The position numbers and the translations under genes were made by a program. Below are positions 1-64,000 of a stretch of DNA of 64,000 nucleotides, one piece after another. Each line of letters starts with the position of its first letter. Position 1 is the first letter of the stretch. The stretch covers positions 1 through 64,000 of the forward strand of contig NVUJ01000004.1 of the NCBI GenBank assembly GCA_002733135.1. The letters are read 5' to 3'. The stretch is from Cycloclasticus sp. (lineage in GTDB: Bacteria > Pseudomonadota > Gammaproteobacteria > Methylococcales > Cycloclasticaceae). The notes under the pieces are model-generated. The model saw only the letters and a program-made list of their open reading frames with translations, was not told where the DNA came from and searched no databases.

Positions 1-1002
1 TAAGGTGTCGGCCGTTGAGGTGCCATCTTGGGTCACGGTGTACGTCACTGTTCCGATATCTTCAGCGACCGTGGAACTGGCTGCTAAGGAGACGGTTAAG
101 TCAGTTTTATCAATAATAATGCCTTCACCCTGCCCATCGGCTATCGTTGCATTGTCTGGATTACTTAAATTAACAAAGAAATTTTCATCACTTTCATTAA
201 CTTCATCGTAATTTACATAGACATAAATAAACGCTTCCGTTTCACCTGGAAGGAAGGTCACTGTTCCAGAGTTAGGGTCGTAATCTTGCTCACCATCGGC
301 AAAAACGCCTCCAGCAATTGCTGTGCCATCAGCAGTTTGGAACTCAACCGTTACTGTCTCTGAAAAAGGTTTGCTTAACGTAACTGTAAAGACTGCAATG
401 CCGTCTTCGAAGTTATCGGGCGCTGGGCCAAGTTTAGAAATGTATTGTTCATACCGCTCACTTCCTGGCTCGCATTCGTGTGTATCGTTAATTGAGATAG
501 AAGGAGGGTCTTCAACTGGAGGTAATTCTGGGTCTGTCTCTGGAAACTCTACATTAATACCAACGGTATCAAATCCTGCTGTTACAGGTGCTCTTGGGTC
601 TAAATAATCAACACTTACAACTGTATGGCCGTTATTACCGTCTGTTCCTGCTGCTGGCGCACCTGCTGCTGTTGCTGGTAGCGCTGTTGTTGGGTCAAAA
701 TTTGGATTATTGGCTAAGGCATCTTGCAGGGCGGCTACTTCATTTTCTGCATCTGTTTGGCTTTGCGCGGCATGTTGATCTTGTTCTTGCGCTAAGGCTT
801 CGTCATTTAGCACAATGCTGGAGAAACTACCAAGGTCCATAACTGTACCGTCGTTAAACGCGATAACGATGGCGCCGTCTGTTGTGATTATTTTTTCGTT
901 TTCCGCAACGCTATCGCCTACGCTAAGTATGCGTTCTGTTCCATCTTCTGCGATTGCTTTTACGATGCCTGTTACTGATTGTACTGTGCCTATGTTAGCC
1001 AT
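1..1002 (-). CDS. lapA: LapA-like giant T1SS adhesin, N-terminal part (runs off the left edge)
   Basis: Only the first 334 codons are in the window; the gene continues past base 1. The start has a GGAG ribosome site just upstream. Residues 1-95 form the N-terminal retention-module type domain (starts MANIGTVQSV, with GDSV, DGTVMDLGS) that anchors such adhesins in the outer-membrane pore. It is followed by an Ala/Pro-rich linker with TAAG at residues 111-114, the same motif and nearly the same position as the LapG cut site of Pseudomonas LapA. From about residue 155 a Calx-beta-type repeat begins (DGTAIAGG, DYDPNSGTVTF, NESDENFFVNLSNP). LapG- and LapD-like genes and a dedicated T1SS lie within 10 kb, so this is inferred to be the secreted biofilm adhesin they serve. 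Total size and C-terminus are unknown. Confidence 0.9.
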   Translation of the reverse strand, partial: MANIGTVQSVTGIVKAIAEDGTERILSVGDSVAENEKIITTDGAIVIAFNDGTVMDLGSFSSIVLNDEALAQEQDQHAAQSQTDAENEVAALQDALANNPNFDPTTALPATAAGAPAAGTDGNNGHTVVSVDYLDPRAPVTAGFDTVGINVEFPETDPELPPVEDPPSISINDTHECEPGSERYEQYISKLGPAPDNFEDGIAVFTVTLSKPFSETVTVEFQTADGTAIAGGVFADGEQDYDPNSGTVTFLPGETEAFIYVYVNYDEVNESDENFFVNLSNPDNATIADGQGEGIIIDKTDLTVSLAASSTVAEDIGTVTYTVTQDGTSTADTL

Positions 1003-1068
1003 GATGTCTTCTCCATTCCATTTAGAGTTGTTGTTGATTTAAGTTTTGCATATGAAAAAAGTTTTTCA

Positions 1069-1086
1069 ATTGTACGTTGGTACTAG
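1069..1086. promoter_or_regulatory. Conserved motif ATTGTAC-N3-GGTACTA upstream of the adhesin gene
   Basis: ATTGTAC-GTT-GGTACTAG lies 66 nt upstream of the adhesin start codon. The same 14 conserved bases recur at 1822-1839, 68 nt upstream of the receiver gene. The GTAC-N4-GTAC core is a dyad. An 11-bp direct repeat GTTTTTCAATT also occurs at 1061-1071 and 1086-1096, overlapping this site at both ends. A regulator or promoter site is inferred; the binding protein is unknown. Confidence 0.5.
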
Positions 1087-1098
1087 TTTTTCAATTAC

Positions 1099-1335
1099 TT
1101 ACGTATCGGTTGGTATATCAATCAGACAATGCAAGTCTGTTAATGTGACGCCCGTTAATGTTGATGAGTACGTTGCTGGCTCATCTTCTACTGTTGTAAC
1201 GCTTACCTTGGTGTCTTGACCTAAGGTCTCTAACGAAATTGACAGGTACTTACTCAGCACATCCTTGCCTTCATCGACTAATAGGTCTTGAAGATCTAGT
1301 GTGTCTTGTTCGTTATTTGTTGTGTCATTTGCCAT
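1099..1335 (-). CDS. Small protein resembling a T1SS C-terminal target domain
   Basis: This 78-residue protein has no signal peptide or membrane segment and is acidic. Its pattern (LDLQDLLVDEG at about 13-23, LSKYLSISLE, then alternating beta-like residues, LTGVTLTDL) resembles the C-terminal secretion region of RTX/T1SS adhesins, which typically carry DLSDLL.GE..., DYL.F. and LEGVDL. Here that region stands alone as a gene, between the adhesin and a receiver gene, 4 nt downstream of the receiver gene and probably cotranscribed with it. It could be a small T1SS substrate, a regulator that occupies the transporter, or a remnant of another adhesin. The assignment is by pattern only; function is unknown. 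Confidence 0.6.
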   Translation of the reverse strand: MANDTTNNEQDTLDLQDLLVDEGKDVLSKYLSISLETLGQDTKVSVTTVEDEPATYSSTLTGVTLTDLHCLIDIPTDT

Positions 1336-1339
1336 TTTT

Positions 1340-1753
1340 CTATCCTCTTAGTTCCATACGTAGTTTGTCTAACAATGTGGCGGTCATTCGCCTAGTTATC
1401 CACGCTTCGTCTGCGTTCATTGCCGTTACCAATTTATTCGAATAATCGTTAAATCGGTCTAATTGCTGATAACCCTTTGCACCGGCTAATAAGCAATTTA
1501 ATATTTCCTCTTCACTAAGCTCATCTGCCACTACTACTATCTTGCTATCTGAACCTGCTTTTTCTAATAACTTTATGTAGTCGATTGTTTTCTCTTGCAT
1601 AAACCCATAGTCAAGTAAAACAACTGCTGACGGTGTGCTTTCAACTGCATTTAGCGCTTTTACTTCGTCGTCGAATGATTGCACATTAGCCTGTATTACT
1701 AGCAATGCAGACTTTATTTGATCCGTCTTATCAATTATCAGTACGTCAATCAT
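1340..1753 (-). CDS. Receiver-only response-regulator-like protein
   Basis: This 137-residue protein has the layout of a NarL/LuxR-type receiver: an N-terminal IDVLIIDKTD acidic patch, a candidate phospho-acceptor Asp in VVLLDYGF (about residue 49), and LLAGAKGY near the end. It stops after DEAWITRRMTATLLDKL, exactly where the helix-turn-helix of a full regulator would follow. The regulator encoded at 5857-6486 has the same receiver and linker (GDIWIQRHLVPRVIGTL) plus the HTH, so this looks like a truncated paralogue or a receiver that works by protein contact. No HTH is found downstream in any frame. The gene has its own conserved upstream motif and is followed after 4 nt by the small T1SS-signal-like gene. 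Confidence 0.7.
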   Translation of the reverse strand: MIDVLIIDKTDQIKSALLVIQANVQSFDDEVKALNAVESTPSAVVLLDYGFMQEKTIDYIKLLEKAGSDSKIVVVADELSEEEILNCLLAGAKGYQQLDRFNDYSNKLVTAMNADEAWITRRMTATLLDKLRMELRG

Positions 1754-1821
1754 TCTCTACTGCGCGGTTATTAAAAGGGTGCTAGTTGGAACTATCTTAA
1801 GCAGGTGCTTAGACTTTGACT

Positions 1822-1839
1822 ATTGTACAAAGGTACTAA
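1822..1839. promoter_or_regulatory. Second copy of ATTGTAC-N3-GGTACTA, upstream of the receiver gene
   Basis: ATTGTAC-AAA-GGTACTAA lies 68 nt upstream of the receiver gene start, matching the copy at 1069-1086 at all 14 fixed positions. The nearly identical spacing to the two start codons suggests a shared transcription signal linking the adhesin and the receiver / small-protein pair. Confidence 0.5.
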
Positions 1840-1882
1840 TTTTGGGGTTTTTTCTACTGCTGAGATGCAGGAAAAAAGGGGA

Positions 1883-2221
1883 TTACAAAATATTATCGTC
1901 CTCGACAATTAAGTTCTCTAGTGCGTTGACGTTTTTTCTGAGTTTTTTTCGAGCATTTAACTTGCTTTGCACCGCTTCTGGCAGCTCGGTGAAAACAAAG
2001 ACTTGCTTATCCATCAGCATATCCACCAAATCTTCTACTACACGTAGCATCTCAACATCAGAACTAGATAACGCTGTTTTTAATTCTGTAACGTTTGATG
2101 GGTTTTGTAAAAACGCGACAACATCTAGGTGATTGACTTCTAACCATTCGCTGCTTTCATTAACAGGCGTATCAAACAGTTGAATTATCTCGCCCTGTTG
2201 ATTGCGATTGACGTAAGGCAT
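1883..2221 (-). CDS. T1SS-adhesin-associated small conserved protein
   Basis: The protein has 112 residues, begins MPYVNRNQQGEIIQLFDTP, and has a charged helical C-terminus (SKLNARKKLRKNV, ENLIVEDDNIL). Proteins of this shape are common in gammaproteobacteria and are often mislabelled tryptophan synthase subunit beta-like; nothing in the sequence supports an enzyme. It is divergent from the T1SS ABC transporter, with 117 nt between the two start codons. The middle (about 45-90) predicts helices with ELP and FTELPEAVQ. Function is unknown; a role linked to the adhesin system is inferred from position only. Confidence 0.7.
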   Translation of the reverse strand: MPYVNRNQQGEIIQLFDTPVNESSEWLEVNHLDVVAFLQNPSNVTELKTALSSSDVEMLRVVEDLVDMLMDKQVFVFTELPEAVQSKLNARKKLRKNVNALENLIVEDDNIL

Positions 2222-2338
2222 ATTGCGACTCCAGTTGCATTTCTTCAGATTTGCTCTATCTTTCTAGTATTACTAAATATAACGTATTAATCAAACTTAC
2301 TACACATTTCAACATACTCAAATTGTGTTTTAGGTTAT

Positions 2339-4516
2339 ATGGACATGGCAATGACAGAAACGGCGACGTTAAAAAAGACAACTGATAATCTTTCTACAAT
2401 GGACAGTCAAGATGACCCCTTGTTGCTTGCACTTTTGTCTGTTTGTAAGTTATTGCAATCGCCTCACTCTGCAGATTCTTTGACTTCAGGCTTACCGCTA
2501 GTTGATAACAAATTAACGCCTTCTCTTTTTGTTCGGGCTGCTCAACGCGCCGGTTTCTCGACCGGTTTGGTCCGTCGCCCATTAGCCGAGATATCAAACT
2601 TAGTGTTACCCGCTGTGTTAATGCTGGAAGACAATAAAACGTGTGTTTTAATTGCCAAACAAAAAGACACTTGCACCATTATTGTGCCTGAAACGGATAG
2701 TGGCGAAAAAACGGTGCATGTAAACGTTCTGGAAGAAGCTTATAAAGGCACCGCTTTTTTCATCCAAGAAAACCATGCTTTTGACGACAGAACCTCAGAC
2801 TCTATTGTCCCAAAAGCTACACATTGGTTTTGGGATGTTATTTACAAATCATGGCCCATTTATGGTGAGGCGCTAGCTGCTTCTTTCTTGATTAATATGT
2901 TCGCCCTTGCATCCCCGCTTTTCATGATGAACGTCTACGATCGCGTTGTGCCTAACCATGCGTTTGAAACACTTTGGGTGTTAGCCTTTGGTGTAGCCAT
3001 TGTTTTTTCTTTTGATTTTGTTATGAAAGGCCTTCGAGGTTACTTTATAGATGTAGCGGGTAAACGGTCAGATATTATTTTATCTGCCACTATTTTTGAG
3101 AAAGTAATGGGTATCAAGATGGAGAATCGGCCTAAATCTGTAGGGGCCTTCGCCAGTAACTTGAGTGAATTTGAATCTTTCAGAGACTTTCTAACATCTG
3201 CAACACTAACCACGTTAATAGACTTACCTTTCTTATTTATTTTTCTATCTGTTATCTATATGTTAGGTGGCAGTTTGGCTTTCATTCCACTTGCTGTTTT
3301 ACCACTCGCCATTTTGGGTGGTATTGCTGTTCAAAAGCCACTAAAAAATACAATTAACGAATTATTTCAATATTCAGCGCAAAAAAACTCAACGCTTATT
3401 GAGTCGCTAAGCAATATTGACTCAATAAAAGCAAGTGGCGCAGAAGGGCAAATGCAAACTAAATGGGAACAAAACACCGGGCAAATTGCTAGGCTTGGGC
3501 TCAAATCACGTTTTTACTCTTCGATGGCTGTTAATTTCACGTCTTTGTTAACACAGGTCGCTACTGTTAGCGTTCTAATTTACGGTGTGTACAAAATATC
3601 AGAGGGTGACTTAACAACGGGTGGATTAATTGCTTGCACGATTTTAACTGGTAGAGCATTGGCCCCTGTAGCACAAGTTGCTTCATTGCTAACGCGATAC
3701 CATCAAGCTCGTACCTCGCTTGATACCTTGACTAGCATGATGTCACAACCGGTTGAACGGGAGCCCGGTAAAAAATATTTACATCGTCCAGTATTCAACG
3801 GCGATATCGAATTTAAAAACATTTCATTTAGCTACCCCGACCAACCAATAAAAGCACTGGACAATGTTTCCTTTAAAATCGCGGCCGGTGAACGAGTTGC
3901 CTTTATTGGGCGTATTGGTTCCGGCAAGAGCACCATTGAAAAACTCATGCTTGGAATGTATGAGGCGCAGGAAGGGTCAATCTTAATTGATGGCACTGAT
4001 ATTCGGCAAATTGACCCATCCGACTTACGCCGGCAAATTGGTTACGTCCCGCAAGATATATCACTAATGTTTGGCAGTGTTAAAGACAATATTACGTTGG
4101 GTTCTCGCTATGCTGATGACGCGTCTATTTTGAATGCCGCCGAGGTAGCTGGTGTTACCCAATTTGTTAACCGGCATCCTGAAGGATTCGATATGCCCGT
4201 TGGCGAACGCGGTGCTTCGCTTTCTGGCGGGCAACGGCAAAGTGTTGCGGTTGCCCGGTCCTTGCTGCTTAACCCACCCATTTTTATTATGGATGAGCCC
4301 AGCAACTCGATGGATAACAGCACCGAGGAGCGGTTTAAACAAAATTTTGCTGCACAGCTTAATAATCAGACGTTAATCCTTGTCACGCATAGAGCGTCCT
4401 TATTAACACTTGTAGATCGCTTAATTGTGATGGATGGCTCTAAGGTAATGGCTGACGGGCCTAAAGACAAAGTGCTAGAAGCGTTGAAAAAGGGACAAAT
4501 CAAGGTTTCAAAATAA
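2339..4516 (+). CDS. lapB: Type I secretion ABC transporter, LapB type
   Basis: A 725-residue fused permease/ATPase that drives one-step export of the adhesin. The N-terminal ~150 residues form a C39-peptidase-like domain without the catalytic Cys-Gly pair, so it binds substrate rather than cutting it. Membrane helices lie at about 170-450. The ATPase follows with Walker A GRIGSGKST (about 523), signature LSGGQRQ (about 627), Walker B IFIMDEPS (about 647) and H-loop LVTHRA. Two more in-frame ATG codons (2345, 2351) could be the start. It is the first gene of a + strand run with the HlyD-type adaptor 2 nt downstream. Length and degenerate peptidase domain fit the LapB/RtxB subgroup dedicated to giant adhesins. 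Confidence 0.93.
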   Translation: MDMAMTETATLKKTTDNLSTMDSQDDPLLLALLSVCKLLQSPHSADSLTSGLPLVDNKLTPSLFVRAAQRAGFSTGLVRRPLAEISNLVLPAVLMLEDNKTCVLIAKQKDTCTIIVPETDSGEKTVHVNVLEEAYKGTAFFIQENHAFDDRTSDSIVPKATHWFWDVIYKSWPIYGEALAASFLINMFALASPLFMMNVYDRVVPNHAFETLWVLAFGVAIVFSFDFVMKGLRGYFIDVAGKRSDIILSATIFEKVMGIKMENRPKSVGAFASNLSEFESFRDFLTSATLTTLIDLPFLFIFLSVIYMLGGSLAFIPLAVLPLAILGGIAVQKPLKNTINELFQYSAQKNSTLIESLSNIDSIKASGAEGQMQTKWEQNTGQIARLGLKSRFYSSMAVNFTSLLTQVATVSVLIYGVYKISEGDLTTGGLIACTILTGRALAPVAQVASLLTRYHQARTSLDTLTSMMSQPVEREPGKKYLHRPVFNGDIEFKNISFSYPDQPIKALDNVSFKIAAGERVAFIGRIGSGKSTIEKLMLGMYEAQEGSILIDGTDIRQIDPSDLRRQIGYVPQDISLMFGSVKDNITLGSRYADDASILNAAEVAGVTQFVNRHPEGFDMPVGERGASLSGGQRQSVAVARSLLLNPPIFIMDEPSNSMDNSTEERFKQNFAAQLNNQTLILVTHRASLLTLVDRLIVMDGSKVMADGPKDKVLEALKKGQIKVSK

Positions 4517-4518
4517 TT

Positions 4519-5790
4519 ATGTTTAATAAAATAGCAAGTTTTAAAAAGGCCTACGAACAACAGGCCGAAGACCAAGCGTACATTACGGACGTAAACGCTG
4601 CCAGTTTGTACGGCGCGTCTATGCAAAGCCATATCATGTTATGGGTAGCATTTAGCTTTGTAATTATTGCCATCATCTGGGCAAATTTTGCTGAACTGGA
4701 CGAAGTAACACGAGGCTCCGGCAAAACCATTCCTTCTAGTCACATTCAAGTCATACAAAATTTAGAAGGCGGTATCCTTGCTGAAATTTTAGTTCGAGAA
4801 GGTCAAAAGGTGGAAAAAGGCCAGGCGCTTTTACAACTTGATGCCATTCGATTTTCATCATCTTTAAACGAAAACAAGCTCAAATTTCTTGAGTTGCTCG
4901 CTGCAACGGCTCGTTTAACTGCCGAAGTAGAAAACACGCCATTAATAATTCCACCAGAAGTCATAAAGACTGCTCCCAGCATTGCTGATAATGCCTTACA
5001 ATTATTCAAGTCTCGCCGAGATGAATTAAATGCCAGCACAAAATTTCTGCGCGAACAAATTGCACAACGCGGCCGAAGTTATGCCTTACTAAAAGAGGAG
5101 CTCGATATGTCGGTACCTCTGGTAGATGAAGGCGCTATGTCTAAAGTTGAGCTGCTACGTATCAAACGAGAGGCCAACGATTTAAGAGGCCAATTAACGG
5201 AATCGAGAAACAAGCTTTCGGAGACTAAAATTCGCTTTCAAACCAAAGCGCTTGAGGAACTAAACCAAGTAAAAGCCGAACTAGATAGAACAGGAGAATC
5301 AACGTTAGCACTCGAAGACCGAGTAACAAGAACACGCGTGGTTTCCCCTGTTAAAGGCATTATTAAGCAACTTAAAGTAACCACCGTTGGTGGCGTTATA
5401 CAACCAGGCATGGATTTGGTTGAGATTGTTCCGCTGGATGATCAGCTTTTAATTGAAGCGGAAATTAGGCCTGCTGATATCGCCTTCCTTCATCCGGGAC
5501 AAAAAGCGGTGGTAAAATTAACGGCTTATGATTTTTCTATCTATGGTGGTCTAGAAGCTACGCTTGAACATATTAGTGCCGACAGCATTACTAACGAAGA
5601 AGATGGGGAGAATTATTTCCTCATCCGATTGAGAACGGATAAAAACTATGTTGAGAAAAACGGTGCTAAACTTAATGTTATTGCCGGCATGACGGCTGAC
5701 GTTGATATTTTAACTGGCAAAAAATCTGTGTTAGATTACCTACTGAAGCCTATTTTAAAAGCCAAGGAACGCGCTTTAAAGGAACGTTAA
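4519..5790 (+). CDS. lapC: T1SS membrane-fusion adaptor, HlyD/LapC type
   Basis: A 423-residue periplasmic adaptor linking the ABC transporter to the TolC-type pore. A short cytoplasmic tail is followed by one membrane helix (about 38-60, MLWVAFSFVIIAIIWANF), then a biotinyl-lipoyl-like half (IQNLEGGILAEILVREGQKV), a long coiled-coil hairpin (about 120-270), the second lipoyl half (TRVVSPVKGIIKQLKV) and a beta-barrel C-terminus. It starts 2 nt after the transporter stop, so the two are almost certainly translated together. All HlyD-family landmarks are present and length is normal. Confidence 0.93.
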   Translation: MFNKIASFKKAYEQQAEDQAYITDVNAASLYGASMQSHIMLWVAFSFVIIAIIWANFAELDEVTRGSGKTIPSSHIQVIQNLEGGILAEILVREGQKVEKGQALLQLDAIRFSSSLNENKLKFLELLAATARLTAEVENTPLIIPPEVIKTAPSIADNALQLFKSRRDELNASTKFLREQIAQRGRSYALLKEELDMSVPLVDEGAMSKVELLRIKREANDLRGQLTESRNKLSETKIRFQTKALEELNQVKAELDRTGESTLALEDRVTRTRVVSPVKGIIKQLKVTTVGGVIQPGMDLVEIVPLDDQLLIEAEIRPADIAFLHPGQKAVVKLTAYDFSIYGGLEATLEHISADSITNEEDGENYFLIRLRTDKNYVEKNGAKLNVIAGMTADVDILTGKKSVLDYLLKPILKAKERALKER

Positions 5791-5856
5791 AATGTTTTCA
5801 TTAAATATACAGTCAAGGGTTTAAAGCTATGACTATTACGTTAAAGGACTAACCAA

Positions 5857-6486
5857 ATGCGTCGAATTGTTATTTATTCAGACAACCAAATCCTAGTAAA
5901 GCTATGGTCACACGCACTGATTAGTCATTTTGACATTCTGACTGCATCCAGCACAGCAGATTTTGATGCAACCGCAGTTGTCGTCATTGATTCTAATAAA
6001 ATAGATGCGAATTCTAACTTACTGACATTGTTTTCAAATAAATCTATACGTTTTCTTATAGTCGGAAAAGATTGGAGTGAAAATAAGCAAATTAACGCAC
6101 TAGTGCATGGGGCTGCGGGCTATTGCGGCGAATCTGAGCCACCCAAACTATTACTTCAAGCGATTAACAGTATTTTGAAGGGTGATATATGGATTCAACG
6201 CCATCTTGTTCCTCGTGTTATTGGCACATTGGTCAGAATGAAATCCGAGGCTGTATCACCGGTAAAAATCAATAAATCTATCGAATCAACCGCTTTGCTT
6301 GATACTCTTTCTACAAGAGAACGGGACGTTGCCAACATGATTCGTAAAGGCGAAAATAACAAACATATTGCCACTGCTTTAGATATTTCTGAAAGGACCG
6401 TAAAGGCCCATTTGACCTCCGTATTTAAAAAGCTAGGCGTACCCGACCGCCTTCATTTAGCTATGTATATTAAGGAATATAGTTGA
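5857..6486 (+). CDS. LuxR/NarL-type response regulator in the adhesin locus
   Basis: A 209-residue protein with a degenerate receiver domain (1-~125; IYSDNQI at the start, candidate Asp in VVVIDSNK) and a LuxR HTH (about 145-209: LSTRERDVANMI, NKHIATALDISERTVKAHLTS in two blocks, FKKLGV). It lies between lapC and the TolC gene, 66 nt after lapC, with AAAGGA upstream of its ATG. A linked sensor kinase is absent. It probably controls adhesin or T1SS transcription, and the twin motifs at 1069 and 1822 are candidate targets. The receiver-only protein at 1340-1753 shares its architecture and might form a dimer with it (inference). Confidence 0.85.
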   Translation: MRRIVIYSDNQILVKLWSHALISHFDILTASSTADFDATAVVVIDSNKIDANSNLLTLFSNKSIRFLIVGKDWSENKQINALVHGAAGYCGESEPPKLLLQAINSILKGDIWIQRHLVPRVIGTLVRMKSEAVSPVKINKSIESTALLDTLSTRERDVANMIRKGENNKHIATALDISERTVKAHLTSVFKKLGVPDRLHLAMYIKEYS

Positions 6487-6588
6487 CCAAACAAACTTCT
6501 TAGGTTAAATTCTTAAAAGGAATGCTTAGAATGCTGATTTTATTGCATTTATTTCAATTTTAACAAAAATTAGTAAGAGGGAACTCAG

Positions 6589-8100
6589 ATGAAACTTCAA
6601 GCAACTATAGCTATCAGCGCGCTTTGTGCGCTAAGCTTTGGAACTGTCACCGCTGAAACATTGCAGGATGCAATTCAATACACTGTTAACGAAAATCCAG
6701 AAATTCGTTCTGCCGCGTCTGAACGACTCGCCGTCGAACAAGAAATCAGCCAAGCTAAAGCAGGTTTCTTTCCAACTGTAGACATCTCAGCTGGTGCCGG
6801 TTGGGAACGCTCATTCAATTCTTCTACGAAAGCTGATGGTTCTGAGTCTAAATCACTCGGAAGAGATGAAGCATCCATTGAAATTAGACAAATGATTTAC
6901 GATGGCTTTGCAACTGCAAGTGAAGTTGATCGCCAAACGGCTAGAACAAATTCACGAGCTTATACTGTTTTTGGCCAAGCGGAAATTACAGCACTTAACG
7001 CTGTTGAAGCTTATATCAACGTCTTACGTCGCGAGGAATTATTAGCACTTGCTAAAGAGAACCTTGCCGTCCATGCTAGAACAAACGAACAAATTACATC
7101 TAGAAGCTCACGTGGTGTTGGCAGAAAGGCAGATGTAGAGCAATCAACAGGACGTTTAGCGTTAGCTGAAAGAAACGTGCGGTCTGAAATTGGTAACCTT
7201 AAAGATGCTCAAACTGCGTATTTAAGAGTTGTGGGCAGACTTCCTCATGAACTTGAAGCGGTGAGCTCACCCGGTGATGCATTACCCGCTACTTTTGATC
7301 AAGCGGTCGATGGCGCTATTGCAAACCACCCGATCCTTAAATCTGCTAATTCAGACATCCAATCTGCTATTGCGCAACACGCAACGGCTAAAACGGCCTT
7401 TTTACCACGTGTCGATCTTGAGTTAAGTGCAACGCATAATAAAGATATTGATGGCATAGAAGACGTGAATGAAGATGCTTTAGCGATGGTTCGCTTACGT
7501 TATAACTTATATAACGGCGGTAGAGATTCAGCACGTCGTAAAGAAACGGCTCAACTCATCAACCAAGCAAAAAATATTAGAGATAACACATATAGACAAG
7601 CAGTTGAAAGCATGCGTTTATCTTGGATTGCTCACCAAACGGTGATGAGCCAAATGGCTTTCTTCGAGAATCATAAAAACTCAAGCATTAAAAGTAACGA
7701 AGCGTACCAAAAGCAATTCAACATTGGCCGTCGTTCATTGTTAGATTTATTGGATTCAGCCAACGAGATGTTTACAGCGAAAAGCGCTTATACCAATGCA
7801 AAACACGACGAAGTGTTTGCGCAATATCGTATTCTTGCAAGTGGTGGCGCTCTAAACAATTATTTGGCTGTTAAGTTACCAGCAGAAACTGCTATTTTGG
7901 CAGAATCTACTCCTTGGATTGGCGCGTCTCAAAGGCCTCAAGTAACGCCGACTTACTCAACGCCTTCTAGTACAGCTGCCGCAACGACGGAAGCAGAAGT
8001 AGCTGAAGAATCTACATCAGCAGCTGTTGCAATGTATGAAAAACCTTGCGTCGATGGAGTTAACAGCGCTGGATTTTATACGGCCTGCACCGCAAAATAA
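6589..8100 (+). CDS. lapE: TolC-family outer-membrane channel of the adhesin T1SS
   Basis: A 503-residue protein with a clear signal peptide (cleavage near AET, about residue 23) and the two OEP/TolC repeats of long helices (about 25-220 and 235-430; NPEIRSAASERLAVEQ, RQMIYDGFAT, RYNLYNGGRD, NIGRRSLLDLLDSANEMF). A 70-residue low-complexity Thr/Ala/Glu tail ends with two Cys residues (EKPCVDGVN, YTACTAK), unusual for a TolC and possibly an exposed disulphide. It has a good ribosome site (GAGGGAACTCAG before ATG). In Lap-type systems this pore also holds the retained adhesin. Confidence 0.92.
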   Translation: MKLQATIAISALCALSFGTVTAETLQDAIQYTVNENPEIRSAASERLAVEQEISQAKAGFFPTVDISAGAGWERSFNSSTKADGSESKSLGRDEASIEIRQMIYDGFATASEVDRQTARTNSRAYTVFGQAEITALNAVEAYINVLRREELLALAKENLAVHARTNEQITSRSSRGVGRKADVEQSTGRLALAERNVRSEIGNLKDAQTAYLRVVGRLPHELEAVSSPGDALPATFDQAVDGAIANHPILKSANSDIQSAIAQHATAKTAFLPRVDLELSATHNKDIDGIEDVNEDALAMVRLRYNLYNGGRDSARRKETAQLINQAKNIRDNTYRQAVESMRLSWIAHQTVMSQMAFFENHKNSSIKSNEAYQKQFNIGRRSLLDLLDSANEMFTAKSAYTNAKHDEVFAQYRILASGGALNNYLAVKLPAETAILAESTPWIGASQRPQVTPTYSTPSSTAAATTEAEVAEESTSAAVAMYEKPCVDGVNSAGFYTACTAK

Positions 8101-8116
8101 CGCCGCGTTAATAATG

Positions 8117-8147
8117 AAAAAAGCTATCAGAAATGATAGCCTTTTTT
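8117..8147. terminator. Bidirectional Rho-independent terminator between lapE and lapG
   Basis: Perfect 7-bp stem GCTATCA / TGATAGC with loop GAAA, flanked by A6 on the left and T6 on the right. It can stop both lapE (+) and lapG (-) transcription; the genes converge here. Confidence 0.85.
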
Positions 8148-8166
8148 ATGCTCTAAGAAAAAACCG

Positions 8167-8865
8167 CTAAAACTGATTACTTAGTATTCGACTCTTTAAT
8201 TGTTCCCACATTTTCAAGCGGCTAGAACCCCCTATTAACTTACCTTCTCCACGAGTCTTAGCTAGCCACAAGCCAGTACCATTAAAGCTGTATACGGGCA
8301 AAAGGTCTCGTCTATTTGTAGCCGACTTAATGCTTGGAATTAAATTATCTAACACCAGTGGAACTGAACGTGGTGTATCGAAAAACGTCAGCACCATATG
8401 AGCCTGATTAAGCTCCAGTGCCTTTACATACGTTAATCGCATTTTACTGTCAGGGACACCTAATTCACGTAAGGTAAAATATTTGGCTATCGAATAATCT
8501 TCACAGTCCCCAGCACCCTTGGCCAACATTTCTAACGGCGTCGCCCAATAATCATTGATGCCCCACAAATATTCATCATTAACAAACTCAACTTGTTGGT
8601 TGAAAAAATTATTTACCTGTATTAGTTTGTCTTTTTCTGGCAAATTCTTGCTCATTTCCACCAATACTTGCCAGCTGTTTAACCGTTCAGATGCTTGTAC
8701 ACCGTATTTAGCTTTTACTTTTTGGAGTAGTTCAGCACTTAGATTTAGAGCTGCTGGCGATGCCATCATGACAGCAATACAACAAAGACCGACCGCTACT
8801 CTAAGCTGCCTTTTGTTTGAGCCGGCCCCGTTAAACCAACCTTTTCGCACTACTGTGGGATCCAT
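8167..8865 (-). CDS. lapG: Periplasmic cysteine protease LapG (adhesin-releasing)
   Basis: A 232-residue protein of the bacterial transglutaminase-like cysteine proteinase family. The N-terminal hydrophobic stretch (about 21-40) acts as export signal. The catalytic triad is visible: Cys121 in GAGDCEDYSIAKY, His156 in QAHMVLTFF, Asp173 in LVLDNL, with spacing matching LapG. An acidic ND/NDYW stretch near 96-106 corresponds to the calcium-binding region. In the known system LapG cuts LapA after the first Ala pair of TAAG and releases the cell from the surface. It lies 21 nt downstream of lapD on the same strand, forming a lapD-lapG operon. Confidence 0.93.
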   Translation of the reverse strand: MDPTVVRKGWFNGAGSNKRQLRVAVGLCCIAVMMASPAALNLSAELLQKVKAKYGVQASERLNSWQVLVEMSKNLPEKDKLIQVNNFFNQQVEFVNDEYLWGINDYWATPLEMLAKGAGDCEDYSIAKYFTLRELGVPDSKMRLTYVKALELNQAHMVLTFFDTPRSVPLVLDNLIPSIKSATNRRDLLPVYSFNGTGLWLAKTRGEGKLIGGSSRLKMWEQLKSRILSNQF

Positions 8866-8886
8866 TGCTATTAAAGTTGTTAAAAA

Positions 8887-10791
8887 TTAACGGCTAGCGC
8901 CTTCGACACCGATTTCTTTTAAGCATTTGAAATCAAGCTCTGACTTTACGTTCTCGGCTAATACAACGACGTCTAACAAATCACAAATCTCTACTATTGT
9001 TCTTGTTAACTCTTGTTTAGCTTGGTCTTTTTCAATGCCGTGACCAATATCTCGTGCTAGACGAATAAAGTCAGGCTTCAATTCTGTTATCGCTTCAGGA
9101 GACAATGATTGAGTATCAAATCGCTTAATAATAACCTTCGCATTTAGATGTTGTGCAAAATCAATAAATTCTTGGTACACATCCATTTCTTTGGCTACCG
9201 CATAGGCAGGTAAACTAAATGCTATGTGACGTGCTACCTCTTCGTTTGAACTTAATAAGGGTGCTAGCCATTCCCTAAAATTAGAGTTCTTTATAGTTCT
9301 ACTTGATAAATTTATAGCCACTACATAAGGAATTTTTTCAGCCTTAACATGATGCATTACTCGTGAAATTACACTCTTATCTAGGTCAACAATCTTCACG
9401 AACTTTTCTGCGATAGAAACAAATGTGCCAATTGAAAGTGCCGCGCCGTTCTTGTCTAGAACTTTAGAAAAAGCCTCTTCCATCATGACTTCATCGGTCT
9501 CGAAATTTTCCACTTGGCTGATGTATGAAATTTTGTAATCTTCTTTATCGACGATATCAAAAACCAATGCTTTCCATTCAGCCATATCCTTTGCTCTATC
9601 TTCACTTTGACGAACGTAATAACCATTAGCACCTACGAGCTGTGCTTTTTCGTAGGCTTCGTTGGCTGCTAGCAAAATACTCCCTGCTGTGCTGAAAGGA
9701 TCAAATGGCGCTACGCCAATGTGGGCTATATCTTTCTTTTGGTACTTTTCTCCAAGCTCTGCGAACGACATGCTAAGCGCATTAGCCAAACTGTTTACTT
9801 TCTCAAGTGGCATGTCCTTAGTTAATAAAACAAATTCTGAACCAAAAAAACGGTATGCGGATACGTCACCAATTTGTATATTTTCAGAGGCTCGCTTTAA
9901 TATTCCTGAGAACTCTTTAATAAACAGATCAATCGCTTCCGAGCTAAGTTCTTTAACCAAATCACTTAAGACATCTATTTTTATCATGAAAATGTAAGCT
10001 TCCGTATGTGACGAAAGCACGTCTTTCATATCTGCTTCGAAACCACTTTTTTTGCCCAAACCAGTCAATTCATCTTGGTGTAGTTTTTTACCAATTTTTT
10101 CTAACTTTCTATTAAGGTTTTGAATAACCTTCTCAATTTTACTCGACATGCTATTCATAGAAATCGCTACGTTCCTGACTTCTAGTGTCCAAGGTAAATG
10201 CTCAATAATATCAAAGCGACCATTAGAAATTGTCTCTGCCATCTCTCCAATTCTTTTTAAAGAAGACAGGGTAATTCTTATTACCATCAGCAGCACAATA
10301 ATGGACGCTACCAAGGCTATTAAAGAATAATAGAAACTCGTTTTTACTTGCTCATAAAGTTTCAGGTACGCATATCCAGGGTTAATTGCGACAGAAATAA
10401 CGCCACTTATATTCCATCCCGAACTTATTTCACTATCTGCACTGGCGGTCTGCATAGGCACTGCACTAATAAACCACTCAGGGACGTCCTCAAATATCTG
10501 CTCGTTGGTTAAGGTCACCAAGGTAATCCCATCAACATCAGCTAACTTAATTTCTTTGTAGTAACCACGGTCAAAAATAGCCTTCATCATTGTTTCAAGA
10601 ACAGGATCTTTGTCATTCTCCATATAGGGACTAAGTGATAACCCAAGTGACGTTGCGGTATCTTGTGCATGTATCTGAGATTCACCCTCTAAATAACTTC
10701 TAATATTGTTTACGCTCAACACAAAATTAACGCTAAAAACAATCAAAAATAAGCCCGAGATGAGTATTAACAGTTGCTTAGATAAAGACAT
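8887..10791 (-). CDS. lapD: LapD-type inside-out c-di-GMP receptor
   Basis: A 634-residue inner-membrane protein with TM1 (about 5-27), a periplasmic LapD/MoxY-type domain (about 28-155, including SSGWNISGVI), TM2 (about 155-177), a HAMP linker, a GGDEF domain (about 240-400) and an EAL domain (about 405-634). Both enzymatic sites are degenerate: GGDEF reads FFGSEF and the EAL signature is lost, as in LapD, which binds c-di-GMP and then sequesters LapG. The C-terminus GVEGASR matches the family ending. Paired with lapG and a TAAG-bearing adhesin, the assignment is strong. AAAGG lies upstream of the ATG. Confidence 0.92.
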   Translation of the reverse strand: MSLSKQLLILISGLFLIVFSVNFVLSVNNIRSYLEGESQIHAQDTATSLGLSLSPYMENDKDPVLETMMKAIFDRGYYKEIKLADVDGITLVTLTNEQIFEDVPEWFISAVPMQTASADSEISSGWNISGVISVAINPGYAYLKLYEQVKTSFYYSLIALVASIIVLLMVIRITLSSLKRIGEMAETISNGRFDIIEHLPWTLEVRNVAISMNSMSSKIEKVIQNLNRKLEKIGKKLHQDELTGLGKKSGFEADMKDVLSSHTEAYIFMIKIDVLSDLVKELSSEAIDLFIKEFSGILKRASENIQIGDVSAYRFFGSEFVLLTKDMPLEKVNSLANALSMSFAELGEKYQKKDIAHIGVAPFDPFSTAGSILLAANEAYEKAQLVGANGYYVRQSEDRAKDMAEWKALVFDIVDKEDYKISYISQVENFETDEVMMEEAFSKVLDKNGAALSIGTFVSIAEKFVKIVDLDKSVISRVMHHVKAEKIPYVVAINLSSRTIKNSNFREWLAPLLSSNEEVARHIAFSLPAYAVAKEMDVYQEFIDFAQHLNAKVIIKRFDTQSLSPEAITELKPDFIRLARDIGHGIEKDQAKQELTRTIVEICDLLDVVVLAENVKSELDFKCLKEIGVEGASR

Positions 10792-10973
10792 AGTTTTTTA
10801 CCTTTTAAAAATTATTATTAGACTCCACAAACGCCCTAACATAGCCGTTTGATCAAGTTTTTTATTTTGCTTAAAGTTAACTATAGTCTATATAAACAAC
10901 TATGCTCAGGAGCAACAACGTTATTTTGTGAACTCAAGCGCAGAACCATTAACTAATTTAGAGCGCCACCCTT

Positions 10974-10979
10974 TATAAT
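10974..10979 (+). promoter_or_regulatory. Probable -10 box for pfp
   Basis: Perfect TATAAT 33 nt upstream of the pfp start. The -35 is poor (TTAACT at 10949-10954 with 19-bp spacing). The rest of the 220-bp lapD-pfp divergent region (10792-11011) is AT-rich with no clear operator. Confidence 0.45.
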
Positions 10980-11011
10980 GACCTCATCGCACCTAATAAC
11001 TGATTAGTTTT

Positions 11012-12274
11012 ATGACTGTAAAAAATGCTTTTTATGCCCAATCTGGTGGCGTTACCGCTGTTATCAACGCCAGTGCCTGCGGTCTAATTGAAACGGCTCG
11101 CCAACACAGCGATAAAATTGGCAACGTATACGCTGGGCGTAACGGCATTATTGGCGCACTGACAGAAGATTTAATTGATACTAGCCTTGAATCTGCTGAA
11201 GATATTGCTGCACTTCGATACACTCCATCGGGCGCTTTTGGTTCATGCCGGTACAAACTAAAGAACTTTGAGGAAAACCGCACAGAATATGAACGCCTTA
11301 TTGCTGTGTTTAAAGCTCACAATATTGGTTACTTTTTCTACAACGGCGGTGGCGATTCACAAGACACCACCAACAAGCTGTCACAACTTAGCGAATCACT
11401 AGGGCACGACTTACGCTGTATCGGCATTCCTAAAACGGTTGATAACGATTTACCCCTAACCGACAACTGCCCTGGCTTTGGTTCTGTCGCCAAGTATGTG
11501 GCCGTGTCTATTCGTGAAGCAGGGTTTGACGTGGCTTCAATGGCCCGCACATCCACTAAAATATTTGTACTTGAAGTAATGGGTCGTCACGCAGGCTGGA
11601 TTGCCGCTGCGGGTGGCTTAGCCGCGGAGAATGACGGCGAATCGCCTCATATTATCTTATTCCCTGAAATCGTCTTCGATCAAGAAAAGTTTCTTGCTAA
11701 GGTTACACAAACCGTAGAAAAGTACGGCTTCTGCTGCATTGTCGTTTCTGAAGGGGTTAAAAACCCCGATGGCAAGTTCTTAGCTGAAGCCGGAACACGT
11801 GATGCTTTTGGCCACGCACAACTTGGTGGCGTAGCACCCGTGGTAGCAGAAATGATTAAAGCCAAACACGGTTACAAATACCATTGGGCCGTTGCTGATT
11901 ATTTACAACGCGCTGCAAGGCATATCGCTTCTAAAACAGACGTTAATCAAGCCTATGCGATGGGTAAAGCGGCATTAGAGCTTGCGCTTGAAGGTCAAAC
12001 GGCCGTTATGCCGACCATTGTGCGTACAAGCAATAACCCATACCAATGGAAGATTGGAGTGGGCGAGCTAAAAGACATCGCGAACGTAGAGCAAAAACTG
12101 CCAGCAAACTACATAACCGAAGACGGCTTTGGCATTACCGCGGCATGTGAAGAATATTTACGCCCGTTGATTATGGGTGAAGATTACCCCCCTTACGTGA
12201 ACGGCTTACCGCAATACGTGCGCTTGAAAAATTTGCCGGTTGCTAAAATTCTTAACGACTCGTTTGACGTATAA
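11012..12274 (+). CDS. pfp: Pyrophosphate-dependent 6-phosphofructokinase
   Basis: A 420-residue PFK-family enzyme phosphorylating fructose-6-phosphate, and reversibly dephosphorylating fructose-1,6-bisphosphate, using PPi in place of ATP. The nucleotide-binding GGDG of ATP enzymes is NGGGDSQDT here (about 110-118) and the catalytic loop is GIPKTVDND, with Lys where ATP enzymes have Gly; both are marks of PPi dependence. MGRHAGWIAA and SEGVKNPDG follow. Many methylotrophs and specialised marine heterotrophs use this reversible enzyme as their only PFK. merR starts 7 nt after its stop. Confidence 0.92.
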   Translation: MTVKNAFYAQSGGVTAVINASACGLIETARQHSDKIGNVYAGRNGIIGALTEDLIDTSLESAEDIAALRYTPSGAFGSCRYKLKNFEENRTEYERLIAVFKAHNIGYFFYNGGGDSQDTTNKLSQLSESLGHDLRCIGIPKTVDNDLPLTDNCPGFGSVAKYVAVSIREAGFDVASMARTSTKIFVLEVMGRHAGWIAAAGGLAAENDGESPHIILFPEIVFDQEKFLAKVTQTVEKYGFCCIVVSEGVKNPDGKFLAEAGTRDAFGHAQLGGVAPVVAEMIKAKHGYKYHWAVADYLQRAARHIASKTDVNQAYAMGKAALELALEGQTAVMPTIVRTSNNPYQWKIGVGELKDIANVEQKLPANYITEDGFGITAACEEYLRPLIMGEDYPPYVNGLPQYVRLKNLPVAKILNDSFDV

Positions 12275-12281
12275 CTAGCCT

Positions 12282-12677
12282 ATGAACGCTCTCACCATTG
12301 GTCGCTTAGCAGAAACTGCTGGCATTAATGTTGAGACCATTCGTTACTATCAACGCATTAATTTAATTGTTCAACCTGAAAAACCCGCCCTTGGCTACAG
12401 GGTTTACCCCGATAAAACCTTAAATCGGATTCGCTTTATAAAGCGCGCCCAATTGCTTGGTTTCTCGCTTGAAGAAATTGCTCAGTTGTTAGAAATAAGC
12501 GATGAGCCATGCGAAACTGCAGCTCAAATGGGCCTAGACAAACTACATCTCATTCAGACAAAAATTTCTGACTTAACAAAAATGGCCGCTGTGCTTGACG
12601 ATTACACAAAGCAATGCGCCATCAACGCCGACCATTCTCATTGCCCACTTATCGACACACTTATCGATGAATCATAA
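12282..12677 (+). CDS. merR: MerR mercury-responsive regulator
   Basis: A 131-residue MerR-family protein. The winged HTH is at the N-terminus (TIGRLAETAGINVETIRYYQR, in two parts) followed by the dimer helix. Three Cys residues match the Hg(II) site of classical MerR: one in DEPCETA (about 79) and two in KQCAIN and SHCPL (about 114 and 123). It lies on the same strand as the mer structural genes with the mer operator just downstream, unlike the divergent layout of Tn501/Tn21. It is 7 nt after pfp, so it may depend on the pfp promoter. Confidence 0.93.
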   Translation: MNALTIGRLAETAGINVETIRYYQRINLIVQPEKPALGYRVYPDKTLNRIRFIKRAQLLGFSLEEIAQLLEISDEPCETAAQMGLDKLHLIQTKISDLTKMAAVLDDYTKQCAINADHSHCPLIDTLIDES

Positions 12678-12693
12678 ATTCTTTTAACACTGC

Positions 12694-12725
12694 TTGACTC
12701 CGTACCTAAGTACGGCATTTATACT
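12694..12725 (+). promoter_or_regulatory. mer promoter with MerR operator
   Basis: -35 TTGACT (12694-12699), then the perfect dyad CCGTAC-CTAA-GTACGG (12700-12715), then -10 TATACT (12720-12725). The long 19-20 bp spacer is the hallmark of MerR-activated promoters, where the regulator untwists the DNA on binding mercury. The dyad is the textbook mer operator apart from the central bases. Confidence 0.93.
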
Positions 12726-12759
12726 GACCTTATCTCAATCAGCTATAGGTGTTTCACGC

Positions 12760-14587
<1,828 letters not shown>

Positions 14588-14632
14588 GCTGAGCCAAATG
14601 TATCCTCTGAGGGAATCGCGACCCCTCCCTAG

Positions 14633-14668
14633 CCCGTACTACTCTTCAAGTACTACGGGTGTTTTTTT
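14633..14668 (+). terminator. Terminator of the mer operon
   Basis: An 11-bp stem with one C-C mismatch (CCCGTACTACT / AGTACTACGGG), loop CTTCA, then TG and T7. It lies 45 nt after merA. Confidence 0.85.
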
Positions 14669-14694
14669 ATCATAAAAGCTTTATGCTTTGCTGC

Positions 14695-15645
14695 ATGAAA
14701 CCACTTCTACAACTTATTTCACGGGGCATGGCGCCGCTAACGCTTATTTGCGCACTGGTTGCCTTTTATCAGCCCGATATCTTTCTTGTTTTTAAACCGT
14801 ATTTTCTTTGGTTGTTTGCCGCCTCAATGTTTGCCTTGGGCGTGGTACTAGAACCGGTAGAACTTAAAACCACCTTACAAACACCGAAGCCCATTTTTGT
14901 TGGTGTACTAAGCCAATACAGCATTATGCCATTGCTAGGTGCAGCAGCGGCTTGGCTAGCGGGACTACCACCTGAATTAGCTTTGGGGGTTATTATCGTT
15001 GGTTGCGCGCCGGGCGCTATGGCCAGCAATGTGATTGTTTTTCTTGCTGGTGGTGCGGTGGCTTTTTCTGTAGCGTTAACCACTGTTGCGACATTTTTAT
15101 CCCCTGCTTTAACACCTTTACTAGTTAAACTGCTGGGCGGCGCTTACTTGCCGATTCCTTTTTGGCCGATGATGCAAACCATTTTGTTGACCGTTTTATC
15201 GCCCTTATTATTAGGCATGTTGGTACGTAAATCCTTAGGGGCTAACGCGAAACCGTTGATTGCGTTTGCGCCCACCATGGCGTCGCTCGCCATTATCATT
15301 ATTTGCGCGTATGCGGTGGCCGCTAACCACGACCGTTTGAACAGCATTAGCACGTCTTTATTTGTTGTGATTATTTCGGTTAATGCGTTGGGTTATTTAT
15401 TTGGTTGGGCAGTTGCACGCTTCGCTAACTTTAAGGCATCTTATCGTTTAACCTTAGCGATTGAAATTGGCATGCAAAACGCAGGACTTGGTGTTGCTCT
15501 TGCTTTGAAGCATTTCTCGCCTGAAACAGCCTTACCGGGTGCTTTATTCGCTGTTTGGTGTGTGTTGACAGGCGCCGGAGCCAGTGCGTGGCTAAAACGT
15601 AAGCACGCGTCAGAAAATAAGCTGAAGCCTATCGAAAGAACTTAG
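14695..15645 (+). CDS. BASS-family (bile acid:sodium symporter-like) transporter
   Basis: An integral membrane protein of about 316 residues with roughly ten helices and the SBF-family features PGAMASNVIVFLAGGAVAFS (about 110-130) and EIGMQNAGLGVALA (about 265-280), which hold the sodium and substrate sites. Bacterial members take up organic anions such as pantoate or other carboxylates; the substrate here cannot be read from sequence. The frame is open from a GTG at 14659, but that lies in the mer terminator. ATG 14683 or 14695 are realistic starts; 14695 is chosen, though no strong ribosome site is seen for either. Confidence 0.85.
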   Translation: MKPLLQLISRGMAPLTLICALVAFYQPDIFLVFKPYFLWLFAASMFALGVVLEPVELKTTLQTPKPIFVGVLSQYSIMPLLGAAAAWLAGLPPELALGVIIVGCAPGAMASNVIVFLAGGAVAFSVALTTVATFLSPALTPLLVKLLGGAYLPIPFWPMMQTILLTVLSPLLLGMLVRKSLGANAKPLIAFAPTMASLAIIIICAYAVAANHDRLNSISTSLFVVIISVNALGYLFGWAVARFANFKASYRLTLAIEIGMQNAGLGVALALKHFSPETALPGALFAVWCVLTGAGASAWLKRKHASENKLKPIERT

Positions 15646-15692
15646 TGTATAAACTGGTCTAATTGTTTGACTAACATTATTGAGGGAACACC

Positions 15693-16286
15693 ATGATTAA
15701 ATGCATCAACAAACTTCAATCTATATTAGATTGCACGCGCTGTTTTGATTTTCTGGCACCATTAGCGCTTAGGCTTTACCTAGTGCCTATTTTTTGGATG
15801 GCTGGCACCAAAAAACTCGGCGCGTTTGACAGTACTGTCGATTGGTTTGGTAATACTGATTATGGACTAGGACTGCCTTTCCCCTATTTAATGGCTGGTA
15901 TGGCGACATGGGTCGAAATATTAGGCGCCATCGCCTTATTAGTGGGTTTTGCCGTTCGCTGGGTATCCATTCCATTAATGGCGACTATGGCCGTTGCAGC
16001 TGTTTCTGTGCACCTACAAAACGGCTGGTTAGCCATTGCTGAAGGCAGTGGTTTTTTTGCCAGTGAACGCACCGCTGGCGCAATCGAACGACTCAGCGCC
16101 GCTAAAGATATTCTCCGCGAACACGGCAACTACAGCTGGATTACAGAAAATGGTAGTTTAGTGATACTTAATAATGGTATTGAGTTTGCGAGCACTTATT
16201 TCATTATGTTATTGGTGCTGTTCTTTATTGGTGCTGGCAAGTATTTTAGTTTAGATTATTGGATAGCTAATAAATTCAGGAGTTAA
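15693..16286 (+). CDS. DoxX-family membrane protein
   Basis: A 197-residue protein with four predicted helices and DoxX-type motifs (ALRLYLVPIFWMAGTKKL, then WVEILGAIALLVGF). Between helices 3 and 4 is a hydrophilic loop with SERTAGAIERL. A GAGGGAACACC ribosome site precedes the ATG. The FMN glutamate-synthase-like gene starts 4 nt after its stop, so the two form an operon and probably work together. DoxX proteins are linked to redox and thiol stress or quinone processes; the exact role here is unknown. Confidence 0.8.
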   Translation: MIKCINKLQSILDCTRCFDFLAPLALRLYLVPIFWMAGTKKLGAFDSTVDWFGNTDYGLGLPFPYLMAGMATWVEILGAIALLVGFAVRWVSIPLMATMAVAAVSVHLQNGWLAIAEGSGFFASERTAGAIERLSAAKDILREHGNYSWITENGSLVILNNGIEFASTYFIMLLVLFFIGAGKYFSLDYWIANKFRS

Positions 16287-16290
16287 ACTC

Positions 16291-17814
16291 ATGATTGACA
16301 GTATTTTTTCGGAAAGGTTTACTGCTTTTCTTCTTAAATCTATTGAGTTACTTGGTGCAATTTTCGTCGTAGCCATTTGGCTTTTAATTATTGTCACTAT
16401 CACTTTATATGTAAAAGATAGAGTTCAAAAAGAATCGACAATTTTACGCAACTACCCCTTAATTGGCCGATTTAGATTCTTGTTCGAAAAAATGGGGGAA
16501 TTCTTTCGCCAATACTTTTTCGCCATGGATCGCGAAGAGCTACCGTTTAATCGCGCCCAGAGGAGCTGGGTATACCGTGCAGCCAAAAACCTAGACTCTA
16601 CTATCGCATTTGGCTCTACAAAAGACTTACACCAGCCCGGTGCTATTATTTTTGTTAATTGTCCATTTCCCAAACTAGATAATGAAAATGCTTCATTGGG
16701 TCCGATGATGATAGGCCCCTATTGTGACAAGCCTTATTCGACATCATCCGTCTTTAATATTTCTGGCATGAGTTATGGCGCGATTTCTCGCCCTGCTGTC
16801 ACTGCTTTATCTCACGGCGCTAAAAAAGCAGGTTGTTGGTTCAATACGGGTGAGGGTGGATTATCTCCACACCATTTAAAAGGTGGCTGCGATTTAGTGT
16901 TCCAAATTGGCACGGCAAAATACGGCGTTCGAGATAAAAGTGGCCATTTAAGTAATGAAAAGTTAATAGAAGTTGCCGCACACCCACAAATAAAAATGTT
17001 CGAATTAAAGCTAAGTCAAGGTGCAAAACCGGGTAAGGGTGGTATTTTACCTGGCATCAAAGTAACGCCTGAAATTGCTAAAATTCGGGGCATCCCAGAA
17101 GGCGAAGATTCTATTAGCCCGAACCGACACGTTGAGGTTGATTCACCAGCTGAATTGTTAGATTTAATAGGGCGGATAAGGCAGGTTACCGGCAAACCTG
17201 TGGGGTTTAAAACGGTGGTCAGCTCATGGGGTTGGCTTCACGAATTGTGCGAACTTATTAATCAACGTGGTGAAGAATCTGCGCCAGACTTTATTACAGT
17301 CGATGGCGGAGATGGCGGTAGTGGTGCTGCGCCGATGTCTTTAATAGATAATGTCGGCTTACCATTAAATGAATCGTTGCCAGCGGTAGAAAACGTATTA
17401 ATAACGCATAACCTACGTAAACGTATACGTATCATTGCATCAGGAAAGCGCATTAACCCCACAGAAGTGGCTTGGGCATTTTGTTCGGGCGCAGACTTTG
17501 TAACATCAGCCCGCGGTTTTATGTTTGCCCTCGGTTGCATACAAGCGCTTCAATGCAACAAAAACACCTGCCCCACGGGCATTACAACACACGACAAAGA
17601 CCTGCAACGTGGCTTAGACCCCAGAAATAAATCAAACCGCGTCGCTAATTATCAAAAAAATATGGTTAAGGAAATTGCCACTATTGCTCACTCATGTGGT
17701 GTTGCTGGCCCAAGGCGCTTAACAAGGCAGCACGCAAGAATTGTTATGGCAAATGGATTATCAATTCCATTGGATGAGTTGCACCCTTACCCAGAGACTA
17801 ACGACGTTACATAA
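16291..17814 (+). CDS. FMN-binding glutamate-synthase-like oxidoreductase, membrane-anchored
   Basis: A 507-residue protein with an N-terminal membrane helix (about 15-42) followed by the central FMN/Fe-S domain of glutamate synthase large subunit: [44 protein letters not shown], and [16 protein letters not shown] with the Fe-S Cys cluster. It lacks the amidotransferase domain, so it does not make glutamate from glutamine by itself. Family members are annotated as glutamate synthase-like, and the substrate is unproven. It is coupled to DoxX upstream. Its 3' end overlaps the convergent sirtuin remnant by 28 nt. Confidence 0.88.
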
Positions 17815-18498
17815 TTTTCAACAACGTCAGTGGCATTGCCATAAATCTTTTCTTTAAACGCAGACTCCACCACCGAGGGTTCTAGATTTAATTCAACCGT
17901 GTGCGCGCCAGACTGATTAGCAGCGTCTACAAAACCGGCGGCTGGGTATACATTGCCCGATGTGCCAATTGATATAAACAAATCGCATTTACTGATGGCG
18001 TCGTATATTTCATCCAATTTGATACGGCATCTCGCCGAACCACACAATATCTGGGCGTAAATTATTGGTTTGTTCACAGCAATCACAAACGGAATCTGAC
18101 GTTACATCAGACGCTGTTGAAAAGCGTTCACCCGTTTTTTGACAGAAACTCTTTAACAACTCACCGTGCATATGGATGATGTTATTCGTTCCACCCCGCT
18201 CGTGTAAGTTATCAATATTTTGCGTCACGACTAAAACATCCAGCTGTTCATTTTTTTCAAGTTCTGCTAAAGCAATATGTGCTTTATTGGGCTTTATTTC
18301 GTCACTGAGCAACTGCTGGCGACGCATATTGTAAAATTTATGGACTAGTTGACGGTCTTTGATAAAACCTTCTGGTGTGGCCACATCTTCAATACGATGA
18401 TTTTCCCAAAGCCCATCACTAGCACGAAACGTTTTAATGCCTGACTCCGCCGAAATACCAGCGCCAGTTAGTATCACTATGGATTTATGTTTGCTCAT
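17787..18498 (-). pseudogene. cobB: Sirtuin (CobB-type NAD-dependent deacylase) with a one-base frameshift
   Basis: Two adjacent frames make up one sirtuin. The first (18010-18498) has ILTGAGISAESGI, TQNIDNLHERGG, HMHGELLKS and the zinc Cys residues (FCQK, CDCC) up to WFGEMPY, then stops. The second (from about 18020 down to 17787) resumes with [27 protein letters not shown] and the C-terminus. Removing one base from the T3 run at 18018-18020 (+ strand) restores one continuous frame of about 236 codons, normal for CobB. It is therefore either a recent inactivating indel or a sequencing error. The 5' end overlaps the SDR gene by 14 nt. Confidence 0.85.
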
Positions 18499-19330
18499 CT
18501 AACGCCTCTTTAAAACCCTCTTTATAGGTTTTATATTTAAATTCAAACCCTTCCTTTATCAAACGCCTATTATCCAAGCGTTTATTGCAATCTGCTTGCT
18601 TATCTAATCTTAAAGCGGGTGGACGTTCTATTGATAAACCATCAGCAAGGTAACACGCCACATTCCATTTCGATGCGGGGTCGCAGTCAGAGACTAAATA
18701 GGTGCTTTTTAGTTTAACCCCCGTGCTTTTCTTGTTAATCAGAAAGGCTAATGCGCCTACGCAGTCTTCTTTATGCACCCTATTGGTATAGTAAGGTGGC
18801 TCTTTCTGTACCTCTTTACCCGCCTTTACCTGGTTAATAAAGTAATTTGAGCGGCCATAAATACCCGAAAACCTGACGATGGTGGTTGCATTGTTAAAGG
18901 CTAGAAACTGCTGTTCTGCTGCGAGCAATATTTGCCCTCTTTCATCTGTTGGTTTTGTTGGCGAAGTTTCATCTAACCATTCACCTTGATGCTGCCCATA
19001 AACCCTTGTCGATGATACAAAGGTTATTGCGGGGCCAGCTTGCTGTTTTTCTAAAGTATTTAGAAGGTTTTTAACACCTATATTAAAGACAGCTTCATAT
19101 GCTGATAGGTCGCTGGCATCAGGCGACAGAATATAAATAATTTGCTCGAAGTTTAAATCAATAGCATCCACTTCCGATACTTTGGCTATATCTGCCTGTA
19201 TAAACGTTATGCCTACTGTGTCAGCTTGTGGGGAACGCCTCAGACCTGTCACCTGATGACCATCATCATTCAATTGAGTTGCTAACGCACTGCCAATGTC
19301 GCCACAGCCAATAATAAGAATGTTTGCCAT
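18485..19330 (-). CDS. NAD(P)-dependent epimerase/reductase (extended SDR, YeeZ-like)
   Basis: A 281-residue Rossmann protein. The nucleotide site is IIGCGDIGSALA (about 5-16), with VSSTRVYGQHQGEW carrying the active-site Ser and Tyr region, and VRFSGIYGR further on. The family includes E. coli YeeZ and short NAD-dependent epimerases of unknown substrate. It is cotranscribed with the sirtuin (14-nt overlap) and lies 2 nt after the glycosyltransferase remnant. Confidence 0.8.
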   Translation of the reverse strand: MANILIIGCGDIGSALATQLNDDGHQVTGLRRSPQADTVGITFIQADIAKVSEVDAIDLNFEQIIYILSPDASDLSAYEAVFNIGVKNLLNTLEKQQAGPAITFVSSTRVYGQHQGEWLDETSPTKPTDERGQILLAAEQQFLAFNNATTIVRFSGIYGRSNYFINQVKAGKEVQKEPPYYTNRVHKEDCVGALAFLINKKSTGVKLKSTYLVSDCDPASKWNVACYLADGLSIERPPALRLDKQADCNKRLDNRRLIKEGFEFKYKTYKEGFKEALDEQT

Positions 19331-19332
19331 CT

Positions 19333-19572
19333 TTATGTTTCGCCTTTATTTTTTTCTTCTAGCCATAATGACATAAATTTTGTGTTTCTCATTGAGTGAT
19401 GTTTTATATCAAGTGATGCCAAAGGGTACCAATGCCCTGAAATTAAGGCAGTGCATGCATAGGTTAACGACCAACCTTGGGCGCAAAACAACTCCAACAA
19501 ATGTACCATTCGGCGACCGACTGCCGATGATGTTGGCTCAGGCCATAATGCTGCAATAATGAGTGCGTTCAT
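19333..19572 (-). pseudogene. Glycosyltransferase N-terminal remnant
   Basis: A 79-codon frame whose first ~45 residues (MNALIIAALWPEPTSSAVGR, then RMVHLLELFCAQGWSLTYAC) look like the opening of a family of ~400-residue glycosyltransferases. The rest (SLDIKHHSMRN..) does not continue the fold and the frame stops at once. The body of the gene appears deleted. It lies directly upstream of the SDR gene. Alternatively it is a small protein of its own, which I consider less likely. Confidence 0.55.
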
Positions 19573-19610
19573 TTAACTATTTTATATCTAACGGGTTTTA
19601 TCTGCGGATA

Positions 19611-19638
19611 AAAAAAGGGCTGGTAAAACCAGCCCTTT
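19611..19638 (-). terminator. Terminator of fusA2
   Basis: Read on the minus strand: AAAGGGCTGGT, loop TTT, ACCAGCCCTTT, then a T run (complement of A6 at 19611-19616). It lies 22 nt after the EF-G stop. Confidence 0.9.
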
Positions 19639-19660
19639 AACTAAATCATATGTTTTAGTT

Positions 19661-21745
19661 TTATTTTTTCTCGTCACGCTCTTTCGCTTCTTTAATCACT
19701 TCTTCTGCGATGTTTCTAGGGCAAGGCAAGTAATGTACAAATTCCATAGAGAACTGACCACGGCCTGATGTCATCGTACGTAAATCACCAATGTAGCCAA
19801 ACATCTCGCTTAGTGGTACTTCAGCTTTAATGCGTACGCCTGTTGCGCCAGCATCTTGTGATCTAATCATGCCACGGCGACGATTAAGGTCACCAATCAC
19901 ATCACCCACGTGATCATCTGGCGTGAACACGTCAACTTTCATGATAGGTTCCATGATTTGCGCGCCAGCTTTAGGCATTGATTGACGGTACGCGCCATTC
20001 GCTGCTAATTCAAACGCAACGGCTGATGAATCAACCGCATGGAAACCACCGTCCAACAAGGTCACTTTTACGTCTACGCAAGGATAGCCAGCAAGAACAC
20101 CTTTAGCCATTTGCTTTTTGAAGCCTTTTTCAACAGCAGGCCAGTATTCACGAGGCACGTTACCACCGGTTACTTTTGATTCGAAGCTATAGCCTTCACC
20201 TGTTTCTGCTGGTTCCAAAATGTAATCAATTTTACCAAATTGACCAGAACCACCTGATTGCTTCTTATGTGTGTAGCTATCTTCTAGACGTTTAGTAATT
20301 GTTTCACGGTAAGCCACTTGAGGTTTGCCAACGCTTACGTCAACGCCATGTGTACGCTTCAAGATATCGATCTTAATGTCTAGGTGAAGTTCACCCATGC
20401 CTTTAAGAATCGTTTCACCACTGTCTTCGTCTGTTTCAACGCGGAAAGATGGATCTTCTTTAATCATTTTACCGATCGCGATACCCATTTTTTCTGAACC
20501 GCCTTTATCTTTCGGTGACACAGCAATAGAAATAACTGGATCTGGGAACACCATTGGCTCTAGTGTTGCTGGGTTTTTAGGATCACATAATGTGTGGCCT
20601 GTTTGAACATCTTTCATGCCCACAACGGCAATAATGTCGCCCGCTTGTGCGCCCGTCAGTTCGATACGATCATCCGCTTGCATTTCAACAAGGCGACCAA
20701 TACGTTCTGTTTTACCCGTGAACGTGTTTAAAACTGTATCGCCCTTGTTCATCACGCCTGAATAAATACGAATAAAGGTTAACGCACCAAAACGATCATC
20801 CATAATCTTAAATGCCAATGCACGTAAAGGCTTGGTTGGGTCTACAATCGCGAACTCACCTGTTTCGTTGCCTTCATCATCTGTTTCTGGCTGTGGGTTA
20901 ACTTCCATTGGGTTTGGCAAGTAATCAACAACCGCATCCAATACCAATTGAATACCTTTATTTTTAAAGGCAGAACCACATAACGTTGGGAAGAAATCAA
21001 GTGCAATCGTTCCTTTACGGATACAACGCTTAAGGTCTTCAATCGAAGGTTCTTCGCCTTCAAGGTATGACTCCATCAAGTCATCATCTTGTTCAACGGC
21101 CATTTCGATAAGCCTCTCGCGATACTCTTCTACTTTGTCCAACATGTCTGCAGGCGGCTCGCCAACGGTGAAGTTTTCAGGCAAGCCTGTATCGTCCCAA
21201 ATGTGAGCTTTGCGTGTTAACAAATCAACCACGCCAATAAAGTCGTCTTCGATACCGATGGGTAACACCATGATTAAAGGGTTCGCATCAAGCACGCTTT
21301 TAACCTGGTCCGTTACACGGTAAAAGTCTGCACCCATGCGGTCCATTTTATTTACAAAAATAACACGGGCTACGCCTGATTCATTCGCATACCGCCAGTT
21401 AGTTTCTGACTGAGGCTCAACGCCGCCAGAACCACAAAATACGCCCACGCCGCCATCTAGTACTTTTAATGAACGATACACTTCGATGGTGAAATCAACG
21501 TGTCCCGGTGTGTCAATAATGTTCATGCGATGACCATCCCATTCGCATGAAACCGCAGCAGACTGAATGGTTATTCCACGTTCGGCTTCTTGCTCCATAA
21601 AGTCGGTTGTTGCTTCACCATCGTGAACCTCGCCTGTTTTATGGATTTTGCCTGTTAATTTCAGGATACGTTCTGTTGTTGTGGTTTTACCCGCATCAAC
21701 GTGAGCGAAGATACCTATGTTTCTATATTTGCTTAAGTCAGTCAT
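19661..21745 (-). CDS. fusA2: Elongation factor G, second-type (FusA2-like)
   Basis: A 694-residue translational GTPase with G1 [11 protein letters not shown], switch [12 protein letters not shown]3 DTPGHVDF, G4 NKMD and domains II-V complete. The opening [20 protein letters not shown] and [11 protein letters not shown] match the second EF-G found in Vibrio and relatives rather than the EF-G of the str operon. It also stands alone, with no rpsL, rpsG or tuf nearby. It probably acts in translocation or ribosome recycling as an alternative EF-G. A main fusA is expected elsewhere in the genome (inference). The 214 bp upstream (21746-21959) hold no recognised feature. Confidence 0.9.
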
Positions 21746-21959
21746 TTGTCTACTATCTATTTTTAGTTAATCAATATGGGAACGTAATGCAGGAATTATT
21801 ATTCCAACAGCTATGCAAAACGAATGGTTAAATCAGAACCCACCATTATATCAGCTATCAATTTAGATATATAGCGCAGAGTTTGCCCTCCACTAAATTA
21901 ATACTCTTGGATGGTACGGCACCTATAAGTATTGAACGTTGGGGGCTGTTAAACCACGC

Positions 21960-22583
21960 TTAAGAAAACTCACTTTCTTTCGCAACCACTCGCTTAAACG
22001 CTGGGCGCTCAAACATCCTGTCGCGGTAAGCATCTAACACGTCAGAACCCGATGGGACATTAAACGCATCGGCCCAACGAAGGGTATGCGCAAATAAAAT
22101 ATCGACCGCGGAGAACGAGTCACCTAAGGCAAATTCTTTACCCTCTAACCAGCGCGACAAAACCTCACAGGCTTTTAAGAACTCCCAATGCGCAACAGGC
22201 AGTATGTCTGCCACGCGCTTATCTTCAGGGAGTACAAACGTGTGCTTACCAACCGTCCAAAGAGGTTGTTCCAATTCGGTTAGTGCGAAATAACTCCATT
22301 CGTCATATCGAGCACGTTCAGACGTACCGGCTTTTGGAACCAAGCCACTGTCTTGGTGTTTATCACCTAAGTAATTTAGGATGGCTGCCGACTCTGTTAA
22401 CACGAAACCATCATCGTCAATGGCCGGCACTTTGCCGTCTGGGTGAATGGATTTGAATTCTGCCGTTTGTCCTTCACCCGCCATTAGGTCAATTTTAATA
22501 AACTCATAGTCCACGCCTAACTCTTCTAACATCCAAACGACGCGGGTACTTCTAGATCTGGGGTATGCATATAACTTAATCAT
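21960..22583 (-). CDS. Glutathione S-transferase family protein
   Basis: A cytosolic GST of about 207 residues. The N-terminal thioredoxin fold carries LYAYPRSRSTRVVWMLEEL (active-site Ser/Arg region, about 4-22), the cis-Pro KVPAIDDD and ESAAILNYLGD. The C-terminal helical domain has FSAVDILFAHTLRW, the conserved N-capping motif. A GAGGAG ribosome site favours the ATG at 22583 over the in-frame GTG 3 nt earlier. It is a single gene; the substrate is unknown. Confidence 0.87.
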   Translation of the reverse strand: MIKLYAYPRSRSTRVVWMLEELGVDYEFIKIDLMAGEGQTAEFKSIHPDGKVPAIDDDGFVLTESAAILNYLGDKHQDSGLVPKAGTSERARYDEWSYFALTELEQPLWTVGKHTFVLPEDKRVADILPVAHWEFLKACEVLSRWLEGKEFALGDSFSAVDILFAHTLRWADAFNVPSGSDVLDAYRDRMFERPAFKRVVAKESEFS

Positions 22584-22650
22584 CACAATCTCCTCATTAA
22601 TAAATTAAAGCGCTTCTGTAAATCATACGCCTATCAATAACGACAGGCAT

Positions 22651-22679
22651 AAAAAAACCCGGACAAGCCGGGTTTTTTT
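22651..22679. terminator. Bidirectional terminator downstream of amt
   Basis: CCCGG / CCGGG stem with loop ACAAG, flanked by A7 and T7. It lies 18 nt after the amt stop on the minus strand. Confidence 0.9.
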
Positions 22680-22697
22680 GAAATGCAGGCATCTAAA

Positions 22698-23999
22698 TTA
22701 CAAGTTATAGCCAGACTCCTCGTGCGATACTACATCGAGCCCTTGTTGTTCAGCTTCTTCATCGACTCGCAAGCCGCCTGTTAGCATGCCGACTACTTTC
22801 AGAATAACGAAGGTAGCAACAGCTGTATAAGCAACCACAGCCAGAACGCCAATAGCTTGAATTGAGAATTGACCGCCAATTGATAAAATACCATCGGCAA
22901 AACCGTAGCCACTAAATAAACCTAACTCAGTCGAGGCAAAAACAGCGACGGCTAGTGTGCCTAATATTCCGCCCACGCCATGCACTGGAAATACATCAAG
23001 TGAGTCATCAATTTTCAGTACTCGCTTGATATATTGTGTCGCGTTAAAGCAAACAAAACCTGCCAACAGACCGATAATTAATGCGCCGCCTGGACCAACA
23101 AAGCCAGATGCTGGCGTAATAGTACCTAAACCAGCCACCATGCCTGTGACCGCACCCAACGCACTTGGCTTACCAAATTTTTTCCATTCGATAACCATCC
23201 AAGTAAACGCACCCATAGACGCTGAAATATGCGTGACAAGAATAGCCATTGCAGCATCACCATTAGCCGCAAGAGCGCTACCGCCGTTAAAACCAAACCA
23301 ACCGACCCACAACATGCCGGCACCTGCAATCGTCATGGTTAAGTTATGCGGGGGCATCGGTGTTGTGGGAAAACCTTTCCTCGGGCCTAACACCATGGCT
23401 GCCACTAACGCAGCAACACCTGCTGTAATGTGTACAACGAGTCCGCCGGCAAAATCATAAACACCCATTGAGCCTAGCCAGCCACCACCCCACACCCAAT
23501 GGGTGATAGGTGCGTAAACCACTAGCAGCCAAATACCACTGAACAACAACATCGCAGAGAATTTCATGCGTTCTGCGAAACCACCCACAATCAGCGCGGG
23601 TGTAATAATCGCAAACGTCATTTGGAACATCGCAAACAACGATTCAGGGATATCGCCGGATAAGGTGTCGCGATCAACGCCGGATAACATGATTTTTGAG
23701 AAATCACCAATCCAAGCATTGCCTTCACCAAAAGCTAAGCTGTAACCCACGACGAACCATAAAATCGAGGCCACGCAGGTAATCGAAAAACATTGCATAA
23801 ACACTGACAGAACGTTTTTACTTCTTACCAATCCTGCGTAAAACATCGAGAGGCCTGGTATTGTCATAAACAACACCAATGCCGTTGAGGTTAAAATCCA
23901 CGCGGTATTCGCGCCATTCAATTCATCTGCAAATGCCAAGCTAGGCAGTAATAGCAAGCCTAACAAAAGGCCTAGTTTTTTTATTGTTATTGTATTCAT
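22698..23999 (-). CDS. amt: Ammonium transporter Amt
   Basis: A 433-residue protein with a cleavable signal peptide (LLLPSLAFAD, about 16-25) and 11 membrane helices, as usual for AmtB trimers. Landmarks include AGLVRSKNVLS, the structural Asp in YDFAGGLVVHITAG, and DVFPVHGVGGILG with the central pore His. It imports ammonium when nitrogen is scarce. The start codon directly abuts the glnK stop (no gap), the standard glnK-amt arrangement, so PII blocks the channel when nitrogen is ample. Confidence 0.95.
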   Translation of the reverse strand: MNTITIKKLGLLLGLLLLPSLAFADELNGANTAWILTSTALVLFMTIPGLSMFYAGLVRSKNVLSVFMQCFSITCVASILWFVVGYSLAFGEGNAWIGDFSKIMLSGVDRDTLSGDIPESLFAMFQMTFAIITPALIVGGFAERMKFSAMLLFSGIWLLVVYAPITHWVWGGGWLGSMGVYDFAGGLVVHITAGVAALVAAMVLGPRKGFPTTPMPPHNLTMTIAGAGMLWVGWFGFNGGSALAANGDAAMAILVTHISASMGAFTWMVIEWKKFGKPSALGAVTGMVAGLGTITPASGFVGPGGALIIGLLAGFVCFNATQYIKRVLKIDDSLDVFPVHGVGGILGTLAVAVFASTELGLFSGYGFADGILSIGGQFSIQAIGVLAVVAYTAVATFVILKVVGMLTGGLRVDEEAEQQGLDVVSHEESGYNL

Positions 24000-24395
<396 letters not shown>

Positions 24396-24422
24396 TCAAC
24401 AACTTTGACGAAATCAAAGATG

Positions 24423-24439
24423 AAAAAAAAGGGGGGGGG
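24423..24439. repeat. Homopolymer tract A8-G9
   Basis: Eight A followed by nine G in the intergenic space between glnK (24338) and the outer-membrane protein stop (24477). It is the longest homopolymer pair I noticed in the window and is prone to slippage. It sits upstream of glnK and could alter promoter spacing. Confidence 0.8.
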
Positions 24440-24476
24440 TAGTCTAAGAATTTGCGAATAGGGCGACGTATTCTTT

Positions 24477-25676
24477 CTAAAAATGTCGCGCTAACTCAAG
24501 CTGTATAACATCATCGTGATGTACCGTGAATAGCGGCTTGTTAGATTCAACGTTTGAAATAAACCGGCCCTCAACACTAAGCACCCATGACTCACCCACC
24601 CGACGACTGGCCTCTATACTATAGAATCGCGCATTTGTTTTAATATCACTGATGATACCAAACAGAAGCTCACTGGACGCCGCATCATTCATCGCAAGGC
24701 GAGCCCCCACAAAGAGGTCATTATCAAACGCTACCAATGCGCTATCGTCGCGATCATCATACAAATATTCAGCAATAACGCCCAAGTCGGCATTTGAATC
24801 CATCACGCCTACAAAGGTATATTCGAAGCCGCCCGTTAACGCGTTAAAGGTTTCACCCTGACCACTACGATGAATCACCTCCAATTTCCACAACCATTCA
24901 TCCAGCGTTGCTTGCACGTCGATACCTGTTTGATGAATAACATCATAAAAAGGCGTTAACACAAGTCCGTTGGGTGGCATTGAAGGAATCAACCGAGGCT
25001 CACGACTGGTGCCGTAAAAGTGCGACAAGCCGACATCCCAGTCGTCGAAGGTTTGCGTCCAACGAACAGCCAAGTCAACGCGCTTATCTTTAGCAGCCGA
25101 CTCATATTCGGTATGATCGTCCACCGCAGGAATTGACCTAAAACGGCCACTATCGCCAGCAAAAGTGCGCTCTCTAAAACCAGGGAGCACGAACAACTCC
25201 ACCACGCCCCAGTCCTTGATTAACGTTAAGTTAACCATTGGCTGGCCTAACTTGTCTTCGCCATCAATATTCTCAACCAAGTCACTCTGATTAATAATAT
25301 CAACTAAATGTTGTGACTCCGTCACACCCCAAAATACCTTGCCAACGCCCAACTTCAACTCCCAGTCATAGGCAACGTGCGTCCATATCAATTCACGAAT
25401 ATCAACGTGAGATCGTTCTTCATCGTGCTCATCCCACCTAAAGAATGAGGTGAATAGCAGGCTATCTTTATCATCATTCCAACTGTGGTAGAACTCAGGT
25501 TCCGCAGCAAAAGCAAGGTTACTATTTTCTTGTTGCTTAACATCCAGCGGCGATTGAGTAAAAACACGGTATTCGCCAGCAACATAGCCAGACCATTCTG
25601 CCGCAACCAACTGCGTGCTTAATAATACACAGGCAAACGCGCACGCTATTAGCTGACAACTTTTTACTTTAAACAC
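24477..25676 (-). CDS. Outer-membrane beta-barrel protein of an MMPL/LolA-like locus
   Basis: A 399-residue protein with a signal peptide (FACVLLSTQLVAAEW, cleavage near 26) and many alternating amphipathic strands rich in Trp/Tyr, ending ...LELARHF with the aromatic residue typical of barrel insertion. No enzyme motif is present. It is the last gene of the tetR-MMPL-LolA-like-barrel series, 24 nt after the LolA-like gene, so it probably forms the outer-membrane exit or acceptor of that pathway (inference). Confidence 0.75.
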   Translation of the reverse strand: MFKVKSCQLIACAFACVLLSTQLVAAEWSGYVAGEYRVFTQSPLDVKQQENSNLAFAAEPEFYHSWNDDKDSLLFTSFFRWDEHDEERSHVDIRELIWTHVAYDWELKLGVGKVFWGVTESQHLVDIINQSDLVENIDGEDKLGQPMVNLTLIKDWGVVELFVLPGFRERTFAGDSGRFRSIPAVDDHTEYESAAKDKRVDLAVRWTQTFDDWDVGLSHFYGTSREPRLIPSMPPNGLVLTPFYDVIHQTGIDVQATLDEWLWKLEVIHRSGQGETFNALTGGFEYTFVGVMDSNADLGVIAEYLYDDRDDSALVAFDNDLFVGARLAMNDAASSELLFGIISDIKTNARFYSIEASRRVGESWVLSVEGRFISNVESNKPLFTVHHDDVIQLELARHF

Positions 25677-25700
25677 TGTTCGATCTCTCTTTATTGGAGC

Positions 25701-26477
25701 TTAACGCGCTCTCTTTAAACTGCTTTTATCAAAGTCCCTTTTGGTCAACCCAGTTTTAAATTGGTAATCCGAAAAGTCTAATCGCGTTTCTTTTTTAGTC
25801 TGGTGATTCGTCATCACCATCACATTGGGGCGCCAGTATTGCCCAAGGTACTGTTGATAATCAGACACCGACATGGTTTTTAGTAAACTGTTCTTACGGT
25901 CATAGTAAACAATCTTCAGCGGCTGGTATTTTTCTTTACTGATCCAAACAACGGATCGCGTGTAACCTGAATATTTATACTTAGGCCGCACTTCAATAAC
26001 AAACGCGTCTTCGCCATTAACAGGTTCATCTTTTATATATAAATACGAGTACTTTTCAACTTCACGTGACGACAAGTCTTCAAACGCAAATTCGCTGCCC
26101 ATAAACGGGCCAGATTTATTTTTTGATGAAATGCGTTTAACACGCTTTAATGCTGGCAAATACAGCCATTGATCATCCGCATCCAATATATGCGTGAATG
26201 ACAAAAATGCCGTGCCTTTAATATCAGCCGGCTTATCAAAAATAGTCAGGCCTTTATCACCATCACCCGTCATTTCTAAGGTTTTAGAACGCATTTCACG
26301 AACGCTTTCATCACCATTTGCATTCTTTAGCGTCATGGTCATTTTTGATGCTACATCACCAAAGCCGTTATCACGTTTATCCGCTTTAACGGCTATTTCA
26401 AGTCCCTTTTCTTCAGGGGTTTGTGCATACGCAAAGGCGCTGCATAGTACTAAAAACAATAATCCTAACTTTTTCAT
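25701..26477 (-). CDS. LolA-like periplasmic outer-membrane lipoprotein-sorting family protein
   Basis: A 258-residue protein with a signal peptide (LLFLVLCSAFAYA, cleavage near 19) and a LolA/LppX-type half-barrel pattern: KMTMTLKNANGDE, KALLP-like DQWLYLPALKRVKRIS, FMGSEFAFEDL, WISKEKYQPLKIVYYDRK. Such proteins carry lipophilic molecules across the periplasm. Its start overlaps the MMPL exporter stop by 4 nt (ATGA), so it is translationally coupled and probably receives the exporter's cargo. Confidence 0.82.
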   Translation of the reverse strand: MKKLGLLFLVLCSAFAYAQTPEEKGLEIAVKADKRDNGFGDVASKMTMTLKNANGDESVREMRSKTLEMTGDGDKGLTIFDKPADIKGTAFLSFTHILDADDQWLYLPALKRVKRISSKNKSGPFMGSEFAFEDLSSREVEKYSYLYIKDEPVNGEDAFVIEVRPKYKYSGYTRSVVWISKEKYQPLKIVYYDRKNSLLKTMSVSDYQQYLGQYWRPNVMVMTNHQTKKETRLDFSDYQFKTGLTKRDFDKSSLKRAR

Positions 26478-28771
26478 TTTTCGTCCTTATCAAATTTTAA
26501 TAACAGTACGGGTAACAATAAGAAATCTACAAATAGCGCCGCAGCGATAATCCACGTCGTTAATTTCGCCATATCTGAGTTAAGCGCAAACGGTGACATC
26601 ATTAACACCACAAAGCCCACGGTTAACACAATTGAGCTAACCACTAGCGCCTTGCCTACATGTGTATACGCATAGGTAATCGCTCTTTCCGTGCTGTAGC
26701 CTTTTTCACGTTTTGCGCGTAAATATTTACTTAAAAAATGCACGGTATCATCCACCACAATGCCCAAGGTCATACTCACCACAATGGCTAATGCCATATT
26801 GACCTGTACGTATACCAGCCCCCAAATACCAAAGCCGATAATCACAGGCACAAGGTTTGGCACCAAGCTAATCACACCGATTTTTAGTGAACGTAAGGCA
26901 AATATTAAAATAATCGATATGAGGAACAACGCCAATATTGATCCTTTCAACATGCCGTTAATATTTTTTTCGGAGATATGCGCAAACATCATCATAGGCC
27001 CCGTACCTGGCGCCTGCATATACGGCGGTACATTAGCTTTTAACCACAACTGAATTCGCCCTTCGTAATCCAACAGTTCTACATTGCTCATTTCTTTCAC
27101 TGTAATAAACAATCGGGTGGCGGATTTATCAACATTCACTTGGTTGTTCAGGTCTAAACCATAAGGTAGGGACATTTCGTACAACAATAAATATTGCGCC
27201 GCCAACTCCCGACTTTCAGGCAAGATGTACCAGTTGGGATCATCGCCGTGCATGTTTTTATTTAAGCGCCGCATTGTGTCCGTTAACACGTACACATTGA
27301 TCGTTTCTGGCTGTTGTTTAAGCCACTGCGACAAATTATCTAGGTTCTTTAAATAGCTAGGCTCACTGATGCCACCTTTACCTTCGGCCGGCACAGAATA
27401 AACCAACTGATACAAACCACCCAATGTGCTAGCCGCAAAGTCCGAGTCCGTTCTAAATTGTATCGACTCATCAAAGTATTTTAGGAACTGTTCTTCTGCT
27501 CTGTTTTGCGTAACGAAGTAACCCGACACCAACACAAGAGCGGCCATTCCCACCAATATGAAGTTTTGATTTTTTATAACAAAGCTGGAGAAATGTGCCA
27601 ATTTTTCAACATCACTGTCCTCTTGATAGGTTACTTTAACCGGCAAATAACTCATGACCGCAGGCAAAAAAGTTAGAGACAAACACAGCGACACGAACAC
27701 ACCAATGGCAACAATATTACCTAAATCATTAAAAGGCGGCACTTCACTAAAGTTCATGCCTAAAAAGCCAATCATCGTCGTCACGCTGGTTAAGAAAATA
27801 GGCTGCAAATTAAGGCGTATACTTTCTGACAGCGCCTTTCCTTGCGGCACTTTATGTTCCATGCTGAATATAAAGGACACCAAAATATGGATGCTGTTTG
27901 CCACCGCCAACACCATAATCATTTGCGTTGAGGGCACCGATGCAGGCGATAACTGAATCCCAATATGGCCTGCCATACCAAGCGCTGCTATATCAGAAAA
28001 GATAATGACAAGCATCACACCAAAGACGGCACTTGGGCTTTTCAATAAAAAGAACATGAACATCATCATCAGTACAAAACTGATCGGGACTAGCGTCATC
28101 ACATCGCCTTCACCCGCTTCAATGAAAGACGTGTTCAAAAACGAAACTCCTGTGACATAAAAGCGCACACCGGGGTATTTCGCTTCGTAGTCTTTAATCA
28201 GTTGGCGCGTTGTATCGACAACCTCTTTCAGTTCCTTTCCAGCGTCTAATTTTGGATACTCCAGCACAATATTTAGCGCTGTGACACGACCATCTTCCGA
28301 CACCATGCGCTTAAACAACAAAGGGTCACTTAAAGCTACTTTTTTAATTCGCTGAATATCGCTCGCAGTTAATTCACTGGCTCCCTCATACAAATCTTCA
28401 ACGATTAAGTCATCCTCTTCTGCATACGTATTTTGGAAGTTCTGCAGGGAGTCAACGCGTCTAGAATATGGCATTTGCCACGCTTCTTGCGTCATGTCTT
28501 CAATTAACCCTAATACCGCTGGTTGAAACACATCGCCCTCGTTAGGCGCGATAACAATAAAGACGTTATCCGACTTGGTGTAAGTATTTTCTACTTGATT
28601 AAAGGCAATTAACTCGGGATTATCTTCACCAAAAAATGCACGATAATCGTTATTAAAGCCCAGATGGCGCAAACCACTAGCCGCCGCACCGACCAGTATA
28701 ATGCTCAAAAAGATAACAATGACCCGATGCTCAATCACCCATTCACTAAAAAACCGTTCCATTCTGTGCAC
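26474..28771 (-). CDS. MMPL/RND-family exporter
   Basis: A large membrane protein (about 765 residues) with the RND-superfamily two-fold plan: TM1, a periplasmic domain, five helices, TM7, a second periplasmic domain and five helices. GIVVDDTVHFLSKYLRA in the second half is the SSD/MMPL signature with the proton-relay Asp pair. The longest frame opens at 28795 inside the TetR gene. A GTG at 28771 with AAGGA 6 nt before it, right after the TetR stop, is the better start; ATG 28762 (MERFFSEW) is also possible. The cargo is probably a lipid or hydrophobic compound (inference). Confidence 0.87.
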   Translation of the reverse strand: MHRMERFFSEWVIEHRVIVIFLSIILVGAAASGLRHLGFNNDYRAFFGEDNPELIAFNQVENTYTKSDNVFIVIAPNEGDVFQPAVLGLIEDMTQEAWQMPYSRRVDSLQNFQNTYAEEDDLIVEDLYEGASELTASDIQRIKKVALSDPLLFKRMVSEDGRVTALNIVLEYPKLDAGKELKEVVDTTRQLIKDYEAKYPGVRFYVTGVSFLNTSFIEAGEGDVMTLVPISFVLMMMFMFFLLKSPSAVFGVMLVIIFSDIAALGMAGHIGIQLSPASVPSTQMIMVLAVANSIHILVSFIFSMEHKVPQGKALSESIRLNLQPIFLTSVTTMIGFLGMNFSEVPPFNDLGNIVAIGVFVSLCLSLTFLPAVMSYLPVKVTYQEDSDVEKLAHFSSFVIKNQNFILVGMAALVLVSGYFVTQNRAEEQFLKYFDESIQFRTDSDFAASTLGGLYQLVYSVPAEGKGGISEPSYLKNLDNLSQWLKQQPETINVYVLTDTMRRLNKNMHGDDPNWYILPESRELAAQYLLLYEMSLPYGLDLNNQVNVDKSATRLFITVKEMSNVELLDYEGRIQLWLKANVPPYMQAPGTGPMMMFAHISEKNINGMLKGSILALFLISIILIFALRSLKIGVISLVPNLVPVIIGFGIWGLVYVQVNMALAIVVSMTLGIVVDDTVHFLSKYLRAKREKGYSTERAITYAYTHVGKALVVSSIVLTVGFVVLMMSPFALNSDMAKLTTWIIAAALFVDFLLLPVLLLKFDKDEK

Positions 28772-28772
28772 T

Positions 28773-29381
28773 TTATGTCCTTGGGCGTAAGCCATTGATG
28801 GTTAGATTAACGACGTTATCTAACAAATTCTCTAATTCTTTCAGTGTGTATAGCTGCATAAAAGTGGGTGTCGTGAACATAATCCAAGAAACTAAAATGG
28901 CACGGCCAGCCGTCTCCGTGTCGTCAATATCCCAACCTTCGTTACTTTTTCCAGACTCTAAAATGAGCATAATCAACTCTCGCTCACCCGATATTTTTCG
29001 CTCAACCAACGTCGGGCTATCTGCACACAACGCAACGATAATATCGTTAATAGCGGGGTAGTCTTGCAATTGCTGATAGTTAAAATGCAAAAGTGCTAAC
29101 GCGAAGGCTTTAAGCTGATTAAGGCTAGATCCTTTTGATGTCTTTATCGCCGCTTTCAGAATCTTTTCTTTTTCTACAAAACACCTAATAGCAAACCCTT
29201 CAGCAATATTTAACTTACTAGGGAAGTAACGGTATAAATTAGCGGTGGACATACCTAAATCAACTGCTATTTCAGCCATCGCTGTTTTTTTAAAACCGAC
29301 GGCCTTAAACCGCTTATCAGCAGCATCCAAAATCTTTTCTTTTAACTGGTCCTCTGATAGACCTGCATCAAATCGTTTCAT
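28773..29381 (-). CDS. TetR-family regulator
   Basis: A 202-residue repressor-type protein. The N-terminal HTH has KILDAADKRFKAVGFKKTAM and STANLYRYFPSKLNIAEG (about 15-60), followed by a helical ligand domain. It heads the MMPL / LolA-like / barrel operon and lies 23 nt downstream of a 38-bp perfect palindrome, a likely autoregulatory operator. The ligand is unknown; a substrate of the exporter or of the adjacent aromatic pathway is plausible. Confidence 0.88.
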   Translation of the reverse strand: MKRFDAGLSEDQLKEKILDAADKRFKAVGFKKTAMAEIAVDLGMSTANLYRYFPSKLNIAEGFAIRCFVEKEKILKAAIKTSKGSSLNQLKAFALALLHFNYQQLQDYPAINDIIVALCADSPTLVERKISGERELIMLILESGKSNEGWDIDDTETAGRAILVSWIMFTTPTFMQLYTLKELENLLDNVVNLTINGLRPRT

Positions 29382-29404
29382 CCAGCCATTATAGGTGGAA
29401 TACT

Positions 29405-29442
29405 GTAAATTGTGAATATTTAATTAAATATTCACAATTTAC
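29405..29442. promoter_or_regulatory. 38-bp perfect palindrome, probable TetR operator
   Basis: Half-site GTAAATTGTGAATATTTAA followed immediately by its exact reverse complement, 19+19 bp with no gap. It lies in the 154-bp divergent region between tetR and the broken dioxygenase gene, 23 nt before the tetR start. TetR proteins bind palindromes of 15-30 bp, so this could hold one or two dimers. Confidence 0.75.
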
Positions 29443-29535
29443 TTCTTGCGTGCATCTGCTCATTTTTATCCGCTTAACTGTTGGTAAAGAGTACAAAACT
29501 GGATATGATTGAACGCTAATATTTAGAAGCCAGCT

Positions 29536-30167
29536 ATGACTAAATCAGACTTACTTGCACCCATTTCGACCGCCATTAATAACGGCGCGCTGCCCTTAGG
29601 TGTGTTCAATAACCCCGAGTTATTTGAGCTTGAGAAAGAACTGTTATTTGCAAAAAGCTGGAATTTTCTAGCACACGAAAGTGAAATACCTAAGCCCGGC
29701 GATTACGTTCAACGTTACATCGCCGATGATGCCTTTATCGTCTCGCGTGATAAAGAAAACAACATTCACGTGGTGTTAAACGCATGCCGACACCGTCGGC
29801 CGCAAGGTATGCAATGCCGAAAAGGGCAATACACGAAATTTCTCCTGCCCTTACCACGGCTAGGTATATGACCTTGATGGCTCGTTACTCGACATTCCAT
29901 TTGAAGATGAAGGCTGAAGATCCGCAATCACGAACACGCCATTTTGTCACCAACCTACGCGTTACCGCATTGGACAATGAGCAATACCAACTTAAAACCA
30001 ATTTGATGCTATATCGCAATCGGTCTGATGATGCAGGGCACGACTTACTGTCCGCCGAGCGCCACGACGTTATTCATCAAGTTAACGGCGAATGGCGCAT
30101 GTTGAAACGCACCATTTATATAGACCAAGCAACACTTGGAACATTAAACTTTTCGATATTCTTATAG
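29536..30167 (+). pseudogene. Collapsed ring-hydroxylating dioxygenase: alpha-subunit head joined to beta-subunit tail
   Basis: The first ~83 codons (FNNPELFELEKELLFAKSW, VLNACRHR) are the start of a Rieske dioxygenase alpha subunit. A +1 shift between 29797 and 29840 moves the frame; the second Rieske half SCPYHG is then readable but followed by TAG (29861-29863) where Trp is expected. The alpha reading ends at DIPFEDEG (about 29914). From about 29913 a beta-subunit C-terminus takes over (AEDPQSRTRHF, SAERHDVIHQVNGEWRM, LGTLNFSIFL). Roughly 1.2 kb (alpha catalytic domain and beta N-terminus) is missing. It cannot make an active enzyme. Confidence 0.85.
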
Positions 30168-30197
30168 AGCCAGAACAAAAAGTCATAATTTAATTGC

Positions 30198-30225
30198 TTG
30201 ACATATTTTTCTTGCTATATATTAT
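30198..30225 (+). promoter_or_regulatory. Sigma-70-type promoter for the meta-cleavage operon
   Basis: TTGACA (30198-30203), 16-bp AT-rich spacer, TATTAT (30220-30225), 34 nt upstream of the hydrolase start codon. It has the best -35 match seen in this part of the window. Confidence 0.6.
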
Positions 30226-30258
30226 TAAATACTAATATTTACACAACTGGAGTAAGTT

Positions 30259-31128
30259 ATGTCCTTATGGTTAGCTTTTATGGGTGCTGAAATTCGTTAT
30301 GTGGAAACAGCATCTTATGGAAAAACACGTATCGCCGAAGCCGGCAAAGGCAATAAAGAAACCATTATCTTCCTGCACGGGGTTGGCGGACATTTAGAAG
30401 CTTACGCCAAAAATATTGTTGCCCTGTCTGATGAATTTCACGTGATTGCATACGATTACGTTGGCCAAGGTATGTCCGATAAGCCCTTGCTCGACTACAC
30501 GCCATTAACCCTTGTTGACCATTTGCGCGAATTAATGGATGCTCTTGGCATTGATAAAGCGCATTTATCGGGCGAATCTATGGGCGGCTGGGTGTCAGGT
30601 CTATTCACCATTGAATACCCTGAACGCGTTTTAAAATTAAACCTCAATACCGCCGCTGGCTTGCCAATTATTACCGATAAAGGTCGCGAAGAATTACAGG
30701 GCCTAATCGACTTAACTTCCAAAGCCACCACCATGGGGCCGCCCACTTTTGAAAGTGTTAAAAATCGCATGAAATGGTTATTCCATCCCAATAATCACGA
30801 CAGCATGATTACCGATGAATTGGTAGAAACACGCCTTACTTGCTATCGCCGACCCGGCTCAAAAGAAGTCGCTCCTAAAGTACTTGGTATGATTGGCATG
30901 CACGATGATTACCTAATTCCCATGGAAAAAATCAACAAAGAAACCCTGTTCCTATGGACTGAAGACAACCCGTGTCACGACGTACCGTGTGCCAAAAATA
31001 GCGCTGCAAAAATACCCGGTTCAATACTATATGTGATGAAAAAAGACGCTGCACATTGGCCACAATATGAGTCGCCAGAAGAATTTAATGATGTATTAAG
31101 ACGCTTCCTAAACACCGGCAAAATTTAG
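30259..31128 (+). CDS. Alpha/beta hydrolase, meta-cleavage-product hydrolase type
   Basis: A 289-residue hydrolase with oxyanion-hole HGVGGHLEAY (about 39-48), nucleophile elbow SGESMGG (Ser about 109), acidic residue in WTEDNPCHD (about 240) and catalytic His in AHWPQYE (about 270). This is the layout of enzymes that split the C-C bond of 2-hydroxy-6-oxo-dienoates formed by extradiol ring cleavage. It is the first gene of an operon with a Rieske oxygenase (15 nt downstream) and an extradiol dioxygenase, which supports that role. GGAG lies before the ATG. Confidence 0.85.
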   Translation: MSLWLAFMGAEIRYVETASYGKTRIAEAGKGNKETIIFLHGVGGHLEAYAKNIVALSDEFHVIAYDYVGQGMSDKPLLDYTPLTLVDHLRELMDALGIDKAHLSGESMGGWVSGLFTIEYPERVLKLNLNTAAGLPIITDKGREELQGLIDLTSKATTMGPPTFESVKNRMKWLFHPNNHDSMITDELVETRLTCYRRPGSKEVAPKVLGMIGMHDDYLIPMEKINKETLFLWTEDNPCHDVPCAKNSAAKIPGSILYVMKKDAAHWPQYESPEEFNDVLRRFLNTGKI

Positions 31129-31143
31129 TTATCGGAGAACAAT

Positions 31144-32325
31144 ATGGCTAAGAAAAAACCAATAGAAATAAAACCAGGCGCCTATGAAGATGCCATACTC
31201 GGATTCAAAAACCACTGGTACCCTGGCTTTAAGAGTGACGAAGTTCCCGAAGGCGAATTTAAAACACTGGTTTTATTAGGTGAAAATATACTCGTTAAGC
31301 GAATAGACGGCGAAGTGTATGCCGTACAAGATGCATGCGCACATCGCGGTTATAAGTTCTCTGAAAAGTTGGAGTGCTACACAAAGAACTCCATCACATG
31401 CCCTGTACACGCCTTTACTTATAACTTGAAAAACGGCGAATTGGTCACCATTCCTAGCGACCCTGACAGCCATTTAATTGGCAAAGCCAACTTGCATTCA
31501 TACCCCGTGCAAGAAGTAAAAGGCATGGTGTTTATTTTTGTTGGCGACATGAACCCGCCTGCTCCATTAATTGAAGACGTACCACCGGGCTTCCTCGACG
31601 ACGACTTATATTTAGTCCCTTCGGTTAACGTTAAATGTGACTGCAATTGGCGTGTCGCCGCAGATTCTGGCTTTGACCCAAACCACATCTTTATGCACAA
31701 AGACAATGAGATGCTTGATTTTCTTAAGTTTCCTTTCCCAATTGCTGCAAAGATAAAAGGCGACGACCCCTTTGAAGAAATTGAAGTCGTCGAAGCGGAA
31801 GGTGGCCCAAAAGGGTTAATCGATGACCTAAATGAAACCATCCCCGTTTATGAACATACGTTCAAATGTGACGGCGAAGTAGGCACGATGAAATCCATGT
31901 TCCCACCTGACCCAGATGGTATGGCCGCTCAAGGATTTGGCTGCATTACAGGCTCCCTTTGGTTGCCAGGTTGCTTGCACGTTGATCCGTTTCCCGTACC
32001 CGGCATGTGTCATTTTGAGTGGTGGGTTCCCGTTGACGAAACAACTCATCGTTACATGATTACCTACGGCAAGCGCACCGCTGACCCTGAAGAAAGACAA
32101 CAGTTTAAACAAGAAGTTGAAAACGTTTGGTATCAGCAGGGCTACGAAAACTTTAACCGCTACGACACCATTCTTAATAATGGCATGCAAGAGAGTTACG
32201 AAGATCCAAATTGCTTATACGGCCAACATGAAACCCTTGCTAAAACAGATGGCTACACACTTTCCTGGCGTCGACTCGCCAGCAAACATAATCGCGGCAT
32301 TCAAACCCGCTACGGAAAAAAATAG
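31144..32325 (+). CDS. Rieske non-heme iron oxygenase, CarAa-like alpha subunit (first copy)
   Basis: A 393-residue oxygenase. The Rieske [2Fe-2S] ligands are Cys65, His67, Cys86 and His89 (CAHRG, CPVHAF). The catalytic iron ligands lie in FDPNHIFMHKD (His181, His186) with a later acidic ligand. The fold and the block NHWYPGF, LLGENILVKRIDGEV match carbazole 1,9a-dioxygenase CarAa and related stand-alone alpha subunits that need no beta subunit. It is related to, but clearly diverged from, the second copy at 33292-34437. No ferredoxin or reductase gene is adjacent, so electrons must come from elsewhere. The substrate is unknown, probably a polycyclic or alkyl aromatic. Confidence 0.87.
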   Translation: MAKKKPIEIKPGAYEDAILGFKNHWYPGFKSDEVPEGEFKTLVLLGENILVKRIDGEVYAVQDACAHRGYKFSEKLECYTKNSITCPVHAFTYNLKNGELVTIPSDPDSHLIGKANLHSYPVQEVKGMVFIFVGDMNPPAPLIEDVPPGFLDDDLYLVPSVNVKCDCNWRVAADSGFDPNHIFMHKDNEMLDFLKFPFPIAAKIKGDDPFEEIEVVEAEGGPKGLIDDLNETIPVYEHTFKCDGEVGTMKSMFPPDPDGMAAQGFGCITGSLWLPGCLHVDPFPVPGMCHFEWWVPVDETTHRYMITYGKRTADPEERQQFKQEVENVWYQQGYENFNRYDTILNNGMQESYEDPNCLYGQHETLAKTDGYTLSWRRLASKHNRGIQTRYGKK

Positions 32326-32334
32326 GAATTGCAG

Positions 32335-33240
32335 ATGAATAATAACCACCTAACGCCATCAAACTTAGGTTACTTTGTTTTTAACGCAACGGATTTAACT
32401 GCATGGAAAACGTTTTTACAAGACATCATCGGCTTGCAAGTTAGCACCAAAAGTAACGAGCAAACCTTGGGATTAAGAATAGATAGCCAAGAGCAGCGCA
32501 TTCTGATTCAGCAAAGCGACAATGACGACTTGGCGGCGATAGGGTGGGAATTAGATTCCAAGGAATCGTTAGACGCGCTAGTCTCACATATAACATCCGA
32601 AGGCGTCGAAATTCAACAAGCTGACAGCAGCTTTTGCCAAACACGCGCCGTTGAAGAAGCCTACATTTGCACCGACCCCAATGGCGTTAAACACGAGCTT
32701 TATTATGGTGCAGCTGTGGCGCCCATGAATCAACCGTTCAAATCTTCCGTGATGAAAGGCGAGTTTCTTGCCGAACGATTTGGTGCCGGCCACTACGTGG
32801 CGATTGCTGAAAACAAAGACGATACCAGCCGTTTTTATCGCGATATTTTATGCCTGCGATTGAGTGATTATATTCGTGGTGAAATTACACCCGGCGGCCC
32901 AGTCTTAGACGCTACGTTTATGCATACTAAAACGGGGCGTCATCATTCTGCTGCTTTTGCCGCCCTGCCTTTTCCGAAGAAACTGCATCACTTTATGCTG
33001 CAAGTGGAAGACATGAATGACGTTGGGCTCGCCTGCCAACGTTGCAAAGATGCCGACATTCCTTTCTTTATGGAGCTAGGCCATCACCCTAATGATCAGA
33101 TGTTTTCTTTCTACGTTGCCACACCCGGTGGGTTTGGCTTAGAAATAGGCTGGGGTGGGCTGATTATTGAAGAAGGCAACTGGGAAGTAAAAACCTATTC
33201 ACAACCCAGCGATTGGGGCCACCAACAAGGCGCACATTAA
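32335..33240 (+). CDS. Type I extradiol dioxygenase (BphC-like, VOC fold)
   Basis: A 301-residue protein with two repeated VOC domains, the second carrying the Fe(II) site: His in GAGHYVAIAE (about 146), His in LHHFMLQVED (about 211), Glu in FGLEIGWGG (about 262). This is the 2,3-dihydroxybiphenyl dioxygenase pattern, meta-cleavage of a catechol-type ring. The frame opens at TTG 32329, but ATG 32335 has AGGA 7-8 nt before it and is preferred. It is the last gene of the hydrolase-oxygenase-extradiol operon, giving oxygenation, ring cleavage and hydrolysis as consecutive steps. Confidence 0.88.
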   Translation: MNNNHLTPSNLGYFVFNATDLTAWKTFLQDIIGLQVSTKSNEQTLGLRIDSQEQRILIQQSDNDDLAAIGWELDSKESLDALVSHITSEGVEIQQADSSFCQTRAVEEAYICTDPNGVKHELYYGAAVAPMNQPFKSSVMKGEFLAERFGAGHYVAIAENKDDTSRFYRDILCLRLSDYIRGEITPGGPVLDATFMHTKTGRHHSAAFAALPFPKKLHHFMLQVEDMNDVGLACQRCKDADIPFFMELGHHPNDQMFSFYVATPGGFGLEIGWGGLIIEEGNWEVKTYSQPSDWGHQQGAH

Positions 33241-33248
33241 AATTCACT

Positions 33249-33287
33249 AACAGGTGGACATTGGAGCCCTCGTGTTCACCTGTTTTT
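33249..33287 (+). terminator. Terminator of the meta-cleavage operon
   Basis: 12-bp stem AACAGGTGGACA / TGTTCACCTGTT (one G-U pair), 12-nt loop, then T5. It stops the + strand operon just before the convergent CarAa-like gene. Confidence 0.85.
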
Positions 33288-33291
33288 GGAG

Positions 33292-34437
33292 CTACAAATT
33301 TTCTTTCTTTTGAATACCCCGATTATGCTCCGTCGCTAATTTTCGCCACGCGACAATATTACTATCGGCTTCAAACAACTGTTCTTTTACCCATCCCCAG
33401 TCGTCTTCGTAAAAAGTTTGCATCGCTTCACGCGCCCAAATATCATCGTCATTAAACCCGTGTAAACTCAATGGTTTCCAGTGCTCGTGAAATTCTTTGT
33501 CGTACGCCACTTCATCTTCTGGGCTGCTAACTCGACGGCCCAATGTTCGAAAGTACCAATGACTGGTTTCATCTCGCGGCACGTACCATTCAAATTGAAT
33601 CAACGATGGATCTGGAAACGGGTCAACTTTTAACGTACCGGGAAGCCACATAGAAATTTGTAAGGCGATGCGTTTATCACCGCCCATGACGCTATGCACG
33701 ACGGGTTCGCCTTGTATCTTACCTTCTAAAATAGGCATTGAATGCGCACCAATATTGTCATACACGCCCGTTGGCCCCTCTTCATCCACGACCAGTGTCA
33801 CCATCTCGCTTTCTTCACCCCGATTAGGTGAAAATCCCAGCGGTACAACGGTTTTGTTTTCAGGCATCATCGGGCTGTCTTTATGAATAAAGACATGCGT
33901 TGAGTCAAACCCATTCTCAACACCCATCCGCCAATTTGAATTAACTTCGGTTTTAATGCCACGAATCGCCATATCGTCATCAAGAAAATTAGGCGCCACA
34001 TCGTGTGCTAAAGGTGGTGGCGTAATGTCGCCCATAAAAATAAACACCAAGCCTTTTGCTTCTTCTACCTTGTATGTTTTTAGTTTGTGCTTACCAATCA
34101 TTTGGCTACTGGGGTCAGTCATAATGTCGCACAGCAAGCCATCTTTCCATTGATAAGTCCACGCGTGATACCAGCAAGTTATCGTATCTTTGGTATAACA
34201 TTCCAACTTTTTAGATAGCGGTACGCCACGGTGCAAGCAGCGATCTTTAATCGCAAATACTTGGCCATCAATCCGGTTAAGCAACAAATTCTCGCCGAGT
34301 AACTTTGTTTTAATCGGCTCGCCTTCTTTTACCTCATCAGCAAAAAATGCGGGGTACCAGTGGTTACGAAAACCTAGTTTAGCTTCCACATAACCGCGCC
34401 ACTGTTTTGTTTTTTTTAAAACGTCCTCGTTAACCAT
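33292..34437 (-). CDS. CarAa-like Rieske angular-dioxygenase-type alpha subunit
   Basis: A 381-residue oxygenase closely resembling CarAa of carbazole-degrading bacteria along its whole length: WRGYVEAKLGFRNHWYP at the start, LLGENLLLNRIDG, Rieske ligands Cys67, His69, Cys88, His91 (CLHRG, CWYHAW), iron ligands in FDSTHVFIHKD (His181, His186), and WRKLATEHNRGIQ at the end. CarAa works as a homotrimer without beta subunit. The genes for a full carbazole pathway (carB, carC, carAc, carAd) are not next to it, so another substrate or a scattered pathway is possible. It lies 18 nt downstream of an AlkB/XylM-type gene on the same strand. Confidence 0.9.
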   Translation of the reverse strand: MVNEDVLKKTKQWRGYVEAKLGFRNHWYPAFFADEVKEGEPIKTKLLGENLLLNRIDGQVFAIKDRCLHRGVPLSKKLECYTKDTITCWYHAWTYQWKDGLLCDIMTDPSSQMIGKHKLKTYKVEEAKGLVFIFMGDITPPPLAHDVAPNFLDDDMAIRGIKTEVNSNWRMGVENGFDSTHVFIHKDSPMMPENKTVVPLGFSPNRGEESEMVTLVVDEEGPTGVYDNIGAHSMPILEGKIQGEPVVHSVMGGDKRIALQISMWLPGTLKVDPFPDPSLIQFEWYVPRDETSHWYFRTLGRRVSSPEDEVAYDKEFHEHWKPLSLHGFNDDDIWAREAMQTFYEDDWGWVKEQLFEADSNIVAWRKLATEHNRGIQKKENL

Positions 34438-34455
34438 GTTGTGCCCTTTTAGTAT

Positions 34456-35541
34456 TTATATCCAGCCAGCTGCTTTATTAGCCTCTATTGCCAGCAATTT
34501 TTCGGCATCATTCGCATAATATTTATCCCAATTTTCTAGCCTTGGCCGTACAAAGTAGCGCTCCCAGATTGGCGGAATAAACGCCGCTATAAAACATAAA
34601 GCGATACTAGGCATTTGCGGTGCATCTGGGTAAGGATTGAGGTCGGTATAAAATCGCGTCGGCACCAAATGATGTTCGGAATGATTAGATATTTCAAAAG
34701 ATAATCCGCGGCTTAAAGGCTTCAACTGATTCCAAGAGTGACGCGGCTCTATCGGCTCACCCACCACTCTTATAAGGCCGTAATGTTGCGTGTAATTAAA
34801 ACCACCTAACACCAAGAAAAAAATAACGATGGTCAGAAAAAATATGGGGGTAGCTTGAATACCTGCAATATAAAACCAAAGCAGCAACCAAATCACTACC
34901 ATTACAATAGATTGAAAAAAACGCCCTGTCGTCGCTAATAATGGTCTTTTATGTCGTCGCAAACGATCCCTTTCCATCTCTATAGAGTCAATAAACTGCC
35001 CCCATAAAGAACGAAAGGCGAAGGTATAAACCAATTCGCCCCTTCGCGGCGTGTCACTATCTTCAGATGTTGCCACTTTAAGGTGATGTCCACGTACATG
35101 CCCCAAATCATTCATCGGCAGCATAAAAACGGTGAGGTATAAGGAGCTGTAAAACTGTTCAAACTTACCACGCCGATGCATCAGTTCATGCGAAGGAGGT
35201 AAGCCACCTAATGCGCTTAAGAAGGAAATGGAAAATATAGCGCCTGCAATTTCAGCACTGCTACTCAGCCCTGCATTTAACATTTGAGCAAACATAAGCC
35301 ACAAGGCAACAATAAAAGGTAATTGCAAATAAAGCACAGCACTCTGCAAGCCTGTTGACTCTAAGTTTCGTGGTTTATCGTCTTGGGGCAAGGCCACATC
35401 GAGCAATACAACAAATACAAACGCCACTGTGCCCAACCAATTCCAAAGCCCCCCCAAATAAAAGCCTATAACGCCAATAGAAAGCATTAAAGTGCCTAAC
35501 AGATACCTTAGGTCATTGGCTTTCTTTTCTACATTCGTCAT
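34456..35541 (-). CDS. AlkB/XylM-family membrane di-iron hydroxylase
   Basis: A 361-residue integral membrane protein with about six helices and the histidine boxes of membrane di-iron hydroxylases: HELMHRR (about 118-124), HVRGHH (about 148-153), NYTQHYG and SNHSEHH (about 282-288), plus NPYPD near the end. This fits alkane or xylene monooxygenases (AlkB, XylM), which hydroxylate alkyl chains or aryl methyl groups. Fatty-acid desaturase relatives share the boxes. It forms a unit with the CarAa-like gene; rubredoxin or XylA-like partners are not adjacent. The substrate is unproven. Confidence 0.85.
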   Translation of the reverse strand: MTNVEKKANDLRYLLGTLMLSIGVIGFYLGGLWNWLGTVAFVFVVLLDVALPQDDKPRNLESTGLQSAVLYLQLPFIVALWLMFAQMLNAGLSSSAEIAGAIFSISFLSALGGLPPSHELMHRRGKFEQFYSSLYLTVFMLPMNDLGHVRGHHLKVATSEDSDTPRRGELVYTFAFRSLWGQFIDSIEMERDRLRRHKRPLLATTGRFFQSIVMVVIWLLLWFYIAGIQATPIFFLTIVIFFLVLGGFNYTQHYGLIRVVGEPIEPRHSWNQLKPLSRGLSFEISNHSEHHLVPTRFYTDLNPYPDAPQMPSIALCFIAAFIPPIWERYFVRPRLENWDKYYANDAEKLLAIEANKAAGWI

Positions 35542-35640
35542 AACTAGATAATCGGTTAATAATCTTCGATTACTATATTACATTACCCTAATGTTAACTC
35601 AAGAATATTTACTGATTTGGGTGGTGCTGGGCTAGTGAAT

Positions 35641-36807
35641 TTAGCTTTCTAATACCGCAACAGCCGGCAATTCTTTGCCCTCAAGAAACTCTAAGAAGGC
35701 ACCTCCACCGGTAGAAATATAAGACACTTTGTCGGCAATTTCGTATTTATCAACCGCCGCCAAGGTATCGCCCCCGCCTGCAATTGAAAACCCTTCACTC
35801 TCGGCAATCGCCTGCGCGAGTATTTTTGTACCACCTGCGAATTGGTCGAACTCGAACACGCCCAAAGGGCCGTTCCAAACAATCGTTCCGGCAGCTTTTA
35901 CAATATCAGCGTATTGTTTTGCCGTTTGCGGACCAACGTCCAAGATCAAATCATCGTCTTCAACATCCGCCACCAATTTCACCACCGCTTCTGCTGATTC
36001 TGAAAACGCTTTGCCGCACACCACGTCTACTGGCACGGGAATATTCGCACCATTTTTTTCAGCCTTCGCCATTAAGGCTTTAGCTTCGTCTATTAAATCA
36101 GCTTCGTACAATGATTTACCCACTGGGTGCCCTTGCGCGGCGATAAAGGTATTGGCAATGCCGCCGCCGACTATCAATTGATCAACCTTGTCTAACATCG
36201 AGTCCAACACCGTCAGTTTTGTTGATACTTTTGCGCCACCCACAATCGCCAACATCGGTTGCGCGGGCTCATGTAACGCTTTACCTAATGCAACTAGTTC
36301 CGCTGATAACAATGGGCCTGCACAAGCTATTGGCGCGAATTTAGCCACGCCATGTGTCGATGCTTGCGCGCGATGCGCTGTACCAAAAGCATCCATCACA
36401 AAAATATCGCATAATGCAGCCATTTTTTTAGCTAACGCCTCGTCGTCTTTTTTCTCGCCTATATTAAAACGCACGTTCTCGCAAAGAATAATATCGCCAG
36501 CGTCACCTTCCACGCCATCAATCCAATCTTTCTGCAAACGCACAGGTAAACCCAATAACGTAGATAAATGCTCCGCAACTGGCTTTAAACTAAACGCCTC
36601 GTCAAATTCACCTTCTGTTGGGCGGCCAATGTGCGACATCAACATCACCATGGCACCCGCTGCATGTGCTTGCTGAATCGTCGGCAAACTTGCGCGGATT
36701 CTTGCATCACTCATCACCTTGCCATCTTTAATCGGCACATTCAGGTCTTGTCTAATAAGAACGCGTTTACCCGATAAATCAAGGTCTTGCATGTTGATGA
36801 TGCTCAT
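35641..36807 (-). CDS. pgk: Phosphoglycerate kinase
   Basis: A 388-residue enzyme of central glycolysis and gluconeogenesis (1,3-bisphosphoglycerate + ADP to 3-phosphoglycerate + ATP). It shows [45 protein letters not shown] and GGGDTLAAV in the expected order and normal length. It lies 34 nt downstream of tkt on the same strand; gapA is not between them. Confidence 0.96.
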
Positions 36808-36841
36808 AACTAAATTTTATTTTGTAATGTGACGTTAGGCT

Positions 36842-38848
36842 TTACGCCACTAACGCTTTTGCCGCCACTACCAATTTGTTTGCGGTAATACCAAAGTGTT
36901 CAAACAACTCTTTGGCCGGGGCGGATTCGCCAAAGCAATCCATACCAATCACTGCGCCATTTAAACCCACGTATTTATACCAAAGCGCCGTTGTACCTGC
37001 TTCAATCGCCGCTCTTGCCGTTACTGATGAAGGCAATACTGATTCTTTATACGCCGCGTCTTGCTTGTCGAACAGATCTGTACACGGCATAGACACCACG
37101 CGAACCTTAATGCCATCGGCGGATAATTGCTCTGCGGCTGCCGTTGCCAATTCAACTTCTGAACCCGTACCCATTAAGATGATTTGTGGCTTGCCGTCAC
37201 AGTCTTTCAGCACATAAGCGCCTTTTGAGATATCAGCCACTTGTTCTGCAGAACGGTCTTGGTGTTGTACATTTTGACGAGTAAAAATAAGGGCTGACGG
37301 CGTATCTTCACTTTCCACCGCGCACTTCCACGCCACCGCAGATTCAACTGCATCACACGGGCGCCAAACGTCTAGGTTCGGAATAAGGCGTAAGCTTGAA
37401 ACGTGTTCAACTGATTGATGCGTTGGGCCATCTTCGCCCAAACCAATTGAGTCGTGCGTGAAAACAAAGATGTTCTTTAACTTCATCAACGCCGCCATAC
37501 GAATGGCGTTTCTTGAATAATCTGAGAACGTTAAGAAGGTTGCGCCGTAAGGAATAAAACCGCCATGTAACGCAAGTCCATTTTGGATCGCACTCATGCC
37601 AAATTCACGCACGCCATAATGTAAGTAGTTGCCGTTGGCATTGTTGCCATCTACGTCAGTACAGCCCGTCCATTCAGTTAAGTTTGAACCGGTTAAATCA
37701 GCAGAGCCGCCTAAGAATTCAGGTAATAACGGCCCAAATGCGTTTAACGTATTCAGCGATGCTTTACGTGAGGCAATGGTATCGCCTGCTGCTTGCGTTG
37801 CTTGAATGAAGGCTGATGATTTTTCTTCCCAATCATCGCTAAGTTCACCCGATAAACGACGCAATAATTCATCCGCTAATTCTGGGAATTGCTCGACGTA
37901 AGACTCAAGTAATGTTTCCCATTTGGCTTCGGCTTGTTCGCCCTTATCGCATCCATCCCATGCGTCTTTAACGTCAGATGGGACTTCAAACGCCGGTGCA
38001 GACCAACCTAATACTTTGCGTGTTGCTGCAATTTCTTCAGCGCCTAATGGTGCACCGTGAACGTGATGAGTGCCTTCTTTATTTGGTGCACCAGAACCAA
38101 TCACCGTTTTGCAGCAAATAAGCGTTGGCTTATTGGTTTCTTTTTGAGCTTGTTCAATTGCTTGCTTAATATCCGCCGCATCATGTCCGTCAACAGCACG
38201 AACCACATGCCAACCGTACGACTCAAAACGCGCGGGGGTGTCATCTGTAAACCAGCCTTCCACAAAACCATCAATTGAAATACCGTTATCGTCCCAAAAC
38301 GCAATCAGTTTGCCTAAGCCTAACGTGCCCGCATAAGAACACGCCTCGTGCGAAATACCTTCCATCAAGCAACCGTCACCCATAAAAGTGTAGGTGTAAT
38401 GGTCAATAACCGGGAAGCCGTCTTGATTAAATTGCGCCGCCAATACTTTTTCAGCCAACGCCATGCCCACCGCATTGGTAATGCCTTGGCCTAATGGGCC
38501 AGTGGTGGTTTCAACACCTGGCGCGTAACCGTATTCAGGATGACCCGGTGTTTTTGAATGAAGTTGACGGAAATTGCGCAGCTCATCAATGTCTAAATCG
38601 TAACCAGACAGGTGCAACAAAGAATACAACAACATTGAACCATGGCCGTTAGATAAAATAAATCGATCACGATTAACCCAATGCGGGTTAGTCGGGTTAT
38701 GCGACAAAAAGTCGTTCCACAACACTTCAGCAATATCAGCCATACCCATTGGCGCACCGGGGTGGCCTGAATTAGCTTGTTGAACGGCATCCATACTAAG
38801 GACACGAATGGCGTTAGCCAGCGTTTGGCGAGAAGGTGTTTGGCTCAT
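36842..38848 (-). CDS. tkt: Transketolase
   Basis: A 668-residue ThDP enzyme of the pentose phosphate pathway. ThDP-binding is seen at [13 protein letters not shown] (about 156-168) and GHDAADIK, pyrimidine-domain [14 protein letters not shown] (about 470), and [11 protein letters not shown] at the start. Length is normal. It is the first gene of a tkt-pgk pair. Confidence 0.96.
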
Positions 38849-38942
38849 GGTCGGTATTTATTTATTGAGTGTAATAATCAGCACTTAGCGCACTGATTTT
38901 GAAAGGATGAATTTTACACGGAACGGTCTAGAAGAGAAACCG

Positions 38943-39107
38943 TTAGTCGGTCTTGCCTGCTTCGGTAGAAGCGTTTTCTTTGGCTTCTTGTTCTTCCCAT
39001 AAATCAAGCGCGTTGAAATAGGTATCCCAAACGCAGGGGCAGCAACCACCACCGCCACAGCAATCGTCGTTTTCGGGGCGGATGGGTTTTGAGAGTTTGT
39101 TGGTCAT
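38943..39107 (-). CDS. Small Cys-rich protein, oxidoreductase-like N-terminal domain family
   Basis: 54 residues, too short for routine calling. The core KPIRPENDDCCGGGGCCPCV then WDTYFNALDLWEEQ matches the short oxidoreductase-like domain (Cys cluster followed by CVWD.Y) found in many proteobacteria and in mitochondrial proteins. The Cys cluster (five Cys in about ten residues) suggests metal or Fe-S binding. The ribosome site is weak. It lies upstream of tkt on the same strand. Function is unknown. Confidence 0.75.
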   Translation of the reverse strand: MTNKLSKPIRPENDDCCGGGGCCPCVWDTYFNALDLWEEQEAKENASTEAGKTD

Positions 39108-39635
39108 GGTGGGATTTTACATTACCGAATGGTAATCTGACATTTATTGAATAGCTCCTTCCTCCTAGCAGGGGGAAGGTTGGGATGGGGGTTGTAGTTT
39201 GAATTTTAGCTTTAGTGTTCTATTTTGAGTTTTCGCTGCCGCGAGGGCGTTCATTTCTTTTTGCGACAAAAAGAAACGAACCAAAGAAAAGGTCGCCCAA
39301 ATCGCAGTAACTAATTGTTTTCTGGTTCGCGCTAAACTCGCTACGCTCAAACAAAGCGCTCTCTTATCCGAAAAAAATTAATTCCTAGCGCGATAAAAGG
39401 GGTGATAAATCAAAAGCAGTTGGTTTTGACTTTCAAACCCCCTTGCACTCACTGAAAAACTAATTATTAAAATAGAGCTTTCTACTGTGGTTGTTTGAGC
39501 CTGCTTTTTTAGGCAGGTTCCACAGTAGCTATTTTAATGATTGGTTTTGAAGGAAACCTTCAGGGTGAAAGCAAATGGGTGGTATTTTTCTGGTTACTCT
39601 TTTCCCCTTTGTGTAAAAATCACTAAAGCATAGTT
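39108..39635. other. Long noncoding region with repeats and hairpins
   Basis: No protein gene is supported in these 528 bases. It holds a purine-rich block (39169-39198), a perfect hairpin TTTCTTTTTG-CGA-CAAAAAGAAA (39254-39276), the large nested hairpin at 39466-39538, and a GAAGG-AAA-CCTTC hairpin (about 39550-39562). The segment around 39230-39360 resembles spacer repeats I have seen scattered in other proteobacteria (memory, not searched). It separates the tkt-pgk block from the AT-rich GHKL/STAS/PIN operon. Confidence 0.7.
39466..39538. repeat. 73-nt nested inverted repeat
   Basis: Three stems fit inside one another: ATTAAAATAG (39466-39475) with CTATTTTAAT (39529-39538); CTACTGTGG (39482-39490) with CCACAGTAG (39520-39528); AGCCTGC (39498-39504) with GCAGGTT (39513-39519, one G-U). 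The left strand has internal bulges of 6 and 7 nt. It could be a structured RNA, a terminator complex for the PIN operon, or a small repeat element. Confidence 0.7.
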
Positions 39636-40217
39636 TCAGCTAAACTTTACTGATTTCTTATTTGCCGTTACAACTATATGTTCTTGACTTGTACAGAAGT
39701 CATAATCATCAGTAACAATATAATCTATAGCTTCATCCACCATTATTTGAGAGAAAAAAGCATCAAACGGATCCAAATTGCTTTTATCCATAATGCATTT
39801 AGCTTTTGAGGTAAATTCAGAGTCTAAATGCATACTTAAACAAGCAGACATACTTTCAATCGTATCCCAAGCAATTTTAATCTCATTAAGAACTTTAATT
39901 CTTTCTTCTTGAAGAGATCTAAATTCTTTTTTAGTACACGGCTTCCCTGAATCAGCGATATATTTTTTATGTTCTGCGTCTTCAATTACATTAGATATTT
40001 CTGTGAAAGTTAATGGGCAATGGCACAGCACACTACCATTACTTAATGCTTTTTCAATGTACGCTGGATAATCCTTCATTTGATAATCTTGAGGTGTATT
40101 GTTCATTTTAAAAATCTGAGAGGATGCGTAAGTAAGCCAAAACCAAACATTTGTATCTACAAAATAACGCTCATTGTTTTTTGGCTCATCTGAATTTAAA
40201 TCAATAATTTGCGCCAT
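39636..40217 (-). CDS. PIN-domain protein (putative RNase) of the GHKL/STAS operon
   Basis: A soluble protein of about 193 residues with the acidic residues expected of a PIN nuclease: Asp21 in YFVDTNVWFWL, Glu about 72 in TFTEISNVIE, Asp pair about 148-151 in LDPFDAFF, and Asp 169-170 in IVTDDYDF. The insert at about 85-125 is helical and charged. It is the last of three genes, starting 3 nt after the STAS-like gene stop. No antitoxin of the usual VapB type is nearby; the two upstream proteins may play the control role (inference). Confidence 0.75.
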   Translation of the reverse strand: MAQIIDLNSDEPKNNERYFVDTNVWFWLTYASSQIFKMNNTPQDYQMKDYPAYIEKALSNGSVLCHCPLTFTEISNVIEDAEHKKYIADSGKPCTKKEFRSLQEERIKVLNEIKIAWDTIESMSACLSMHLDSEFTSKAKCIMDKSNLDPFDAFFSQIMVDEAIDYIVTDDYDFCTSQEHIVVTANKKSVKFS

Positions 40218-40220
40218 CTT

Positions 40221-40565
40221 TTAATCGTCACTATTCTTAATAATCTCATTTAAATTTGCATCAGACGCTGCATCCATTGCGTAATATTTTATTGCATTTT
40301 CAATAACGAGGTTTAGTAGCTGCCGACCAAATGTACTTAAATTGATAATGTTCATATCTCGCTGCAAATTTTCAAGCTTAATATCTTGAAGCAGCAACCC
40401 TATACTTGCATTAAAAAAAGGAGACGCGAAAAGCTCAACACCAGAAAAATCTAATTCTACATGCTCACTTGCAATCAATGGAGCATGGATTTTTTCGTAT
40501 AAGTTACGACCACTTTGCATCGAAATTGCATTCGACCCAACTACCTCTTCCACAATTATTTTCAT
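40221..40565 (-). CDS. STAS-like (DUF4325-type) protein
   Basis: A 114-residue protein. ELDFSGVELFASPFFNASIG (about 37-56) is the diagnostic stretch of the STAS-like domain, the position where anti-anti-sigma factors carry their switch Ser; here it reads FASPFFN. A preceding helix has SGRNLYEKI. It is sandwiched between a GHKL ATPase gene (12 nt upstream) and a PIN gene (3 nt downstream), suggesting partner-switch control. Confidence 0.78.
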   Translation of the reverse strand: MKIIVEEVVGSNAISMQSGRNLYEKIHAPLIASEHVELDFSGVELFASPFFNASIGLLLQDIKLENLQRDMNIINLSTFGRQLLNLVIENAIKYYAMDAASDANLNEIIKNSDD

Positions 40566-40577
40566 AAAACTTACCTT

Positions 40578-41540
40578 TTAAAAGAAAAACCCCAGCTCAT
40601 CATCTTCAGCAATAAACTTATAATACCTATCATCGCAATTAATAGAAATATTGACCATTGTTCCATTTAGAGGCGTTTTTAACAATGATACTTCATAGCG
40701 ACCTTCCTCATTTACATATGCACAACACCCGTTACTATAAACACTAAAACTACCTTTGTTTAGAGAAACGAAATCACTTAAAAGTTCAAAACCTAGGCCT
40801 CTTGGCAGATTCACACCTTGACTATCTGTTCTTGTTGAATTTCCTGCAATTAGGGCCCACTCCATAGCCTCGATATCACTAAACTTAGAGTCTACGTGCG
40901 TCTTAACCGTTTGCACAATACCTTCTCCAAAATCAAGTACTGTAAGCTTTAGCTTACCCTCTTTTTTATTATACTGACCGCAACTCATAACGCCTAAACC
41001 ACTTACAGGCTTCTGGTCCGCTCCATGACCATATGCATTCATAAAAATTTCAAAAATTCTGCTCACTATCGCAGACTTAAGGTCATTACTTAATTTTATC
41101 TTTTCAGAAGATAACCACTCATTATCTAGATGGAATGCAATCTCATCAGCATCAAGATAGTCCGTGTGCTGCCTATATCCAATATAACTACCACTTGGGT
41201 AACCTGAAAATTTTTCCTGACTAAAGTGAGCCAAAAAATTGTTTTCAATTAAATTGTTACTAATAATCTCACTCATAGTATCAACCAAAAACATAACCCC
41301 ATATTGTGGAATCATTACACCACCTAAAGCCTTATTAAATAATGTGTTTTGAGTGTTTATGTACTGGGCTAGCCCTCCAAGGATTGCAACAGCATTTTGT
41401 TCTAAAATAGCGCAGTTTCTAAAATTAATATCAAAGTGCTTTCTTGGGTTATTTAGCACCTGATTAACTAACTTAATTAGATAAACATACCCATTCTTAT
41501 CATCCCTAACAGAAGGTAAATTTATAATCATCTTTTCCAT
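40578..41540 (-). CDS. GHKL-fold ATP-binding protein with N-terminal STAS-like region
   Basis: 320 residues. The C-terminal half carries a GHKL ATPase: N-box EIFMNAYGHG (Glu164, Asn168), G1 LDFGEGI (about 202-208) and G2 RGLGFELL (about 247-254). No His phospho-acceptor domain or membrane helix is visible, so it resembles anti-sigma-type serine kinases more than sensor kinases. Residues 1-65 (HFDINFRNCAILEQNAVAIL) have a STAS-like pattern. It is the first gene of the operon with the STAS-like and PIN genes. The coding bases are noticeably AT-rich compared with the flanking ubi and tkt genes, suggesting horizontal transfer. Confidence 0.78.
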   Translation of the reverse strand: MEKMIINLPSVRDDKNGYVYLIKLVNQVLNNPRKHFDINFRNCAILEQNAVAILGGLAQYINTQNTLFNKALGGVMIPQYGVMFLVDTMSEIISNNLIENNFLAHFSQEKFSGYPSGSYIGYRQHTDYLDADEIAFHLDNEWLSSEKIKLSNDLKSAIVSRIFEIFMNAYGHGADQKPVSGLGVMSCGQYNKKEGKLKLTVLDFGEGIVQTVKTHVDSKFSDIEAMEWALIAGNSTRTDSQGVNLPRGLGFELLSDFVSLNKGSFSVYSNGCCAYVNEEGRYEVSLLKTPLNGTMVNISINCDDRYYKFIAEDDELGFFF

Positions 41541-41615
41541 TAACTTTCTAAAACCTCATTTTATAACGCATATGACACAAATTTATATCTCATCTTACAA
41601 ACCTATCTTGGGTAA

Positions 41616-41629
41616 TCAAACATGTTTGA
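41616..41629. promoter_or_regulatory. 14-bp perfect palindrome upstream of the GHKL operon
   Basis: TCAAACATGTTTGA lies 75 nt upstream of the GHKL start, in the 142-bp gap between the operon and the thioredoxin-like gene. It may be an operator for the three-gene unit; no regulator gene is linked. The rest of 41541-41682 shows nothing else recognisable. Confidence 0.35.
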
Positions 41630-41682
41630 ACAACTTAACTGACACAGAGGGTACGCGTCGTAATGTCGAGCATATCGGTCAA

Positions 41683-42234
41683 CTAACTCCACTTTATAGA
41701 ACACCCTATACTAGAAATCTGCTCAACGGGCCCTTCCCCCATTTCAGCAACTATCAACATTGCATCAACCAAATCCCGTTTCATACCACCAACATTCTCT
41801 TGCATACCACTTTCATCTAGCCGCCCACGGTATTGCAATTTCATTTTGGCGTTATAGCCAAAAAAATCAGGGGTGCAAATTGCGTCGTAATCTTTAGCCA
41901 CTTGTTGCGTTGTATCTATTAAATAGGGGAAGTTATAGCCTTTTTCTTTAGCCACCAACTGCATATTCTCAAACGAATCTGCGGGGTAGTCGTTTGGGTC
42001 ATTCGACATAATAGCGACAACGCCTATGCCATTCCCGGTTAGTACGGTTACGTCTTCTACCAAGCGTTTTTGTATGGCTTTTACAAACGGGCAATGGTTG
42101 CAAATAAACATGACCAATAAACCATTTTCACCCACGCATTCATCACGCGTCCAATGTGTACCATCGACACCTTGTAATTTAAAGTCTGGTGCTGGTGCGC
42201 CAAAATCGCAGATGGGTGTGTGCATTAAAGTCAT
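41683..42234 (-). CDS. Thioredoxin-fold peroxiredoxin-like protein
   Basis: A 183-residue AhpC/TSA/ResA-type thioredoxin fold: FGAPAPDFKLQGVDG, the active site FICNHCPFVKA (about 44-54, CxxC), cis-Pro CTPDFFGYNA, and the family ending SIGCSIKW with a third Cys. There is no signal peptide, so it is cytoplasmic. It lies 9 nt downstream of ubiB on the same strand and is probably cotranscribed with the ubi genes. The physiological partner is unknown. Confidence 0.85.
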   Translation of the reverse strand: MTLMHTPICDFGAPAPDFKLQGVDGTHWTRDECVGENGLLVMFICNHCPFVKAIQKRLVEDVTVLTGNGIGVVAIMSNDPNDYPADSFENMQLVAKEKGYNFPYLIDTTQQVAKDYDAICTPDFFGYNAKMKLQYRGRLDESGMQENVGGMKRDLVDAMLIVAEMGEGPVEQISSIGCSIKWS

Positions 42235-42243
42235 GCGCTTTTC

Positions 42244-43890
42244 TTAATCTAGCGCACTGAATAGTAACAGACCACCTAAGCCGCCTAGTGCCCACGTTGC
42301 AATAGGTGCATCGCCTAGCATTAGTGGTGAGAAGCCGTCTAACCCTAGAATGATGGCAGCTGAAATAACTAAACTACCACCGCAAATAGCCATGATGTTT
42401 TTACGGTGGTTTTTCGCCATTTGCAGCTTAATTTCTTCTAGCTGTTTAGATTTCCATTTAATTTCTAGCTCCCCTTTTGCCGCATCGCTGAGTACTTGGT
42501 ACATCATCTCTGGCAGTTCTGGCAGCTTCTCTGCCATGATGGGCAAGTGCTCTTTTAACTTATTGAACGTAGCTTTTGGACCAATGCGGTTTTTATACCA
42601 TTCTTCTAAGTATGGCTTGGCGGTTTGCCATAAGTCTAAATCGGGGTACAACTGGCGACCTAGCCCCTCTATATTCAGCAGCGTTTTTTGCAATAAAACC
42701 AATTGCGGCTGCACTTCCATATCGAAGCGGCGTGCTGTTTGGAATAGGCGCAATAATAAATGCCCGTATGAAATCTCTTTGAGCGGTTTTTCAAATATCG
42801 GCTCACACACTGCTCGAATAGCACTTTCAAATTCGTCTACACGTGTGTGTTTTGGTACCCAGCCAGATTCAATGTGCAGTTGCGCTACACGGTAGTAATC
42901 ACGCTGGAAGAAAGCTAAAAAGTTTTCAGCTAAATAACGTTGGTCCGCAACCGTAACGCTGCCCATAATGCCAAAATCGACAGCTAAGTACTTAGCCTCA
43001 TCTGAGGCAAAAATATTACCGGGGTGCATATCGGCGTGGAAGAAGTTATCGCGGAATACTTGGGCGAAAAATATCTCTACGCCACGCTCTGCCAGCAGCT
43101 TTAAATCGATGCCACGTTCTCGCAACTCTTCAATTCTGCCAATCGGTGTGCCGTAAATGCGCTCCATCACCATCACGTTTTGGCGTGTGTAATCCCAGTA
43201 CACATCAGGTACGTAAAGCTGATCCGAGCCTTCGAAATTACGCCGCAATTGCGAGGCGTTGGCCGCTTCTCGCACTAAGTCCAATTCATCGTGGATGGTA
43301 TGGTCAAATTCCGCCACTACCTCTATTGGTTTTAAACGCTTTCCCTCACTCCAATATTTGCTGGCGAGTTCTGCCAAGGTATACAGCACGGCCACATCGG
43401 CATTAATGGTTTTTTCAATACCTGGGCGTAAAACTTTCACCACAACATCTTCACCTGTTAGCAAGGTGCCGGTGTGTACTTGTGCGACCGACGCGGATGC
43501 CAATGGACTTTCTGAAAATTCAGAAAATACCTCTTCAATTGATTGTTCTAGCGATTTTTCGATAATTTCGCGCGCTAAATTATCGGCAAATGGCGGTACA
43601 TTATCTTGCAATTGAGATAGCTCTTCACCAATATCTGACGGTAACAAGTCTTGGCGAGTGGATAATATTTGACCAAATTTAACGAAAATGGGACCCAAAT
43701 CTTCTAACGCTTTACGGATGCGTTCACCGCGCGGGCCTTTTCGTTTGCCCAATAGATAACTGGGTGACAAATATGTAAGATAACGTAGCGGCCTAAATAA
43801 ATGCAGGTTAAAGACAAACTCGTCTAAACCGTAGCGCAACAAAACACGCTGAATTTTTATTAGTCGAAAGGCTGTTGTTAGATTTATCAC
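42244..43890 (-). CDS. ubiB: Ubiquinone biosynthesis atypical kinase UbiB
   Basis: A 548-residue ADCK-family protein. The KxGQ motif is in [16 protein letters not shown] (about 71), with an Ala-rich loop ASASVAQVH, the catalytic-loop region [11 protein letters not shown] and metal-binding AVDFGIMG. Two C-terminal membrane helices (about 500-545) anchor it. It supports the Ubi complex as an ATPase. Its start overlaps the ubiJ stop by 4 nt in the conserved ubiE-ubiJ-ubiB order. Confidence 0.95.
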
Positions 43891-44531
43891 GCCATTCCCT
43901 TATCTGCTATGTTCGCCATCTCATATTGTTGTGCGGTCAGGCGCTGAACTTTCGCCTCTAGCCTATCGGTCGACAAGCGCAGTTCATCAACGCCTTTTTT
44001 AAAACGCTCAACCTCAAATGTAGACGGCAACATGCGTTGTTCTTCACGAAAATATTCTGCCAAGTTTAGGGCGTTTGTTTTTGATGACTCTTGCATCCAA
44101 GACGCTAAGTCTCGCGCAAAATTGCCGATTTGGTTTGCCACCACATCACCCATTAACTGCGACAATGGTTCTTCCCAATCGACTTCGACGTTTTCTAAAA
44201 AGGCTTGAAATTGGTTGCCCAGTTCTATGTCGCCTTCTATCACCACATCGCCTGAAAAAAGGCTCGTCGTGGACGACTTATGAACACCCATCATCGCTAA
44301 CGATAAAGGCGAGCCTGTAATGGTCGTATCAGCTTCGGCTTCCATATCGTCCAGTAAATCTACGCCATCGCGAGTAAGAATAACGAACAGCTTTATATCT
44401 AAGGGCTGAAAGTGCAGCGCTACGACTTTGCCTTGCATTTTCGCCAGTTGTTTTGGCGCTTCTGGGTCGTAATCCAAATAGCGGTTAATTGCTATTTGTA
44501 ACGGTTTTAGCAGAGGCGTTATAAGTGACAT
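43887..44531 (-). CDS. ubiJ: Ubiquinone biosynthesis accessory factor UbiJ
   Basis: A 214-residue protein. The N-terminal SCP2-like lipid-binding domain (about 10-125; RNYLDY-like start, [28 protein letters not shown]) is followed by a coiled-coil tail (about 170-205). It scaffolds the Ubi hydroxylase complex and binds lipid intermediates. It sits between ubiE (5 nt) and ubiB (4-nt overlap). Confidence 0.9.
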
Positions 44532-44536
44532 GCGGT

Positions 44537-45286
44537 TTAAAGTTTATAACCCGTATGAACGGCTACTATTCCGCCGGTTAAATTATTCACTTGGCAACGT
44601 TCAAAGCCCGCCTCTTCCATCATGCCTTTCAATGTGGCTTGGTCGGGGTGCATACGAATAGACTCAGCCAAATATTTATAGCTTTCGCCGTCTTTAGCAA
44701 TCAGCTCGCCAATTTTCGGCAATAATTTGAACGAATAAACATCGTAAATTTTGTCTAAAATAGGATTCGTTGGTTTAGAGAATTCTAAAATCAACAAACG
44801 ACCACCAAGCTTTAACACATCGTACATTGAGCGTAAAGCGGCATCTTTATCAGTAACATTTCTTAGGCCAAAGCCAATACATACACGGTCGAATTCGTTT
44901 GATGCATACGGCAAACATTCAGCATTCGCTAAGTTGTAAGTAATGTTTTTGATATGGCCTTTGTCGATCATACGGTCACGGCCCACGCGCAACATAGCTT
45001 CGTTAATATCAGCCAATACCACTTTGCCATTTTTGCCAACGCGTTTCGCGAACAGCGCCGATAAATCACCCGTTCCACCGGCTAAATCTAACACCACGTG
45101 ACCCTGTTTTACATTCGCAATTTCAACCGTAAAACGTTTCCATAAACGATGTACACCCATCGACATTAAATCGTTCATCACATCGTATGAAGGGGCAACC
45201 GAATCGAACACTTCGCGAACTTTGCCTACTTTTTCTTCAACCGGCACGTCTGAAAAACCAAAGTGTGTTGTTGTTTTATCTACCAT
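44537..45286 (-). CDS. ubiE: Ubiquinone/menaquinone C-methyltransferase UbiE
   Basis: A 249-residue SAM-dependent methyltransferase with [21 protein letters not shown] in two parts at the start, SAM site [15 protein letters not shown] (about 66-80), and family signature [19 protein letters not shown]. It methylates the demethoxy-quinone ring in ubiquinone synthesis. It is the first of the ubiE-J-B operon, 32 nt downstream of the DUF971 gene. Confidence 0.96.
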
Positions 45287-45318
45287 ATCAACCTTCTTAC
45301 TTTTGTTTACGGCTTAGC

Positions 45319-45675
45319 CTAATTAAGCGTGCGCTGATAACCTGCTTCTTCAAGCCGCGCTAAATAATGTTGCCAGTTTTCGTCCTTTTTTTCAGCCAAT
45401 TCAACCAAAAAATCCCAAGCGTATAAGCCTGTGTCGTGCCCATCGCTAAACACCAAGCGCACGGCGTAATTACCCACCGGCTCTATCGCTGTTATGTTGA
45501 CGTTTTCTTTATTTAACTGCAGCACTTCTTGCCCTGGGCCGTGCCCACGTACTTCTGCCGATGGCGAGTGCACACGCAAATACTCACAACTCAGCTCAAT
45601 GGTTTGGCCGTCATCTAAACTCAAGGACAGCACCCTACTTTTTTGATCTAACGCTAAATCTGTTATGGCTGTCAT
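45319..45675 (-). CDS. DUF971 protein (butyrobetaine-hydroxylase N-terminal-like)
   Basis: A 118-residue single-domain protein with the family blocks LSCEYLRVHSPSAEVRG and GNYAVRLVFSDGHDTGLYAWDFL. This domain is widespread in proteobacteria next to hslVU or apbC/Mrp genes and is linked to iron-sulphur handling; no catalytic residues can be assigned. It lies 7 nt after hslU and precedes ubiE, the common gammaproteobacterial order. Confidence 0.88.
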   Translation of the reverse strand: MTAITDLALDQKSRVLSLSLDDGQTIELSCEYLRVHSPSAEVRGHGPGQEVLQLNKENVNITAIEPVGNYAVRLVFSDGHDTGLYAWDFLVELAEKKDENWQHYLARLEEAGYQRTLN

Positions 45676-45682
45676 GTTTTAC

Positions 45683-47005
45683 CTACAGAATGTAACGTGA
45701 TAAATCCTCATCGGACGCCAGTTCCGATAAATGCGCATCAACATACGCCGCATCGATCACTTCATTTAACTCTGAACCGGCCGGTGCTTTAAAGGAAATT
45801 TCATCTAACAGACGTTCTAAAATGGTGTGTAAGCGACGCGCACCGATATTTTCTGTGCCTTCATTTACTTGCCATGCCATATCGGCAATACGCGCAATGC
45901 CATCTTCGGTGAACGTTAAATTCACATCTTCAGTTTTTAATAGCGCCGTGTATTGCTCGGTTAATGAGGCATCTGGCTCGGTTAAAATGCGTACGAAATC
46001 TGCTGCCACAAGCGCATCTAATTCCACCCGAATCGGGAAACGCCCTTGAAGCTCGGGGATTAAATCTGACGGCTTGGACACATGAAACGCACCCGATGCA
46101 ATAAACAAGATATGGTCAGTTTTAACTGCACCGTATTTGGTGGTGACCGTTGTGCCTTCTACCAATGGCAACAAATCTCGTTGCACACCGTCTCGTGACA
46201 CATCAGCGCCACCGCTGTCGCCGCGTTTGCAGACTTTGTCCAGCTCGTCTAAAAACACGATACCTGTTTGCTCAAGATTGGCTATCGCCTTGTGTTTTAG
46301 TTCTTCCTCGTTAATGAGCCTTCCCGCTTCTTCTTCGGTAAGTGCTTCAAGCGCGTGCTTGATGGTCATTTTGCGTTTTTTCTTTTTATCGCCCGACATG
46401 TTTTGAAACATACCCTGCAACTGATTAGTCATTTCTTCCATGCCAGGGGGTGCCATTATTTCTACCCCAACGCTCGGTGCGCTCACTTCTATTTCAATTT
46501 CTTTATCGTTTAAATCACCTTCACGCATTTTCTTGCGGAATTTTTGCCGTGTCGCATCGCCTGTCGTATCATCGGGGTTTGAACCCTCTGCACGTGGCAA
46601 TAGAATATCTAAAACCCTTTCTTCCGCTTCGTCTTCTGCTCGGCGCTTTACTTTTTGCATTTCCACATCACGCGTCATTTTAACGGCGATGTCTGCAAGA
46701 TCGCGGACAATAGAGTCAACATCACGACCAACATAACCCACTTCAGTGAACTTGGTCGCTTCTACTTTTAAAAATGGCGCTTTTGCTAAGCGTGCTAAAC
46801 GACGGGCAATTTCTGTTTTACCCACGCCAGTTGGGCCTATCATTAATATATTTTTAGGTGTAATTTCAACGCGCAGCTCGTCAGATACTTGCGCACGTCT
46901 CCAACGATTTCTTAGAGCGATAGCCACCGCTCTTTTTGCGGCATTTTGTCCCACAATGTGCTTATCTAGCTCGTGGACGATTTCTTTTGGTGTCATTTGA
47001 CTCAT
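45683..47005 (-). CDS. hslU: HslU ATPase of the HslUV protease
   Basis: A 440-residue AAA+ unfoldase with Walker [16 protein letters not shown] (about 56-70), Walker [11 protein letters not shown] (about 246-255), pore loop GYVGRDV and C-terminal sensor 2 [10 protein letters not shown], ending DLSRYIL, which docks into HslV. It lies 1 nt after hslV and degrades misfolded proteins together with it. Confidence 0.96.
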
Positions 47006-47006
47006 G

Positions 47007-47555
47007 TTACTTTTTTTCCTCTGACGTTAATTCTTCAATCGTTTGGTTATGATTGGTGTAAATACAAATATCGCCGGCTATATTGAGAGACTTTTCAACG
47101 ATCTCTCTAGCGCTTAATTTTGTGTTGTCTAACAGTGCTTTTGCAGCTGACTGAGCAAAAGGCCCGCCCGAGCCAATAGCGATTAAATCTTGCTCTGGCT
47201 GAATAACATCGCCATTACCTGAAATAATAAGCGAATCTTTGCTGTCTGCTATGGCCAATAAAGCTTCTAATTTACGTAGTGCTCTATCAGTTCGCCAATC
47301 TTTAGCCATTTCTACTGCTGCACGGGTTAAATTACCGTGATGCTTTTCAAGCATGCCTTCAAAACGCTCAAATAAAGTAAATGCATCGGCGGTTGCGCCA
47401 GCAAACCCTGCAATCACATCACCACTGGATAGTCTACGAACTTTTCTCGCATTGCCTTTCATGATGGTGTTACCAAGTGTTACTTGACCATCTCCACCGA
47501 TAACCACGCTATTACCACGTCGTACCGAAACAATTGTTGTGCCTCTAAAATCCAC
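47007..47555 (-). CDS. hslV: HslV peptidase of the HslUV protease
   Basis: A 182-residue N-terminal-nucleophile hydrolase. It begins MDFRG followed by TTIVSVRRG, so a five-residue leader must be removed to expose Thr6 as catalytic residue; E. coli HslV has only the initiator Met there. [21 protein letters not shown]-like GNARKVRRL and [11 protein letters not shown] follow. First of hslV-hslU. The upstream 137 bp are shared with the divergent DUF4126 gene; no clear heat-shock promoter was recognised. Confidence 0.95.
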
Positions 47556-47692
47556 TGTTACTTCTCTCTTTAACTACTGACCCTACATTTTACACAATAT
47601 TGAGGCCATAACGTGCTAGCTTGCTTTGTTTAGCCGCTATTCATAATAGTTATGATATTCTTTGCCTATAAAGCATATAGGGAGTAATTATT

Positions 47693-48358
47693 GTGGACGA
47701 GCTAAATCAACTTTCTCAAACATTAGCGCTAAGCATGGGCGCTGCCTGGGGTAGCGGGATTAATTTATATGCAACGATATTGATGCTGGGCTACCTCGCT
47801 CATACCGGGGGCATAGATTTACCACCTGATTTGATGATTCTCGCAGACCCCTTAGTATTGGGCGCTGCGGGCTTAATGTACGCCGTTGAGTTTTTTGCTG
47901 ACAAGATTCCTGGCGTGGATACGATTTGGGATACCTTACATACATTTGTTCGTATTCCTGCTGGTGCGATGTTAGCAGCGGGCGCACTTGGTGACATTGG
48001 CCCTGCTGCAGAAATTGCCGCCGCTTTGGTTGGTGGTAGTTTAGCCGCCGCTACACATGCTACTAAAGCCGGTAGCCGCGTATTGATAAACACCTCACCT
48101 GAACCGTTTACAAATTGGACGGCTTCTATCGCAGAGGATATAGCTGTTTTTGTAGGTGTTTGGGCGTCTATTCAACACCCAACGTTCTTTGTTATCGCTA
48201 CCGTCTTATTTATATTATTGATGATTTGGGCGCTTCCAAAACTATGGCGCGGCATTAAGCGCGTATTTAAATTCTTAGGGAAGTTGTTTGGCTGGTCTAC
48301 TGACGAAGAAGATTTTTCGAAACCGTTAGCCAGCGACAAGTTACCAGGGCCCGATTAA
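47693..48358 (+). CDS. DUF4126 membrane protein
   Basis: 221 residues, with a GTG start supported by GGGAG 9 nt upstream. Several hydrophobic segments occur: GAAWGSGINLYATILMLGYL, the glycine/alanine-rich GGSLAAATHATKAGSR (about 122-137) typical of the family, and a C-terminal helix pair followed by a basic-acidic tail. It is divergent from hslV. The function of the family is not known. Confidence 0.82.
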   Translation: MDELNQLSQTLALSMGAAWGSGINLYATILMLGYLAHTGGIDLPPDLMILADPLVLGAAGLMYAVEFFADKIPGVDTIWDTLHTFVRIPAGAMLAAGALGDIGPAAEIAAALVGGSLAAATHATKAGSRVLINTSPEPFTNWTASIAEDIAVFVGVWASIQHPTFFVIATVLFILLMIWALPKLWRGIKRVFKFLGKLFGWSTDEEDFSKPLASDKLPGPD

Positions 48359-48381
48359 GAAACACTGGGAAACTATTACTT

Positions 48382-48601
48382 GAGGCCTTTGCACGGAAGA
48401 GGATTTTGTTCCTAGACACCAACAGTAGACGCTTTAGGCGAGGCAAAAATGCGCGGAAAGAGGGCGTTTACTGGAGTAAATGACCGATTGAGCAGAGCCT
48501 GCCCCATAAGTGCAGCGAATGCTTTGGGTGCTTTTTTACCAACAGTAGGCGCTTTTAAGCGACGCCGTATAGGGGCAAAAGAACTTTCGTGCAAAGGTCT
48601 C
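48382..48601. mobile_element. 220-bp MITE-like element inserted at the xerC stop codon
   Basis: Terminal inverted repeats GAGGCCTTTGCACGGAAG (48382-48399) and CTTTCGTGCAAAGGTCTC (48584-48601) match at 16 of 18 positions. The element is flanked on both sides by the perfect 5-bp direct repeat TACTT (48377-48381 and 48602-48606), a target-site duplication. Inside, CCAACAGTAG recurs at 48419 and 48539, each followed by an RCGCTTT..GCGA block. No transposase is encoded; short frames on both strands are without homology I recognise. It must have been moved by an element elsewhere in the genome. The right end supplies the last base of the xerC stop codon. Confidence 0.85.
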
Positions 48602-49512
48602 TACTTCCTTTTCTTCTGTTTCGCTCTAGGGTGCGCTTTATCGTACACTGACGCTAAGTGTTGAAAATCCAAGTGCGTATAAACTTGCGTTGTGCCGATA
48701 TCACTGTGGCCTAAAAGTTCCTGCACCGCACGCAAATCGTGACTGGACTCCAACATATGACTAGCGAATGAGTGCCTCAACATATGTGGATATAAACGGC
48801 CTTGAATGCCTTGGCGTTTTCGCCAACGTTCCAAACGAGATTGAATGCTCCGCGTTGTGAGTCGATGACCTGTTTTACCTGCAAACAAAGACATCTCGTC
48901 ATTCTTAACGATATCTATCCTTAATAATAACCAAGCCCGAATGGCGGTAATTGCTTTACCACCTACGGGCAATAATCTAGACTTTTGCCCTTTACCACTA
49001 ACGATATGGATAGTTCGACCGCTTAAATCTATATCCATTAAATTGATATTTGCTAATTCACTAACGCGTAGACCAGAGGAATACAATAATTCCCACATGG
49101 CTAAATCGCGGGTTTCTAAAGCATCTTTCGGTTCCGTTTCTAGCAACGCATTAACCTGATCCACGTCCAGTACGTGCGGTAAAGTTTTTGGTGCTTTTGG
49201 CGCACGAATACCAGCAGCTGGGTTGTTTGGAATAACCTTGATTTTAATGAGGTGGTTAAAGAAACTACGGCTCGCCGATAATTCGCGCTGTAAGCTGCGA
49301 CTTCCTAGCCCTTTGCGGTGTCGTTCGCCAATGAACCGGCGCATATGATAGCTGTTTAAATCGATCCAATCTGTTAAGTTTTGCCCATCACAAAATAGCG
49401 TGAGCTGATCTAAATCACGTTGATAGGCTTTGGTGGTATTTGGAGATAAACGACGTTCGACTTTCAGTACGTCTAAAAACTGCTGACAAGCATCAACAGC
49501 GGATTTGTTCAC
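48601..49512 (-). CDS. xerC: Tyrosine recombinase XerC
   Basis: A 303-residue protein with an N-terminal SAM-like DNA-binding domain (about 8-95; SPNTTKAYQRDLDQL) and C-terminal catalytic domain with Arg in SSGLRVSELANI (about 152), HMLRHSFASHML (His, Arg), LGHSDIGTTQVYTHLD (His and nucleophile Tyr about 281). With XerD it resolves chromosome dimers at dif. The stop TAG (48603-48601) is made of TA from the target duplication plus G from the inserted element; without the insertion the codon would read TAA, so the protein is unchanged. Confidence 0.95.
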   Translation of the reverse strand: MNKSAVDACQQFLDVLKVERRLSPNTTKAYQRDLDQLTLFCDGQNLTDWIDLNSYHMRRFIGERHRKGLGSRSLQRELSASRSFFNHLIKIKVIPNNPAAGIRAPKAPKTLPHVLDVDQVNALLETEPKDALETRDLAMWELLYSSGLRVSELANINLMDIDLSGRTIHIVSGKGQKSRLLPVGGKAITAIRAWLLLRIDIVKNDEMSLFAGKTGHRLTTRSIQSRLERWRKRQGIQGRLYPHMLRHSFASHMLESSHDLRAVQELLGHSDIGTTQVYTHLDFQHLASVYDKAHPRAKQKKRK

Positions 49513-49514
49513 GA

Positions 49515-50225
49515 CTAGCCTTTATCGACTTGCTGAAGTGAATACAAACGTTTTGCTACTAACTCGCCAAGGTGTGATAAAAACAAGGTACCCATGGTGG
49601 GGTGAAAACGCTCCGCTTCCTTGCTACCAATAGCTAACAGACCATCTTGCTTATTGATCTTTAACGGAATAAGGACAACTGATTGCACCTCTGCTGCTTG
49701 CTCATTAAACAACGCATCGGCCTGCGCGTGCGTGGGGTGGCCACATTTAATTTTTTGCGTTTCAAATAAACGCTTAAAGTTTTCTAAATTTGGTGAATCT
49801 TGTTGCCACACTACACCCGTAATGGGGAAATCTGGATCACAGTCGCTTGCCACTAATCGGATGGCAAAAAAATCTGCGCCAAAACAATCTCGAAGCGTGT
49901 CGTCCAACGTGGCAAACACGTCTTCAACGCAACGCGCATCAATAAGCGCTGTGGTGAGCTGTTGCATACGGCCAAACAAGCCATCGTTTTCGCGCGCTAT
50001 GTCTAACAGGCCTTCCAGTTGTTGCTGTAATTTACTGTTTTTATCACGTAACAAAGCTAATTGCCGCATGGTTAACGACACCGCCCCATTCTGTGGATCG
50101 TTAACAGTTATCTGCTCTAACAGTCTGGGGTATTCATTAAAGAACTCTGGGGATTCTAATAAATAATCATGTACCTGTTCGGCCGATAATTCGGTTTGTT
50201 GTTCTACTTTTTGTTGCTGTGTCAT
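49515..50225 (-). CDS. DUF484 family protein (GAF-like)
   Basis: A 236-residue protein. It begins with VHDYLLESPEFFNEYPRLLEQI (in parts), the DUF484 opening, then a coiled coil (LLRDKNSKLQQQLEGLLDIA) and a GAF-like domain (about 95-225; SVVLIPLKINKQDGLLAIGS). It occurs almost invariably between dapF and xerC in gammaproteobacteria, as here (4-nt overlap with dapF, 2 nt to xerC). Function is unproven. Confidence 0.88.
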   Translation of the reverse strand: MTQQQKVEQQTELSAEQVHDYLLESPEFFNEYPRLLEQITVNDPQNGAVSLTMRQLALLRDKNSKLQQQLEGLLDIARENDGLFGRMQQLTTALIDARCVEDVFATLDDTLRDCFGADFFAIRLVASDCDPDFPITGVVWQQDSPNLENFKRLFETQKIKCGHPTHAQADALFNEQAAEVQSVVLIPLKINKQDGLLAIGSKEAERFHPTMGTLFLSHLGELVAKRLYSLQQVDKG

Positions 50226-51046
50226 AACTCAATCATACCATCAAAAACAAACGTTGCAGGCCCTGTCATCATCACTGAATGGCTCTCTCCTTGCCAATCT
50301 ATCTTCAGCTCTCCGCCTAGCAAAATTACACTAACAGGGGTTGTTAGCTTGCCCAATTGAATACCTGCGACCACAGCTGCGCACGCACCACTGCCACACG
50401 CCAACGTCTCGCCTGCTCCACGTTCATAAACACATAATTTAATTTCCGATGGGTGAATAGTTTGACTGAAACCAATATTTGCTCGTTCAGGAAATACGTC
50501 ATGACTCTCCATTAACGCACCAATGCGGTTTACGTCGGCCGTATCAATATCGTCAACCTGAACTACCGCATGAGGATTACCCATTGATAACGCTGAAAAC
50601 TCCACCTGCTCATCACCAGCATCTGCGACATAGGTCAATTGCTGCTGTTCACTCTTTAATGGGATATTTACCGGGTCAAAACGAGGCACGCCCATATTAA
50701 CGGTTACTTGTGTCCCTTCAATCGTCAAAACCAATTCACCCGCGCCTGTTTCTACACGAATAGATGATTTATTGCTTAAGCCTTTTTGCGCAACGAATAG
50801 CGCAAAGCAACGCGCGCCGTTTCCACACTGCGATACTTCACTACCGTCGGCATTAAAAATAACATAACGAAAATCAGCGTCGCCCTGTGCCCTTTCTACC
50901 AATAACAGCTGGTCGAAACCCACGCCATAATGACGGTCTGCTAGCGCACGAATTTGCACTGCATTTAAATCAACGGATTGGTTAATCGCATCGATAACGA
51001 CAAAGTCATTTCCCAAGCCGTGCATTTTGCTGAAGTTAATTAGCAA
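50222..51046 (-). CDS. dapF: Diaminopimelate epimerase
   Basis: A 274-residue cofactor-independent epimerase converting LL- to meso-diaminopimelate for lysine and peptidoglycan. The two catalytic Cys residues are in SQCGNGARCFALF (about 73) and LACGSGACAAVVAG (about 216), and the fold repeats twice. The start KMHGLGNDFVVID is typical. It overlaps lysA by 7 nt. Confidence 0.96.
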   Translation of the reverse strand: MLINFSKMHGLGNDFVVIDAINQSVDLNAVQIRALADRHYGVGFDQLLLVERAQGDADFRYVIFNADGSEVSQCGNGARCFALFVAQKGLSNKSSIRVETGAGELVLTIEGTQVTVNMGVPRFDPVNIPLKSEQQQLTYVADAGDEQVEFSALSMGNPHAVVQVDDIDTADVNRIGALMESHDVFPERANIGFSQTIHPSEIKLCVYERGAGETLACGSGACAAVVAGIQLGKLTTPVSVILLGGELKIDWQGESHSVMMTGPATFVFDGMIEL

Positions 51047-52311
51047 CCGACTTCCTCGAATTCATTGGGTAACATCGCCTCGTTTTGCCACAGACTCTCT
51101 ACACTTTGACGAGCACCAATCAAATGAACCTGGTCGCCATCCACCATCACTTCGGCAACGCTCGGGCGAGAATTATAATTTGAGCTCATGGTGAAACCGT
51201 AAGCACCTGATGAGCGAATCGCCAATAGGTCGCCTTCTTTAATTGCGAGGCCGCGGTCTTTACCTAAAAAGTCACCCGTTTCGCACACCGGGCCGACAAC
51301 ATCGTAATTGGTTATAGGGCTATCAGATAACTGATTTACAGGCACTATATCCTGCCACGCCTGATACAGCGCAGGGCGGATTAAGTCATTCATCGCCGCA
51401 TCCACAATCGCAAATTGCTTATCTTCGGTTGGTTTAATGTATTCCACTTTAGTGACTAAAATACCCGCGTTACCAGAAATGGCACGGCCAGGTTCCAACA
51501 AAATTTCATACGGTAAATCACCTAGCCGTTGATAAAGCGCTTTAACGTATTCTTCAGGTAACGGTGGCTGCTCGTCTCGATAACGAATACCTAAGCCACC
51601 ACCCAAATCTAAGTGCTGAATATCAACCCCAACTATTTTTAATCGTTCCAACAAGCTCAAAACACAATCTAGCGCATCCACGAAGGGCTTTACATCGGTT
51701 AACTGTGAGCCGATATGGCAATCCAAGCCGACGACATTTAGGTGCGGCAATTGATTGGCGCGTTGATATTCTGCAAACGCTGTTTCAATAGCCAAACCGA
51801 ATTTATTTTCTTTTAGGCCCGTGGAAATATAAGAGTGCGTTTGTGCGTCCACATCGGGATTAACGCGAATAGATATATTGGCTACCACGTCCAATTCGCC
51901 GGCTATTTCACTAATACGATCGAGCTCTGCCGATACCTCTACATTAAAGCACCGAATACCGACATCTAAGGCGCGACGAATTTCATCGCGTCGTTTACCA
52001 ACACCAGAGAAGACTATTTTTTCTGGTTGGCCGCCAGCTATTAATACGCGTTCTAATTCACCCACGGAAACAATGTCAAAGCCCGAGCCTAATTGAGCCA
52101 ACACATTTAGAACGGCAATATTAGAATTCGCTTTGACAGCGTAGCAAATTAAATGCGGCCTACCGTCGAATGCCTGATCAAAGGCTTTCCAATGGCGTTC
52201 TAGCGTTGCTCTGGAATAAACGTATGTTGGCGTTGAGAACTGCTCAGCTATCGACGCAATAGCAACATCTTCAGCAAATAACTGCCGCTCGCGGTACTGG
52301 AAATAATCCAT
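51040..52311 (-). CDS. lysA: Diaminopimelate decarboxylase
   Basis: A 423-residue PLP enzyme, the last step of lysine synthesis. PLP Lys is in LICYAVKANSN (about 60), with GLDCHIGSQL, LDLGGGLGIRY, EPGRAISGNAG and the partner-subunit Cys motif GPVCETGDFLG. The start codon abuts the lptM stop. Operon order lptM-lysA-dapF-DUF484-xerC is the standard one in pseudomonads. Confidence 0.96.
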   Translation of the reverse strand: MDYFQYRERQLFAEDVAIASIAEQFSTPTYVYSRATLERHWKAFDQAFDGRPHLICYAVKANSNIAVLNVLAQLGSGFDIVSVGELERVLIAGGQPEKIVFSGVGKRRDEIRRALDVGIRCFNVEVSAELDRISEIAGELDVVANISIRVNPDVDAQTHSYISTGLKENKFGLAIETAFAEYQRANQLPHLNVVGLDCHIGSQLTDVKPFVDALDCVLSLLERLKIVGVDIQHLDLGGGLGIRYRDEQPPLPEEYVKALYQRLGDLPYEILLEPGRAISGNAGILVTKVEYIKPTEDKQFAIVDAAMNDLIRPALYQAWQDIVPVNQLSDSPITNYDVVGPVCETGDFLGKDRGLAIKEGDLLAIRSSGAYGFTMSSNYNSRPSVAEVMVDGDQVHLIGARQSVESLWQNEAMLPNEFEEVGC

Positions 52312-52431
52312 TTATAGCCCTAGTAATTTTGCCACTTGTTCACTTGGCATGTACAAATCACCTTTTTGCCCACAACCCACTGATATAGTTAAAAAACTTA
52401 AAATTATTACTACTTTTAACAAACGCGCCAT
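52312..52431 (-). CDS. lptM: LptM (YifL/LppL)-type small lipoprotein
   Basis: 39 residues. An N-terminal hydrophobic signal ends in the lipobox SVGC (Cys about 21), followed by GQKGDLYMP, the family signature CGQKG.LY.P. It is known to assist LptD maturation. It directly precedes lysA (stop and start adjacent), the conserved position. Confidence 0.9.
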   Translation of the reverse strand: MARLLKVVIILSFLTISVGCGQKGDLYMPSEQVAKLLGL

Positions 52432-52528
52432 GTCAGCATCCTCTAAATTAATTTCAATACTCAGCAGTATAAACGTTTGACGTTTTTTGGCATACTCTAA
52501 TCCTCATTAGCAAATTCAACTATTCCCC

Positions 52529-53200
52529 ATGCAAGCAACCCGTCTACCGTCTATTATTTCTAGCCCCAATACGCCTGTTCGCTGCTCCGTTATATGGCTA
52601 CACGGCCTTGGCGCAAGTAGCAACGACTTTGCACCCCTAGTGCCTGAACTGGGCATACAAGATGAATTAGGTATTCGCTTTATCTTTCCTCAAGCGCCTG
52701 ACATGCCCGTTTCTATCAACGGTGGCGCGGTTATGCCCGCTTGGTACGACATCAGCGAGATGGATTTAATGCGCCGTGCCGATAACGCTGGCATCATTCA
52801 ATCCAGCGCCGTTATCACCGATATGATTAACGATGAAATCGCGATGGGTATTGATCCATCTAATATCGTTATCGCGGGGTTCTCGCAAGGCGGAGTTATT
52901 GCCATTGATGCTGGCATTCGTTTCCCCAGCACATTGGCGGGCATTATGGCGTTATCAACCTACATTCCCGTTCGTGATACGCTACAAAACGCTGAACAAA
53001 ACAGCAATGCTGATATTTCTATCTTTTATGGCCACGGTGATTTCGACCCCGTTATCCCCATTGAACAAGCGGAATCCGCCAGAACTTTTCTTGAAGAAAA
53101 CGGCTACACCGTTGAGTGGCATTCCTATCCAATGGAGCATTCCGTTAGTCCAGCAGAAATCGCACACATTAAAACTTGGTTAACGTCTGTTCTATCTTAA
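52529..53200 (+). CDS. Carboxylesterase / phospholipase family alpha/beta hydrolase
   Basis: A 223-residue serine esterase. Oxyanion HGLGASSNDF (about 25-34), nucleophile AGFSQGGVIA (Ser about 117), Asp in GHGDFDPVIP (about 171) and His in MEHSVSP (about 203) make a complete triad. The same family includes EstB of Pseudomonas and eukaryotic acyl-protein thioesterases. The natural substrate is unknown. It lies 15 nt upstream of oxyR on the same strand. Confidence 0.88.
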   Translation: MQATRLPSIISSPNTPVRCSVIWLHGLGASSNDFAPLVPELGIQDELGIRFIFPQAPDMPVSINGGAVMPAWYDISEMDLMRRADNAGIIQSSAVITDMINDEIAMGIDPSNIVIAGFSQGGVIAIDAGIRFPSTLAGIMALSTYIPVRDTLQNAEQNSNADISIFYGHGDFDPVIPIEQAESARTFLEENGYTVEWHSYPMEHSVSPAEIAHIKTWLTSVLS

Positions 53201-53215
53201 ATAACAACCGGCAAT

Positions 53216-54106
53216 ATGAACCTAAGAGATTTAAAATATATTGTTGCGGTTGCTGAATTAAAGAGTTTCGTCAAAGCCTCTGAACGCTGTTTTGTTAGCC
53301 AGCCCACGCTTAGCATGCAGATTAAAAAACTGGAAGAAACGCTGGGCATCAAGATTTTTGAACGCAACAATAAACGCGTCATTGTTACCGAGGTTGGCGA
53401 AAACATTGTTAGCAAAGCCAAAGCGATTCTCCACGATGTTGATGACATAGAAGAGCTAGCTCACAACGCTCAACACCCCTTAGGCGGTAATTTTAGATTA
53501 GGCGCTTTCCCAACACTTGCCGCCTATATTCTGCCCGATTTGGTCCCGTTGATTAAAGACCAGTTGCCAGACCTTCGCTTAATATTAATTGAAGAAAAAA
53601 CCAATACGCTAATACAACAATTAAAAGACGGCGAAATTGATGCTGCCTTGCTTGCCGCACCCATTAAAGACGAGGCTTTAACGTTTACCAGCTTATTTGA
53701 TGATGCGTTTAAACTGGCCGTATCCTCACAACATCACCTATCTAACAAGTTGACGGTTACACCTGCCGACATCATTAACGAACCCTTGTTACTGCTAGAC
53801 GAAGGGCATTGCTTGCGCGACCAAGCATTGCAGTTTTGTCAGCTTAATGGCGCAAAAGAAGAACAAAATGTTCGCGCCACCAGTTTAGAAACCTTACGAC
53901 AAATGGTACGTGCCAATACCGGCATCACCTTTATGCCTGATTTAGCCATTCGAGAGGACTATAGCGATGGCAACATCCGATATATCCCGTTTAAAAACCC
54001 ACAACCAACGCGAACAATTTGTTTGGTTTGGCGAAAAACTAACCCAAAAATACAACTAATGACCATGCTCACTGAGCTTATGCAAAACTTCTACGCTGAC
54101 AAGTAG
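53216..54106 (+). CDS. oxyR: OxyR hydrogen-peroxide-sensing LysR regulator
   Basis: A 296-residue LysR-type protein with an N-terminal HTH (SFVKASERCFVSQPTLSMQI, in part) and regulatory domain carrying GHCLRDQALQFC, the two redox Cys residues nine apart, as Cys199 and Cys208 of E. coli OxyR. Oxidation forms the disulphide and switches on peroxide defence. The next gene downstream is a peroxiredoxin, a plausible target. Confidence 0.93.
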   Translation: MNLRDLKYIVAVAELKSFVKASERCFVSQPTLSMQIKKLEETLGIKIFERNNKRVIVTEVGENIVSKAKAILHDVDDIEELAHNAQHPLGGNFRLGAFPTLAAYILPDLVPLIKDQLPDLRLILIEEKTNTLIQQLKDGEIDAALLAAPIKDEALTFTSLFDDAFKLAVSSQHHLSNKLTVTPADIINEPLLLLDEGHCLRDQALQFCQLNGAKEEQNVRATSLETLRQMVRANTGITFMPDLAIREDYSDGNIRYIPFKNPQPTRTICLVWRKTNPKIQLMTMLTELMQNFYADK

Positions 54107-54238
54107 GCCAACAAATAAATAGATAAAACCTATTATCACTATAAAATCATTCGATTTTACTTAACATAAAGCCAACCTTAAACTATCTCCAGTTAACGCG
54201 AACCTTCGCACTTTTAATCTTTAATGGAGACACCTCAA

Positions 54239-54763
54239 ATGATAAACACAGTACCTAATATTACGTTTAAAACCCGCGTAAGAGACGAGAGCATTGGCGG
54301 CGACAATCCTTTTCGCTGGCATGATGTAACAACAAACGACATTTTTAGCAGTAAAAAAGTAGTGGTTTTCGCACTACCGGGTGCATTCACACCCACTTGT
54401 TCAAGCACTCACCTACCAGGCTATGATGCTAAATACCAAGAATTGAAAGACCTTGGCGTTGACGAGGTATATTGCTTAAGCGTGAATGACGCATTCACCA
54501 TGTTTCAGTGGGGCAAAAATCTAGGCGTAAAAAACATCAAACTGCTGCCTGATGGCAACGGTGAATTTAGTCGCTTAATGGGCATGTTAGTGAAAAAAGA
54601 CAACCTAGGTTTTGGTGACCGCTCATGGCGTTATTCTATGTTGGTTGATGACCAGCAAATTACCGCTTTATTCAGCGAACCTGGAAAAATGGACAACTGC
54701 CCAGATGATCCGTTTACCTGCAGCGATGTAGACACGATGATCCAGCATTTAAAACAAGCATAA
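54239..54763 (+). CDS. Peroxiredoxin, Prx5/AhpE-like thiol peroxidase
   Basis: A protein of about 174 residues. Peroxidatic Cys is in PGAFTPTCSSTHLPGY (about 43-58; Pro-Thr-x-x-Cys arrangement), with NDAFTMFQWGKNL and the later Arg in DRSWRYSMLVDD. The Prx5 group reduces peroxides using glutathione or thioredoxin. The frame opens at ATG 54224, but GGAG at 54227-54230 serves the ATG at 54239, which is preferred. It follows oxyR after about 130 bp, which probably hold its own OxyR-controlled promoter. Confidence 0.88.
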   Translation: MINTVPNITFKTRVRDESIGGDNPFRWHDVTTNDIFSSKKVVVFALPGAFTPTCSSTHLPGYDAKYQELKDLGVDEVYCLSVNDAFTMFQWGKNLGVKNIKLLPDGNGEFSRLMGMLVKKDNLGFGDRSWRYSMLVDDQQITALFSEPGKMDNCPDDPFTCSDVDTMIQHLKQA

Positions 54764-54770
54764 CCCTATA

Positions 54771-54806
54771 AAAAAGCCCCTTGCGACAAACTCACAAGGG
54801 GCTTTT
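54771..54806. terminator. Bidirectional terminator between peroxiredoxin and argH
   Basis: Stem AAAAGCCCCTTG / CAAGGGGCTTTT, 12 bp, 11-nt loop, with A/T runs on both outer sides. The genes converge here. Confidence 0.9.
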
Positions 54807-54827
54807 ATCGTTGTATTTTCTGTTGCT

Positions 54828-56219
54828 TTATATTGCCAAAAACTTTTTCGCGTCTGCAACGGCCAAGCGAACTTGGTTCGGCGCCGTACCACCAATGTGG
54901 TCACGTGCTGACACAGAACCTTCTAGCGTTAATACATCGAACACATCGCCGGTAATTTCTTGCGAGAAGCTTTGTAGTTCTTCGAGCGACAGATCCGATA
55001 AATCCCGGTTTGTTTCTGTCCCTAAACGTACAGCTAAACCAACCACTTCATGCGCATCTCTAAAAGGGATACCCTTGCCTACCAAATAGTCAGCTAAGTC
55101 CGTTGCCGTTGAAAAACCTTGTTTCGCGGCTTTTAGCATCGACTCTTTAACCGGCTCAATATTTGGCACCATATCGGCAAATGCGCGCAATGAACCCAAT
55201 ACGGTATCCACGGTATCGAATAACGGCTCTTTGTCTTCTTGATTGTCTTTGTTATACGCCAAAGGTTGCGATTTCATTAGTGTTAGTAGCGATACTAAAT
55301 TACCGTTAACGCGACCGGTTTTACCGCGCACCAACTCAGGCACGTCCGGATTTTTCTTTTGCGGCATGATGGATGAGCCCGTACAAAATGCATCGGGCAA
55401 ATGAATGAAGTTAAATTGCGCACTGGTCCACAAAACAATTTCTTCTGAAAAACGTGATAAATGGATCATCAACAACGCCGAGGCCGCACAAAATTCAATC
55501 GCGAAATCTCGATCACTCACACCGTCTAGCGAGTTCGCGCAAGGACGAGAAAACCCCAATAACTCAGCAGTCATCAACCGGTCAATCGGGTAACTTGTAC
55601 CCGCCAATGCGGCTGAGCCTAACGGCATAACATTAACCCGCTTCGCACAATCGGCAAACCGTTCAGAGTCACGTTTCAGCATTTCAAACCATGCCATCAA
55701 ATGGTGCCCGAAGGTCACCGGTTGCGCTACTTGTAAGTGCGTAAAGCCAGGCATGATGGTGTCTGCATTATCACCCGCCAAACCCACAAGGCCGGCTTGT
55801 AAACGTGCCAATTCAGACTGAATCAACACCAACTGATCGCGCATAAACAAACGAATGTCGGTGGCGACTTGGTCATTACGCGAACGCCCTGTGTGCAACT
55901 TTTTACCGGCGATACCAATGCGTTCCGTTAAAGCGGCCTCAAGATTCATATGCACATCTTCCAATGCAATTGACCATTCAAACTCGCCTACTTCAATACT
56001 ATTTAAAATATCACCCAAACCATCAATAATTTGCGTGCATTCTTGCTCGGTTAATATGCCCACATGCGTTAACATTTTTGCATGGGCAATAGAGCCTTGA
56101 ATATCGTAAGGTGCAAGGCGCTGATCGAACTCTACGGACGCAGTAAACGCCTGCACAAAGGCATCTGTACTTTGCGTGAAACGGCCGCCCCAGAGTTTAT
56201 TTTGTTTATCTTGTGACAT
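54828..56219 (-). CDS. argH: Argininosuccinate lyase
   Basis: A 463-residue enzyme, last step of arginine synthesis. It begins [15 protein letters not shown]; the fumarase-superfamily signature [12 protein letters not shown] (about 277-288) holds the catalytic Ser loop, with [12 protein letters not shown] and TFGHHLMAW earlier. It is divergent from algZ, the arrangement known from Pseudomonas. Confidence 0.96.
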
Positions 56220-56308
56220 AATTTGCTGACAAAAGTGAAATTTTGCCTAGTATATCACTTAAGATTGGCTTAATTTAAGCGAATAGGAAACGAGCTAACT
56301 CTCTTAAA

Positions 56309-57364
56309 ATGGATAAAAGTTCTACAACGGATCAGCAATATTTATTACCTGATATGTGTCGTGCAATCAGCGTTTTATATGTCACGCTTGTCGCCCAATT
56401 ATTAGCCATTATCCTAGCCTTAAATACCAGCTTTATAGCAGGTAACTTTTGGACTTCGCTCAGTCTCAATGCACTATTCATTTTATGGGTTGCGTTCGTT
56501 TGTTCTGCCATTTTTTGCGGCTTTAAAAAACGAATAAATAAACGCCCCGCGATAAGCATTATTTTATTTATGTTTTTCACCATTAACGTAATAACCCTTT
56601 TAATGACTTGGGTTATTACTTTTTTATTGCCGCAATTTGAATTATTTATTGCACCCGCCCAAGGCAATATGAGTGTCTACCTAAGGAATGGTGGTATTAG
56701 CGTTATCTTTAGTATCATCTTACTGCGGTTCTTATACATTCAACACCAATGGAGAAGGCAGACAAAAGCTGAATCTGAAGCTCGTTTAGACGCCTTGCAA
56801 GCACGAATACGCCCACATTTTTTATTTAACAGCCTGAATACTATCGCCAGTTTGACGCGCATTGATCCGCCTCTTGCCGAATCGCTTACTGAAGATTTAG
56901 CGGAATTATTTAGGGCGAATATGCAAAGCTCTAAACGGCTCGTTCCTTTCGAGCAAGAACTTACACTAGTGCAGCAGTATTTAAATATTGAACAATTACG
57001 TTTAGGCGACCGCTTAACCATTAATATAGATGTTTCGACTATTCCAGACGATGCGCTCATACCGCCACTCAGTATTCAGCCATTGATTGAAAATGCGATT
57101 TATCACGGCATTGAACCATTGGAAAAAGGTGGCAAATTAGAGGTTTTGGGGCGAATAGAAAACAATAAAATAACCCTGTTAATCAAAAACCCTCTCTCCG
57201 ACGAAGCCCTAGCTACAGTACGCCCCGGGCATCACATGGCGATAGACAACATACGTTTACGCATGCAAAATTGTTTTCCTAACAACAATCAATTATTAGT
57301 TAGCTCCAGCGAGTCTGAGTTTCAAACTCAACTCAAATTTCCTTACCAAACCGAGCCAGCATGA
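56309..57364 (+). CDS. algZ: AlgZ/FimS-type LytS sensor histidine kinase
   Basis: A 351-residue protein. Four N-terminal helices (about 20-145) are followed by a His_kinase domain with RIRPHFLFNSLNTIASLTR (phospho-accepting region His about 172) and an ATPase with IQPLIENAIYHGI (N-box). This group has an atypical kinase core, as in AlgZ. It overlaps algR by 4 nt. In Pseudomonas the pair controls alginate, twitching pili and virulence; targets here are unknown. Confidence 0.88.
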   Translation: MDKSSTTDQQYLLPDMCRAISVLYVTLVAQLLAIILALNTSFIAGNFWTSLSLNALFILWVAFVCSAIFCGFKKRINKRPAISIILFMFFTINVITLLMTWVITFLLPQFELFIAPAQGNMSVYLRNGGISVIFSIILLRFLYIQHQWRRQTKAESEARLDALQARIRPHFLFNSLNTIASLTRIDPPLAESLTEDLAELFRANMQSSKRLVPFEQELTLVQQYLNIEQLRLGDRLTINIDVSTIPDDALIPPLSIQPLIENAIYHGIEPLEKGGKLEVLGRIENNKITLLIKNPLSDEALATVRPGHHMAIDNIRLRMQNCFPNNNQLLVSSSESEFQTQLKFPYQTEPA

Positions 57365-58119
57365 AAATTTTAATTGCAGATGATGAGCCCTTAGCCCGGC
57401 AGCGACTACAACGTCTAGTAGGAGACATTAACCCCAGTTACGAGGTCTATGCAGATGCTAGTAACGGTCTTGAAGCATTAAAGCAATGCATAACTCTACA
57501 ACCAGATATAGCATTTCTTGATATCCGCATGCCTAAAATGGACGGCCTACAAACAGCGGCAGAGATTGTGAAAGCCAACTTGAATACACATATCGTATTT
57601 GTAACTGCCTACGATGAATATGCTTTAAAAGCCTTTGATAACAACGCTATTGATTATTTACTAAAGCCGGTAAAGAAAGAACGCTTACATAAAGCTATCG
57701 AAAAAACAATCCGATTAAACGGTTCGCCTGACACCATTATGCCAGCCACTCAGCCGCCATTAAACCAACGTCAGCACCTATGCGCGCATACACATAGTGG
57801 GCTTAAGGTCGTTGATTTAAAGGACATTATTTCTTTTAAGGCGGACAATAAATACGTTTTAGCGAGCACCCATAACGATTCCATTTTACTGGACGAGTCG
57901 CTTAAAGCTCTGGAAGAAGAGTTCTCTGAATTATTTTTCCGCATTCACCGCAATGCACTGGTTAATATTAACGCCATTAAGGTGGTTAAAAAAATAGCTG
58001 CTGGTCAATTCGAATTGCATCTGCAGGGCATTGATGAAACCTTTGCTATCAGTCGCCGTCACCGAGCCGAATTAAATAAACTACTACGGCAAAAACCTCA
58101 AGCCACTAAGAAAAACTAA
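57361..58119 (+). CDS. algR: AlgR-type LytTR response regulator
   Basis: A 252-residue protein with receiver domain ILIADDEPLARQRL and phospho-acceptor Asp in IAFLDIRMPKMDG (about 54), then YDEYALKAFDNNAIDYLLKPV, and a C-terminal LytTR DNA-binding domain (about 140-245; IISFKADNKYV, FRIHRNALVNINAI). It is cotranscribed with algZ (4-nt overlap) and followed by hemC after 48 nt, as in Pseudomonas. Confidence 0.92.
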   Translation: MKILIADDEPLARQRLQRLVGDINPSYEVYADASNGLEALKQCITLQPDIAFLDIRMPKMDGLQTAAEIVKANLNTHIVFVTAYDEYALKAFDNNAIDYLLKPVKKERLHKAIEKTIRLNGSPDTIMPATQPPLNQRQHLCAHTHSGLKVVDLKDIISFKADNKYVLASTHNDSILLDESLKALEEEFSELFFRIHRNALVNINAIKVVKKIAAGQFELHLQGIDETFAISRRHRAELNKLLRQKPQATKKN

Positions 58120-58167
58120 TTAAACGACTGGTATAATTAGTTCACCGAATAAATCAAACCTCATTGA

Positions 58168-59100
58168 ATGCAAGTTATAAGAATCGCAACCCGTCGAAGT
58201 CCATTAGCCCTGTGGCAAGCTGAGCATGTTGCCAGCTTACTAAAGAAATCACACCCAGGCCTTGAAATCGAGTTGGTAAAAATGGTGACCCAAGGCGATA
58301 AAATTCTAGACACGCCTTTGGCAAAAATTGGTGGTAAAGGCCTATTCGTTAAGGAGCTTGAGCAAGGCATGTTGAAAGGTGATGCCGACATCGCCGTACA
58401 TTCTATGAAGGACGTACCGGCAGAATTACCGACGGGTCTAGAAATTGGCGCGATACTTCAGCGCGAAGACCCGCGCGATGCATTTGTCTCCAATCGCTAC
58501 GCATCCATCGATGAACTTCCAAACGGTGCTGTCGTTGGAACATCCAGCCTTAGACGACAATGCCAATTGTTAGAGAAACGACCAGATTTACAAATTAAGT
58601 CCCTGCGAGGCAACGTTAATACCCGCCTACAAAAACTAGATAATGGCGAGTACGACGCGATTATTCTTGCTGCCGCAGGCCTAATACGGCTTGGTTTTGA
58701 ATCGCGCATTAAAAAAGCGTTGTCGGTAAAAATCATGCTGTCGGCGATTGGCCAAGGCGCTATTGGCATTGAATGCCGCATCAATGACGATGCAACAAAA
58801 GCGCTACTCGCCTGTCTACACGACGAAGTATCCGCCAGCCGAGTAACCGCCGAGCGGGCGATGAACTTCACCTTAGAAGGCGGCTGCCAAGCACCCATTG
58901 CTGGGCACGCAAAAATCAAAAATGGCATCCTTCGTTTACATGGCTTAGTCGCCGAACCCGACGGTAGCTTAATTATTTCAGAAGAACTAGAAGGTCCTGT
59001 AGAAAACGCAGAAGAAATCGGCACCACTGTTGCTAAGCGTTTATTAACCGGAGGCGCAAAAAATATTTTAGACCGATTGTATGCCCATGCCGACAAATGA
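58168..59100 (+). CDS. hemC: Hydroxymethylbilane synthase
   Basis: A 310-residue tetrapyrrole-pathway enzyme that links four porphobilinogens. It starts [28 protein letters not shown] and Arg-rich [11 protein letters not shown] line the active site. The dipyrromethane cofactor Cys is in [13 protein letters not shown] (about 241). It overlaps hemD by 20 nt. Confidence 0.96.
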
Positions 59101-59836
59101 CGCCAGTATTAATGTTTTAGTTACGCGGCCTCAGCATCAATCTGCTGTGTTATGTGGGCAATTGTTAGACAACGGTTTTCAGCCGATTCCTTTCCCAGTC
59201 ATTGATATTCAACCTGTCGCCAATCCACAAGCAGCGCTTGGAAAACTACAGGACGTCAACGTTGTTGACTATCTCATCTTTGTTAGCGCCAATGCAGCAA
59301 TTCAAGCAAACAAATTACTACAAAAAAATTGGCCTGACATTACTGGACAGATTATCGCCATTGGGCCAAAAACTGCGGATACTCTCACAAAAATTGGCTT
59401 ACAGCCCCATATCGTTGCACCCACACCGTTCAATTCAGAGCAACTCCTTGAACAACTGCCTAAACAACTTATCGGGCAAACGAGCTTAATTATAAAAGGC
59501 GAGGGAGGGCGTGCTTTTTTAGCAGAACAACTCCTGAAATGCGGCATGCAGGTGATTAGTGTTGATGTTTATACGCGTAAGAAACCATCCGATAGCGCCC
59601 TTAACTCACGCCTAGCTCTTCATTACATTACTATTACTAGCCAACTCGCGCTCGACAATTTATTCGAACTACTACCCAATCAGTCTACGAGTATAAAAAG
59701 CACAAGTACCTTTGTCGTCTTCAGCACACGTATCGCCGACTACGCCAAAAAACTCGGTTGCCAACGTATACTCGTCAGTAGCGATGCGAGTGACTCCGGC
59801 TTAGTCGCTTGTATTGTTGATGCAAATCAGACATAG
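59081..59836 (+). CDS. hemD: Uroporphyrinogen-III synthase
   Basis: A 251-residue two-lobed protein of low sequence conservation. [13 protein letters not shown] at the start, [30 protein letters not shown] and [16 protein letters not shown] follow the family order. It closes and flips ring D of the linear bilane. Two in-frame ATGs (59081 and 59087) could start it; both lie inside the hemC end. Confidence 0.9.
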
Positions 59837-59980
59837 TTTTTTCTTATACTTTTAAGCCTCCATGGCTATACTATGTAGGCATTATAAGCGAACTCAAATC
59901 TCAGCCACTTACTCGCCTTAAATCGCTACACTTAAAGATAGCCGCTGCAACGGCTCATTAAAGCTTATGGACACTATCGA

Positions 59981-61150
59981 ATGACCGACAAACAAAAGAA
60001 AACCGAAACACCCAAGGAAAAACCTGTGTCTGATAAACAGGCTAGTGCTAAAAAAACACCTGCTAATAAAAAAACGTCGAGTGCTCCAACGACTAACAAG
60101 AAAAGTGGCGGTGGCATTGCTTGGCTTGCCTTTATTCTCGTTATTGCTTGTGCCGCTGCAGGGTATGTGGGCTTCACACAATTGGAACAACAAATTACTG
60201 ACTTGGCTAAGCAATCTGATAGCGTCAAAGAAAGCGCTTCTGACTTATCTACAGAACTGCAATTAAAAACCAACGCTTTAAACACCCATATTGCCAACTT
60301 AAATAAACGACTAGAAACCTTACAAAATCAGTCCAATGAAAAAATTGATTTATTGCAAAAACAAGTTGGAAAAAACAGACGCCAATGGCTTATAGCCGAG
60401 GCAGAATATCTAACCAGCCTTGCCAATAATAGGTTACAACTAGTTGGCGATGTTGATACCGCCATTGTTGCGTTACAAGCTGCCGACCAACGGCTTAAAG
60501 AAAATGGCGATCCGATGACGTTCTCTGTTCGAAAACAACTCGCTAAAGAAATTAATATTCTTCGTGGCATTGAGTTACCAGACGTTGTTGGCATTTCGTC
60601 TCAATTATTGGCTCTTGAAGGCGCTATATCTAAGATGAATATCACTGAACCACACGCTGGAACGGCACAAACACCAGAAATCGGCTCAGCTGGCCCATCG
60701 GCAATTCCAGACAATATTCAAGACACCTTAAATGAGGCGTGGGAGAACTTTAGTAAATTGATTGTTGTTCGCAGACTCAACAAACCGATGGCTGCCTTGA
60801 TGACGCCAGAACAAGTCGAGCTGATAAGAAAAAACTTAGCGCTCAAATTAGAAGCTGCACGACTGGCCTTAATTGATCAAAATGAAGCCCTCTACAAGGC
60901 CAGTATCTCTATTTCCATGGATTGGTTACAAGATTACTTTGACGCCAGCCAACCTTCTGTTAGCTCAGCCCTTGAACAACTCGAGACACTTAAAAATACC
61001 GCCGTCAAAACTACGCTTCCTTCTATTAGTTTGTCACTAAAAATGCTACGTGATCTACCACTGCTGGCGATTCCCGAACAAGCTACCGCCATTCACACTA
61101 ACGATAACGATTTGCCTACCGATTCAACTCCAGTAAAGACAGCTGAATAG
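59981..61150 (+). CDS. hemX: HemX-like membrane-anchored protein
   Basis: A 389-residue protein with a Lys/Thr-rich cytoplasmic N-terminus (about 1-40), one membrane helix (GIAWLAFILVIACAAAGYV, about 45-63), a coiled coil (about 64-130) and an alpha-helical domain with RRQWLIAEAEYLTSLANNRL. It lies in the hemC-hemD-hemX-hemY operon of gammaproteobacteria. Despite the name it is not a proven methyltransferase in this group. The hemD-hemX gap (59837-59980) holds no gene. Confidence 0.88.
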   Translation: MTDKQKKTETPKEKPVSDKQASAKKTPANKKTSSAPTTNKKSGGGIAWLAFILVIACAAAGYVGFTQLEQQITDLAKQSDSVKESASDLSTELQLKTNALNTHIANLNKRLETLQNQSNEKIDLLQKQVGKNRRQWLIAEAEYLTSLANNRLQLVGDVDTAIVALQAADQRLKENGDPMTFSVRKQLAKEINILRGIELPDVVGISSQLLALEGAISKMNITEPHAGTAQTPEIGSAGPSAIPDNIQDTLNEAWENFSKLIVVRRLNKPMAALMTPEQVELIRKNLALKLEAARLALIDQNEALYKASISISMDWLQDYFDASQPSVSSALEQLETLKNTAVKTTLPSISLSLKMLRDLPLLAIPEQATAIHTNDNDLPTDSTPVKTAE

Positions 61151-61158
61151 GTGTAAAT

Positions 61159-62373
61159 ATGAAACTTATATTAATTATCATCGCCGCCTTAGTTATTGCT
61201 AGCGGTCTCGCTTACCAAGTTCACATAGACCCAGGGTATGTCCAATTAACTTACGGCCAGTGGTTAGTCGAAACATCCCTCGCTGTACTTTTATTTATCA
61301 CTGCCGTTTTCTTTATTGGCTTTTACATTGCCTTACGCACCTTATTAACCATAAAGCGAACACCAAAAATTATCAACCAATGGAATCAACGACGTAAACA
61401 AATACGTTCCAAAAAAGAGCTCAACAAAGGCATTATTGATTCTGCTGAAGGTAACTGGCAACGATCCGAAAAACTGCTCGTCAAACACGCTCAACAAAGT
61501 GACACACCTCTATTAAATTACCTAAGCGCTGCGCATGCTGCTCAGTCACAAGAAGCGTATGGCCGTAGAGACGATTACTTATTTAAGGCAGGTGAGGCAT
61601 TACCTGACCAAATTCACGCCATTCACCTTACTCGCGCGAAACTTCAGTTATCTGCCGGTCAGCTCGAACAAGCTCTCGCGACATTACAGGAACTTAAATC
61701 AGCAACACCAAATCAGCCAATTGTATTGACCTTATTACTTAAAACATTCGCTCAGCTAAAAGATTGGAACTCACTTTATACCTTGCTTCCAAGCGTCAAA
61801 AACAACCGAAAAATTTTTCCTGAAAACTGGCAATCAATAGAGCACGACACATTAGTTCAATTGTTTGAACATCCAGCTGGCGGACAAAATATTGACACTG
61901 TATGGAAAAGTCTAGATAAAAGACAAAAACTCAACACCGATTATTTAACGCCTTATGCCATGCATTTAATTGCTATAGGCAAAAGTCAGATTGCTGAAGA
62001 CTTGTTATTAAAGAGTTTAAACGCGCAACTTAATGCTCAGCTACTTAAAATATACAGCGAACTTAATATTTCGACTAATAAAAAAATCAAGCAAATTGAA
62101 AAGTGGGGTAAGAATCAATCAATGAATCCGGTTTTACTGAATACTCTCGGCCGACTTTGTTTAGAACAAAAACTTTGGGGCAAAGCTGAAACGTACCTTA
62201 CTCAAAGTATCAGCATCAAACCGACAAGTTCAGCTTACTTTTTACTAGGCAATCTTCATGAAAAACAAGGGGCGCCATCTGGGGAAATTAACACTTATTA
62301 TAAAGATGGTTTAGCGATCTCAGAAAATGCAACATCAATAAACGCTCTTTCCGACCTCGGTATTTCTGCTTAA
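61159..62373 (+). CDS. hemY: HemY-like protein with TPR-type repeats
   Basis: A 404-residue protein with two N-terminal membrane helices (about 2-20 and 40-62), then basic [26 protein letters not shown] and tetratricopeptide-like helices up to the C-terminus ([19 protein letters not shown]). This is the proteobacterial HemY/YhbM type, not protoporphyrinogen oxidase. It starts 8 nt after hemX, and its last 4 bases overlap the convergent ubiD stop. Confidence 0.87.
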
Positions 62374-63842
62374 ACTGACTCTAAACCAAGCGCTGACCAC
62401 AAAGCATCGACTTTTTGCTTAACAGCCTCGTCCATCACAATCGGCTTGCCCCATTCGCGATTAGTTTCGCCTGGCCACTTATTAGTTGCATCCATGCCCA
62501 TTTTTGAACCTAGGCCAGACACTGGCGATGCAAAGTCCAAATAATCAATCGGTGTGTTTTCAATTAAACTAATATCTCGCGCAGGATCTACACGGGTCGT
62601 CATCGCCCAAATAACAGACTCCCAATCACGTACATTCACATCATCATCCGTCACAATCACAAATTTTGTATACATAAACTGACGTAAGAACGACCAGATA
62701 CCAAACATAATGCGTTTTGCATGGCCTGGATACTGTTTTTTTATGCTGACGATAGCCATTCGATACGAGCAGCCTTCCGGTGGTAAATAAAAATCCACTA
62801 TCTCTGGAAACTGTTTCTTAAGAATAGGGACAAACACCTCATTCAATGACACACCCAGCACAGCCGGCTCATCAGGCGGCTTGCCTGTATAGGTTGAGTG
62901 ATAGATGGGCTCTTTTCTATGTGTGATACGTTCAATGGTAAAAACTGGAAAACTTTCCACCTCATTGTAGTAACCGGTATGATCTCCAAAGGGCCCTTCA
63001 TCGGCGACCTCATCTGGGTATAAATACCCTTCTAATACTATTTCCGCACTGGCTGGCACTTCTAAGTCATGTGTCAGGCAACTAGATACTTCCGTCTTTG
63101 AACCTCGCAATAAACCGGCAAATGCATATTCCGATAAACTATCAGGAACAGGCGTTACTGCCGCCAGAATAGTGGCTGGGTCTGCCCCTAACGCAACGGC
63201 TACGGGAAAGGGTTCCCCAGGGTGTTCGGCTTGCCAAGCCTTATAATCTAACGCTCCACCACGGTGCGCTAACCAGCGCATAATCACTTTGTTACGGCCA
63301 ATCACCTGTTGACGGTAAATCCCTAAATTTTGGCGTCTCGCAAGAGGCCCTTTTGTGATCACTAACGGCCAAGTTATCAATGGCCCTGCATCGTTTGGCC
63401 AACACGTTTGAATAGGGAACGCGGCCAAATCAACATCATCACCTGCAATAATAACCTCTTGGCAGTGCGGCTTTTTAACCCGCTTCGGCGCCATGTTTAA
63501 TACTTGCTTATAAATAGGCAACTTTTCCCACGCGTCCTTCATGCCTTCAGGTGGTTCTGGTTCTTTTAACGTTGCGAGAACTTCACCTACTTCCGATAGC
63601 GCCTGAACGCTACTTTGACCCATACCAAGCGCCACCCGTTCTGGCGTTCCGAATAAATTTGCCAGCACAGGCACAGAATGGCCTTTTGGATTTTCGAATA
63701 ATAACGCAGGGCCCTTACTTTTTAATACCCGATCACATATTTCCGTCATCTCAAGGTAAGGATCAACTTCTTCAGAAATTCGCTTTAACTCACCTAATTC
63801 TTCAAGTTTTGAGATAAAATCACGGAGATCTTTATATTTCAT
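62370..63842 (-). CDS. ubiD: 3-octaprenyl-4-hydroxybenzoate decarboxylase UbiD
   Basis: A 490-residue prenylated-FMN decarboxylase of ubiquinone synthesis. It shows [54 protein letters not shown] in parts, and [15 protein letters not shown] with the catalytic Glu. It needs UbiX-made cofactor; ubiX is not in the window. Length is normal. Convergent with hemY (4-nt overlap). Confidence 0.95.
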
Positions 63843-63906
63843 TTTTTGCCTTAATAACGCTCAATTTGTTCAAATAATAAAATAACATTATTACTCAGAC
63901 TTAGAT

Positions 63907-64000
63907 ATGCAATACGACATTGTTCTTGACGTGAAAGGCTTAAACTGCCCCTTACCATTACTTCGGCTGAAACAGCTATTGCCTAATGTAAAAACTGGGG
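63907..64000 (+). CDS. TusA/SirA-family sulphur carrier protein, 5' part
   Basis: 31 complete codons before the window ends. LDVKGLNCPLPLLRLKQLL carries the family CPxP motif with the sulphur-accepting Cys14. The gene is divergent from ubiD, with 64 bp between the start codons. It could be a TusA for tRNA thiolation or a related sulphur-trafficking paralogue; the rest of the gene is needed to decide. Confidence 0.82.
   Translation, partial: MQYDIVLDVKGLNCPLPLLRLKQLLPNVKTG

What the first reader, a model, noticed from the sequence alone, without database searches (positions are those of the whole stretch)
39636..41540. Three-gene GHKL-ATPase / STAS-like / PIN-nuclease operon, candidate undescribed system
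Three AT-rich genes lie 3 and 12 nt apart: a soluble GHKL ATP-binding protein with a STAS-like N-terminus and no phospho-His domain, a stand-alone STAS-like protein, and a PIN nuclease with its acidic residues intact. GHKL kinases and STAS proteins form partner switches in sigma-factor control; coupling such a switch to a PIN RNase would be a new type of toxin or stress/phage-response control. The unit sits between housekeeping blocks, beside structured noncoding DNA, with a 14-bp palindrome upstream, as expected of a mobile or defence cassette.
Basis: partly seen in the sequence, partly recalled or inferred. Interest (0 to 1): 0.8.

Follow-up and report, generated by a model that had tools for sequence, protein, structure and literature searches.

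The report
VapKSC phage-defence toxin operon, divergent sensor
Three linked bacterial genes form a kinase-controlled toxin switch (VapKSC), a phage-defence system first described in June 2026; this copy is ordinary in its toxin, antitoxin and kinase, but its branch has replaced the residue that the published version needs to sense trouble.

Summary
Three AT-rich minus-strand genes, 12 and 3 nt apart, encode a STAS-like+GHKL kinase, a DUF4325/STAS protein and a PIN nuclease. The same operon recurs in 17 loci from Gammaproteobacteria, other Pseudomonadota, Deinococcus and phages, often inside restriction-modification or CRISPR neighbourhoods. The "undescribed" part is wrong. It is vapKSC, described in June 2026 (PMC13373217). 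The window's PIN and STAS proteins match the crystallised Escherichia VapC and VapS (PDB 9z7o; E 6.3e-20 and 3.4e-16), with VapC D28 (here D21) and VapS S48 (here S48) conserved. The kinase domain is closest to SpoIIAB (Z 11.1). Likely mechanism: VapS holds VapC inactive; VapK, when triggered, phosphorylates VapS-S48 and frees the RNase. New here: the window's sub-branch (4 members, 100/99 support) has I/K/K/R where 13 of 13 other VapKs have F/W/Y, the putative ssDNA-stacking residue needed for defence in Escherichia (F54), plus a 14-20 residue insertion in the sensor domain, with catalytic residues kept under purifying selection. This suggests a different or modified trigger. Filed as a variant of a known system.

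The parts
40578..41540 (-). vapK: STAS-like N-terminal domain (about 1-107) + GHKL kinase domain; N-box E164/N168/H172, G1 D203/G205/G207, G2 G248/G250; I45 at the position of Escherichia VapK F54; insertion about residues 62-82
40221..40565 (-). vapS: DUF4325/STAS antitoxin, predicted phospho-acceptor Ser48, C-terminal helix
   Evidence: PF14213 E 1.7e-14; 9z7o_A Escherichia VapS E 3.4e-16, ungapped, S48 = S48; S/T in 15 of 15 relatives; helix in model
39636..40217 (-). vapC: PIN-domain RNase toxin; D21, N23, E73, D149, D152, D171, D173
   Evidence: PF01850; 9z7o_C Escherichia VapC E 6.3e-20; invariant residues in 14 relatives
41541..41682 (.). intergenic region upstream of vapK (promoter region presumed); 14-bp palindrome TCAAACATGTTTGA at 41616-41629
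   Evidence: the palindrome is not conserved at other vapKSC loci
39604..41680 (.). approximate extent of the acquired cassette
   Evidence: flanks 38800-39603 and 41681-41724 align with congener L085, which carries an HNH-like remnant instead

Best explanation
A vapKSC operon: a three-component, kinase-gated toxin-antitoxin system of the anti-phage/stress type. At rest VapS (STAS) binds the PIN RNase VapC and keeps substrate RNA from it (shown for Escherichia; inferred here). On a trigger, VapK (GHKL, SpoIIAB-like) phosphorylates VapS on Ser48, which sits at the VapS-VapC interface, so VapC is freed, cuts RNA and stops growth, limiting phage spread. In Escherichia the trigger is proposed to be ssDNA stacking on VapK F54. 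In the window's sub-branch that aromatic residue is replaced (I45; K/K/R in its sisters) and the sensor domain has a 14-20 residue insertion, so the trigger step is probably modified. Shown here: gene content, homology, conserved active-site residues, fold, mobility, defence neighbourhood of relatives, purifying selection. Inferred: phosphorylation, toxicity, RNA target and trigger.
For: Direct sequence matches to 9z7o VapC and VapS. Same gene order in 17 loci. PIN-linked VapKs form one clade, 100/100, apart from GHKL+DUF4325 pairs without PIN; in a 251-genome search the 6 hits at E<1e-70 all had STAS and PIN, and the hits at E>1e-31 had no PIN. VapK domain 2 best matches SpoIIAB (Z 11.1 against about 8 for the rest), domain 1 matches RsbS STAS. 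Ser/Thr at VapS-48 in 15 of 15, catalytic Glu/Asn/His and G boxes invariant, PIN acids invariant. 5 of 9 triad neighbourhoods hold RM, Cas or other defence-system genes against 0 of 9 control regions of the same genomes. Absent from 17 of 17 congeners, low GC. Experiments on the Escherichia system: PMC13373217.
Against: No experiment on this copy. The Escherichia VapK sensing residue F54 is not conserved here. The window itself has no recognised defence genes next to it. VapK has only 29% identity to E. coli VapK. The three-gene read-through model gives domain folds but no reliable interfaces (pTM 0.56).
Confidence: 0.93

Rival explanations
1. The GHKL+STAS pair is a CapKS-type transcriptional regulator that happens to sit beside a PIN gene; STAS represses transcription rather than inhibiting VapC.
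For: CapK and CapS use the same kinase-STAS logic and often sit beside RM systems (PMC13373217); a palindrome lies upstream here.
Against: CapS has a wHTH domain and CapK an HTH domain; the window STAS protein is 114 aa with no room for one and matches VapS (3.4e-16), while CapS (9z72) is only a weak profile hit (E 0.12). The palindrome is not conserved. The PIN gene is constant in the clade.
Confidence: 0.03
2. An ordinary two-gene VapBC-like toxin-antitoxin with STAS as antitoxin; the GHKL protein is a hitchhiker or has lost its sensing role in this branch, so the system acts as a plain addiction module.
For: The aromatic sensor residue is lost in this branch; A. sifiae VapK even has an internal stop.
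Against: All kinase residues are invariant and W-L002 vapK has dN/dS about 0.21; gene order is kept in all four members (PIN cut off by the contig end in L002).
Confidence: 0.08
3. The window's branch is vapKSC but senses something other than ssDNA (another nucleic acid, nucleotide or phage protein) through the altered groove and the insertion. This is a sub-case of the best explanation, not an alternative to it.
For: I/K/K/R instead of F/W/Y plus a 14-20 aa insertion with a conserved Q64-N65 pair, in a well supported branch under purifying selection.
Against: Other residues could still bind ssDNA, K/R could contact phosphates, and even for Escherichia VapK ssDNA activation was not shown biochemically.
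Confidence: 0.35

Closest known systems
vapKSC of Escherichia sp. E4736 (Chambers et al., EMBO J 2026, PMC13373217; VapS-VapC crystal structure PDB 9z7o)
   Same: Gene order and content; VapS S48 and VapC D28 equivalents; STAS-like+GHKL kinase; sporadic, mobile, near defence genes.
   Different: VapK F54 replaced by I45, 14-residue insertion after it, 29% VapK identity to the E. coli JNE25-001 homologue.
CapK/CapS (same paper)
   Same: GHKL kinase phosphorylating a STAS partner at the SpoIIAA-like Ser.
   Different: CapK has an HTH and CapS a wHTH and represses transcription; here STAS has no DNA-binding domain and the output is a PIN nuclease.
SpoIIAB/SpoIIAA and RsbW/RsbV partner switches
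   Same: Kinase fold (Z 11.1), catalytic Glu/Asn N-box, Ser at the SpoIIAA S58 position (residue correspondence from own knowledge).
   Different: No sigma factor; the target is an RNase; the kinase carries its own STAS-like domain.
VapBC type II toxin-antitoxin
   Same: PIN toxin held by a protein antitoxin.
   Different: Antitoxin is a STAS protein regulated by phosphorylation; VapS does not displace the Mg ion (PMC13373217).

Membership tests
vapKSC | Three-gene operon: STAS+GHKL kinase, STAS protein with short C-terminal region, PIN nuclease | tested here: met
   same order in 16 other loci
vapKSC | Sequence homology to crystallised VapS and VapC | tested here: met
   9z7o_A E 3.4e-16, 9z7o_C E 6.3e-20 with the window proteins alone
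vapKSC | Absolutely conserved Ser/Thr at VapS position 48 | tested here: met
   S48 by ungapped alignment; 15 of 15 S/T
vapKSC | PIN catalytic residues incl. D28 | tested here: met
   D21 aligns with D28; D/N/E/D/D/D invariant
vapKSC | VapK aromatic residue F54 (CapK W68), putative ssDNA contact (reported as conserved; not part of the operon's definition) | tested here: not met
   I45 in the window, K/K/R in its sisters, F/W/Y in 13 of 13 other VapKs; numbering tied by the in-frame ATG 5 codons upstream in E. coli vapK
vapKSC | Toxicity of VapC, relief by VapS, phosphorylation, phage protection | not testable with these tools
   needs expression
CapKS regulators | CapS wHTH and CapK HTH domains | tested here: not met
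   VapS 114 aa, only STAS plus helix; VapK begins with the STAS fold
VapBC | VapB-type DNA-binding antitoxin gene | tested here: not met
   partner is DUF4325/STAS

The most novel reading that the evidence does not exclude
The window belongs to a VapKSC branch whose sensor was rewired: the nucleic-acid-stacking aromatic residue is gone and a new insertion sits beside it, so the kinase answers a signal other than ssDNA while driving the same toxin.
Probability: 0.35. Interest if true: 0.6.

Novelty: new variant of a known kind. Interest (0 to 1): 0.38.

Why it matters
VapKSC is a freshly described, modular immune switch whose trigger is the least tested step (Escherichia VapK was insoluble). 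A natural branch that keeps the kinase, antitoxin and toxin but drops the proposed sensor residue is a ready-made test of the ssDNA model, and a possible source of a soluble VapK. Relatives lodged inside restriction-modification operons (L070, L103) fit a back-up role when restriction damages DNA or fails.

Tried and rejected
Rfam and tRNA, PADLOC and NCBIfam models: no hits, so PADLOC 2.0 of 2023 does not cover this system. Palindrome as a conserved operator: rejected. Noncoding block as part of the cassette: rejected. AlphaFold2 of the three genes read through their TAA stops as a stand-in for a complex: first alignments misplaced PIN rows (60) or held rows that may not be used; the final run gave good domain folds but pTM 0.56, so no interface claim is made. 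Foldseek of that fusion was uninformative apart from GHKL and PIN matches such as 7vwo. Searches for more members of the window's branch in viral contigs, phages and related genomes found none. Literature searches with DUF4325, GHKL and PIN terms missed the key paper; partner-switching and anti-phage terms found it.

Full report
What is there. On the minus strand at 41540-39636 three genes follow each other with gaps of 12 and 3 nt: a 320-aa protein, a 114-aa protein and a 193-aa protein. Pfam finds DUF4325/STAS (PF14213, E 1.7e-14) in the second and PIN (PF01850, E 5.7e-6) in the third; the first is below Pfam's cut-off for HATPase_c_2, but its AlphaFold2 model (mean pLDDT 81, pTM 0.84) aligns best with the anti-sigma kinase SpoIIAB (Z 11.1, other folds about 8) over residues 117-304 and with the STAS protein RsbS over 1-107 (Z 7.8). 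No PADLOC (2023) or NCBIfam model hits any of them.

Is it a unit? Yes. The order kinase-STAS-PIN recurs in an uncultured Cellvibrionales MAG (L002, PIN cut by the contig end), Aliivibrio sifiae (L003, next to an integrase), a Deinococcus gobiensis plasmid (L004), Streptococcus phage Javan172 (L005, PIN not annotated), an unnamed faecal phage contig (L099), E. coli JNE25-001 at the edge of a prophage (L106; two of 5426 E. coli genomes) and ten further genomes. In a search of 251 genomes of the order, the six kinases found at E<1e-70 all had both partners, and those at E>1e-31 had at most STAS. The PIN-linked kinases form one clade with 100/100 support. It is rare and sporadic: 6 of 251 in the order, none of 17 congeners, 1 further genome of 369 in the class.

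What it is. A full-text search found Chambers et al., EMBO J, 9 June 2026 (PMC13373217). They describe vapKSC: a CapK-like STAS+GHKL kinase (VapK), a STAS antitoxin (VapS) and a PIN toxin (VapC); 289 instances, 36% within 10 kb of another immune gene. The window's PIN protein alone matches the crystallised Escherichia VapC (PDB 9z7o chain C) at E 6.3e-20, and its STAS protein matches VapS (chain A) at E 3.4e-16 without a gap; no other solved structure passes E 0.1. VapS S48, which in Escherichia is buried in the toxin interface and whose mutation abolishes protection, is S48 here (A47-S48-P49). VapC D28, whose loss kills toxicity, is D21 here. So this is vapKSC by gene content, homology and the tested residues of toxin and antitoxin.

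How it most likely works. In the Escherichia system VapS inhibits VapC in a 2:2 complex, a phospho-mimic S48E no longer binds or protects, and the operon gives about 100-fold protection against phage Bas42, lost with VapC D28A, VapS S48A or VapK F54A. The window kinase keeps the catalytic N-box glutamate and asparagine and both glycine boxes (invariant), VapS keeps Ser48 (S/T in 15 of 15) and its C-terminal helix, and VapC keeps all acidic residues. The same chain of events (VapK active, VapS phosphorylated, VapC freed, RNA cut, growth arrested) is therefore the best reading here; it is inferred, not shown.

What differs. The published trigger model rests on an aromatic residue of the VapK STAS-like domain, F54, equivalent to CapK W68, thought to stack on ssDNA. 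E. coli JNE25-001 VapK has an in-frame ATG five codons before the annotated start, which puts its F49 at number 54. At that column 13 of 13 other VapKs (E. coli included) have F, W or Y, but the window has I45 and its three nearest relatives have K, K and R. These four also share an insertion of 14-20 residues a little downstream, with Q64 and N65 conserved, and form a branch with 100/99 support. The branch is not decaying: dN/dS is 0.09-0.26 where dS can be estimated (near saturation, so approximate), although the A. sifiae vapK itself has a TAA at residue 54. So among the residues with a tested role it is the sensor residue that has changed. Whether the trigger differs or ssDNA is bound another way cannot be told from sequence.

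Setting. The operon's PIN and GHKL genes have the lowest GC of the window's larger ORFs (0.32 and 0.35 against a mean of 0.44), and the operon sits between tkt and a redoxin gene. Congeners have other cargo or little there: DUF429-like plus HNH genes in L077, L080 and L083, an HNH remnant in L085, 0.2 kb in L086 (these names are my reading of the sequences). L085 shares the noncoding block 38800-39603, which therefore belongs to the site and not to the cassette. Relatives are in defence islands: triads between hsdS and hsdR of a type I RM operon (L070) and in one block with a fused PARIS gene, a type III methylase and a Res-like gene (L103), beside CRISPR I-F cas1/cas3 and an hsdS (L069), type IIG RM (L002), type III methylase, DrmD-like helicase and a DUF262 protein (L066), and HEC-01 with a Res-like gene (L072). 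With the same gene-calling, 5 of 9 triad neighbourhoods against 0 of 9 control regions from the same genomes held such core defence genes at E<=1e-30; the control hits were RtcR-like, SNF2-helicase, PDC-S03, mad3 and homing-endonuclease models. The sample is small, but the published 36% agrees.

Verdict. Observation confirmed; interpretation right in kind, wrong in being undescribed. Known system since June 2026; this copy belongs to a branch with a changed sensor site.

Noticed in passing
L104:8920-10097 (G1243): GHKL+DUF4325 pair without PIN directly downstream of a complete type I RM operon (hsdM, hsdS, hsdR by PADLOC); STAS protein about 137 aa, apparently no wHTH, so neither CapKS nor VapKSC as described.
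   Followed up: partly
L100:3545-4743: GHKL ('sensor histidine kinase') + STAS-like pair just after holin and lysin genes of a Streptococcus agalactiae phage-like element, no PIN: a two-gene module in a typical phage cargo position.
   Followed up: no
L019, L021, L044, L102: Single proteins of about 400-430 aa that join a GHKL domain and DUF4325, including one on a conjugative Nostoc plasmid; function unknown.
   Followed up: no
L103:5655-16418: Triad lies in one co-directional block with a type III methylase, a fused AriAB (PARIS) gene, an AlbA/Schlafen-like gene and a Res-like gene; the PIN stop touches the Res start.
   Followed up: partly
L070:4733-11333: Triad sits between hsdS and hsdR of a type I RM operon, with a REP-transposase-like gene before hsdR.
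   Followed up: partly
L003:8001-8975: Aliivibrio sifiae vapK has an in-frame TAA at residue 54; pseudogene or sequencing error.
   Followed up: partly
L005:3891-4421: The PIN ORF of the triad in Streptococcus phage Javan172 is not annotated in the record.
   Followed up: yes
window 41616-41629: 14-bp perfect palindrome TCAAACATGTTTGA upstream of vapK, unique in the genome at up to 1 mismatch, not found at other vapKSC loci; no role known.
   Followed up: yes
window 39249-39300: Hairpin GTTCATTTCTTTTTG/CAAAAAGAAACGAAC in a noncoding block shared with congener L085; looks like a site-associated repeat.
   Followed up: partly
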